Shown here: positions 1 through 40,353 of the stretch, one piece after another
Numbering within the stretch: the stretch's first letter is position 1
Layout: each line of letters begins with the position of its first letter
Assembly: GCA_016649715.1 (NCBI GenBank)
Contig: JAENXC010000025.1
Coordinates: 1-40,353 of the forward strand
From: Flavobacteriaceae bacterium
Lineage (GTDB): Bacteria; Bacteroidota; Bacteroidia; Flavobacteriales; Flavobacteriaceae
Length of the DNA: 40,353 nucleotides
Reading direction: 5' to 3'
Translations under genes and position numbers: made by a program
Notes under the pieces: generated by a model
What the model saw: the letters and a program-made list of their open reading frames with translations, nothing else
What the model was told of the DNA's origin: nothing
Database searches by the model: none

Positions 1-311
1 ACTGGAGCTGTTCTCAACTGGATAATAACAAGGGAGGGGGGTGGGATTGAAAATCAACAACTTTCAGTCCAGAAAATCAAGTATATCTGCAAAGCCTTAA
101 TAAATGAAAATTTAATCGGACAACAGTGATCCCAAGCACCAAATAACAAAAAAAAATACAAATCTCAAGCACCAAATTCCAAATAAATACCAAACTTCAA
201 AGATCAAAATTTAATAAACTCTCCGAAAATTTACCTCTTTGAAGGGGGTTAGGGGAATGTTTTCAATTTTATTTTTTATTGTTATTTGGTGCTTTTTCGA
301 ATGCTGAAGCT
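1..311. other. Intergenic region at left edge, no gene seen
   Basis: No convincing coding frame. The stretch is AT-rich and contains short low-complexity phrases of the type 'caccaaattccaaataaa', plus a degraded copy (about 234-256) of the G-rich phrase found in the hairpin repeats at 2891 and 8841. It lies downstream of the leftward NamZ gene, so it may carry that gene's transcript end. Confidence 0.6.
134..294. repeat. Long inverted repeat with wide spacing downstream of NamZ gene
   Basis: Arms at 134-157 and 271-294 are complementary over about 24 bases with one mismatch; both contain the core 'caccaaataacaa' or its complement. About 113 bases separate them. This looks like two oppositely oriented copies of a short dispersed intergenic sequence rather than a compact terminator, though the T-rich right flank could end leftward transcription. 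Confidence 0.5.
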
Positions 312-1610
312 TTACTCATAGAGCAAATATTTTCCCCTGATTTCTTTAAAACCATCTAAACCATCCTTCCAAGAATCCCGAATTTCTTCCGCAGATAATC
401 CTTGTTCAATTTGTTGTTGCAATTTCTTCGTTCCAGCGAGTTTCACAAAAAACGAATTGAAAAAATCCTTCTTTTTTCCGTTGGCGTTGTAGGCGTCAAT
501 CAACCATTCTAAATTGATTTTGCTCAATCGCGGTTCCTTCCGAAGATCTTTTCCGTGGCAAAGTTGTCCTTTAAATTTTGGGTCTTTTGAACCTTCGTTA
601 GCCTGCGGCGTATATTCAAATGTGTATTTTGAAGCAGGCAAACTCGGCGCGCCAAAAACTTGAAATTGCATCTCAGTTCCGCGGCCCGCGTTTATAAATG
701 TTCCTTCAAAAAAACAAAGGCTAGGATAGAGGTTTATGGCTTGGTCGTTCGGCAGATTGGGTGATGGTTTTATGGGAAGCGAGTATTCTTTTTGATGATT
801 GTAGTTTTTCATTTTAATAACAGTCAGCTCACATTTCACTTGATTTTTCAACCAACCTTCGCCATTAATCATCTGCGCATATTCTCCAATCGTCATTCCG
901 TAAACCACCGGAACGGGGTTCATTCCGACAAAACTTTGGTTTTCGGATTCCATAATTGGGCCGTCAATATAATGTCCGTTTGGGTTTGGCCTGTCCAAAA
1001 CGATTACAGGAATTCCAGCTTCGGCACAGGCTTCCATTACATAGTGAAGTGTTGAAATATACGTGTAAAAACGTGCACCAACATCTTGAAGATCAAAAAC
1101 CATAATATCTATTGTAGATGTACCAGATCTAACATCTTGTTCATACTTTTTGGTTTCTTTCAACTGTTCTAACTTTGGTTTTTTGTTGGCACTATATAGC
1201 GAAATAATAGGAATACCAGTTTTGGTATCCAATCCATCTTTAATGACTTCGCCAGCATCTGCTTTGCCTCTGAATCCGTGTTCTGGAGAGAAAACTATTT
1301 TTACTGAAACTTTTTTCGAAATCAAAAAATCAACAAGATGCTGGTTCTCATTTTCTAAAAAAGAAGTCTGATTGGCAACCATTCCTACATTCTTACCTTT
1401 TAGCAGTTCAGCATATAGTTGAAATTGCTCCGCGCCAACAATAATTTCTTGGTCACTGAGCGAAGCCGAAGTGTCGTCTTGAGTCTTGGCTCTTGCTTCT
1501 TGATTCTCTTTTCTCTCTCCTCTTTCCTCTTTCTTCTCAGTAGAACTTCCACAAGAAAATATGGTTAAAACAATCAATAAAACTGTATTTTTGAAAAAAG
1601 TTAATCCCAT
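312..1610 (-). CDS. namZ: Exo-beta-N-acetylmuramidase NamZ-like lipoprotein (DUF1343)
   Basis: A 432-residue protein of the DUF1343/NamZ family, whose characterised members remove terminal N-acetylmuramic acid from peptidoglycan fragments during cell-wall recycling. The start is the ATG at 1608-1610. It gives a lipoprotein signal peptide with a hydrophobic stretch at residues 9-18 and the lipobox IFSC (Cys20), so the mature protein should be anchored in the periplasm or on the outer membrane. Residues 21-50 are a charged, Glu/Lys-rich linker. The family body follows, with recognisable stretches such as FSPEHGFRG, FDLQDVGARFYTYI, LDRPNPNG, PVVYGMTIGEYA and INAGRGTEMQF. The frame stays open upstream to 1919, but that extension reads through the divergent permease gene and would destroy the lipoprotein signal, so it is rejected. 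Assignment to the family is firm; exact substrate is inferred. Confidence 0.9.
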   Translation of the reverse strand: MGLTFFKNTVLLIVLTIFSCGSSTEKKEERGERKENQEARAKTQDDTSASLSDQEIIVGAEQFQLYAELLKGKNVGMVANQTSFLENENQHLVDFLISKKVSVKIVFSPEHGFRGKADAGEVIKDGLDTKTGIPIISLYSANKKPKLEQLKETKKYEQDVRSGTSTIDIMVFDLQDVGARFYTYISTLHYVMEACAEAGIPVIVLDRPNPNGHYIDGPIMESENQSFVGMNPVPVVYGMTIGEYAQMINGEGWLKNQVKCELTVIKMKNYNHQKEYSLPIKPSPNLPNDQAINLYPSLCFFEGTFINAGRGTEMQFQVFGAPSLPASKYTFEYTPQANEGSKDPKFKGQLCHGKDLRKEPRLSKINLEWLIDAYNANGKKKDFFNSFFVKLAGTKKLQQQIEQGLSAEEIRDSWKDGLDGFKEIRGKYLLYE

Positions 1611-1619
1611 AAAATCGCA

Positions 1620-2855
1620 GTGAATTTCGAATTTTTCATCGCTCGGCGCATCATTGCTTCCAAGGACTATAAAAGTAGTATTTCGGCACCGATAATAAAA
1701 ATTGCAATCACCGCAATCGCGCTCGGCATTATTATGATGCTCATCTCCATTGCCACGGGCGTTGGACTCCAAAAAAAGATACGCGAAAAGGTTTCTGCTT
1801 TTAACGGCGATATAATTATCACAAATTTCGACACCAACTTTTCCAACGATTCCCAAAACCCGATTTCGAAAAATCAGCCGTTTTATCCAAAATTTAAAAA
1901 CATTGAAGGCATAAAGCACGTGCAGGTTACCGCTTCCAAAGGCGGGGTTATCCGTACCGAAACCGATTTTGAAGGAGTGGTGGTAAAAGGCGTGGGCGCG
2001 GATTACGATTGGGAATATTTCAAGGATTATTTGGTTGAAGGAAAACTGCCCAATTTTAAAGGCGAATTAAACGAAGACATCTTGATTTCAGAATATTTGG
2101 AGAATCGACTGCATTTGAGATTAGGCGATAAAGTGACCACTTTTTTTCTGAACGACGAAGTTTCCAAAACCCCGCGCAGCCGTGGTTTCAATATTGTTGG
2201 AATTTACAACAGCGGGTTTCAGCAGTTTGACGAACAGTTTATAATTACAGACATCCGCCACATTCAGCGGTTAAATAAATGGGAAGAAGACCAAGTTGGC
2301 GCTTTCGAAGTTTTTGTGAACGATTTTGATGAAATAATACCCATAGGGAATGCCGTATATAAAGAAACCAGCAGCACACTGGACACCCAGACCATCCGCC
2401 AAAAATATGCCTCCATCTTTGAGTGGCTCGATCTTTTCGACTTCAATATCATTATGATCATTGGGATTATGATTTTAGTTGCGGGTATCAATATGATTAC
2501 CGCGCTTTTGGTCCTTATTTTGGAACGCACCCAAATGATAGGAATCCTAAAAGCCCTTGGCAGCAGCGATTGGAGCGTCCGGAAAGTGTTTCTTTACAAC
2601 GCGATGTACTTGATTGGCGTTGGGCTTTTTTGGGGAAATGTGATTGGCATTGGACTGCTTTTGGTTCAGAAATACGGCAAAGTTTTTAAACTTAATCCAG
2701 ATACCTATTATGTAAACGAAGCCCCAGTTTATTTACATTGGGACTATATTTTAATATTGAATGCAGGCACATTTCTACTGTGTCTACTTATGCTTTTGAT
2801 TCCCTCTTTTATTATTTCAAAAATCTCCCCGGTAAAGGCGATACGGTTTGAATAA
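1620..2855 (+). CDS. LolC/LolE-type ABC transporter permease (MacB/FtsX fold)
   Basis: A 411-residue inner-membrane protein with one transmembrane helix near residues 24-46, a large periplasmic domain (about 50-275), and three C-terminal helices (about 278-303, 325-350, 372-398). This is the layout of LolC/LolE/FtsX-type permeases. LolCDE extracts lipoproteins for delivery to the outer membrane; some relatives serve other exporters, so the substrate is not certain. The start is GTG at 1620; it keeps the family-typical N-terminus FEFFIARRI, and the next in-frame Met lies inside the first helix. The start codon is only 9 bases from the start of the divergent NamZ gene. No ATPase gene is adjacent, so the partner must be elsewhere. 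The last 52 bases are duplicated downstream (2922-2973). Confidence 0.88.
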   Translation: MNFEFFIARRIIASKDYKSSISAPIIKIAITAIALGIIMMLISIATGVGLQKKIREKVSAFNGDIIITNFDTNFSNDSQNPISKNQPFYPKFKNIEGIKHVQVTASKGGVIRTETDFEGVVVKGVGADYDWEYFKDYLVEGKLPNFKGELNEDILISEYLENRLHLRLGDKVTTFFLNDEVSKTPRSRGFNIVGIYNSGFQQFDEQFIITDIRHIQRLNKWEEDQVGAFEVFVNDFDEIIPIGNAVYKETSSTLDTQTIRQKYASIFEWLDLFDFNIIMIIGIMILVAGINMITALLVLILERTQMIGILKALGSSDWSVRKVFLYNAMYLIGVGLFWGNVIGIGLLLVQKYGKVFKLNPDTYYVNEAPVYLHWDYILILNAGTFLLCLLMLLIPSFIISKISPVKAIRFE

Positions 2856-2890
2856 TTTAAAATCATAATTTTAAACTTCTTCCCAGATTA

Positions 2891-2921
2891 ATTCCCCTCC
2901 TTTGGAGGGGTTAGGGGAGGA
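2891..2921. repeat. Dispersed hairpin repeat, copy 1
   Basis: Contains a 7-bp perfect hairpin, CCCCTCC (2894-2900), loop TTT, GGAGGGG (2904-2910), followed by 'ttaggggagga'. A near-identical element lies at 8841-8870 and a degraded one around 234-256. Repeats of this type sit between genes and look like small REP-like palindromes. This copy lies exactly between the permease stop and the duplicated 3' end. Confidence 0.65.
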
Positions 2922-2973
2922 TTCCTTTATTATTTCAAAAATTTCTCCGGTGAAGGCGATACGGTTTGAGTAA
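2922..2973 (+). pseudogene. Duplicated 3' end of the LolC/E-type permease gene
   Basis: These 52 bases match 2804-2855, the last 52 bases of the permease gene, with about six differences. Both encode FIISKISPVKAIRFE followed by a stop, so the differences inside that shared peptide are synonymous. The fragment has no start and is separated from the intact gene by the hairpin repeat at 2891. It is best read as the remnant of a former or related allele of the same gene left behind by recombination. Confidence 0.8.
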
Positions 2974-3291
2974 ATGTTATTTAAGGGCGATTTATCCTTT
3001 TACGGAATGAACTGCACCGATAATCGATTCATCCCTACCATTAAGAAAGTGGGGCTTTTTACTTTCGACCATAAACTTAATATTTGAATAGAATTAAAAG
3101 CGGCTTACCTATAATGGTTGCTCAATGGTAAATTAATCGACATTGAGAACCGCAATTAATTCAACATCTATCCCCTAAGCCGCTTCATCGATACGGTAAA
3201 AAACGATTACTGCATAACTCCCTTTTTAATAGAAAATCAAACATTTGATTGATGCATTATTCATATTGATGCACCTCAAAATGATAATTAT
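2974..3291. other. Non-coding or decayed region upstream of exported HU gene
   Basis: No intact gene. One frame starting at ATG 2974 gives a 37-residue peptide ending at TGA 3085-3087. The same frame then continues with further in-frame stops to about 3340 and could be a decayed gene. Stop density is not clearly different from chance in AT-rich DNA, so no gene is called. Confidence 0.4.
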
Positions 3292-3354
3292 ATTTTTTAT
3301 AGGAGAAAACTGAAAATCCAGAAAAGAGTAGGTAAAATTTAATAATTAGAAATT
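3292..3354 (+). repeat. Leader sequence shared by two exported-protein genes, copy 1
   Basis: The 5' leader of the exported HU gene is homologous to the leader at about 4372-4439. Shared blocks are 'gaaaatcc', 'gaaaagagtaggt' and 'agaaattatgaaaaca', together with an upstream 'gga..aaac' block and a T-rich stretch. The similarity runs into the first codons of both signal peptides. It may hold a common promoter and 5' UTR; no canonical TAnnTTTG element was identified with confidence. Confidence 0.65.
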
Positions 3355-4347
3355 ATGAAAACAATTTTTTTAACAACACTGTTGCTAGCTTTCAGTATAA
3401 TGACATCTGCGCAAATTAAACCAAAAGTAGCGACTTCTGAAATAAGTACTGCAAATACTTCAATTCTTGATGCAGATTCAGATGCCGACGGAATTGGAAA
3501 CGTAGCCATGAACAAAGGAGAGTTGATAGATGCTATTGCTAAAGATGCTGGATTGTCAAATGAGCCTGAAAGTAAAAATATCATTGATACTGATTTAACG
3601 GCTAAAGCAGATCTTAAAAAACTAGCGGATGAGTTGGTAAATATCACGGCTAAAGAAGCTGGCCTATCGAAAGAGGATGCTAAAAAAGCTCTAGAGGCTT
3701 TAACTGGAACAATGACGAGGTCATTAAAAAAAGGGGATAAAGTGGCATTAATTGAATTTGGCACATTTTACGTTGGTCAGGAACCAGCGCCAAACATAAA
3801 AGATCCGATATCTGGTAAGATTAAAAAAATGTCCCCAGTAAAAGTTGTGAAATTTAAACCCTGCCCAGCATTGGCAGATGCAGTAAAAAACTCACCTGGA
3901 CCAGAAATGGTAGAAGTAAGAAAGGGGCGTTTGTCATTGGAAACAAATAGGGTTAGTGATAGAGACATAGACATAGATGAAGATGGTTTAGGAGATTCAG
4001 CAATGAAAATTGAGCGCTGTGATGGCATGGACAATGATTGTGATGGCGCAACTGATGATACTCTAAAAAATGGAATGAACAAAGCAGAATTAATTGATGC
4101 CATGGCTAAAGAAGCGGGATTATCGAAAGCTGATGCGGGGAAGGCATTATCTGCATGTGTGTCAATTTTAACTCAGTCACTTAAAAAAGGCGATAGTATA
4201 CAATTAATAGGTTTTGGCACTTTCTCAATTTCAAATAAACCTGCTCATAGGTGTAAAGATCCGAAAACGGATAAGATTATAAAAGTAGCAGCAAAGAAAG
4301 TTGCAAAATTTAAAGCGGGTAAAGCATTAGCAGATACCGTTAAATAA
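3355..4347 (+). CDS. Exported protein with two HU/IHF-type DNA-binding domains and Asp-rich linkers
   Basis: A 330-residue protein with a typical Sec signal peptide (residues 1-20, ending TSAQ). Residues 39-49 form an Asp-rich DxDxDxDG box like thrombospondin type-3 calcium loops. Residues 52-68 repeat the first helix of HU (NKGELIDAIAKDAGLS). Residues 86-178 are a divergent HU-like domain with EFGTF (134-138) and KDP (149-151). Residues 204-214 are a second Asp-rich box, and 222-235 match the MopE-type metal-binding motif CDGMDNDCDGATDD. Residues 241-330 are a near-canonical HU domain with GFGTF (286-290), KDPKT (301-305) and AGKALAD. The proline that intercalates into DNA in HU/IHF is kept in both domains (Pro151, Pro303). 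Ordinary HU is about 90 residues, cytoplasmic and lacks a signal peptide. DNA binding, calcium binding and export are inferred from sequence only. It is probably periplasmic, surface-linked or released; no lipobox or sorting domain is seen. The HU fold call is strong; the biological role is unknown. Confidence 0.85.
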   Translation: MKTIFLTTLLLAFSIMTSAQIKPKVATSEISTANTSILDADSDADGIGNVAMNKGELIDAIAKDAGLSNEPESKNIIDTDLTAKADLKKLADELVNITAKEAGLSKEDAKKALEALTGTMTRSLKKGDKVALIEFGTFYVGQEPAPNIKDPISGKIKKMSPVKVVKFKPCPALADAVKNSPGPEMVEVRKGRLSLETNRVSDRDIDIDEDGLGDSAMKIERCDGMDNDCDGATDDTLKNGMNKAELIDAMAKEAGLSKADAGKALSACVSILTQSLKKGDSIQLIGFGTFSISNKPAHRCKDPKTDKIIKVAAKKVAKFKAGKALADTVK

Positions 4348-4371
4348 GTATAAAAATTTATAATCTAATAT

Positions 4372-4439
4372 TTTTTTAAAGGAGGAAACCGAAAATCCTT
4401 ATTGTGAAAAGAGTAGGTGGAATTCTAATTATAGAAATT
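4372..4439 (+). repeat. Leader sequence shared by two exported-protein genes, copy 2
   Basis: Homologous to the leader at 3292-3354 (shared blocks 'gaaaatcc', 'gaaaagagtaggt', 'agaaattatgaaaaca'). It contains 'aaaggagg' at 4378-4385, but this lies more than 50 bases before the chosen ATG and does not act as its ribosome-binding site. The frame is open from a GTG at 4404, but that codon is inside the conserved leader and would put 12 residues before the signal peptide. Confidence 0.65.
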
Positions 4440-4982
4440 ATGAAAACATTTTTTTTAACAACAGTATTTGTGTGTTTTTGTCTATTTGGGTATACACAAA
4501 CCAGACCAAAAGTGAACGTTTCAGCTGAAAAGATTGGTTCTAAAGCTACTGATATAAAAGCAATAGAAGGATTTATCTACGGTAAACTAGACTATAAATC
4601 AGTAAGAACTAAAGGTAAGAGTCAAGGGCTTACACGTGAGGGAATAATCTTGATACTACGAGATGTTGAAACCAAAAAAATACTCGATGTAACTCAGACT
4701 GATAAGGAGGGTCGTTTTAAATTCAATAAAATGAAGTCAAGTAAACGTCAAGTGGAATTGAGATGTGGAATTAATTCAAAGAAATGGCCTCCTTTGGACG
4801 AGTGGGGGTGTCCTTTTATTTTTGAAAAATTACAACCGGATCATAATACAATGCAGATGATCGAAGCGTGTGATGACTCAACACTCATCTACCGCATTCA
4901 AACAGGATATTGTATTTGTGTTACTGATCCCTGTCCATGTAGCGATGACCCATTTCAGCAGCTACTCAAAGCACAATGGTAA
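4440..4982 (+). CDS. Exported protein of unknown function with a carboxypeptidase-regulatory-like segment
   Basis: 180 residues beginning MKTFFLTTVFVCFCLFGYTQ, a Sec signal peptide nearly identical at its start to that of the upstream exported HU protein. Residues 41-110 resemble the beta-sandwich of CarboxypepD_reg/SdrD-B-like modules (EGIILILRDVETKKIL, then TDKEGRFKF), a surface-exposed fold common in Bacteroidota. The C-terminal part is cysteine-rich (Cys109, 124, 144, 158, 160, 165, 167), suggesting disulfides or metal ligation outside the cytoplasm. The start at 4440 is chosen over a GTG at 4404 because it gives a clean signal peptide and matches the start of the homologous leader. I do not recognise a named family. 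The shared leader suggests expression together with the HU-type protein. Confidence 0.75.
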   Translation: MKTFFLTTVFVCFCLFGYTQTRPKVNVSAEKIGSKATDIKAIEGFIYGKLDYKSVRTKGKSQGLTREGIILILRDVETKKILDVTQTDKEGRFKFNKMKSSKRQVELRCGINSKKWPPLDEWGCPFIFEKLQPDHNTMQMIEACDDSTLIYRIQTGYCICVTDPCPCSDDPFQQLLKAQW

Positions 4983-5068
4983 CGAATTGCGGTCTAATGA
5001 TCTTATCAGAGTAAAAAAAGATTCATTATTATTTTTTAGCTAACTTTAAACTAGCATTCCCCTAAAAC

Positions 5069-7906
5069 ATGAAAACCAATAAATTCCATATCACACTTCT
5101 TTTGTTGAGTATGATATGGAATTTTTCTTTCTCCCAAAACTACATCAACTACACCGAAAAGGATGGGCTGGCAAGTAATTTTGTATATAGAATGACCCAG
5201 GATTACGAAGGGTTTATCTGGTTTTTAACCGATAAGGGGATAAGCAAGTTTGACGGGAAGACATTTAAAAATTTTACCACTAAAGAAGGCTTGCCAACAA
5301 ATGATAATTGGCATATCCGCATCACTCCCGATAATAGGGTTTGGTATTTTTCCAGAAGTGATGCGTTGGGATATATCAAGAATGATAGCGTATTTAAATT
5401 TAAGGCCAGTGATGGCAAAATGATGAATCCGTCCGGTCCAATATTCCAATCGGGCAATAATATTTCGTTTATTGACAATTGGAATGCATATGTTTTTTCA
5501 GATTCCATTTGGCATTCCAGTAAGAATCAAGAAGGCAGAATACAATTGCTTAATAGAGATGTATTTATAGTTTCTGATACAGCGATTAGAGATGTGCAAC
5601 TTGAAGACAAACAAGGAAGGCTTCTCCTATCACTAAATAAAAAATCGGTTTACCGTAATTACTATCAGTTTAATGATTCCTTGCTGGTTAAGGCCCATGA
5701 TAGTTATTTCGAAATCATAAATTTAAACAACTTTAAGGCTACTTATGGAGATGTTTCACATTTAGGAAAAAATGAGGCTCCCTATCATATTTTCTGGTTT
5801 AACCTTGCAAATAATAGGTTACAACTTTCCGGAGGCAAATGGCTTATTACCTTCGACGACAAACTCAAGATAAAACAAACCTATACTATTCCCTCACAGT
5901 TAAACGCTACTAATATCTTTCAGGATAAAGATGGGTTTATATGGGCTGCTACGAGTACGAATGGAGTATATAAATTGCCAATAGGGTATAGTTCAATATC
6001 CACTTATTTTGAAGATAAGAAGATTACGAAAATCACTGAAATTAATGGCGTTGTCTATGTTGGGATTGACGAAGATGGGGTTTATAAATTGGAAAATAAC
6101 AAGCCGAAACTCTGGGTAAAAGAGAACAGGCATTTATATAATATCTCTACTATTAATGAAACAATTTACTATAATTTTAGGCTCCATTTAATTTTAGAGA
6201 ATGGAGGGATATTTAAAAAGATCGAAACTCAATCCACTTCCTTTGCGTATGGTAAAAATCTATTACACTATAATGATATTTATTTCGTGGAAGGTAATTC
6301 TTCGATTGGGAGGTTAAATAAAAATTTTGGGTTTGAAAAAGGATATTCTGAATACCCTTATTATCAGGGGCTTTTTAGGCAAAACGATTCGCTCTTTTCC
6401 TTTAGCTTTAAACAAATGCTTTTCTATAATACTGAAAAAGATATTTTCCAAGGGTATAAAGGAGAACAGATTCAACAAAAATTTCTTGCCAACACACTTT
6501 ACAACGCTCAAAACTATATAGGCACCGAGGGAGATGGCTTGTATCAATTTTCTGAAGGGAAACTTCATAAATTAATTCAGGACGACACTGCTGTTATCAA
6601 CCAAATTTCTGTTGAAAATCCCAAATCTATCTGGGCAGTTTCTGAAGGGGTATTGCTTCATTATAAAGGGAATAATGCCGGGGTGTTTTCAAAAGAACGG
6701 TATAATCAAATAAACGGGCTGCCTACCAATAATTTAACTGAAGTGCTTTTTTACAAAAATCGGTTGTATTTGGGTTCAACTACAGGCCTTAATATCATTG
6801 ATAAAGCATCAATTAAGCGAACAAGTAATTTTACGCCTTACGTAAAAAGTGTCTATTTAAATGAAACTAAAATGGGCAGGGATTCAGTGGCCTATCTTTA
6901 TGGCAAAAATGTAAATCTAAAAGTAAATTTCGGTTCCATAAATTTTTTTGACCCCAATAACACAACTTATGAATATCGCCTAAGTCCAACACAGGCCAAC
7001 TGGACAACTACAACATCGGGAGAAGTAAATTTATACTCTTTACAGCCTGAGGCTTATACGCTGCAACTCAAAGTAAATCACAATGGTATAGCCAAAATAA
7101 AGAACATCCCCCTTGCAGTCATTCCAAATTGGTGGCAAACTCCTGAGTTTAAATGGGGAATGTTATTTTTGACCTTGATTTTGGTTTCTTCTGGTATTTG
7201 GATAATTAGTGCAAACCTTCGAAAAAAACGAAATAAAAAACTAATTCAAGAAAGACAGTTAGCCCAATTGGAGCTGGGAGCATTGCGTTCACAGATGAAC
7301 CCACATTTTATCCATAATTCGTTAAATGCTATTCAGTATTACATTCAGAGGCACGAGGTGGAACTATCGGAAGACTACCTCGCAAAATTTGCTACATTGA
7401 TCCGCCTTTTTTTTGAATATTCCCGAAGGCGTACCATTAGTATAAAAGATGAGGTTCTCCTTTTGCAGAATTATCTGGACATTGAAAAACTTCGGTTTGA
7501 AGATAAGCTGGAATATAAAATTACACTAGATGAAAAAATTGATAGCGAAGAGCAACTTCTGCCATCGATGATCTTACAGCCCATAGTTGAGAATGCCGTA
7601 AATCACGGCTTGTTCCACAAGGAAGCGAACGGAAATATTGAAATCCATTTTGCGTATAAAACTCCCTCATCTTTTATTGTAACCATTAAAGATGACGGTA
7701 TTGGAATAATAAAATCAAAGAAAATATATAAAGAATCTTCCAAAAGTTACCAATCCAGATCATCCAATGTATTACAGGAACGATTGAAACTCTTGAAACA
7801 AAGTAAAGAATGGAACGTAACCTGTACTACGGAAGATCGCTCCCAGATTGAAGATTCATCGGGTACTATAGTAACCCTTACGTTTAAACAGCAATACACA
7901 TTATGA
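5069..7906 (+). CDS. LytS-type sensor histidine kinase with Reg_prop/Y_Y_Y sensor domain
   Basis: A 945-residue membrane sensor kinase. A signal peptide (1-22) is followed by a large periplasmic two-component propeller with repeats of the type YTEKDGLASNFVYRMTQD, then a Y_Y_Y-type beta-sandwich (about 610-690). One transmembrane helix lies near 696-717, followed by a short coiled linker. The cytoplasmic His_kinase/LytS region has the phospho-acceptor motif MNPHFIHNSLN (His746). The ATPase domain has VENAVNHGL (N-box Asn842) and DDGIGI. Family members phosphorylate a LytTR response regulator; the gene at 8010 encodes exactly such a partner about 100 bases downstream. The sensed ligand cannot be read from sequence. 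Reg_prop sensors in Bacteroidota often respond to glycans, but there is no adjacent glycan-utilisation locus, so that is not assumed. Confidence 0.92.
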   Translation: MKTNKFHITLLLLSMIWNFSFSQNYINYTEKDGLASNFVYRMTQDYEGFIWFLTDKGISKFDGKTFKNFTTKEGLPTNDNWHIRITPDNRVWYFSRSDALGYIKNDSVFKFKASDGKMMNPSGPIFQSGNNISFIDNWNAYVFSDSIWHSSKNQEGRIQLLNRDVFIVSDTAIRDVQLEDKQGRLLLSLNKKSVYRNYYQFNDSLLVKAHDSYFEIINLNNFKATYGDVSHLGKNEAPYHIFWFNLANNRLQLSGGKWLITFDDKLKIKQTYTIPSQLNATNIFQDKDGFIWAATSTNGVYKLPIGYSSISTYFEDKKITKITEINGVVYVGIDEDGVYKLENNKPKLWVKENRHLYNISTINETIYYNFRLHLILENGGIFKKIETQSTSFAYGKNLLHYNDIYFVEGNSSIGRLNKNFGFEKGYSEYPYYQGLFRQNDSLFSFSFKQMLFYNTEKDIFQGYKGEQIQQKFLANTLYNAQNYIGTEGDGLYQFSEGKLHKLIQDDTAVINQISVENPKSIWAVSEGVLLHYKGNNAGVFSKERYNQINGLPTNNLTEVLFYKNRLYLGSTTGLNIIDKASIKRTSNFTPYVKSVYLNETKMGRDSVAYLYGKNVNLKVNFGSINFFDPNNTTYEYRLSPTQANWTTTTSGEVNLYSLQPEAYTLQLKVNHNGIAKIKNIPLAVIPNWWQTPEFKWGMLFLTLILVSSGIWIISANLRKKRNKKLIQERQLAQLELGALRSQMNPHFIHNSLNAIQYYIQRHEVELSEDYLAKFATLIRLFFEYSRRRTISIKDEVLLLQNYLDIEKLRFEDKLEYKITLDEKIDSEEQLLPSMILQPIVENAVNHGLFHKEANGNIEIHFAYKTPSSFIVTIKDDGIGIIKSKKIYKESSKSYQSRSSNVLQERLKLLKQSKEWNVTCTTEDRSQIEDSSGTIVTLTFKQQYTL

Positions 7907-7959
7907 AATGCCCATTAATAAATTGTAAACCAATCGAAGATGAATATTGGGGCATTCCC

Positions 7960-7980
7960 TGCCCGTCCGGCAGACGGGCA
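7960..7980. repeat. GC-rich palindromic repeat between kinase and regulator genes
   Basis: TGCCCGTC (7960-7967), loop CGGCA, GACGGGCA (7973-7980): an 8-bp perfect hairpin, much more GC-rich than its surroundings. It resembles the 'cctgccggcagg' palindrome at 24528-24543. It lies inside an apparent N-terminal extension of the downstream frame, which is one reason to place the regulator start at 8010. Confidence 0.7.
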
Positions 7981-8009
7981 TCTTCCAATTTCTCAAATAT
8001 TTTATACAG

Positions 8010-8750
8010 ATGAAGGTAACAGCATTACTCGTGGACGACGAACGAAAATCCCTTGCGATTTTAAAGAATAAACTGGAACGTTTATGCCCAGGAATTTCTA
8101 TTGTTGGTGAAACAAGAGATCCCAGGGAAGCATTAAAACTTATAGAAAAATTGCAACCACAGCTTGTCTTTTTAGACGTTGCCATGCCCGGAATGAGTGG
8201 TTTTGATCTTCTGGCCTCAATAGAATCTCCTTCTTTTGAAGTTATCTTTGTAACTGCCTTTGATAATTATGCAATAGACGCCATAAACCACTGCGCTATT
8301 GGTTATCTGGTAAAACCGGTAAAAAATGAGGATTTGATTGCTACCGTGGACAAGGCCATTTTGAATATTGAAGAAAAAACTGCCCTCCAAAAAAACCAAG
8401 TGCTTATTGAAAATCTGGGTGTACGGACCTTTCAGAAAAAGAAAATAGTCATCCCGACTTTAGAAGGCTTGGAATTTGTTAAAATTAAAGAAATAATCCG
8501 CTGCGAAGGTGAGGACGGTTATACAAAGATTTATTTTAAAGACAGTAAGCCTATTTTGAGTTCCCGCAGCATTGGCCATTTTAACTCGCTATTGGAAAAC
8601 CATGACTTTTACTTGGTCCATAAATCCCACCTTATAAATCTTCATCATATTGATAAATATTTAAATGAAGGCACTGTAATTCTCACCAATAACTATAAGA
8701 TTCCGGTATCCCGTAACAGAAGATCTGACTTTTTAAGCAAACTTAAGTAG
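8010..8750 (+). CDS. LytTR-family response regulator
   Basis: 246 residues. The receiver domain (1-120) has the acidic pocket Asp9/Asp10, phospho-acceptor Asp56 in FLDVAMPG, Thr82 in VTAF and Lys102 in VKP. A LytTR DNA-binding domain follows (about 143-246), with typical blocks IIRCEGEDGYTKIYF, FYLVHKSHLINLHHI and IPVSRNRR. It should bind DNA when phosphorylated by the adjacent LytS-type kinase. The frame is open from 7947, but the extra 21 residues are encoded by a palindromic repeat and precede the conserved MKVTALLVDDE start, so the ATG at 8010 is used. A strong intrinsic terminator follows at 8787. Its targets are unknown. Confidence 0.92.
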   Translation: MKVTALLVDDERKSLAILKNKLERLCPGISIVGETRDPREALKLIEKLQPQLVFLDVAMPGMSGFDLLASIESPSFEVIFVTAFDNYAIDAINHCAIGYLVKPVKNEDLIATVDKAILNIEEKTALQKNQVLIENLGVRTFQKKKIVIPTLEGLEFVKIKEIIRCEGEDGYTKIYFKDSKPILSSRSIGHFNSLLENHDFYLVHKSHLINLHHIDKYLNEGTVILTNNYKIPVSRNRRSDFLSKLK

Positions 8751-8786
8751 TAGTTTCGCAGCTGGATTTCAGTTTGAATAGGACTC

Positions 8787-8825
8787 AAACCCCAAAGGTT
8801 TTCAAAACCTTTGGGGTTTTTCTTT
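8787..8825 (+). terminator. Intrinsic terminator after the LytTR regulator
   Basis: A 16-bp perfect inverted repeat (8787-8802 and 8804-8819; core ACCCCAAAGG / CCTTTGGGGT) with a very short loop is followed by a T-rich run (8817-8825). It sits 36 bases after the regulator stop and ends the two-component operon. Confidence 0.88.
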
Positions 8826-8840
8826 TCAATCGACCAAATT

Positions 8841-8870
8841 CTCCCCTCCTTTGGAGGGGCTGGGGGAGGA
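8841..8870. repeat. Dispersed hairpin repeat, copy 2
   Basis: Same element as 2891-2921: CCCCTCC (8843-8849), loop TTT, GGAGGGG (8853-8859), then 'ctgggggagga'. It sits directly upstream of the -7 element of the next gene. Confidence 0.65.
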
Positions 8871-8878
8871 CTTTTTTA

Positions 8879-8886
8879 TACCTTTG
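8879..8886 (+). promoter_or_regulatory. Flavobacterial -7 promoter element (TACCTTTG)
   Basis: TACCTTTG followed by C matches the TAnnTTTG consensus of the Bacteroidota housekeeping sigma factor. It lies 50 bases before the ATG of the cystathionine-beta-synthase-like gene. A well-spaced -33 TTG is not obvious because the hairpin repeat occupies that position. Confidence 0.55.
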
Positions 8887-8936
8887 CCTTCGCGCACCGA
8901 AGCCTCAGCGAAGGTGTGCTTTCTTCAAAAAAATCT

Positions 8937-10295
8937 ATGGAATACGCAGAAAATATATTGGGAACCATCGGCAACACGCCAATGGTGAAAATCAATAAAA
9001 TAATTGGGGACATTCCCGCTTTGGTGCTCGCCAAATACGAAACTTTTAACCCTGGCAACTCGGTTAAAGATAGAATGGCGGTAAAAATGATTGAAGACGC
9101 AGAGGCAGACGGTAGCTTAAAACCGGGCGGAACAATCATTGAGGGCACTTCCGGAAATACAGGGATGGGCTTGGCTTTGGTTGCGATTATAAAAGGCTAT
9201 AAAATGGTATGTGTAATCAGCGACAAACAAAGCAAAGAAAAGATTGATATTTTAAAGGCTGTGGGAAGTAAGGTGATAGTTTGCCCAACAAACGTTGCGC
9301 CTGACGACCCGCGAAGTTATTATTCCACTTCAAAACGGTTGGCAGAGGAAACGCCGAATAGTTGGTATGTAAACCAATACGATAATTTAAGCAATACCAA
9401 AGCGCATTACGAAAGCACCGGCCCAGAAATCTGGAAACAGACCGATGGAAAAGTAACACACTTTGTAGTGGGCGTTGGCACTGGCGGGACAATTAGCGGT
9501 GTTGGAAAATATTTAAAGGAACAAAACCCAAATGTGAAAGTTTGGGGCATTGATACCTACGGCAGTGTTTTCAAAAAATATCACGAAACCGGGATTTTTG
9601 ACGAAAACGAAATATATCCTTACATCACCGAAGGGATTGGTGAAGATATTCTTCCGAAGAACGTAGATTTCAGTGTGATTGATGGGTTTACTAAAGTGAC
9701 GGATAAAGACGCCGCTATTTACACCCAGAAACTTGCCAAAATAGAGGGTTTCTTTTTGGGGAATTCTGCCGGAGCTGCAATAAAAGGATTACTTCAACTG
9801 AAAGATAAATTCACAAAAGACGATGTAGTAGTCGTTCTTTTTCACGATCACGGCAGTCGCTATGTTGGAAAAATGTACAACGACGAATGGATGCGCGAAC
9901 GCGGCTTTGTGGAAGACGAGGCTAAAAACGCTTCCGATTTAATAGAGGAACACGCAGACAAACCGCTGATAACCGTAAAGACCGAAGAACTTGTGGGCCA
10001 CGCCATTGAGCGGATGAAAAAATACAATATTTCGCAGATACCCGTGGAAGATACTTCAGGCTTTGTGGGTGCTTTAGATGAAACTGATTTGCTTCGGAAA
10101 TATCTTGAAAACAAAAACGTGGCAGACCTTCCCATAAAAGAAGTGATGCACAAACCCTTTCCTATAGTTAAGAAAAGCACGCCAATTGAGGAAATTTCAA
10201 AATTGATCCACAAAGAAAACAACGCTGTTTTGGTGGATTTGGGCGATGGGAAATTCAATATAATTACGAAGCATGATATAATTAGTGCATTGTAG
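8937..10295 (+). CDS. PLP-dependent cystathionine beta-synthase/cysteine synthase-like enzyme with C-terminal CBS domains
   Basis: 452 residues. Residues 1-330 are a fold-type II PLP enzyme of the CysK/CBS family. Lys44 in NPGNSVKDRMA should form the Schiff base, TSGNTG (71-76) binds the substrate carboxylate, and GVGTGGTISG binds the cofactor phosphate. Residues from about 340 to 452 form a tandem CBS pair (ITVKTEELVGHAIERMKKY, then HKPFPIVKKSTPIEEI). This matches cystathionine beta-synthase rather than short O-acetylserine sulfhydrylase. It should condense serine (or an activated serine) with homocysteine or sulfide in the cytoplasm; which reaction dominates cannot be decided here. No N-terminal heme domain is seen. 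The frame opens at 8811, but the extra N-terminus overlaps the terminator tail, repeat and promoter, so ATG 8937 is used. Confidence 0.9.
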   Translation: MEYAENILGTIGNTPMVKINKIIGDIPALVLAKYETFNPGNSVKDRMAVKMIEDAEADGSLKPGGTIIEGTSGNTGMGLALVAIIKGYKMVCVISDKQSKEKIDILKAVGSKVIVCPTNVAPDDPRSYYSTSKRLAEETPNSWYVNQYDNLSNTKAHYESTGPEIWKQTDGKVTHFVVGVGTGGTISGVGKYLKEQNPNVKVWGIDTYGSVFKKYHETGIFDENEIYPYITEGIGEDILPKNVDFSVIDGFTKVTDKDAAIYTQKLAKIEGFFLGNSAGAAIKGLLQLKDKFTKDDVVVVLFHDHGSRYVGKMYNDEWMRERGFVEDEAKNASDLIEEHADKPLITVKTEELVGHAIERMKKYNISQIPVEDTSGFVGALDETDLLRKYLENKNVADLPIKEVMHKPFPIVKKSTPIEEISKLIHKENNAVLVDLGDGKFNIITKHDIISAL

Positions 10296-10297
10296 TT

Positions 10298-10350
10298 TTT
10301 TGCCGCCAATTCACGAATTATCATAAAATATTCGTGAATTAGTGGCAAAA
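10298..10350. terminator. Long inverted repeat, probable terminator
   Basis: Arms 10298-10318 and 10330-10350 are complementary over 21 bases with two mismatches (core ATTCACGAAT / ATTCGTGAAT); the flanks are T-rich on one side and A-rich on the other, so it could act in both directions. It immediately follows the CBS-domain enzyme gene. The sequence also looks like a dispersed Bacteroidota palindrome. Confidence 0.6.
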
Positions 10351-10384
10351 CTATTACAGAAATTATTTGTATTTTTATGTTGAA

Positions 10385-10768
10385 ATGAAAAACGAAGCCA
10401 AAAAATTATTCCGCTTTTTACGCACCCAACCGTTGCCGGCGCACACCAATGAAATTTTGGCTTTGGAGCGCACAAAATTGGCTAATGAACGCACCCTGCT
10501 TTCCTATATCCGCTCCTCACTTTACTTACTTTTGGGAGGTATTGCCATACTCCAACTCGAGGATTTTAGCAATATTCATTGGTTGGGCTACGTTGCGTTG
10601 GTAGTTTGCATTATTTTTTTGGCAATTGGCATTTTCCGCTATGTGCTGCTTTCGCGAAGGCTCTATAAATGGAACCGCATTCTTTTTGTTGACAACGTTG
10701 CCGAAAAAGTTGAAAAGCAAGCCAATACCGAAGAGAAATTAGTGAAGGAAGAAACAGGCACACAATAA
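10385..10768 (+). CDS. DUF202 (YidH-like) small membrane protein
   Basis: 127 residues. It has the DUF202 signature LALERTKLANERTLLSYIR (about 24-42), followed by two predicted transmembrane helices (about 45-60 and 67-90) and a charged cytoplasmic tail rich in Glu/Lys. The family includes E. coli YidH/YidG and resembles the membrane part of the yeast Vtc1 protein; its molecular function in bacteria is not established. The start is the ATG at 10385; an in-frame TTG at 10367 would add only six residues. It sits 54 bases upstream of the DUF2851 gene and may be co-transcribed with it. Confidence 0.85.
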   Translation: MKNEAKKLFRFLRTQPLPAHTNEILALERTKLANERTLLSYIRSSLYLLLGGIAILQLEDFSNIHWLGYVALVVCIIFLAIGIFRYVLLSRRLYKWNRILFVDNVAEKVEKQANTEEKLVKEETGTQ

Positions 10769-10822
10769 ATTTTTCTGTATATTTACGGTACATCTTTTAA
10801 AGCTCCCCCTAAATTTTTTCAA

Positions 10823-12130
10823 ATGAATGAGGATTTTCTGCACTATGTGTGGAAATTTCAGAAGTTCGATGTATGCGATTTCTATACATCGAACCATGAA
10901 AAACTGCACATCAAGAAACAGGGGAGTCACAATTTAAATTCTGGCCCCGATTTTTTTAATGCCCAAATGGAACTGGACGGCCAGCTCTGGGCTGGCAATG
11001 TTGAAATTCATCTGAAATCTTCAGATTGGTACGCGCATGGCCACGAAACCGATACTGCTTATGACAATGTAATTTTGCACGTGGTTTGGGAACACGATGC
11101 CGAAATTTTCAGGAAAGACGGCAGTACAATTCCAACGTTTGTTTTAAAAAAACACGTTCCAAAAACTACTTTAAAGCAATACCAAAGGCTGTTTTCAAAA
11201 GAAAAGAAATGGATAAACTGCGAAAATGATTTTGAAACGGTTGATGAATTTATAATTGAAAATTGGCTGGAACGCCTCTATTTTGAAAGGCTTCAAAAGA
11301 AAGAGACTTTGCTTTTGAAGGAATTGGAAGATTCCCAAAACCATTGGGAAAGTTTGCTTTTCAGAATGCTTTGTAAAAATTTTGGGTTGAAAGTAAACGG
11401 CGATTCCTTTTTCAGCATTGCCAAATCCATTGATTTTTCAGTGATAAAAAGATGCAGCCAAGAACGGCAGGATTTAGAAGCGTTGCTGATGGGGCAGGCA
11501 GGATTGCTGGAAGGAGAGAAGGAGGATTGGTATTTTAAAACCCTAAAAACCAATTGCGATTTTCTAAAACATAAGTTTGGATTACAGAACGCAAACGTAA
11601 TTGCGCCAAAATTTTTCCGATTGCGTCCGCCCAATTTTCCAACCCTCCGTTTGGCACAGCTCGCAATGCTTTATTCCGAAAGGGACAATCTGTTTTCACA
11701 AATTATCGCCGCACAAAACAGTGCCGATTTTCAGAAGCTTTTCAACGTTTGTGCCAGCGAATATTGGGACACCCATTACAATTTCGGAATTTCTTCGCTA
11801 AAGCGGAAAAAGAGGCTTACCAAAACTTTTGTGGATCTTTTGATAATCAATACAATCATTCCCCTAAAATTCTGTCATGCAAGACAGCAGGGGCGTGACG
11901 TTTCCGAAGAAATACTGAAACTCGCTTCCCAAATTTCTTCCGAAGAAAATGAGATAGTTAAGAAATTCAATTCCCTCAAAAAGGTTTCAAAAAACGCTTA
12001 CCAAAGCCAGGCATTGCTGCAATTGAAAAATGAATATTGCGATAAAAACAAATGTTTGCAATGTGCGGTGGGGAATTCAATAGTAGGTTCCGACGGCGAA
12101 AAGACAAAACAGCAACCCTTTCAAGGCTGA
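10823..12130 (+). CDS. DUF2851 family protein
   Basis: 435 residues, beginning MNEDFLHYVWKFQKFD and continuing with HIKKQGSHNLNSGPDFFNA, NVEIHLKSSDWYAHGH and YDNVILHVVWEHD, which are characteristic of DUF2851, a family widespread in Bacteroidota. No signal peptide or transmembrane helix is seen. The N-terminal part (GPDFFNA, then NVEIHLKSSDW) recalls the spacing of acidic and lysine residues in PD-(D/E)XK nuclease-like folds, but this is only an impression. The C-terminus has a cysteine pair region (CDKNKCLQCAVG) that could bind metal. Function unknown. Confidence 0.85.
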   Translation: MNEDFLHYVWKFQKFDVCDFYTSNHEKLHIKKQGSHNLNSGPDFFNAQMELDGQLWAGNVEIHLKSSDWYAHGHETDTAYDNVILHVVWEHDAEIFRKDGSTIPTFVLKKHVPKTTLKQYQRLFSKEKKWINCENDFETVDEFIIENWLERLYFERLQKKETLLLKELEDSQNHWESLLFRMLCKNFGLKVNGDSFFSIAKSIDFSVIKRCSQERQDLEALLMGQAGLLEGEKEDWYFKTLKTNCDFLKHKFGLQNANVIAPKFFRLRPPNFPTLRLAQLAMLYSERDNLFSQIIAAQNSADFQKLFNVCASEYWDTHYNFGISSLKRKKRLTKTFVDLLIINTIIPLKFCHARQQGRDVSEEILKLASQISSEENEIVKKFNSLKKVSKNAYQSQALLQLKNEYCDKNKCLQCAVGNSIVGSDGEKTKQQPFQG

Positions 12131-12184
12131 TTTTTTTTGTTTGTGAACGCGCAGACTTAGCTCGAAAAAGTGTATTTTGCGGGT

Positions 12185-12415
12185 ATGTTGCAAGCTGTAT
12201 ATTCATTGCGCTACTACCTTGAAAAACGCGGATTTTACGTGTCTTCCCGCTTGGCGGACAGGTTGGGGATGCGCGCCAAAAGCGTTCGGCTTTTTTTTAT
12301 TTATGTTTCCTTTGCCACCTTTGGGGTTGGCTTTGCCATGTATCTAACCATGGCCTTTTTGTTGAAACTGAAAGACCTTGTGAACACTAAACGAACCTCG
12401 GTTTTTGATTTATGA
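12185..12415 (+). CDS. Small PspC-domain membrane protein
   Basis: 76 residues. The PspC motif covers most of the protein: YLEKRGFYVSSRLADRLG, then RLFFIYVSF and a hydrophobic segment of about 23 residues. PspC domains occur in membrane partners of the phage-shock response; short stand-alone flavobacterial versions have no assigned role. ATG 12185 is preferred over an in-frame GTG at 12170. The stop overlaps the start of the potassium-channel gene (ATGA at 12412-12415), which suggests translational coupling. Confidence 0.82.
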   Translation: MLQAVYSLRYYLEKRGFYVSSRLADRLGMRAKSVRLFFIYVSFATFGVGFAMYLTMAFLLKLKDLVNTKRTSVFDL

Positions 12416-13419
12416 GGCATCTTTTCACTTCCAAAATAACCGTCGCCCTTTTTTTGCTCCTCGTAATATTTATGACAGGCGTTCTCGGGTTTCGTTTTTT
12501 TTCGGAATACACCTGGGTGGATTCTTTTTATATGACCGTTATCACAATAACCACGGTGGGTTTCGGAGTATTGAAACCATTGAGCCCAGAGGAAAAGATT
12601 TTTGTTTCGCTTCTCATCATTTCCAGTATCTTTATAGTGGGCTATGCCATTTCGGTAATAACGGAATATATTTTAAGTAAAAACATCGGTAATTTAAGAC
12701 AGAAAAAAGTGCAGAGAAAACTGGATTCAATGAGTAACCACATAATTGTTTGTGGCTTTGGAAGAAACGGAAAACAGGCGGCACAAAAGCTTTTGGCCTA
12801 CAAGCGTCCGTTTGTAATTATTGAAAAGGATGAGGAAGTGATCGATCGGTTTTCCGACGAACACAATTTGTTCGTCTTGGGCAATGCTATTGAAGATGAA
12901 ATCTTGCTGAAGGCAGGAATAGAAAAGGCTTCAACATTAATTTGTGCTACGCCCAGCGATGCTGATAATCTTTTTGTGGTGCTTTCCGCCCGACAGATGA
13001 ACAAAAATCTGAAAATAATAAGCCGAGCCAGTGAAGAGACCAGCTATAGGAAAATGAAACTCGCCGGGGCCGACAATGTTATTATGCCCGATAAAATTGG
13101 CGGAGACCATATGGCTTCTTTAGTTGTAGTCCCAGATCTTGTGGAATTTTTGGATAATTTGACTGTTTCGGGACAGGAAGATAGCATCAATGTTGAGCAA
13201 ATACCTTTTGAAAAAATGTGTCCCCACGGAAAAGAACAAGCCATTCAGGATTTGGACGTTCGCAAAAAAACGGGCTGTTCCATCATCGGTTATCGTTCCC
13301 CAACGGGCGAATATATTGTTAATCCAGAACCATCCTTGGTCCTTCAGAAAAACTCGAAACTGATACTCATTGGGCGTCCCGATCAAATTGAGAGCTTAAA
13401 AAGAGTTTACGGAGTTTAA
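12412..13419 (+). CDS. Potassium channel with RCK/TrkA-N and TrkA-C domains
   Basis: 335 residues. A two-helix pore module occupies the N-terminus: TM1 at about 9-30, pore helix with selectivity filter TTVGFG (about 47-52), and TM2 at about 64-86. A cytoplasmic RCK (TrkA-N) domain starts at HIIVCGFGRNGKQAA with a Rossmann GxGxxG-type motif, and a TrkA-C domain covers about 250-335. This is the Kch/MthK architecture: a tetrameric K+ channel gated by a cytoplasmic ligand such as a nucleotide or Ca2+. The ligand is not predictable here. It overlaps the PspC gene by four bases, so the pair is likely one transcription unit and may act together in envelope or osmotic stress. Confidence 0.93.
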   Translation: MRHLFTSKITVALFLLLVIFMTGVLGFRFFSEYTWVDSFYMTVITITTVGFGVLKPLSPEEKIFVSLLIISSIFIVGYAISVITEYILSKNIGNLRQKKVQRKLDSMSNHIIVCGFGRNGKQAAQKLLAYKRPFVIIEKDEEVIDRFSDEHNLFVLGNAIEDEILLKAGIEKASTLICATPSDADNLFVVLSARQMNKNLKIISRASEETSYRKMKLAGADNVIMPDKIGGDHMASLVVVPDLVEFLDNLTVSGQEDSINVEQIPFEKMCPHGKEQAIQDLDVRKKTGCSIIGYRSPTGEYIVNPEPSLVLQKNSKLILIGRPDQIESLKRVYGV

Positions 13420-13512
13420 GAAAACGTAAACAAATTTCTCTTCGATTCTTCGAAATTGTTAACTTTTTTAGGCATCTTGCTTTTTTTATATTTTAAACCT
13501 GAAAAATCCACT

Positions 13513-15174
13513 ATGAAGAAATATCTTCTTTCGCTAATTACATTTCTTATTCCAATTTTCACTTTCGCCCAGGAACAAAAAAGTTTTGCTGAAAAAATCG
13601 ATGATGGGTTTGCTGAATACACGACGCCAATCGTTGATTTAATTTTTTATCCCGTGACAATAGCGGGAAAAGATATGCCAATTGTAATTATTCTTTTGCT
13701 GTTGGGAGCACTTTTTTTCACATTGTATTTCAATGGGGTTAATTTTAGATATATAAAAATTTGTATAAAAACAGCCGCAGGAAAATATGATGAATTGGAT
13801 CATCATGTTCCTGCGGATCAAGAAATTGAGGTAAAGGATGGTGAAATTCACGATACCGTTCACTTAACAGGTGAAGTTCCTGGAGAGGTTACACACTTTC
13901 AGGCATTAACGGCTTCCTTGTCCGCAACGGTAGGTTTAGGAAACATTGCTGGTGTTGCGGTTGCCATTGCCATTGGCGGTCCCGGAGCTACAATATGGAT
14001 GATTGTAGCTGGACTATTAGGAATGGCTTCAAAGTTCACCGAATGTACTTTGGGTGTAAAATATAGAGAAGTAGACGCAGACGGAAAAACCTATGGCGGG
14101 CCAATGTATTACCTTGCAAGTGGCCTTAAAGAAATGGGAATGGCCGGTTTTGGTAAAGTTTTGGCTATCTTTTTTGCCGTTATGTGTATAGGAGGATCCT
14201 TTGGTGGGGGAAATATGTTTCAGTCCAATCAAGCCGCGGCACAATTGACGCAATTAATGGATTGGGATGGGCCAAATGCTGGTCTTTACGTAGGTCTGGT
14301 TATGGCTCTCGTTGTTGGTTTGGTAATAATTGGTGGAATAAAAAGAATTGGATCAGTAACTGAAAAAGTAGTTCCTTTTATGGCTATTATTTATGTGGGA
14401 GCCGGATTAATAATTTTAGGTATAAATTACGATATGATTCCTTTTGCCGCCAAACAAATATGGGAGGGAGCCATAAACCCGAATGCCGCTTTTGGAGGTG
14501 TGGTCGGAGTGTTGATAGTAGGATTTCAACGTGCGGCATTCTCTAACGAAGCCGGGGTGGGTTCGGCGGCCATTGCACACTCCGCTGTAAAAACCCGATA
14601 TCCAGCCAGTGAAGGTTTAACTGCTTTGTTGGGACCTTTTGTTGATACGGTAATTATATGTACTATGACTGCTGTTGTGATTGTAATTACCAATGCAAAA
14701 CACAACTTATTTACTTATGGAAACCTTGATTCGGCAAGTAATGTAATGCTCAATGCAACCAATCAGCCAATAAACGGGGTCGATTTAACCTCGGTGGCTT
14801 TTAATTCTGCCATTCCAAATTTTTCTATAGTTCTTACCATAGCCGTTATCTTGTTTGCCGTTTCCACGATGATTTCATGGTCCTATTACGGACTTCAATC
14901 ATGGAAGTTTCTCTTTGGAAAAGGAAAAGTTTCAGATATTACATATAAGGTGTTGTTTTTAATATTTTTGGTTATAGGTGCTTCTTCCAGTTTGGGCGCC
15001 GTAATCGGTTTTTCCGATGCTATGATTTTTGCTATGGTTTTCCCAAACATTATCGGTTTGGTCTTGCTTTCGCCTAAAGTGAAAAAAGAATTGAGAAAAT
15101 ATCTGAACGCTATTAAAATAGCTAAAATGGATGCTACCATTCACCATGAAAGTAAAGAAGAGAGAAAAATTTAA
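13513..15174 (+). CDS. Alanine/glycine:cation symporter (AGCS), copy 1
   Basis: 553 residues of the AGCS family, which couples uptake of alanine or glycine to Na+ (or H+). It starts MKKYLLSLITFLIPIFTFAQ, a cleavable-looking signal peptide. This precedes the canonical fold with FQALTASLSATVGLGNIAGVAVAIAIGG, GGPGATIWM, IGGSFGGGN, AFSNEAGVGSA and STMISWSYYGLQSW. An acidic hydrophilic segment (about residues 92-125) lies before the first family block. ATG 13513 is used because an upstream in-frame start (13456) would bury the signal peptide. This is the upstream partner of a tandem duplication with 15447-17144, from which it has diverged considerably. It is followed by a hairpin terminator made from a fragment of the HhH gene. 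Confidence 0.93.
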   Translation: MKKYLLSLITFLIPIFTFAQEQKSFAEKIDDGFAEYTTPIVDLIFYPVTIAGKDMPIVIILLLLGALFFTLYFNGVNFRYIKICIKTAAGKYDELDHHVPADQEIEVKDGEIHDTVHLTGEVPGEVTHFQALTASLSATVGLGNIAGVAVAIAIGGPGATIWMIVAGLLGMASKFTECTLGVKYREVDADGKTYGGPMYYLASGLKEMGMAGFGKVLAIFFAVMCIGGSFGGGNMFQSNQAAAQLTQLMDWDGPNAGLYVGLVMALVVGLVIIGGIKRIGSVTEKVVPFMAIIYVGAGLIILGINYDMIPFAAKQIWEGAINPNAAFGGVVGVLIVGFQRAAFSNEAGVGSAAIAHSAVKTRYPASEGLTALLGPFVDTVIICTMTAVVIVITNAKHNLFTYGNLDSASNVMLNATNQPINGVDLTSVAFNSAIPNFSIVLTIAVILFAVSTMISWSYYGLQSWKFLFGKGKVSDITYKVLFLIFLVIGASSSLGAVIGFSDAMIFAMVFPNIIGLVLLSPKVKKELRKYLNAIKIAKMDATIHHESKEERKI

Positions 15175-15187
15175 AAACAGTTTTGTA

Positions 15188-15309
15188 ATTATAAAATCCC
15201 ACTTCGCGGTCTCTAAACAACAGCGAAGTGGGATTTTCTTTTTGTTGCTGCTCGTCGTTTCATTTTTGTGTGTATTTTTTTGTTGATTTTTCTGGGGGAG
15301 ATGCACTTA
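15188..15309 (+). pseudogene. 5' fragment of the helix-hairpin-helix gene, duplicated behind symporter copy 1
   Basis: Translation in frame gives IKSHFAVSKQQRSGI, then a Leu/Val/Phe-rich membrane segment ending in a TGA. This aligns with residues 3 to about 42 of the HhH protein at 17156 (IKSHFTFNKQQRSGI and the following membrane helix). The ATG is lost, there is an in-frame stop, and no later part of the HhH gene follows. It is therefore the relic of the gene's 5' end carried along when the symporter gene was duplicated. Confidence 0.85.
15193..15243 (+). terminator. Intrinsic terminator of symporter copy 1 (derived from HhH coding sequence)
   Basis: Perfect 15-bp arms AAAATCCCACTTCGC (15193-15207) and GCGAAGTGGGATTTT (15223-15237), a 15-base loop, and a T-rich tail 'ttttcttttt'. 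The stem is longer than the 13-bp version inside the intact HhH gene (17164-17208), consistent with improvement or retention as a terminator after coding function was lost. Confidence 0.82.
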
Positions 15310-15446
15310 ATTTTTCCATCTTTTCAACTGTTGCACTTATTGTTTGAACTTAGTATAAATTTTCTTCCAATTTTTTGAAATTGTAGTTTTTTTTAAGCAT
15401 CTTGCTTCGCTTTATTTAAGAAAGCGTTTCATCTTAAAAATCCACT

Positions 15447-17144
15447 ATGAAGAAATTTCTTCTTTCGCTAATCACATTTCTAATTCCATTATTAAATTTT
15501 GCACAAGAAACCCCTCCTGAAATGGGGATTGATGAACAAATTAATCAAGCTTTTTTGCCTGTGTCCAATTTTTTCTCAAGTGTTGTTTTCTTTCAAATAG
15601 CTGGAATTCCCTTCGTTCTTATATTACTTGTTTTCAGTGCCACATTTTTCACACTTTACTTTGGGTTTCCTAATTTCAGATATTTTTGGCGGGCAATACA
15701 AACTGTTCGCGGAAAATATGAAGATATAGAAAACCACGGTGCAAAAATTTTGTACGGAGAAGGAGGGATCGCCCAGGGTGTTGACATGAATAAGGTCGAG
15801 GATTTTGGCGCACACGTGGAAGCACTTGATGATGATTTGGCCATAGATGGTGACATTGTTGATACCATTCGCGATGAAAGTTCAGCTGGGGAAGTTAGCC
15901 ATTTTCAGGCTTTGGCAACCGCAGTTTCCGGCACCGTAGGTAATGGAAATATTGCAGGGGTTGCCTTAGCAATTGCACTTGGTGGCCCCGGGGCAACCTT
16001 TTGGATGGTAGTTTGCGGTCTTTTAGGAATGTCCACAAAATTTGTGGAATGTACCTTGGGGGTTCAATATCGCGATGTTGGTCCAGACGGAACTGTATAT
16101 GGAGGCCCTATGTTTTATCTAAGCAAAGGTCTAAAGGAAAAAGGATTTAAAACATTGGGTAAAATTGCAGCCGTTTTGTTTGCCGTTTTTTGTATTGGTG
16201 GGTCTTTTGGTGGTGGTAATGCAGCACAGTCCAACCAAGCTACCATTGTATTGAAAGATTTATTTAACCTACAAAGCACCGCAGCTGGTTTTTGGATTGG
16301 TGTATTGCTGGCTATTTTGGTTGGTATTATTATAATTGGAGGTATTAAAAGGATTGCACAGGTAACCGAAAAGGTAGTTCCCTTTATGGCAATTTTTTAT
16401 GTAATTGCTTGTTTGTATATAATTTTCAGCAATTATGGATTATTAGATGATGCAATTGCCTTGATTATTTCCGAAGCCTTTAAACCAACTGCAATTGGAA
16501 TTGGGTCTTTAATAGGAGTATTATTGGTCGGTTTTAAAAGAGCTGCATTTTCCAATGAAGCAGGTGCCGGTTCGGCGTCTATCGCTCACTCTGCCGTGCG
16601 CACAAAATATTCGGCAAGTGAAGGTTTGGTGGCATTATTGGAACCTTTTATTGATACCGTTGTAATATGCACCATGACCGCTTTGGTTATTATCATTTTT
16701 AACTTGGGAGGTTATTTTGAATATGGAGATGTAACTGGTCACGGGGTAGCAATTATTGATGGCGTTTCATACGAAGGCTCCGGAATTACCGCTCAAGCAT
16801 TTCACGCATTTATCCCGTATTCCAACATTTTCTTGACTATTGCGGTATTCCTTTTTGCTGTTTCCACTATGATATCTTGGTCGTATTATGGACTGCAATC
16901 CTGGAAATATCTTTTCGGAAGAGGCAAAACCATGGATTTAGTTTATAAAGTTCTTTTTTGTATCTTTATTATCATTGGTGCCGCTGCAAATATGAAATCA
17001 ATTTGGGACTTTTCCGATGCGATGATATTTGCGATGATTTTCCCAAACATGATTGGATTGTTCTTCCTCTTCCCCGTAGTGAAAAAACAATTGCGCCGCT
17101 ATTTGGCCGCCATTAAAATGAAAAGGGAAGCCATATCGGATTAA
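15447..17144 (+). CDS. Alanine/glycine:cation symporter (AGCS), copy 2
   Basis: 565 residues, same family and layout as copy 1: signal-peptide-like start MKKFLLSLITFLIPLLNFAQ, family blocks FQALATAVSGTVGNGNIAGVA, GGPGATFWM, IGGSFGGGN, AFSNEAGAGSA and STMISWSYYGLQSW. It has a longer acidic insertion (about residues 92-150) before the first conserved block than copy 1 has. The 5' leaders of both copies share 'gcatcttgctt' and 'aaaatccactatgaagaaat', so the promoter region was duplicated as well. The HhH gene starts only 11 bases after the stop. Confidence 0.93.
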   Translation: MKKFLLSLITFLIPLLNFAQETPPEMGIDEQINQAFLPVSNFFSSVVFFQIAGIPFVLILLVFSATFFTLYFGFPNFRYFWRAIQTVRGKYEDIENHGAKILYGEGGIAQGVDMNKVEDFGAHVEALDDDLAIDGDIVDTIRDESSAGEVSHFQALATAVSGTVGNGNIAGVALAIALGGPGATFWMVVCGLLGMSTKFVECTLGVQYRDVGPDGTVYGGPMFYLSKGLKEKGFKTLGKIAAVLFAVFCIGGSFGGGNAAQSNQATIVLKDLFNLQSTAAGFWIGVLLAILVGIIIIGGIKRIAQVTEKVVPFMAIFYVIACLYIIFSNYGLLDDAIALIISEAFKPTAIGIGSLIGVLLVGFKRAAFSNEAGAGSASIAHSAVRTKYSASEGLVALLEPFIDTVVICTMTALVIIIFNLGGYFEYGDVTGHGVAIIDGVSYEGSGITAQAFHAFIPYSNIFLTIAVFLFAVSTMISWSYYGLQSWKYLFGRGKTMDLVYKVLFCIFIIIGAAANMKSIWDFSDAMIFAMIFPNMIGLFFLFPVVKKQLRRYLAAIKMKREAISD

Positions 17145-17155
17145 ACTTTTTCAAG

Positions 17156-18058
17156 ATGAATATAAAATCCCACTTCACGTTCAACAAGCAACAACGAAGT
17201 GGGATTTTACTTTTGTTGCTGCTCATCATTTCATTGTTTTGTATTTATTGGTTTGTTGATTTTTCGGAAGAGGACACTTTAGATACTTCTTCTACGGAAA
17301 TTGTCTCTATTCAAAATGAACTGGACTCCATTCGCCTTGTTGAAATTGAAAACAGAAAACCGAAGAAATATCCTTTCAATCCAAACTTTATTACTGATTA
17401 TAAAGGGTACACTTTGGGAATGTCCAACGAAGAAATTGATCGTTTACTCCAATACAGAAAGGAAGACAAATGGATCAATTCCGCAGAAGATTTTAAAAGG
17501 GTTACTGGCGTTTCAGATTCTTTGCTTGCCGAATTGAGTCCATATTTCAAATTCCCCGATTGGGTTACCAATCCAAAACCAAAAAGCAATTTCAAGAATT
17601 ATAAAAGTGAAAAAGGTTTTTCTGATCTGCCCGCTGGGGCGGGAAATTCCTTCGCGCAAAAAATTGATCTCAACAAAGCAACCGAAGAACAATTGCAGCA
17701 AGTTAGTGGCATTGGCGAAGCATTGAGTAAACGTATTGTTTCCTATCGCGAAAAGTTGGGCGGGTTTTCAAATGACGTGCAATTGTATAGTGTTTACGGT
17801 TTGGATGCTTCAGTTGTGCAACGAACACTAAACCTTTTCACTGTAAAATCTCCGAAGGACATTTCAAAAATAAATGTAAATACAGCCTCCGCTTCCGATA
17901 TTTCAACCGTTCCCGGAATCTCGTTTGAAATGGCAAAGAAAATTTGGGAATACCGAAGACTTCACGAAAAAATAAGTAGCATTCAAGAACTGGAAAAAAT
18001 TGAAGGAATGACCGAAAGAAAGTTACAGCTAATTCAGTTATATTTGTCCGTTGAGTGA
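17156..18058 (+). CDS. Membrane-anchored helix-hairpin-helix (ComEA-like) protein
   Basis: 300 residues. An N-terminal membrane anchor (about 17-35) precedes at least three helix-hairpin-helix segments: about 80-130 (ITDYKGYTLGMSNEEIDRLL), 170-225 (KIDLNKATEEQLQQVSGIGE) and 238-298 (KINVNTASASDISTVPGIS). Tandem HhH motifs bind DNA non-specifically. Membrane-tethered forms resemble ComEA, the periplasmic DNA receptor of natural transformation, though flavobacterial members of this group are not proven competence proteins. The first codons encode one arm of a 13-bp inverted repeat that looks like a terminator for the preceding symporter gene. Downstream copies of the gene are intact; a broken 5' copy exists at 15188-15309. 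Confidence 0.85.
   Translation: MNIKSHFTFNKQQRSGILLLLLLIISLFCIYWFVDFSEEDTLDTSSTEIVSIQNELDSIRLVEIENRKPKKYPFNPNFITDYKGYTLGMSNEEIDRLLQYRKEDKWINSAEDFKRVTGVSDSLLAELSPYFKFPDWVTNPKPKSNFKNYKSEKGFSDLPAGAGNSFAQKIDLNKATEEQLQQVSGIGEALSKRIVSYREKLGGFSNDVQLYSVYGLDASVVQRTLNLFTVKSPKDISKINVNTASASDISTVPGISFEMAKKIWEYRRLHEKISSIQELEKIEGMTERKLQLIQLYLSVE
17164..17215 (+). terminator. Terminator-like hairpin inside the start of the HhH reading frame
   Basis: Perfect 13-bp arms AAAATCCCACTTC (17164-17176) and GAAGTGGGATTTT (17196-17208), a 19-base loop, then 'acttttg'. It lies within codons 3-18 of the HhH gene and 20 bases after the symporter stop. It could terminate most symporter transcripts and attenuate HhH expression; translation of the HhH start would compete with hairpin folding. 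Confidence 0.6.
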
Positions 18059-18090
18059 GGCATAAAATGATCTTTCTCTTGTCTGGACGA

Positions 18091-18112
18091 GCCCTTCGGC
18101 TTCGCTCAGGAT
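18091..18112. repeat. Dispersed 'cctgagc..cgaaggg' repeat, copy 1 (reverse orientation)
   Basis: 'gcccttcggcttcgctcagg' plus 'ata' is the reverse complement of the family seen at 22721-22743 and 24709-24742 ('tatcctgagcg...gaaggga'). These short intergenic repeats are spread through this window and look like REP-like elements. The rest of 18059-18181 shows no gene. Confidence 0.6.
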
Positions 18113-18181
18113 AAACTAAAGTCGAAACCTATCGGGTGTCGAAAACAATTTTAAACAACTATCCATCAAAATGATTTATCA

Positions 18182-19345
18182 ATGAGTTTATATTTTACAG
18201 AGGAACACGAATTTTTCAGAAAGAGCTTTCAGGACTTTCTTCAAAAAGAAGTAGTGCCGCATATTGAAAAGTGGGAAAAAACCGGACATATCGAGCGGTT
18301 TATCTGGGAGAAGTTTGGGGAAATGGGCTACTTCGGCATCTATCAGCCCGAAGCTTATGGCGGATTGGATTTAGATCTTTTTTACACGGTGATCTTTTTA
18401 GAAGAACTTCAAAAAGTGAACAGTGGCGGATTTGCCGCGGCAATGTGGGCGCACGCTTATCTTGCGATGACGCATCTTAAAAAAGAAGCCAATCACGAAC
18501 AAAAGGAAAAATATTTGGCGCCGAGCATTACGGGCGAAAAAATAGGCTGTCTTTGTATCACTGAACCTTTTGGCGGAAGCGATGTTTCTGGAATGCGAAG
18601 CACGGCAGTAAAAAAAGGCGACAGCTATATTCTGAACGGATCCAAAACATTTATTACCAACGGAATTTACAGTGATTATTTGATAGTTGCCGCAAAAACC
18701 GCTCCCGAACTTGGCAACAAAGGCATCAGCATTTTCGTGATAGATCGTGATTCAAAAGGTGTTTCTGCTACCAAGCTGGAAAAACTTGGCTGGCGTGCTA
18801 GCGACACGGGAGAAATAGCTTTTGACAATGTTGAGATTCCCGTCGAAAACTTGATGGGCGAGGAAAATAAAGGCTTTCCGTACATAATGCAGCACTTCGC
18901 CTTGGAACGGTTGATTATGGGAATCAACGCCCACGCCCGCAGCGAATTTGCTTTGGAATACACCATTCAATATATGAAAGACCGTTTTGCATTCGGGAAA
19001 AGCATTTCCAAATTTCAGGCCTTGCGCCACCGCGTTGCGCAAATAGCCAGCGAAATAGAAGTCTGCAAAACATTTAATTACGTAACCGCAAAACGATTGA
19101 ACGACGGCGAATACGTGGTAAAAGAAGCCACAATGAGCAAACTGATTTCCACCAAAGTTTCCGATGAGGTTATGACTGAATGTCTTCAGTTTTTGGGCGG
19201 TTACGGTTATATGGAAGATTACCCTTTAGCGCGTTTGCTTCGCGATAGCAGACTTGGGCCGATTGGTGGTGGAACTTCTGAGATTCTTCGGGAGATAATT
19301 GCGAAGATGGTTATTGAAGGAAAGGCTTATAAGCCGGCTACTTAA
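18182..19345 (+). CDS. Acyl-CoA dehydrogenase
   Basis: 387 residues, the usual family length. The flavin enzyme oxidises acyl-CoA to trans-2-enoyl-CoA and passes electrons to electron-transfer flavoprotein. Recognisable blocks are the N-terminal helical domain (FTEEHEFFRKSFQDFLQKEV), the central beta domain with CITEPFGGSDVSGM and NGSKTFITNGI (FAD binding), and the C-terminal helical domain with FGKSISKFQALRHRVAQIA, QFLGGYGYMEDYPLARLLRDSR and GPIGGGTSEI. The last two are typical of medium/short-chain or long-chain bacterial members. Chain-length preference cannot be read reliably. It is flanked by unrelated genes, with no ETF or other beta-oxidation gene in the window. Confidence 0.93.
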   Translation: MSLYFTEEHEFFRKSFQDFLQKEVVPHIEKWEKTGHIERFIWEKFGEMGYFGIYQPEAYGGLDLDLFYTVIFLEELQKVNSGGFAAAMWAHAYLAMTHLKKEANHEQKEKYLAPSITGEKIGCLCITEPFGGSDVSGMRSTAVKKGDSYILNGSKTFITNGIYSDYLIVAAKTAPELGNKGISIFVIDRDSKGVSATKLEKLGWRASDTGEIAFDNVEIPVENLMGEENKGFPYIMQHFALERLIMGINAHARSEFALEYTIQYMKDRFAFGKSISKFQALRHRVAQIASEIEVCKTFNYVTAKRLNDGEYVVKEATMSKLISTKVSDEVMTECLQFLGGYGYMEDYPLARLLRDSRLGPIGGGTSEILREIIAKMVIEGKAYKPAT

Positions 19346-19386
19346 ATTTTCTTCATTTTTTAAATTCTTAAATCTAATTGCAAGAA

Positions 19387-20805
19387 ATGAAATACTTTAT
19401 CAAAAAATATTTTTTTACTCTTTTAATAATTCTTATTGGATCAACCACCTTTGCCCAAACGGAACTAAAGGGAAAAGTTGCCGATTTTTTAACGTACCAA
19501 CCCATTGAAAGTGCCAGTGTTTATATTAAAAACACAACAATCGGTTCCATAACCAACACGGACGGTAATTTCGTTCTAAAAGTACCACAGCAGCATTTGA
19601 AGGATACGTTGGTAATTTCTTCCATTGGTTACAAAAGTTTCAATGTGATGATTAGTGAGTTTGAAAACAGTTCCGATATTTTTTTGGAAGAAGATGTTGC
19701 GTCGCTGGATGAAGTGGTCATTGTTGCAGACCCACGGCCCACAACTGGTAACGCTATTGTACAAAAAGCCATCGACAAGTTACCGAGCAATCTGCCCGAG
19801 CAACCCTATCTTCAAAAAGGGTTTCTGCGCCACAAAGAGCGCAACAAAAAAGAATACAAATGGCTCATTGAAAGTGCCATTACTTTATATGATTCCAGTT
19901 ACGCTTCGGGCGCTAAAAACAATCTGAAAATTAATGTGGACGAAACCCGAAAAAGCTATGATCTAAGGGATGTTGATAGTCTTTTTACTTATTCAGCATA
20001 TCTTAAAAGCATAGGGTCAAAGGCTAAAAATATTAATCGAAATTTAGTAAAGACTTCATCGTTAATTGATGCCATAAAATGGAACGACAGCCGCGTAAAC
20101 GGGCTCGAAAATCTTTTTAAGGGAAAACTCAATTTGGTGCGAAATTCAAATGTTACCGGTGCTTTGCTGGGCAAGAATACGCTTGAAAAGCACCAGTTTG
20201 AATTGGATACTATTTTGGTGGACAACGGAAGAAAACTTTACAAAATCAAAATCTCAAAAGGCGCCGATTTTGTGGGGTTGAATACCCCAAATATTTACAA
20301 CGAAGGTTTTGAGCCTAAAGGCTGGATCTATATTTATTATGACAATTACGCCATCAAAAAAGTGGAATATGAATTGGTTGCCGCTTCCGATGTTCAAAAA
20401 AAGCGCAGCAAAAGCCTTTTTGACACGCAGACCATCCACAAACTTATCATAACATATATGGAGTATCAGGGCAAAATGTACCCCAACTACATATATTATG
20501 AAACCCCAAAGCTTGTTAATACTGGCGATAGATCTTCCGATAGAATAAAAACCGAAGCAGCACCAGGCTTTGACAAGGATGAACAATATTACTATACCAT
20601 TCAGGAAATACTGTTTTCTGAAATAATCCAAGACCCTGAACTCATAAACCAAGAATTGCAGCAGAATGATTGGACTGCGGATATTTTTTCATCCAAACCC
20701 TATCACGAAGCTTTCTGGAAAAACTACAACGTATTGCTGGAAAGCAAAGAGGAGGAAAAGCTTATCCAAGACTTGAGCAAGCGCGCAACTTTATATAAAG
20801 AGTAA
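19387..20805 (+). CDS. Exported carboxypeptidase-regulatory-like domain protein
   Basis: 472 residues. A Sec signal peptide (1-24, ending TTFAQ) is followed by a CarboxypepD_reg-like beta-sandwich (about 27-105: LKGKVADFLTYQPIESASVYI, TNTDGNFVLKVP, ISSIGYKSFNV). A long region of the type found in many Bacteroidota secreted proteins after this module follows (DEVVIVADPRPTTGNAIV). In SusC/TonB transporters the same module precedes a plug and barrel; here the length and lack of a barrel argue against a transporter. It is probably periplasmic or outer-membrane associated; function unknown. ATG 19387 is preferred to an in-frame TTG at 19378. Confidence 0.82.
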   Translation: MKYFIKKYFFTLLIILIGSTTFAQTELKGKVADFLTYQPIESASVYIKNTTIGSITNTDGNFVLKVPQQHLKDTLVISSIGYKSFNVMISEFENSSDIFLEEDVASLDEVVIVADPRPTTGNAIVQKAIDKLPSNLPEQPYLQKGFLRHKERNKKEYKWLIESAITLYDSSYASGAKNNLKINVDETRKSYDLRDVDSLFTYSAYLKSIGSKAKNINRNLVKTSSLIDAIKWNDSRVNGLENLFKGKLNLVRNSNVTGALLGKNTLEKHQFELDTILVDNGRKLYKIKISKGADFVGLNTPNIYNEGFEPKGWIYIYYDNYAIKKVEYELVAASDVQKKRSKSLFDTQTIHKLIITYMEYQGKMYPNYIYYETPKLVNTGDRSSDRIKTEAAPGFDKDEQYYYTIQEILFSEIIQDPELINQELQQNDWTADIFSSKPYHEAFWKNYNVLLESKEEEKLIQDLSKRATLYKE

Positions 20806-20854
20806 TCTTTCTAAAAAAACTCATAACTCATAACCCATAACTCATAACTTTTTT

Positions 20855-20862
20855 TATCTTTG
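20855..20862 (+). promoter_or_regulatory. Flavobacterial -7 promoter element of rpsU (TATCTTTG)
   Basis: TATCTTTG followed by CCGTCC matches TAnnTTTG, 29 bases before the rpsU start. The bases just after it ('gccgtcc') resemble those after the tRNA-operon element at 22500 ('gcagtcc'). A -33 TTG at the usual spacing is not evident; that region is a 'cataact' tandem phrase repeat (20820-20850). Confidence 0.6.
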
Positions 20863-20874
20863 CCGTCCTAAAGA

Positions 20875-20884
20875 GAGGAGGTGA
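20875..20884 (+). promoter_or_regulatory. rpsU: Strong Shine-Dalgarno of rpsU
   Basis: GAGGAGGTGA precedes the rpsU ATG (20892) by seven bases and pairs with eight consecutive bases of the 16S 3' end (GGAGGTGA). This is striking in a window where other genes lack such a sequence. In Flavobacterium, bS21 helps to sequester the anti-Shine-Dalgarno, and rpsU itself is known to retain a strong Shine-Dalgarno that allows autoregulation. An overlapping five-codon frame (ATG 20884 to TAA) spans the rpsU start codon. Confidence 0.85.
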
Positions 20885-20891
20885 TGACACT

Positions 20892-21086
20892 ATGTTAATT
20901 ATACCAGTTAAAGACGGAGAAAATATCGATAGAGCGCTGAAGCGTTTCAAGCGTAAATTTGATAGAACCGGAACTATGCGCCAGCTGCGTTCCAGACAAG
21001 CTTTTATGAAGCCTTCTGTTAAAAACAGAGCAAAGATTCAAAAAGCCCAATACATTCAAAACTTAAGAGATCAGGAAGACATTTAA
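20892..21086 (+). CDS. rpsU: Small ribosomal subunit protein bS21
   Basis: 64 residues, highly basic, beginning MLIIPVKDGENIDRALKRFKRKF, the bS21 signature, with FDRTGTMRQLRSRQAFMKPS next. It binds the platform of the 30S subunit next to the 16S 3' end. In Bacteroidota, bS21 with bS6 and bS18 occludes the anti-Shine-Dalgarno, which explains why most mRNAs here do not use one. It has its own -7 element, a strong Shine-Dalgarno and a terminator (21115-21147), so it is expressed as a separate short transcript. Confidence 0.96.
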   Translation: MLIIPVKDGENIDRALKRFKRKFDRTGTMRQLRSRQAFMKPSVKNRAKIQKAQYIQNLRDQEDI

Positions 21087-21114
21087 TTGTAATCCGTTTG
21101 AATTTAAAATAGAG

Positions 21115-21147
21115 ATCCGTTGGAAATTTTTTCCAACGGATTTTTTT
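21115..21147 (+). terminator. Intrinsic terminator of rpsU
   Basis: Arms ATCCGTTGGAAA (21115-21126) and TTTCCAACGGAT (21130-21141), a loop of three bases, then a run of seven T. Located 28 bases after the rpsU stop. Confidence 0.9.
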
Positions 21148-21212
21148 ATGAGTAAAAGTTACTGGGTTATTGGGTTATTGAGTTATTTTGTGTTAGAAAT
21201 AAGAAATAAGAA

Positions 21213-22097
21213 ATGTCATTCCAACCCTTTACAGATTACCTGCAACTTGAAAAAAAGTATTCCCCCCACACGGTGACTGCATATTTGAAGGATTTGGAAA
21301 CATTTCAACTTTTCGCTTCGGAAGAATATCAATATGCTGAAATTGTAAATGTGAACTATTCAATCGTTCGCAGCTGGATTGTTTCTCTGGTAGATTCCGG
21401 CATTTCAAACCGGACCGTAAACCGGAAGATTTCTTCACTGAAGACCTATTATAAATTTCTTCTAAAAACTGGGCAGATTGAAATTAATCCTTTGGCAAAG
21501 CACAAAGCCTTAAAAACCTCAAAAAAGATTCAAGTTCCCTTTTCAGAAAAGGAAATAGGGAGCGTTATGGAATTGTTGCAAACCGAAAACACTTTTGAAG
21601 GCCTTCGCGACCGGTTGATAGTGGAACTTTTTTATTCCACGGGAATTAGAAGAGCTGAACTTATAAACGTAAAGTTGAACGATGTTTCGTTTGCACAGAA
21701 AACAATCAAAGTGTTGGGCAAAAGAAACAAGGAGCGCATCATCCCGCTGTTGCCATCGGTTCTGAAAAGCATACATGAATATTTGCCCATTCGCGATGAA
21801 TTGAAAAATATTAAAGATACCGAACAATTGTTTTTAACTTCAAAAGGGGTTAAAATTTACGAAAACCTTGTCTATAGGATTATAAATTCATACTTTAGTA
21901 AAACTTCGGAAAAAGTGAAGAAAAGCCCGCATATATTGCGGCATTCTTTTGCTACCCATCTTTTAAACGAAGGTGCTGATATTAATGCGGTTAAGGAACT
22001 TTTGGGCCATTCCAGTCTTGCTTCAACACAGGTTTATACCCAAAACAGTATAGCAAAACTGAAAGAAGTTTACAAAAATTCACACCCGCGCAACTAA
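21213..22097 (+). CDS. xerC: Tyrosine recombinase XerC/XerD family
   Basis: 294 residues, the normal Xer length. An N-terminal SAM-like core-binding domain (1-90) precedes the catalytic domain. All catalytic residues are present: Arg146 (TGIRRAEL), Lys170, His240 and Arg243 (HILRHSFATHLL), His266 (LGHSS) and nucleophile Tyr275 (STQVYTQ). With its partner it resolves chromosome dimers at dif. The position between rpsU and hpf is that of a chromosomal housekeeping recombinase rather than a phage integrase; choosing XerC over XerD is an inference from context. The 60 bases before it contain a slipped repeat of 'gggttatt'. Confidence 0.88.
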   Translation: MSFQPFTDYLQLEKKYSPHTVTAYLKDLETFQLFASEEYQYAEIVNVNYSIVRSWIVSLVDSGISNRTVNRKISSLKTYYKFLLKTGQIEINPLAKHKALKTSKKIQVPFSEKEIGSVMELLQTENTFEGLRDRLIVELFYSTGIRRAELINVKLNDVSFAQKTIKVLGKRNKERIIPLLPSVLKSIHEYLPIRDELKNIKDTEQLFLTSKGVKIYENLVYRIINSYFSKTSEKVKKSPHILRHSFATHLLNEGADINAVKELLGHSSLASTQVYTQNSIAKLKEVYKNSHPRN

Positions 22098-22154
22098 TAC
22101 AAAATAGGCTTATGGCGTAAAAATACATAGTTTAACTTTTTAAAATATATAAAT

Positions 22155-22457
22155 ATGAGAGTGAACATGCAAACGCCCAACTTTGCCGCCAAAGATGAAC
22201 TTTTGGTATTTGTTGAAAAAAGATTGTCCAAACTGGAACAGTTTTATGACAAGATTGTTTTTGCTGATGTCTATTTGAAAGTCCAGAAAACAAGCGAAAA
22301 GGAAAACAAAATCGTTGAAGTTCTACTGAGTATTCCGGGAGGCGATTTAATGGTAAAGAAAGAAGCAAAAACCTTTGAGGAAGCTACTGACGAAGTAGTG
22401 AAAACATTGGAGCGACAGCTCAAAAAGAGAAAACAGAAACAAAAAGTATATTTGTAA
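22155..22457 (+). CDS. hpf: Ribosome hibernation promoting factor, short form (HPF/RaiA)
   Basis: 100 residues of the S30AE/RaiA family: VNMQTPNFAAKDELLVFVEK, KLEQFYDKIVFADVYLK, and a basic C-terminus ending in KKRKQKQKVYL. It binds the decoding centre of idle 30S/70S ribosomes in stationary phase. The length matches the short form, lacking the C-terminal dimerisation domain of long HPF. It is followed by a terminator at 22509, and the tRNA cluster starts about 110 bases later. Confidence 0.92.
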   Translation: MRVNMQTPNFAAKDELLVFVEKRLSKLEQFYDKIVFADVYLKVQKTSEKENKIVEVLLSIPGGDLMVKKEAKTFEEATDEVVKTLERQLKKRKQKQKVYL

Positions 22458-22478
22458 TAGAATTTTTTAGAAAAAGTT

Positions 22479-22507
22479 TTGTAGAAAAAATAATTTAGCT
22501 ACATTTG
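22479..22507 (+). promoter_or_regulatory. Promoter of the tRNA-tuf cluster
   Basis: TTG (22479-22481), 18-base spacer, TACATTTG (22500-22507): a full match to the flavobacterial TTG-N17-23-TAnnTTTG pattern. It faces the tRNA genes and EF-Tu. A short hairpin with a T run (22509-22535) lies almost at the expected transcription start. Confidence 0.75.
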
Positions 22508-22508
22508 C

Positions 22509-22535
22509 AGTCCGTTAGAAATAGCGGACTTTTTT
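22509..22535 (+). terminator. Short intrinsic terminator after hpf
   Basis: AGTCCGT (22509-22515), loop, GCGGACT (22524-22530) and a run of T to 22535. It probably ends hpf transcription. It directly follows the tRNA-cluster -7 element, so transcripts from that promoter would begin within or next to this hairpin. Confidence 0.65.
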
Positions 22536-22570
22536 ATGGCTAAAAAACAGCCTAAAAGGGAGGTCAAAAT

Positions 22571-22644
22571 GCCGATGTAGCTCAGTTGGCTAGAGCAGCT
22601 GATTTGTAATCAGCAGGTCGTGGGTTCGAGTCCCTCTATCGGCT
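22571..22644 (+). tRNA. tRNA-Thr (TGT anticodon)
   Basis: 74 nt. Acceptor GCCGATG pairs with TATCGGC; D-arm TAGCTCAG, anticodon loop TTTGTAA between GCTGA and TCAGC, T-arm GGGTTCGAGTCCC. The anticodon TGT reads ACN (mainly ACA) threonine codons. First gene of the tRNA-Thr/Tyr/Gly/Thr-tuf cluster. CCA is not encoded. Confidence 0.96.
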
Positions 22645-22741
22645 CTTGAAATATTGAAAAGTGTATCAGGAATTAAATAGGTTTTAAAAATAGAACTAAA
22701 TTTAATTGGGGCGAGAAGTTTATCCTGAGCGCAGTCGAAGG

Positions 22742-22764
22742 GAGTCCCTCTATCGGCTCTTGAA
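22742..22764 (+). repeat. Duplicated 3' end of tRNA-Thr(TGT)
   Basis: These 23 bases are identical to 22628-22650, covering the T-arm 3' strand, acceptor 3' strand, discriminator and six bases beyond the tRNA-Thr gene. The copies are 114 bases apart. Just before the second copy is a dispersed 'tatcctgagcgcagtcgaag' repeat (22721-22743). No tRNA body accompanies the second copy. Confidence 0.85.
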
Positions 22765-22816
22765 TTTCTGTGAAGGCAGGAATCTTGAAATTTTGAATTT
22801 TGGAATTTCCAAAAAG

Positions 22817-22898
<82 letters not shown>

Positions 22899-22964
22899 CA
22901 TAAGAATTAAGATTCAAAGTTTTGAATCTTAAGCCTTGAATTTGAAATATTGAATTAAAAAATT

Positions 22965-23037
22965 GCGGGAGTAGCTCAGTTGGTAGAGCGTCAGCCTTCC
23001 AAGCTGAATGTCGCCGGTTCGAACCCGGTCTCCCGCT
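22965..23037 (+). tRNA. tRNA-Gly (TCC anticodon)
   Basis: 73 nt. Acceptor GCGGGAG pairs with CTCCCGC; anticodon loop CTTCCAA between TCAGC and GCTGA; T-arm CCGGTTCGAACCCGG. The anticodon TCC reads GGA/GGG glycine codons. Confidence 0.95.
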
Positions 23038-23120
23038 CTAATAAAAGTTAAAGGTTAAAAGTTAATAGTTATTATAGGTATAACCAGAAACTTGAAACAT
23101 TGAACCTGAAACCCATTAAC

Positions 23121-23192
<72 letters not shown>

Positions 23193-23245
23193 CAAATTTG
23201 AATACAAGTAACACTAATATATAACTAAGTTTAAATTAATACAAA

Positions 23246-24433
23246 ATGGCAAAAGAAACATTCGATCGGTCAAAACCACACTTAAATGTTGGTACAATTG
23301 GACACGTAGATCACGGTAAAACAACGTTAACCGCAGCTATCACCAAAGTAATGGCTGATGCGGGTTATTCGGAAGCCAGATCATTCGACCAAATTGATAA
23401 CGCTCCAGAGGAGAAAGAAAGAGGTATAACTATTAACTCTTCACACGTAGAGTACCAAACAGCTAACCGTCACTACGCACACGTTGACTGTCCTGGTCAC
23501 GCGGATTACGTAAAGAACATGGTTACTGGTGCTGCCCAAATGGACGGTGCCATCCTTGTTGTTGCTGCTACAGACGGACCGATGCCACAAACACGTGAGC
23601 ACATCCTTCTTGGACGCCAGGTAGGTATTCCACGTATGGTTGTATTCATGAACAAAGTGGATATGGTTGATGATGATGAATTACTTGAATTGGTTGAAAT
23701 GGAGATCCGTGATCTTCTTAACTTTTACGAGTATGATGGTGATAACGGACCTGTAATTGCCGGTTCTGCACTTGGCGCACTTAACGGTGAGCAAAAATGG
23801 GTTGACACTGTTCTTCAATTAATGGAGGCTGTTGATACTTGGATCGAATTGCCAGTGCGTGACATTGATAAGCCTTTCCTAATGCCTATTGAAGACGTAT
23901 TTTCTATTACCGGTCGTGGTACTGTTGCAACAGGACGTATTGAAACAGGTGTAGCTAACACAGGTGATGTTGTAGACATCATCGGTATGGGTGCTGAAAA
24001 ATTAACTTCTACCGTTACTGGAGTAGAGATGTTCCGTAAAATTCTTGATAGAGGTGAAGCGGGTGATAACGTTGGTATCCTTTTAAGAGGTATTGAAAAG
24101 AACGATATCCGTCGTGGTATGGTTATCTGTAAAAAAGGTTCTGTAACACCACACGCTAAATTCAAAGCTGAGGTTTATATCCTTAAAAAAGAAGAAGGTG
24201 GACGTCACACTCCATTCCACAACAACTACCGTCCACAGTTTTACGTTCGTACAACTGACGTAACTGGAACAATTATGCTTCCCGATGGTGTTGAAATGGT
24301 TATGCCTGGTGATAACTTGACGATTCATGTTGAATTGCTTCAAGCAATTGCAATGAACGTAGGTCTTCGTTTCGCTATCCGCGAAGGTGGACGTACCGTA
24401 GGTGCAGGTCAGGTAACTGAAATTTTAGATTAA
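23246..24433 (+). CDS. tuf: Elongation factor Tu
   Basis: 395 residues, nearly the canonical length. Residues 1-200 form the G domain with GHVDHGKTT (P-loop, about 18-26), the switch region [26 protein letters not shown] and NKVDMVDD. Domains II and III follow ([14 protein letters not shown], then [34 protein letters not shown]). It delivers aminoacyl-tRNA to the ribosomal A site with GTP hydrolysis. Codon use is visibly biased towards preferred codons, as expected for one of the most abundant proteins. It follows the tRNA cluster and precedes tRNA-Trp and secE; no fusA is adjacent in this window. Confidence 0.98.
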
Positions 24434-24456
24434 TTATCATATAATAAAAAGTTCTG

Positions 24457-24484
24457 GGTGTCCCGAATTTACCTCGGGATACCT
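24457..24484 (+). terminator. Hairpin after tuf, member of a loop-sharing hairpin family
   Basis: GGTGTCCCGA (24457-24466), loop 'attta' plus 'cc', TCGGGATACC (24475-24484), followed by 'ttggctttt'. The inner part 'cccgaatttacctcggg' closely resembles the inner part of the rplL-rpoB hairpin at 27741-27780. It probably reduces read-through from tuf into tRNA-Trp and secE. Confidence 0.55.
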
Positions 24485-24527
24485 TGGCTTTTATAGCGGG
24501 TTTAACCAATCTGTTGATTTTTAAACT

Positions 24528-24543
24528 TGCCTGCCGGCAGGCA
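24528..24543. repeat. Perfect 16-bp GC-rich palindrome
   Basis: TGCCTGCCGGCAGGCA is its own reverse complement. It sits between tuf and tRNA-Trp and resembles the repeat at 7960-7980. Such 'cctgccggcagg' palindromes behave as small dispersed elements. Confidence 0.7.
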
Positions 24544-24586
24544 GGTCTGAATAATAATTCAGAATTGTGAATTCTGAATTTAATAA

Positions 24587-24659
24587 ACGGGTTTAGCTCA
24601 GTTGGTAGAGCACTGGTCTCCAAAACCAGGTGTCGTGAGTTCGAGTCTCCCAACCCGTG
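24587..24659 (+). tRNA. tRNA-Trp (CCA anticodon)
   Basis: 73 nt. Acceptor ACGGGTT pairs with AACCCGT; anticodon loop CTCCAAA between CTGGT and ACCAG; T-arm GAGTTCGAGTCTC. Discriminator G. Located between tuf and secE, a common arrangement in bacteria. Confidence 0.96.
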
Positions 24660-24684
24660 CTAAATTGAAATATTGAATTGCATT

Positions 24685-24747
24685 GAGGCGAGTCCCGAAG
24701 TTTCGGGATATCCTGAGCGAAGTGATAACGGAGTTGAAGGGAGCCTC
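24685..24747. repeat. Composite dispersed repeat between tRNA-Trp and secE
   Basis: Outer arms GAGGC (24685-24689) and GCCTC (24743-24747) enclose an inner hairpin TCCCGAA / TTCGGGA (24693-24699, 24702-24708) and a copy of the 'tatcctgagcgaag...gaaggga' repeat (24709-24742). The same phrase occurs at 22721-22743 and, inverted, at 18091-18112. Confidence 0.6.
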
Positions 24748-24785
24748 TCAATCCTTGATTGGAATAATTTTAATACGGTTACAAG

Positions 24786-24974
24786 ATGACAAACTATATT
24801 ACAGAATCATACAAAGAACTTAAAAACCACGTTACTTGGCCAACTTGGGCAGAAGCGCAGAAACTTACCGTTATTGTAGCAGTATTTTCAGTTGTGTTAG
24901 CTTTAGCAGTTTGGGGAATAGATACCGTATTTCACTGGTTAGTGGATCAATATTTCATCTGGATCAAGTCGTAA
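24786..24974 (+). CDS. secE: Preprotein translocase subunit SecE
   Basis: 62 residues, a minimal single-helix SecE. An amphipathic N-terminal segment (ITESYKELKNHVTWPTWAEAQ) precedes one transmembrane helix (about 28-52). The conserved WPTW motif and the position before nusG confirm the assignment. It stabilises SecY in the SecYEG channel. The stop is three bases before the nusG start, so the two are translationally linked. Confidence 0.95.
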   Translation: MTNYITESYKELKNHVTWPTWAEAQKLTVIVAVFSVVLALAVWGIDTVFHWLVDQYFIWIKS

Positions 24975-24977
24975 GAA

Positions 24978-25532
24978 ATGACCGAAACAACAAGTACAAA
25001 AAAGTGGTATGTAGTCCGTTCAGTAAGTGGACAGGAAAACAAGATCAAATCGTATATCGAAGGTGAGATAAAACGATTGAATCTTGAGGATTATATTGAA
25101 CAAGTGCTCGTACCCACTGAAAAAGTAATACAGATGCGCAACGGGAAAAAAGTGAACAAAGAACGTGTTTACTTCCCAGGTTACATAATGATACAGGCAA
25201 ATTTGGGTGGCGAAATTCCACACATCATAAAATCAATAAACGGGGTAATCGGTTTTTTAGGTGAAGTTAAAGGAGGAGACCCCGTGCCACTCAGACAATC
25301 TGAAGTAAACAGAATGTTAGGAAAGGTAGATGAGCTTTCAGTGAAAGACGATAATGTAAACATCCCTTTCATTACAGGCGAAACTGTAAAAGTAATAGAC
25401 GGACCGTTCAACGGATTTAACGGAACCGTAGAAAAAATAAATGAAGAAAAACGCAAGCTTGAAGTAATGGTGAAAATATTCGGAAGAAAAACACCATTGG
25501 AATTGAGCTATATGCAAGTTGAAAAAGTTTAA
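24978..25532 (+). CDS. nusG: Transcription termination/antitermination factor NusG
   Basis: 184 residues. The N-terminal NGN domain starts KKWYVVRSVSGQENKIKSYI and contains VYFPGYIMIQ. The C-terminal KOW domain has FITGETVKVIDGPFNGFNGTVEKI. NusG binds RNA polymerase and links it to Rho or the ribosome. The domain order and length are standard, with no extra insertion domain. It is followed 64 bases later by rplK. Confidence 0.96.
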   Translation: MTETTSTKKWYVVRSVSGQENKIKSYIEGEIKRLNLEDYIEQVLVPTEKVIQMRNGKKVNKERVYFPGYIMIQANLGGEIPHIIKSINGVIGFLGEVKGGDPVPLRQSEVNRMLGKVDELSVKDDNVNIPFITGETVKVIDGPFNGFNGTVEKINEEKRKLEVMVKIFGRKTPLELSYMQVEKV

Positions 25533-25596
25533 TTGTTACGCTTAATAGGTTTTTTCAGAGGCTTCCACTTTTGAGATACCGCATTAAAAATTAGAA

Positions 25597-26034
25597 ATGG
25601 CAAAAGAAATCAGTAAAGTAGTTAAGTTGCAAGTTCGCGGAGGTGCTGCTAACCCATCACCACCAGTTGGACCTGCTCTTGGTGCTGCCGGTGTTAACAT
25701 CATGGAGTTCTGTAAGCAATTCAATGCTAGAACCCAAGATAAGCAAGGAAAAGTATTGCCAGTAGCGATCACGGTTTATAAAGACAAATCTTTCGATTTT
25801 GTTATCAAAACCCCACCCGCTGCAGTGCAAATACTTGAAGCTGCTAAAGCAAAAAAAGGCTCCGGTGAACCACACGCAAAAAAAGTAGCCACAATCTCTT
25901 GGGACCAAGTTAAGGCAATCGCGGAAGATAAAATGCCCGATCTTAACGCATTTACCGTAGAGTCTGCTATGAAAATGGTAGCCGGTACTGCACGTTCTAT
26001 GGGAGTTAAAGTAAAAGGTGACGCACCTTTTTAA
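25597..26034 (+). CDS. rplK: Large ribosomal subunit protein uL11
   Basis: 145 residues. N-terminal domain with [20 protein letters not shown] and [10 protein letters not shown]-terminal rRNA-binding domain with [17 protein letters not shown] and [10 protein letters not shown]. It forms the GTPase-associated centre base with uL10 and 23S rRNA. First gene of the rplKAJL cluster. Confidence 0.97.
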
Positions 26035-26055
26035 TCTGAAAAAAGAATCTAGAAA

Positions 26056-26751
26056 ATGGCACGATTAACTAAAAAGCAAAAGGAAGCTAAACTAAAGGTA
26101 GAGGATAGAACCTATACCGTAGCGGAAGCTTCTGCTTTAATAAAAGAAATCACCAGCGTAAAGTTTGATGCTTCTGTAGACATCGCGGTACGCCTTAACG
26201 TGGATCCACGTAAAGCGAACCAAATGGTTAGAGGCGTTGTTACCCTTCCTCACGGAACGGGTAAGGACGTAAAAGTATTGGCATTGGTAACTCCAGATAA
26301 GGAAGCCGAAGCCAAGGAAGCAGGAGCAGACTACGTAGGTCTTGATGAGTACCTCGACAAAATTAAAGGAGGATGGACAGATGTTGACGTAATTGTGACT
26401 ATGCCAAGCGTAATGGGTAAATTGGGTCCTTTAGGACGTATTTTAGGGCCTCGTGGCCTTATGCCAAACCCAAAAACAGGTACAGTAACAATGGACGTTG
26501 CTAAAGCAGTTTCTGATGTAAAAGCTGGTAAAATTGACTTTAAAGTTGATAAAACTGGTATCGTACACGCAGCAATCGGGAAAGCGTCATTTGATGCCGA
26601 AAAAATTGCAGGAAACGCAAGAGAAATATTAACAACCCTCGTTAAACTTAAGCCACAAGCGGCAAAAGGTGTTTACATAAAAAGTATATTTATGTCCAGC
26701 ACCATGAGCCCAGGAGTGCAAGTTGACACAAAAAGGTTTACTGAGCAGTAA
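26056..26751 (+). CDS. rplA: Large ribosomal subunit protein uL1
   Basis: 231 residues with typical uL1 stretches: [53 protein letters not shown], and [19 protein letters not shown] at the end. It forms the L1 stalk that contacts E-site tRNA and in many bacteria represses its own operon by binding the mRNA; no L1 site was identified here. It is 21 bases after rplK and 12 bases before rplJ. Confidence 0.97.
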
Positions 26752-26763
26752 AAACTGGAAATT

Positions 26764-27285
26764 ATGACAAGAGAAGAAAAATCACAAGTAATTGAAACGT
26801 TGACTGCGCAGTTGTCTGATAATGCTAATATCTATTTGGCAGACATTTCAGGCCTTGATGCTGGGAATACTACCAACCTTCGCCGCGCTTGTTTCAAAGC
26901 AGGTGTTCAGTTGGCAGTTGTTAAGAACACATTGCTCAAAAAAGCAATGGAGAGTTCAGATAAGGACTTTGGTGAATTAACGGGAATACTTAAAGGAAAC
27001 ACTTCCTTAATGTTCTCTGAAACAGGGAATGCACCTGCCAAAGTAATTAAGGAATTCAGAAGAAAATCTGATAAGCCTTTATTGAAAGGAGCTTTTATCC
27101 AAGAATCTATTTACGTAGGTGATGATCAATTGGATAACTTGGTTAACCTTAAATCTAAAGACGAACTTGTTGGAGAGATTATCGGGTTGTTACAATCGCC
27201 TGCTAAAAATGTTATTTCTGCTCTTAAGAGTGGTGGTAATACAATCGCAGGACTTGTTAAAACCTTATCCGAGAGAGAAGGATAA
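26764..27285 (+). CDS. rplJ: Large ribosomal subunit protein uL10
   Basis: 173 residues, starting MTREEKSQVIETLTAQLSD, with LRRACFKAGVQLAVVKNTLLKKAM and LKGNTSLMFSE. The C-terminal helix that carries bL12 dimers is present (VISALKSGGNTIAGLVKTL). It is the stalk base of the 50S subunit. The preceding gap of 12 bases is too short for a classical L10 leader, so any autoregulatory site must lie inside rplA. Confidence 0.96.
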   Translation: MTREEKSQVIETLTAQLSDNANIYLADISGLDAGNTTNLRRACFKAGVQLAVVKNTLLKKAMESSDKDFGELTGILKGNTSLMFSETGNAPAKVIKEFRRKSDKPLLKGAFIQESIYVGDDQLDNLVNLKSKDELVGEIIGLLQSPAKNVISALKSGGNTIAGLVKTLSEREG

Positions 27286-27342
27286 AATACATTTTGCACT
27301 AATTAATTTATATAAACACAATTATTTTTAAAAACGATAGAA

Positions 27343-27717
27343 ATGGCAGATTTGAAAGATTTCGCAGAAAAATTGGTTAACCTAACAGTAAAAGAAGTTA
27401 ATGAGTTAGCTACAATATTAAAAGACGAGTATGGCATTGAGCCTGCTGCTGCAGCTGTTGCTGTTGCCGCTGGTGGAGGTGCTGCTGTAGAAGCCGCTGA
27501 AGAGCAATCAGAATTCACTGTAATGTTGAAAGCTGCAGGCCCTTCTAAACTTGCAGTTGTAAAACTAGTTAAGGAATTAACTGGTGCTGGTCTTAAAGAA
27601 GCAAAAGAATTAGTTGACAACGCTCCTTCTCCAATAAAAGAAGGTGTGTCTAAAGATGAAGCTGAAGCTTTAAAAGCACAATTAGAAGAAGCTGGGGCTG
27701 AGGTTGAGCTTAAGTAA
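27343..27717 (+). CDS. rplL: Large ribosomal subunit protein bL12
   Basis: 124 residues. N-terminal dimerisation domain (1-35), Ala/Gly-rich hinge (about 38-55), and the C-terminal domain beginning [10 protein letters not shown], with [21 protein letters not shown], which binds translational GTPases. Length and composition are standard. A hairpin at 27741 separates it from rpoB. Confidence 0.97.
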
Positions 27718-27740
27718 GCTCCTTACGTTCCAAACCCTAA

Positions 27741-27780
27741 GGTTTAGGTCTTCCGAATTTACTTCGGAAAGACCTAAACC
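27741..27780 (+). terminator. Hairpin between rplL and rpoB, probable attenuator
   Basis: Long imperfect stem: GGTTTAGGTCTTCCGAA (27741-27757) pairs with TTCGGAAAGACCTAAACC (27763-27780), with one bulged base. It is followed by only four T, so it is likely a partial terminator or processing site that sets the ratio between ribosomal proteins and RNA polymerase, as in other bacteria. The inner stem-loop matches that after tuf (24457-24484). Confidence 0.6.
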
Positions 27781-27854
27781 ATTTTGCGTATATAATGGTT
27801 AACACCTTTTTTATACGTTTCTCACTTTTATTTTAATTAAAATTCCGTCCATAG

Positions 27855-30800
27855 ATGTCAGCAACGCAAACTGAAAGATTGAATTTTTCCTCTGTAAAAA
27901 ATAAGCCGGAATATCCCGACTTTTTGGACATTCAGATTAAATCCTTTCAGGATTTTTTCCAGTTGGAAACCAAATCAGAAGAAAGAGGCCAAGAAGGATT
28001 GTACAAAACCTTTTTGGAAAATTTCCCAATCACCGATACCCGCAACCAATTTGTTTTAGAGTTTTTAGACTACTTCGTAGATCCACCAAGATATTCCATC
28101 CAGGAATGTATTGAGCGCGGTCTTACCTATAGCGTGCCTCTAAAAGCACGATTGAAACTGTACTGTACAGATGCCGAACACGAAGATTTTGAAACCATCG
28201 TGCAGGACGTTTACCTCGGTACAATCCCATACATGACCCCAAGCGGAACTTTCTGCATCAACGGGGCCGAACGTGTGGTTGTTTCGCAGCTTCACCGTTC
28301 GCCGGGTGTGTTCTTTGGCCAGTCGTTCCACGCAAATGGAACGAAACTTTACTCTGCCCGTGTAATTCCTTTCAAAGGTTCATGGATAGAATTCGCCACA
28401 GATATCAACAGCGTAATGTACGCCTACATTGACCGTAAGAAAAAATTACCAGTAACCACACTTTTCCGTGCCATTGGTTTTGAAAGGGATAAGGATATTC
28501 TTGAAATATTTGACCTTGCGGAAGAAGTGAAAGCTTCAAAAACTGGACTTAAAAAATACATCGGCCGTAAACTTGCCGCGCGTGTGCTGAAAACTTGGCA
28601 CGAGGATTTTGTGGATGAAGATACTGGCGAGGTGGTTTCCATAGAACGCAACGAAATTGTTTTGGACCGTGATACCGTTCTTGAAAAAGAACACATTGAT
28701 GAAATACTCGATTCCGGATCAAAAACAATCCTGTTGCACAAAGAGGATAACCAATTGGCAGATTACGCCATTATCCACAACACTTTGCAAAAAGATCCTA
28801 CCAACTCCGAAAAAGAAGCGGTAGAACATATATACAGACAATTGCGTAACGCCGAACCGCCCGATGAGGAAACAGCTCGTGGAATCATCCACAAACTTTT
28901 CTTCAGCGACCAGAGATACAATCTTGGCGAAGTGGGCCGTTACAGAATGAACAAAAAACTGGGCCTTGATATCCCAATGGACAAGCAAGTGCTTACCAAG
29001 GAAGATATCATTACCATAGTTAAATATTTGATCGAGCTTATCAACTCTAAAGCTGAGATTGATGATATTGACCACCTTAGCAACCGTCGTGTACGTACTG
29101 TAGGTGAACAATTGTCACAACAGTTTGGTGTTGGTCTTGCCCGTATGGCGCGTACCATCCGCGAGCGGATGAACGTTCGAGACAACGAGGTGTTTACACC
29201 TATTGATTTGATCAACGCGAAGACACTTTCTTCCGTTATCAACTCATTTTTTGGTACCAACCAGCTTTCGCAATTTATGGACCAGACAAACCCATTGGCA
29301 GAGATTACGCACAAGCGTCGTCTTTCCGCACTTGGGCCAGGAGGTCTATCCCGTGAAAGAGCAGGTTTCGAGGTTCGTGACGTTCACTACACACACTACG
29401 GACGTCTTTGCCCGATTGAAACTCCAGAAGGACCAAACATTGGTCTTATTTCTTCACTTGCGGTTTATGCGAAAGTGAACAATCTTGGTTTCATTGAAAC
29501 ACCGTACCGTAAAGTTACAGATGGTAAAATCGATTTGAAGCACGAACCGGTTTATCTTTCTGCTGAAGAAGAAGAGGAACAACACATCGCGCAAGCAAAC
29601 ATTCCATTGTCTGATAAAGGTGTAATTGAGGCAGACAAGGTTATTGCACGTATGGAAGGTGACTTCCCATTGGTTGATCCAACCATTTTAAATTACGCAG
29701 ACGTTGCGCCAAACCAGATTGCATCCATTTCTGCATCGTTGATTCCATTCTTGGAACACGATGATGCGAACCGTGCACTGATGGGCTCAAACATGATGCG
29801 CCAGGCGGTGCCATTGTTGATTGCAGATTCACCAATCGTGGGAACTGGTCTTGAAAGACAAGTTGCTTCCGATAGCCGTGTTTTGATAAATGCTGAAGGA
29901 GAAGGTGTGGTTGAATATGTTGATGCAAATGAAATTACTATTAAATATGACCGTACCGAAGCAGAGCGTATGGTTAGTTTTGATTCTGATGATAAAACGT
30001 ATCAACTGGTAAAATTCAGAAAGACAAACCAAAGTACTTCCATTAACTTGAAACCTATTGTTCGCAAAGGCGACAGAGTGAAAAAAGGACAGGTACTTTG
30101 TCAAGGGTACGCTACCGAAAAAGGAGAACTTGCGCTGGGACGAAACATGAAGGTTGCCTTCATGCCTTGGAAAGGTTACAACTTTGAAGATGCAATCGTT
30201 ATTTCTGAAAGAGTAGTTCGCGAAGATATTTTCACTTCCATTCACATTGACGAATATTCCTTGGAAGTTCGAGATACCAAATTGGGTAACGAAGAATTGA
30301 CCAACGATATTCCAAACGTTTCGGAAGAAGCTACCAAAGATTTGGATGAATTCGGTATGATCCGGATTGGAGCCGAGGTAAAACCAGGCGACATCCTTAT
30401 CGGAAAAATCACTCCAAAAGGAGAAAGCGATCCAACCCCAGAAGAAAAACTGCTTCGCGCCATTTTTGGTGACAAAGCAGGTGATGTGAAGGATGCTTCT
30501 CTTAAAGCTTCGCCATCTTTGAACGGTGTGGTAATAGAGAAAAAATTGTTTGCCCGCGCTGTAAAAGACAAACGCAAGCGTGCGAAAGACAAAGAAGACA
30601 TCGCAGAACTTGAAGCAAAATACGAAGCAAAATTCGTCGCCCTTCAAGATGTGTTGGTTGAAAAACTTTTCACCATTGTAGGTGGAAAAACTGCCCAAGG
30701 TATAAACAATGACCTTGGTGAAATAGTATTCCCAAAAGGTAAAAAGTTCACATTAAAAATGCTTCACGCCGTTGATGATTACACCCACTTAATAGGAGGT

Positions 30801-31667
30801 GTTTGGTCAACTGATGACGAAACCAACGTGTTGGTAGCAGATTTGATGCACAACTATAAAATTAAGGAAAACGACCTTCAAGGTAACTTGCGTCGTGAGA
30901 AGTTTACCATCTCTGTTGGAGATGAGCTTCCATCCGGAATTTTGAAACTTGCCAAAGTTTACATCGCTAAAAAGCGTAAACTGAAAGTAGGGGATAAGAT
31001 GGCGGGACGTCACGGAAACAAAGGTATTGTTGCGCGTATTGTACGTGAGGAAGATATGCCTTTCCTTGAAGACGGAACTCCTGTAGATATCGTGTTGAAC
31101 CCACTTGGGGTTCCATCGCGTATGAACATTGGGCAGATTTATGAAACGGTTCTTGGGTGGGCTGGACAGAAACTGGGTCGCAAATATGCAACTCCAATTT
31201 TTGACGGTGCAACTATAGACCAAATTAATGAATTGACTGATGAAGCTGGAATTCCGAGATTTGGACATACCTATTTATATGATGGTGGAACCGGGAAGCG
31301 TTTTGATCAACCTGCAACTGTAGGTATAATCTATATGCTGAAACTGGGCCACATGGTAGATGACAAGATGCACGCACGTTCCATAGGACCATACTCGCTT
31401 ATTACGCAACAACCTCTTGGTGGTAAAGCACAATTTGGTGGTCAGCGTTTTGGAGAGATGGAAGTTTGGGCCTTGGAAGCATACGGTGCATCCAGCACAC
31501 TTAGGGAAATATTGACTGTTAAATCTGATGATGTTATTGGAAGGGCAAAAACCTACGAAGCAATCGTAAAAGGGGAAACCATGCCAGAACCAGGATTACC
31601 GGAATCTTTCAACGTACTTATGCACGAACTGAAAGGATTGGGTCTTGACATTAGATTAGAGGAATAA
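27855..31667 (+). CDS. rpoB: DNA-directed RNA polymerase subunit beta
   Basis: 1270 residues. The rifampicin region reads [20 protein letters not shown] and continues SALGPGG. Gln473, Asp476, His486 and Ser491 correspond to E. coli Gln513, Asp516, His526 and Ser531, so the protein has the wild-type, rifampicin-sensitive residues there. Other family blocks include [44 protein letters not shown] and the C-terminal [23 protein letters not shown]. The length is shorter than E. coli (1342) mainly in lineage-specific insertions. It is the catalytic subunit with beta'; rpoC follows 87 bases later. Confidence 0.98.
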
Positions 31668-31673
31668 TGATAA

Positions 31674-31695
31674 TCCCTCCGCTACGGCGGAGGGA
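31674..31695 (+). other. Hairpin with UNCG-type tetraloop between rpoB and rpoC
   Basis: TCCCTCCGC (31674-31682), loop TACG, GCGGAGGGA (31687-31695): a 9-bp perfect stem closed as C(UACG)G, a UNCG-class tetraloop that is exceptionally stable. No T run follows, so it is not an intrinsic terminator; it may be an RNA processing or stability element. Confidence 0.65.
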
Positions 31696-31754
31696 ATCAT
31701 AAATTTCTTCCGAGGAATGAAAACCTCATTTAACAACAAAGTTTATTTTAAATC

Positions 31755-34700
31755 ATGATGAACAGAAATAAAGAAAACACAGTACAGAAATTCGATAAAA
31801 TTTCTATTGGTTTGGCTTCCCCTGAGTCCATTTTGGCGGAATCACGTGGCGAAGTTCTAAAACCCGAAACAATAAACTACCGTACGCACAAACCAGAGCG
31901 CGACGGTCTTTTCTGTGAGCGCATTTTCGGTCCGGTAAAGGATTATGAGTGTGCCTGTGGTAAATATAAAAGAATCCGCTACAAAGGTATTGTTTGCGAC
32001 CGTTGTGGTGTGGAAGTAACAGAGAAGAAAGTACGTCGCGACCGTGTGGGGCATATCAATTTGGTAGTTCCCGTGGCGCACATTTGGTACTTCCGTAGCC
32101 TTCCGAACAAAATTGGTTACCTTCTTGGATTGCCTTCCAAGAAATTGGATATGATTATTTACTACGAACGTTATGTAGTAATCCAGCCAGGTATTGCAAA
32201 ATACGAAGGAGGTGAAAATGTGAAGAGATTGGACTTCCTTACCGAAGAAGAATATCTTGCAGTTTTGGATTCAATTCCTCAGGAAAACCAATATTTGGAA
32301 GAAACTGATCCAAACAAATTTATCGCGAAAATGGGAGCAGAGTGCTTGATCGATCTTTTACAGAGAATCGATTTGAACACTTTGTCATACAACCTTCGCC
32401 ATAAAGCAAACAACGAAACTTCAAAGCAACGTAAAACCGAAGCGTTAAAGCGACTTCAAGTTGTAGAAGCACTTCGTGATGCAAACAAAAACCGCGAGAA
32501 CAAAGCCGAATGGATGATTATGAAAGTAATCCCGGTAATTCCACCAGAATTACGTCCGTTGGTGCCGCTTGATGGGGGTCGTTTCGCAACTTCAGATTTG
32601 AACGATTTATACCGAAGAGTAATTATACGCAACAACCGTTTGAAGCGATTGATGGAGATTAAAGCTCCAGAAGTAATCCTTCGTAACGAAAAACGTATGC
32701 TTCAGGAATCTGTAGATTCATTGTTTGACAACACCCGTAAGTCTTCTGCAGTAAAAACAGACAGCAACCGTCCGTTGAAATCCCTTTCCGATTCCTTGAA
32801 AGGAAAACAAGGTCGTTTCCGTCAAAACTTGCTTGGTAAGCGTGTTGATTATTCGGCACGTTCGGTAATCGTCGTTGGCCCGGAATTGAAATTGTTCGAA
32901 TGCGGTATTCCAAAAGATATGGCAGCCGAACTTTACAAACCTTTCGTAATCCGTAAATTGATTGAAAGAGGTATTGTAAAAACCGTAAAATCTGCAAAGA
33001 AAATTATAGATAAAAAAGAGCCTGTAGTTTGGGATATTCTTGAAAATGTATTGAAAGGTCACCCAGTTATGCTTAACCGGGCCCCAACTTTGCACAGACT
33101 TGGTATTCAAGCTTTCCAGCCTAAATTGATTGAAGGAAAAGCGATCCAGCTACACCCATTGGTATGTACCGCCTTCAACGCGGATTTCGATGGTGACCAG
33201 ATGGCGGTTCACCTTCCACTTGGGCCAGAGGCTATTTTGGAATGTCAGCTTTTGATGCTTGCTTCACATAACATTTTGAACCCAGCAAACGGTTCACCAG
33301 TGGCGGTTCCTTCACAGGATATGGTTTTGGGTCTGTACTATATGACCAAACTTAGAAAAACCATGGGTGATGTTGTTGTGAAGGGTGAAGGCCTTACTTT
33401 TTATTCAGCAGAAGAAGCTATCATTGCCTACAATGAAGGCATGGTAGATTTGAACGCCGAAATTAGAATCCGTACCAAAGATTTCAACGATAAAGGGGAA
33501 TTGGTATTGCAAATTATCACTACCACTTTAGGAAGAGTAATCTTTAACGAGAAAGTTCCTGTAGAGGCTGGTTTCATAAATGAAGTATTGACCAAAAAAT
33601 CACTTCGTGATATTATTGGTAAAATTTTGAAAGTAACTTCAGTTCCTGTTACTGCAGCCTTCCTTGATGAAATTAAAACACTTGGATATAAATACTCCTT
33701 TGAAGGTGGATTGTCATTTAGCCTTGGAGATATTATTATCCCTGCTGAAAAGCAATCTATGATTGATAGTGCCAACACACAAGTGGATGGTATTATCAAC
33801 AGCTACAACATGGGGCTTATTACCAACAACGAACGTTACAACCAAGTAATTGATATTTGGACCGCGACCAACGCAGAACTTACCGAGCTTTCTATGAAGC
33901 GTATTCGCGAAGATCAGCAAGGTTTCAACTCTGTGTATATGATGCTTGATTCTGGTGCGAGGGGTTCTAAGGAGCAAATCCGTCAGCTTACAGGTATGCG
34001 TGGATTGATGGCGAAACCAAAAAAATCAAACTCTGGTGGCGGCGAAATTATTGAGAACCCAATTCTTTCCAACTTTAAGGAAGGGCTTTCCATTCTTGAA
34101 TACTTTATCTCTACCCACGGTGCGCGTAAAGGTCTTGCCGATACCGCCCTTAAAACGGCAGATGCTGGATACCTAACACGTCGTTTGGTGGATGTTTCAC
34201 AAGACGTTATCATCAATATTGAAGATTGCGGCACCCTTCGCGGAATAGAGGTTTCGGCCTTGAAAAAGAACGAAGAAGTTGTGGAAACATTGGGAGCAAG
34301 AATTGTTGGGCGTACCGCGCTTAACGATATCGTGAACCCTTTGACCAAAGAATTGTTGGTTGCCTCAGGCGATCATATTACTGAGGAGGTAGCAGATGAA
34401 ATTGAAAAATCTCCTATAGAAAGAGTAGAAGTTCGTTCCGCTCTTTCCTGCGAGGCTAAACAAGGAATCTGTTCGCAGTGCTACGGCCGTAACCTTGCAA
34501 CCAATAAAATGGTGCAACGTGGGGAAGCAGTTGGTGTTGTTGCAGCGCAGTCCATTGGTGAGCCAGGAACCCAGCTTACACTTCGTACCTTCCACGTGGG
34601 AGGTATTGCGGGTAACATTTCCGAAGAAAATAAATTGTCTGTTAAGTTTGACGGAAAGGCCGAAATTGAAGACCTTAAAATCGTTAAAGGCGAAGACAAC

Positions 34701-36056
34701 CAAGGAAAAACTGTTGATATTGTTATTTCCCGTACTTCCGAAATTAAACTGGTTGATAAGAAAACAGGAATTACACTAAGTACCAACAACATTCCCTATG
34801 GTTCCACACTGTATGTGAAAGATGGCGATAGCATGAAAGCTGGCGACATAGTTTGTTCTTGGGATCCTTATAACGGTGTAATTATTTCAGAATTTGCTGG
34901 AAAGATTAAATACGAAAACATTGTTCAAGGTATCACCTATCAAGTTGAAATTGATGAGCAAACCGGTTTCCAAGAAAAAGTAATTTCTGAATCAAGAGAT
35001 AAAAAACGTATTCCGACTCTTCAGATCTTAGGAAAAAAAGACGAAATAATTCGTTCTTACAACTTGCCGGTTGGCGCTCACATTATGGTGGACGATGGCG
35101 ACAAAATCAAGATTGGTAAAGTACTTGTGAAAATTCCACGTAAATCTGCGAAAGCGGGTGATATTACGGGAGGTCTTCCACGTGTTACCGAACTTTTTGA
35201 AGCGCGTAACCCTTCAAATCCTGCAGTAGTTAGCGAGATTGACGGAGTGGTTTCCTTTGGAAAAATTAAACGTGGTAACCGCGAGATTATCGTTGAGTCC
35301 AAATTGGGCGAACTGAAAAAGTATTTGGTAAAATTGAGTAACCAAATCCTTGTTCAGGAAAACGATTACGTTCGTGCAGGGATGCCACTTTCCGATGGTT
35401 CCATTACGCCAGAAGATATCCTTCGCATCAAAGGCCCATCTGCAGTACAGCAATATCTTGTGAACGAAGTTCAGGAGGTGTACCGTCTGCAAGGGGTGAA
35501 GATCAACGACAAGCACTTTGAGGTGGTTGTTCGTCAGATGATGCGTAAAGTTAGAATCGAAGATCCGGGAGATACTACTTTCCTTGAAGATCAATTGGCC
35601 CATAAAGATGATTTCATTGAAGAAAATGATAAAATCTTCGGAATGAAAGTCGTTACCAACGCTGGCGATTCGGACAATTTAAAAGAAGGACAGATACTTA
35701 CCTCACGTGAGCTTCGCGATGAAAACTCTTTATTGCGAAGAAACGACAGAGCATTGGCAGAAGCACGCGATGCAGTTTCTGCAACGGCAACTCCCGTACT
35801 ACAAGGTATTACTAGGGCGTCGTTACAGACCAAATCGTTCATCTCTGCGGCTTCCTTCCAGGAAACCACCAAAGTATTGAACGAAGCCGCAGTAGCCGGA
35901 AAAGTGGACACTTTGGAAGGCTTGAAAGAGAACGTAATTGTAGGACATAAAATACCAGCCGGAACCGGTATGCGTAGGTATGACACCATAATCGTGGGCT
36001 CCAAACAGGAACTCGAAGCAATGAACCGCGCGAAGCAAGAAGTGAACTATAACTAA
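31755..36056 (+). CDS. rpoC: DNA-directed RNA polymerase subunit beta'
   Basis: 1433 residues. N-terminal zinc site [20 protein letters not shown] (about 66-85), catalytic magnesium motif NADFDGDQ (475-482), bridge-helix/trigger-loop region (MRGLMAKP, later [20 protein letters not shown]), and second zinc site [13 protein letters not shown]. The tail ends with [22 protein letters not shown] 31755 and ATG 31758 are adjacent and either could be the start. A strong terminator follows (36066-36104), closing the rpoBC operon. Confidence 0.98.
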
Positions 36057-36065
36057 TATTTAATT

Positions 36066-36104
36066 GAAAAGGTGCGTTTTAGGAAACGCACCTTTTCTAT
36101 TTTA
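36066..36104 (+). terminator. Intrinsic terminator of rpoBC
   Basis: Perfect 14-bp arms GAAAAGGTGCGTTT (36066-36079) and AAACGCACCTTTTC (36084-36097), a four-base loop and 'tatttt'. Ten bases after the rpoC stop. Confidence 0.88.
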
Positions 36105-36163
36105 GATATTAAATTTTAAAAGGAAACCTGTCAACAAGCAGGCCTAACATCTAACATCTAAAA

Positions 36164-36484
36164 ATGGCAGATCAAAAAAAACAACAGCCCCAACAGGGTC
36201 AAATAAATATAGAACTTGACGAAACCGTGGCACAGGGCATATACAGCAACCTGGCAATCATCAACCATTCTGTTTCCGAATTTGTGGTGGATTTTGTAAC
36301 CATTATGCCCGGAATTCCCAAAAGCAAAGTGAAGTCTAGAATTATCTTGACGCCACAACACGCTAAAAGATTTCTAAAAGCATTGGGCGAAAACGTTAAA
36401 CGATTTGAAAATGCCCATGGCGAAATAAAAGATTATGAGCAGCCGCCCATACCTTTAAATTTTGGCCCTACAGGCGAAGCATAA
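36164..36484 (+). CDS. DUF3467 family protein
   Basis: 106 residues. It has the DUF3467 pattern: INIELDETVAQGIYSNLAII, HSVSEFVVDFVTIMPG, SRIILTPQHAKRFLKALGEN. The family is small, cytoplasmic, widely conserved and often next to rpoC in Bacteroidota; function unknown. The Gln/Lys-rich N-terminus (KKQQPQQGQ) is low complexity. A hairpin terminator overlaps the stop codon (36483-36513). Confidence 0.9.
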   Translation: MADQKKQQPQQGQINIELDETVAQGIYSNLAIINHSVSEFVVDFVTIMPGIPKSKVKSRIILTPQHAKRFLKALGENVKRFENAHGEIKDYEQPPIPLNFGPTGEA

Positions 36485-36513
36485 AAAAAGCCCCAATTTT
36501 CAGGGCTTTTTTT
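36483..36513 (+). terminator. Intrinsic terminator of the DUF3467 gene
   Basis: AAAAAAAGCCC (36483-36493), loop, GGGCTTTTTTT (36503-36513). A perfect 11-bp stem with A and T runs; it could act from both strands. Starts inside the stop codon. Confidence 0.9.
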
Positions 36514-36552
36514 ATGCTTCAAATTTCAAAATACAAATACTAAATTCCAAAA

Positions 36553-36586
36553 AATGTAGGCGCGCGATTAATCGTGCGCCTACATT
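36553..36586. repeat. 34-bp near-perfect palindrome between convergent genes
   Basis: A palindrome centred on CGATTAATCG, with arms AATGTAGGCGC and GCGCCTACATT and a single G-T imperfection. It lies between the DUF3467 gene and the convergent prfC, 23 bases from the prfC stop. It may act as a leftward terminator or be a dispersed palindrome. Confidence 0.7.
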
Positions 36587-36608
36587 ATATAATATTAAAA
36601 ATTTATCC

Positions 36609-38225
36609 TCAGGCTTCTGTCTTTGGGCTTCCAGCCTTTTCAAACTCACTCACAAAATGCAGCTTTACATTAGGGTATTTTGATTGTGTCATTTGTAGTG
36701 TAAACGCTGAATCGGCAAAGAAAACCAATTGACCGCGTTTGTCCTTCGCCAAAAACTTCGCCTTTACTCTTTTGAAATCTGCAAATTCTTCACTCTTTGG
36801 ATCTTTTGCTTCCACCCAGCAGGCTTTATGCACATTCAAGTTTTCATAGCTACATATTGCACCGTATTCGTGTTCCAAACGGTATTGGATTACTTCAAAC
36901 TGAAGCGCCCCAACGGTGCCAATTACTTTTCTTCCATTCAACTCTAAAGTAAAAAGCTGTGCCACACCTTCATCCATCAACTGATCAATGCCCTTTTCAA
37001 GCTGTTTGCTCTTCATTGGGTCGGCATTGTTGATGTATTTAAAGTGTTCGGGTGAAAAGCTCGGGATGCCTTTGTACTGCATTTCTTCGCCTTCCGTCAA
37101 CGTATCGCCAATCTTAAAGTTTCCAGTATCGTGAAGGCCCACTATATCGCCTGGATAGGAAACATCAACAATCTGTTTCTTTTCAGCAAAGAAAGCATTG
37201 GGACTGCTGAATTTCAGTTTTTTACCATTGCGAACATGTAAATACGGAGCGTTTCTTTCAAACGTTCCCGAAACAATTTTCACAAAAGCCAAACGGTCGC
37301 GGTGCTTAGGGTCCATATTGGCGTGGATTTTAAAAACGAAACCTGAAAATTCCTTTTCGTCTGGTTTCACTAAACGGGTACTGCTTTCCTTTGGGCGTGG
37401 GGTAGGGGCTATTTCAACAAAACAATCCAACAACTCGCGCACTCCGAAATTATTTAATGCGGATCCGAAAAATACAGGTTGGAGCTTTCCTTCCAAATAT
37501 TCCTCGCGATCAAAATCTGGGTACACTTCATGAACCAATTCCAGTTCTTCCCGAAGTGTTTTTGAAGCTTTCACACCAATCAGTTTTTCAAGCTCAGGGC
37601 TGTTTACATCTTCAATTTCAATGGTATCTTCAATATTTTTTCTACTATCACCGCTGAAAAGATTTATGTTCTTTTCCCAAACGTTATAGATTCCCTTAAA
37701 ATCGTAACCCATCCCAATCGGGAAACTCAAAGGGGTTACGCGCAAGTTGAGCTTTTGTTCAATTTCGTCCAGAAGCTCGAACGCATCTTTTCCTTCCCGG
37801 TCCATTTTGTTGATGAACACAATCATCGGGATGTTGCGCATGCGGCAAACTTCTACTAGTTTTTCGGTTTGTTCCTCAACTCCTTTTGCAACGTCAATCA
37901 CTACAATTACACTATCAACTGCAGTCAAGGTTCTAAATGTATCTTCGGCAAAATCCTTGTGGCCGGGTGTGTCGAGAATGTTTATTTTAATCCCTTCATA
38001 TTCAAAAGCCAAAACGGAAGTAGCAACCGATATTCCACGTTGGCGCTCTATTTCCATAAAATCGCTGGTGGCGCCTTTTTTAATTTTATTGCTTTTCACC
38101 GCACCGGCTTCTTGAATTGCTCCTCCAAAAAGTAAAAGCTTTTCCGTCAAAGTGGTTTTCCCGGCATCTGGGTGACTAATGATCCCGAAAGTTCTTCGGC
38201 GATTAATTTCTTTTATTAAAGACAT
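36609..38225 (-). CDS. prfC: Peptide chain release factor 3
   Basis: 538 residues, close to E. coli RF3 (529). N-terminal G domain with [13 protein letters not shown] (18-30), the switch block [27 protein letters not shown] and [22 protein letters not shown]3-specific C-terminal blocks follow ([36 protein letters not shown]). RF3 is the GTPase that recycles RF1/RF2 after peptide release. It is transcribed towards the rpoC operon and ends next to the 36553 palindrome. It is distinguished from EF-G by the ERQRGISV motif and the RF3-type C-terminus. Confidence 0.95.
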
Positions 38226-38495
38226 CTGTTTTTTCTAGTATGGAGGCAAAGATAAAGTTTGTTATCAAAGTATTTCAACGGAGGAGTGTCTAAAATAAAT
38301 ATTGCTTTAAGGAATATCTAAAACCCGTTTATTTTCTATTAAAAAATAGCCGTTCAAAAAAAGGTTAAACATTTACTAATCTTTGATAATTGAAACTGAT
38401 AAATTGAAAAGTTTTCTCATTTAAATTGATAGAAGTGGAGAAGACCCTGTTTCTTTTCTTACCTCATATGCATTCTTAACCCCTATTCACATAGT

Positions 38496-38517
38496 ATATA
38501 CGTGGTAACACGTATAT
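38496..38517. promoter_or_regulatory. Perfect inverted repeat, possible operator
   Basis: ATATACGTG (38496-38504), spacer GTAA, CACGTATAT (38509-38517). A 9-bp perfect dyad about 115 bases upstream of the adhesin -7 element, of the size bound by dimeric regulators. No T run follows to make it a terminator. Confidence 0.5.
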
Positions 38518-38630
38518 CTTTTTCCTACAAAATATATTGCTTTTTTATTCAATTTGGGTTGTTTGCCGACTATTTTTCACAGTTCATCTAATACTTGTTT
38601 GTTAGTAATTCCTTAACACTTTTTCCAATA

Positions 38631-38638
38631 TATATTTG
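38631..38638 (+). promoter_or_regulatory. Flavobacterial -7 promoter element of the adhesin gene (TATATTTG)
   Basis: TATATTTG matches TAnnTTTG, 72 bases before the adhesin ATG. No well-spaced -33 TTG is visible. Confidence 0.5.
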
Positions 38639-38710
38639 AACTGTTAAATGCTCTCTAAAAAGTAGAGTATGCATTTTCCTTTTGAAAAAAGATTATAAAA
38701 AACTGAGAAT

Positions 38711-40353
38711 ATGTATAAAATTACTTCTTTCAAACACATAAAAAGTATAACTCTTTATATACTTGTATGTTTTATTTCAGGTTTTGGAATTTTACATGCA
38801 CAAACAGTTAATGTTACTGTTCCAAGCGGAGGATTTCAAATTGATGGAGATCTAGAATCCAATACCCCAACAATTGGTGTGGGAGACTGGGTACAAGGAC
38901 CAGCAGGAGCAGGGGGTTTTGTTTTTAACAATAACGGCACTCCTGTTAATAGTAATCTTACAAAGCTAGTACGTGATGCTTATAATGTTAACTCTGATAA
39001 TTCCTTTACGGGAGGGTCAAAATATAATGACAATCCTAATACTTGGGTTTGGGCAAATTCAAGTGTTACTGGAAAAGGTGACATTAATAATGCCATGTAT
39101 CATCTTGGTAAAGATGGAAGTAATAACGAATGGATTTTTATAGGTAGTGATCGTGCTTCAACTAACGGTACTAGTTATATAGATTTTTCGTTTTTACAAA
39201 ATACACTAACCACTACACCTGGTTTTGGTTTTAGTTCAGCAGGCCCCGACGGTGGTCGTACTGTAAATGATATACTTTTAACTATAGAATATGGTAGTGG
39301 TGGATCTGTAGCCACTGTTTACTTTTATTTATGGAAAAATGTTGGAGGCAATAACTTTGATTATGTTCTTCAAACTACAAATACAGCAAATGCTTTTGCC
39401 AAAACAAATACCGGTACCATAAATGTTCCTTTTGGAGGTTTTGGAACAAATACATATACAGATAGACAATATGGTGAAGCAGCAGTTAACCTTACTGCGG
39501 TTTTTGGTTCTTTGCCAGACCCATGTATTGGCGTTAGTATAAAAACACTTTTTATTAAAACTAAAAATTCAACAGCTCCATCAGCTGCATTAAATGATTT
39601 TGTTGAACCCATTCAGGTTCAATTTGGGTTTGGAACTGCTACAATTGATTATGCAAATAGTCCAGTTTGCCATAATAGCGATCCTATTCTGGTAACCCAT
39701 ACAGGAGTTTCGGGAGGTACTTATTCTGCTGCACCAGCAGGATTGAGTATAAACGCTACCACAGGAGAAATTAATGTTCAAGGAAGTAATCCAGGTACAT
39801 ATACTGTAACATATACCTATAATACAAATGGTTGTAATAAAACGGCTACCACAACTGTTGTTATTTCTGAAAACCCACAGCCACCAACAGGTACAGATAT
39901 TACAGAGTGTGAGGCAAGTCCAATCCAGACATTAACTGCAACTGCAACGGTACCCGCTGGTCAAACAGTTGTTTGGTACAATCAAGCAGTTGGTGGTTCA
40001 ATCGTAATCAACCCGATCCGCAATACAGTTGGTTCGGTTACCTATTATGCCCAAGCCAATGTAAACAATGGTGGTTGTAGTAGTTTGACAAGAACACCTG
40101 TTACCCTTACCATTACGGCTGCACCTAGTGCCCCAGTAAGTGGTGGTAACCAGACAGAGTGTGAGGCAAGTCCAATCCAGACCCTTACGGCTACCGCCAC
40201 GGTACCTACTGGCCAGACCGTTGTTTGGTACGATGCCGCGAGCGGAGGAAATGTTGTGAACAATCCAATATTGAATTCAGTTGGCACAGTTACCTATTAC
40301 GCCCAGGCCAATGTAAATGGCGGCGGCTGCACCAGTCTGTCAAGAACTCCAGT
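38711..40353 (+). CDS. Large secreted adhesin with Ig-like repeats (partial, runs off the window)
   Basis: The frame is open from ATG 38711 to the window end: 547 codons, no stop. A long signal peptide (about 1-31, ending GILHAQ) precedes a unique N-terminal region (about 32-310). An Ig/cadherin-like module follows ([19 protein letters not shown]), then repeats of 84 residues starting [18 protein letters not shown] at residues 398 and 482, each with WY and TYYAQANVN and a paired cysteine. Such Ig-like repeat proteins in Flavobacteria are typically exported by the type IX system and bound to the surface, using a C-terminal sorting domain that would lie beyond this window. It is probably an adhesin or matrix protein. 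The gene is clearly more AT-rich in its first kilobase. Confidence 0.88.
39902..40353 (+). repeat. 252-bp tandem coding repeats in the adhesin gene
   Basis: Units start at 39902 and 40154, exactly 252 bases (84 codons) apart. The first 29 bases of both units are identical at DNA level, while the following parts differ mainly by synonymous changes. This indicates recent duplication or gene conversion of the repeat starts. More units are likely beyond the window. Confidence 0.85.

Follow-up and report, generated by a model that had tools for sequence, protein, structure and literature searches.

Ordinary HU (DNABII) proteins are single domains of about 90 residues without a signal, and the locus studied here raises the question of why an HU-type protein should have 330 residues, two HU domains and a signal-like N-terminus. 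It lies in a window of 40,353 nucleotides, the whole stretch of DNA analysed, from a Flavobacteriaceae genome of 3.4 Mb in 71 contigs with two further HU genes, both single-domain, and with T9SS sorting domains that fit Bacteroidota (features in Table 1). Judged from sequence, our firm result is that the gene encodes a predicted secreted-type tandem HU and sits in a variable surface-protein slot beside a two-component system; a secreted protein of the cell surface or matrix is its most likely product. The reading we prefer, to which we give a probability of roughly 0.42, is a dedicated secreted single-chain HU that would organise DNA at the surface or in the matrix and be the cargo of a kinase/LytTR module. 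New here, beyond the first reading of this DNA, are the HU0 start, the altered arm residues, the five cysteines and the genomic slot.

Table 1. Position and basis of the features discussed, in window coordinates.
Feature	Position	Strand	Basis
Upstream regulatory stretch, up to first codons	2925..3365	+	blastn to same position in G025, 78%, 343/441, E 3e-96
DUF805b cis-regulatory RNA (Rfam RF02914), before tandem-HU gene	3300..3334	+	40.2 bits vs gathering 35.6
Tandem-HU gene	3355..4347	+	ORF, ATG start, 330 aa, intact frame
Predicted Sec-type signal peptide, residues 1-19	3355..3411	+	hydropathy heuristic; leader and signal common to gene 4440-4982
Asp box 1, DADSDADG, residues 39-46	3469..3492	+	sequence
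HU0, partial third copy of HU N-terminus (MNKGELIDAIAKDAGLS), residues 52-68	3508..3558	+	DNA identity to HU2 start
HU1 domain, residues 84-179	3604..3891	+	PF00216; AF2; Foldseek to HU structures
Asp box 2, DIDIDEDG, residues 204-211	3964..3987	+	sequence
MopE-type motif CDGMDNDCDGATDD, residues 222-235	4018..4059	+	PF11617, sub-threshold
HU2 domain, residues 240-330	4072..4344	+	PF00216; phmmer to HU structures
Second DUF805b RNA, before neighbour gene	4379..4419	+	41.0 bits vs gathering 35.6
Exported-looking neighbour, 180 aa	4440..4982	+	ATG at 4440; Pfam weak only
Reg_prop propeller sensor histidine kinase	5069..7906	+	His_kinase PF06580
LytTR response regulator	8010..8750	+	family scan (run on 8007-8747)

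An earlier note on this DNA, made from the letters alone, had described two HU-type domains, and the HMM search bears this out: PF00216 (Bac_DNA_binding) matches two stretches of the protein at a whole-protein E of 3.7e-46 and 155.7 bits against a cut-off of 22.4 (Pfam), and a scan of the own genome scores the two domains at 91.7 and 65.6 bits. HU-HIG (58.9 bits against a cut-off of 26.2) and HU-CCDC81_bac_2 of the HU-CCDC81 group (41.3 against 35) also match over cut-off, with PF00216 far higher than either. HU2 matches HU structures with a best E of 2.3e-23 (phmmer), and HU1, modelled alone, reaches an AF2 mean pLDDT of 89.3 and has Foldseek matches to HU structures. The note had proposed a structure prediction as a check, and in the AlphaFold models both HU1 and HU2 adopt HU folds with short beta-arm strands. 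The two Asp-rich DxDxDxDG boxes that it had listed are both present, the second in an acidic linker (pI 4.1) of about 60 residues between HU1 and HU2. The same linker holds the metal motif that it had called MopE-type; the motif is there, but its match to PF11617 (Cu-binding_MopE; E 1.8e-4, 22.1 bits) stays under the 27-bit cut-off. CDGxDNDC-type motifs also occur in large proteins of the four loci inspected (L058, L059, L060 and L063). Calcium or copper binding by the tandem-HU protein is put forward here as a prediction from motifs.

How the two domains might work together is suggested by the full-chain model, in which 145 residues superimpose on single-chain IHF (2iie) with a deviation of 3.6 A, at a pTM of 0.54, without PAE, and with a Foldseek rmsd of 15.7. 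Single-chain IHF, scIHF2 (PDB 2iie/2iif), an engineered protein, likewise has two HU-type halves in one chain; the tandem HU, unlike it, is natural, HU-like and of exported type and has a join of about 60 residues. At modest model confidence, HU1 may pair with HU2 within one chain in the manner of that construct. DNABII proteins form dimers, according to PMC8396552. The earlier suggestion that the two domains bridge two DNA strands is weakened by the dimeric action of HU and by a model that looks like an intrachain pair: such a pairing would argue against two separate DNA grips.

Whether these domains would touch DNA at all was approached by comparison with 72 other HUs from 73 loci, a set with 59 distinct sequences, many of them from close relatives; one locus (L191) fell out of the set and the genome's own second HU (L002) was left out deliberately. 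The intercalating proline claimed for both domains is confirmed, Pro151 and Pro303 aligning with HU position 63, where all 72 other HUs have proline and L002 does not. The DNA binding inferred in that note is less secure, the prolines being kept but the arm arginines replaced: in place of Arg55, Arg58 and Arg61, found in 69, 72 and 67 of the 72 other HUs, HU1 has E/P/K and HU2 has K/H/K. DNA binding is therefore not a given despite the retained prolines; it is plausible in the case of HU2, whereas for HU1 it is doubtful. HU1 has also exchanged Gly46 (72/72 other HUs) for E and Gly82 (63/72) for C, and five cysteines (170, 222, 229, 268 and 300) stand in the tandem protein against any cysteine at all in 8 of the 72. 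Compared with DNABII HU, the protein is alike in fold and in the position-63 proline and differs in its acidic linkers, cysteines and arm arginines. From these residues HU2 may still bind DNA and HU1 looks impaired in doing so.

The chief rival to our reading is a secreted scaffold in which the tandem HU fold would mediate protein-protein contact and DNA binding would have been lost, as it may have been, by analogy, in some tandem HU-like proteins of microtubules. We consider it unlikely, though it deserves to be taken seriously. It has to contend with the intercalating proline in both domains, with lysines at HU positions 18, 37, 38, 70, 78 and 80 that HU1 and HU2 both retain, and with the roughly 50% identity of HU2 to ordinary HUs. 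The role we favour instead is that of a surface or matrix protein that likely touches DNA outside the cytoplasm, mainly via HU2.

The genomic surroundings speak to where such a protein would act. The slot is bounded by an FtsX permease gene on one side and by the propeller histidine kinase and LytTR regulator on the other, and two congeners, G025 and G023, keep these flanks (kinase 86% and 73%, respectively). At the orthologous position these congeners have, respectively, a T9SS-tailed LamG protein of 674 aa and a curlin-repeat protein of 375 aa, curli-like or adhesin-like surface proteins which share with the tandem-HU gene the gene position, leader RNA, exported look and place beside kinase and LytTR, and whose folds are unrelated to HU. 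As far as the first codons, the own sequence and that of G025 are 78% identical across 441 columns; they part in the cargo and agree again, at 38 of 39 positions, just before the kinase; across the slot G023 has short matching stretches only, and a 71-base part of the upstream stretch recurs there at 70% (E 7e-4). G024, a fourth genome of the genus, shows this gene order with a 163-aa exported-looking protein as cargo. In another genus, genome G327 (L196, G327:C3) has three curlin-repeat genes (538, 396 and 240 aa) and one gene of 267 aa, followed by a propeller kinase, a 48% homologue of the window kinase, and a response regulator; this locus is without DUF805b. A kinase search of 397 family genomes scored two candidates per genome, and orthologues may be missed. 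The locus of G327 and 12 others make up the 13 kinase loci inspected, and the same-strand gene upstream of the kinase looks exported, by eye, in all 13, with a gap of 429 bases in G011. Curlin repeats are present in 22 of the 28 genus genomes; the own genome and five others are without them. Within the slot, the neighbour gene encodes a protein with a Cys-rich C-terminus that matches its own genome only, 1 of 59, and has no Pfam family over cut-off, only weak SdrD_B and RRM_3 matches (these scans ran from 4446, without the first two residues). On gene order and sequence, the tandem-HU gene is the putative cargo of a module made up of a DUF805b leader, a variable exported gene, the propeller histidine kinase and LytTR.

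As a separate observation, the same genome has a second such arrangement (L161, G000:C51:54789-60162), with a 586-aa T9SS-tail protein, a propeller kinase 34% identical to that of the window and a LytTR-type regulator.

The make-up of this slot also bears on another reading, which we regard as improbable: a periplasmic protein by which incoming DNA is compacted or kept in place, as in natural uptake. Such a protein would suit a signal-like N-terminus without a T9SS tail, and a ComEA-like HhH gene with an N-terminal membrane segment (17156-18058, named by eye) lies on the same contig; that gene is, however, 13 kb off, the immediate neighbours of the HU gene showed no competence gene, and the other slot cargos are surface or amyloid-type proteins.

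The DUF805b element precedes the cargo in four of the 13 kinase loci (the window, G025, G023 and G024), and scans found none at the other nine. It is widespread in the genus: 23 of 28 genomes have matches (E up to 0.01; 150 candidates scored per genome), 16 of them over cut-off, with at least 51 matches in total, against 2 of 14 control genomes with matches and none over cut-off. Besides the window's two, 38 of the 51 matches were followed downstream, and in 36 of these 38 the ATG of a frame of at least 60 codons lies 16-27 bases away. The genes concerned are diverse, encoding small peptides, T9SS proteins and a protein of roughly 755 aa that recurs, among others, some exported-looking and some cytosolic-looking. 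With such mixed products the element does not mark export; its position 16-27 bases before the ATG of very diverse genes suggests that it may act at translation start. A short core, AGAGTAGG, occurs twice in the window, a count that 5 of 100 shuffles reach and that is not striking alone. A genome-wide family of the tandem-HU leader was considered and rejected, the own genome having only two full copies. A limited literature search found no description of the DUF805b RNA, which is not proof of its absence from print.

The architecture itself appears to be narrowly distributed. Among the matches scored in 59 relatives, 397 family genomes and 395 phylum genomes, three overlapping sets that each include the own genome, residues 1-330 were matched in the own genome only; up to five candidates per genome were scored in the family and phylum searches. 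The full architecture was found in none of 27 congeners, nor among the matches listed in 396 other family genomes or in 394 other phylum genomes (E up to 1e-21). A pattern scan of genome contigs gave six loci, one ordinary HU and five matches to part of the linker (three inspected), and one of viral contigs gave two loci that match the linker and the beginning of HU2 (one inspected), in neither case with the full architecture; in tblastn none of 58 phage and 1402 plasmid records had a single place covering 80%. Translation of eight loci chosen for a long open frame or a high score gave ordinary single HUs in every case, each preceded by a stretch free of stops. An exported HU of divergent sequence could have escaped these searches, whose lists are ordered by score and whose pattern scans depend on exact short words.

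HU1 and HU2 are 53.8% identical (dN/dS about 0.28), and HU0 (3508-3560) is 81% identical in DNA to the start of HU2 (4075-4127), with mostly silent changes (dN 0.08, dS 1.75, dN/dS about 0.05, over 16 codons with dS near saturation). Recent copying of the host HU was rejected as the source, HU2 being 48.9% and HU1 37.8% identical to it. In trees HU1 and HU2 group with support of only 57/76 and 70/67, and a topology that unites both with the own HU passes the AU test (p 0.177). The partial HU0 copy, the presence in one genome only, the long end branch of fast-evolving HU1 (1.57) and a GC3 of 25.1 against 34.8 for the kinase would all fit a young chimera without settled function, or one in decay. 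We think this hardly probable, given the intact frame of 330 codons, the dN/dS values just cited, of which that for HU0/HU2 is short and near saturation in dS, and the two DUF805b leaders that score above the gathering threshold.

The Sec signal peptide claimed at first reading is upheld by the hydropathy heuristic: the N-terminus, MKTIFLTTLLLAFSIMTSA followed by Q, has Lys, a hydrophobic run with a hydropathy of 2.45 over 12 residues and a TSA/Q site, and no later segment is comparable, the best 19-residue mean being 0.9. A repeat of 108 nt (D1, 72%) makes leader, start and signal common to the tandem-HU gene and the neighbour gene, and no Por_Secre_tail match, the T9SS C-terminal sorting domain, was found in the protein (Pfam, E up to 1). 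The signal-like N-terminus, the leader and signal common with the next gene and the exported-looking slot cargos of relatives together give export good support, and Sec export with cleavage is what we predict. That the N-terminal helix stays uncleaved, in an HU anchored in the membrane or located in the cytoplasm, is very unlikely, the low-confidence helix at residues 3-14 of the AF2 model being set against the TSA/Q site, the cysteines, the MopE-like linker and the similar signal behind the same leader in the neighbour gene.

HU and IHF are described outside cells, in biofilms, where they hold eDNA lattices and get out by lysis or, in one species, through a T4SS-like pore with ComE, according to PMC8396552. 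The tandem HU would likewise place an HU fold outside the cytoplasm, with a signal-like N-terminus of its own, and a limited literature search that included PMC8396552 and PMC9723704 found no signal-bearing or self-exported HU, which is not proof of absence. In the mechanism we propose, the gene would encode a dedicated secreted HU with two HU domains in one chain; after Sec export and cleavage, HU1 would fold against HU2 to give a pseudo-dimer whose halves are joined through a metal-responsive linker, contact with extracellular or periplasmic DNA would be asymmetric and made mainly by HU2, and the protein would be a component of the surface or matrix that organises DNA, its gene controlled by the kinase pair and the DUF805b RNA. 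A bolder version, which we find doubtful, is an eDNA architect, an asymmetric single-chain pseudo-dimer with metal-set linkers that would organise extracellular DNA; its gene would be expressed from a slot where related bacteria have amyloid or adhesin matrix proteins, a DNA-based matrix part thus replacing a curli-like one. If true, a signal-bearing HU encoded in a regulated slot for surface proteins would mean that the matrix role is selectable in its own right. With two other HU genes in the genome, the tandem-HU gene would be a clean deletion target, and the slot offers a handle on the DUF805b RNA and on kinase pairs beside changing surface cargo.

Elsewhere in the window, two similar symporter-like membrane proteins, named by eye, are encoded in tandem at 13456-15174 and 15447-17144.
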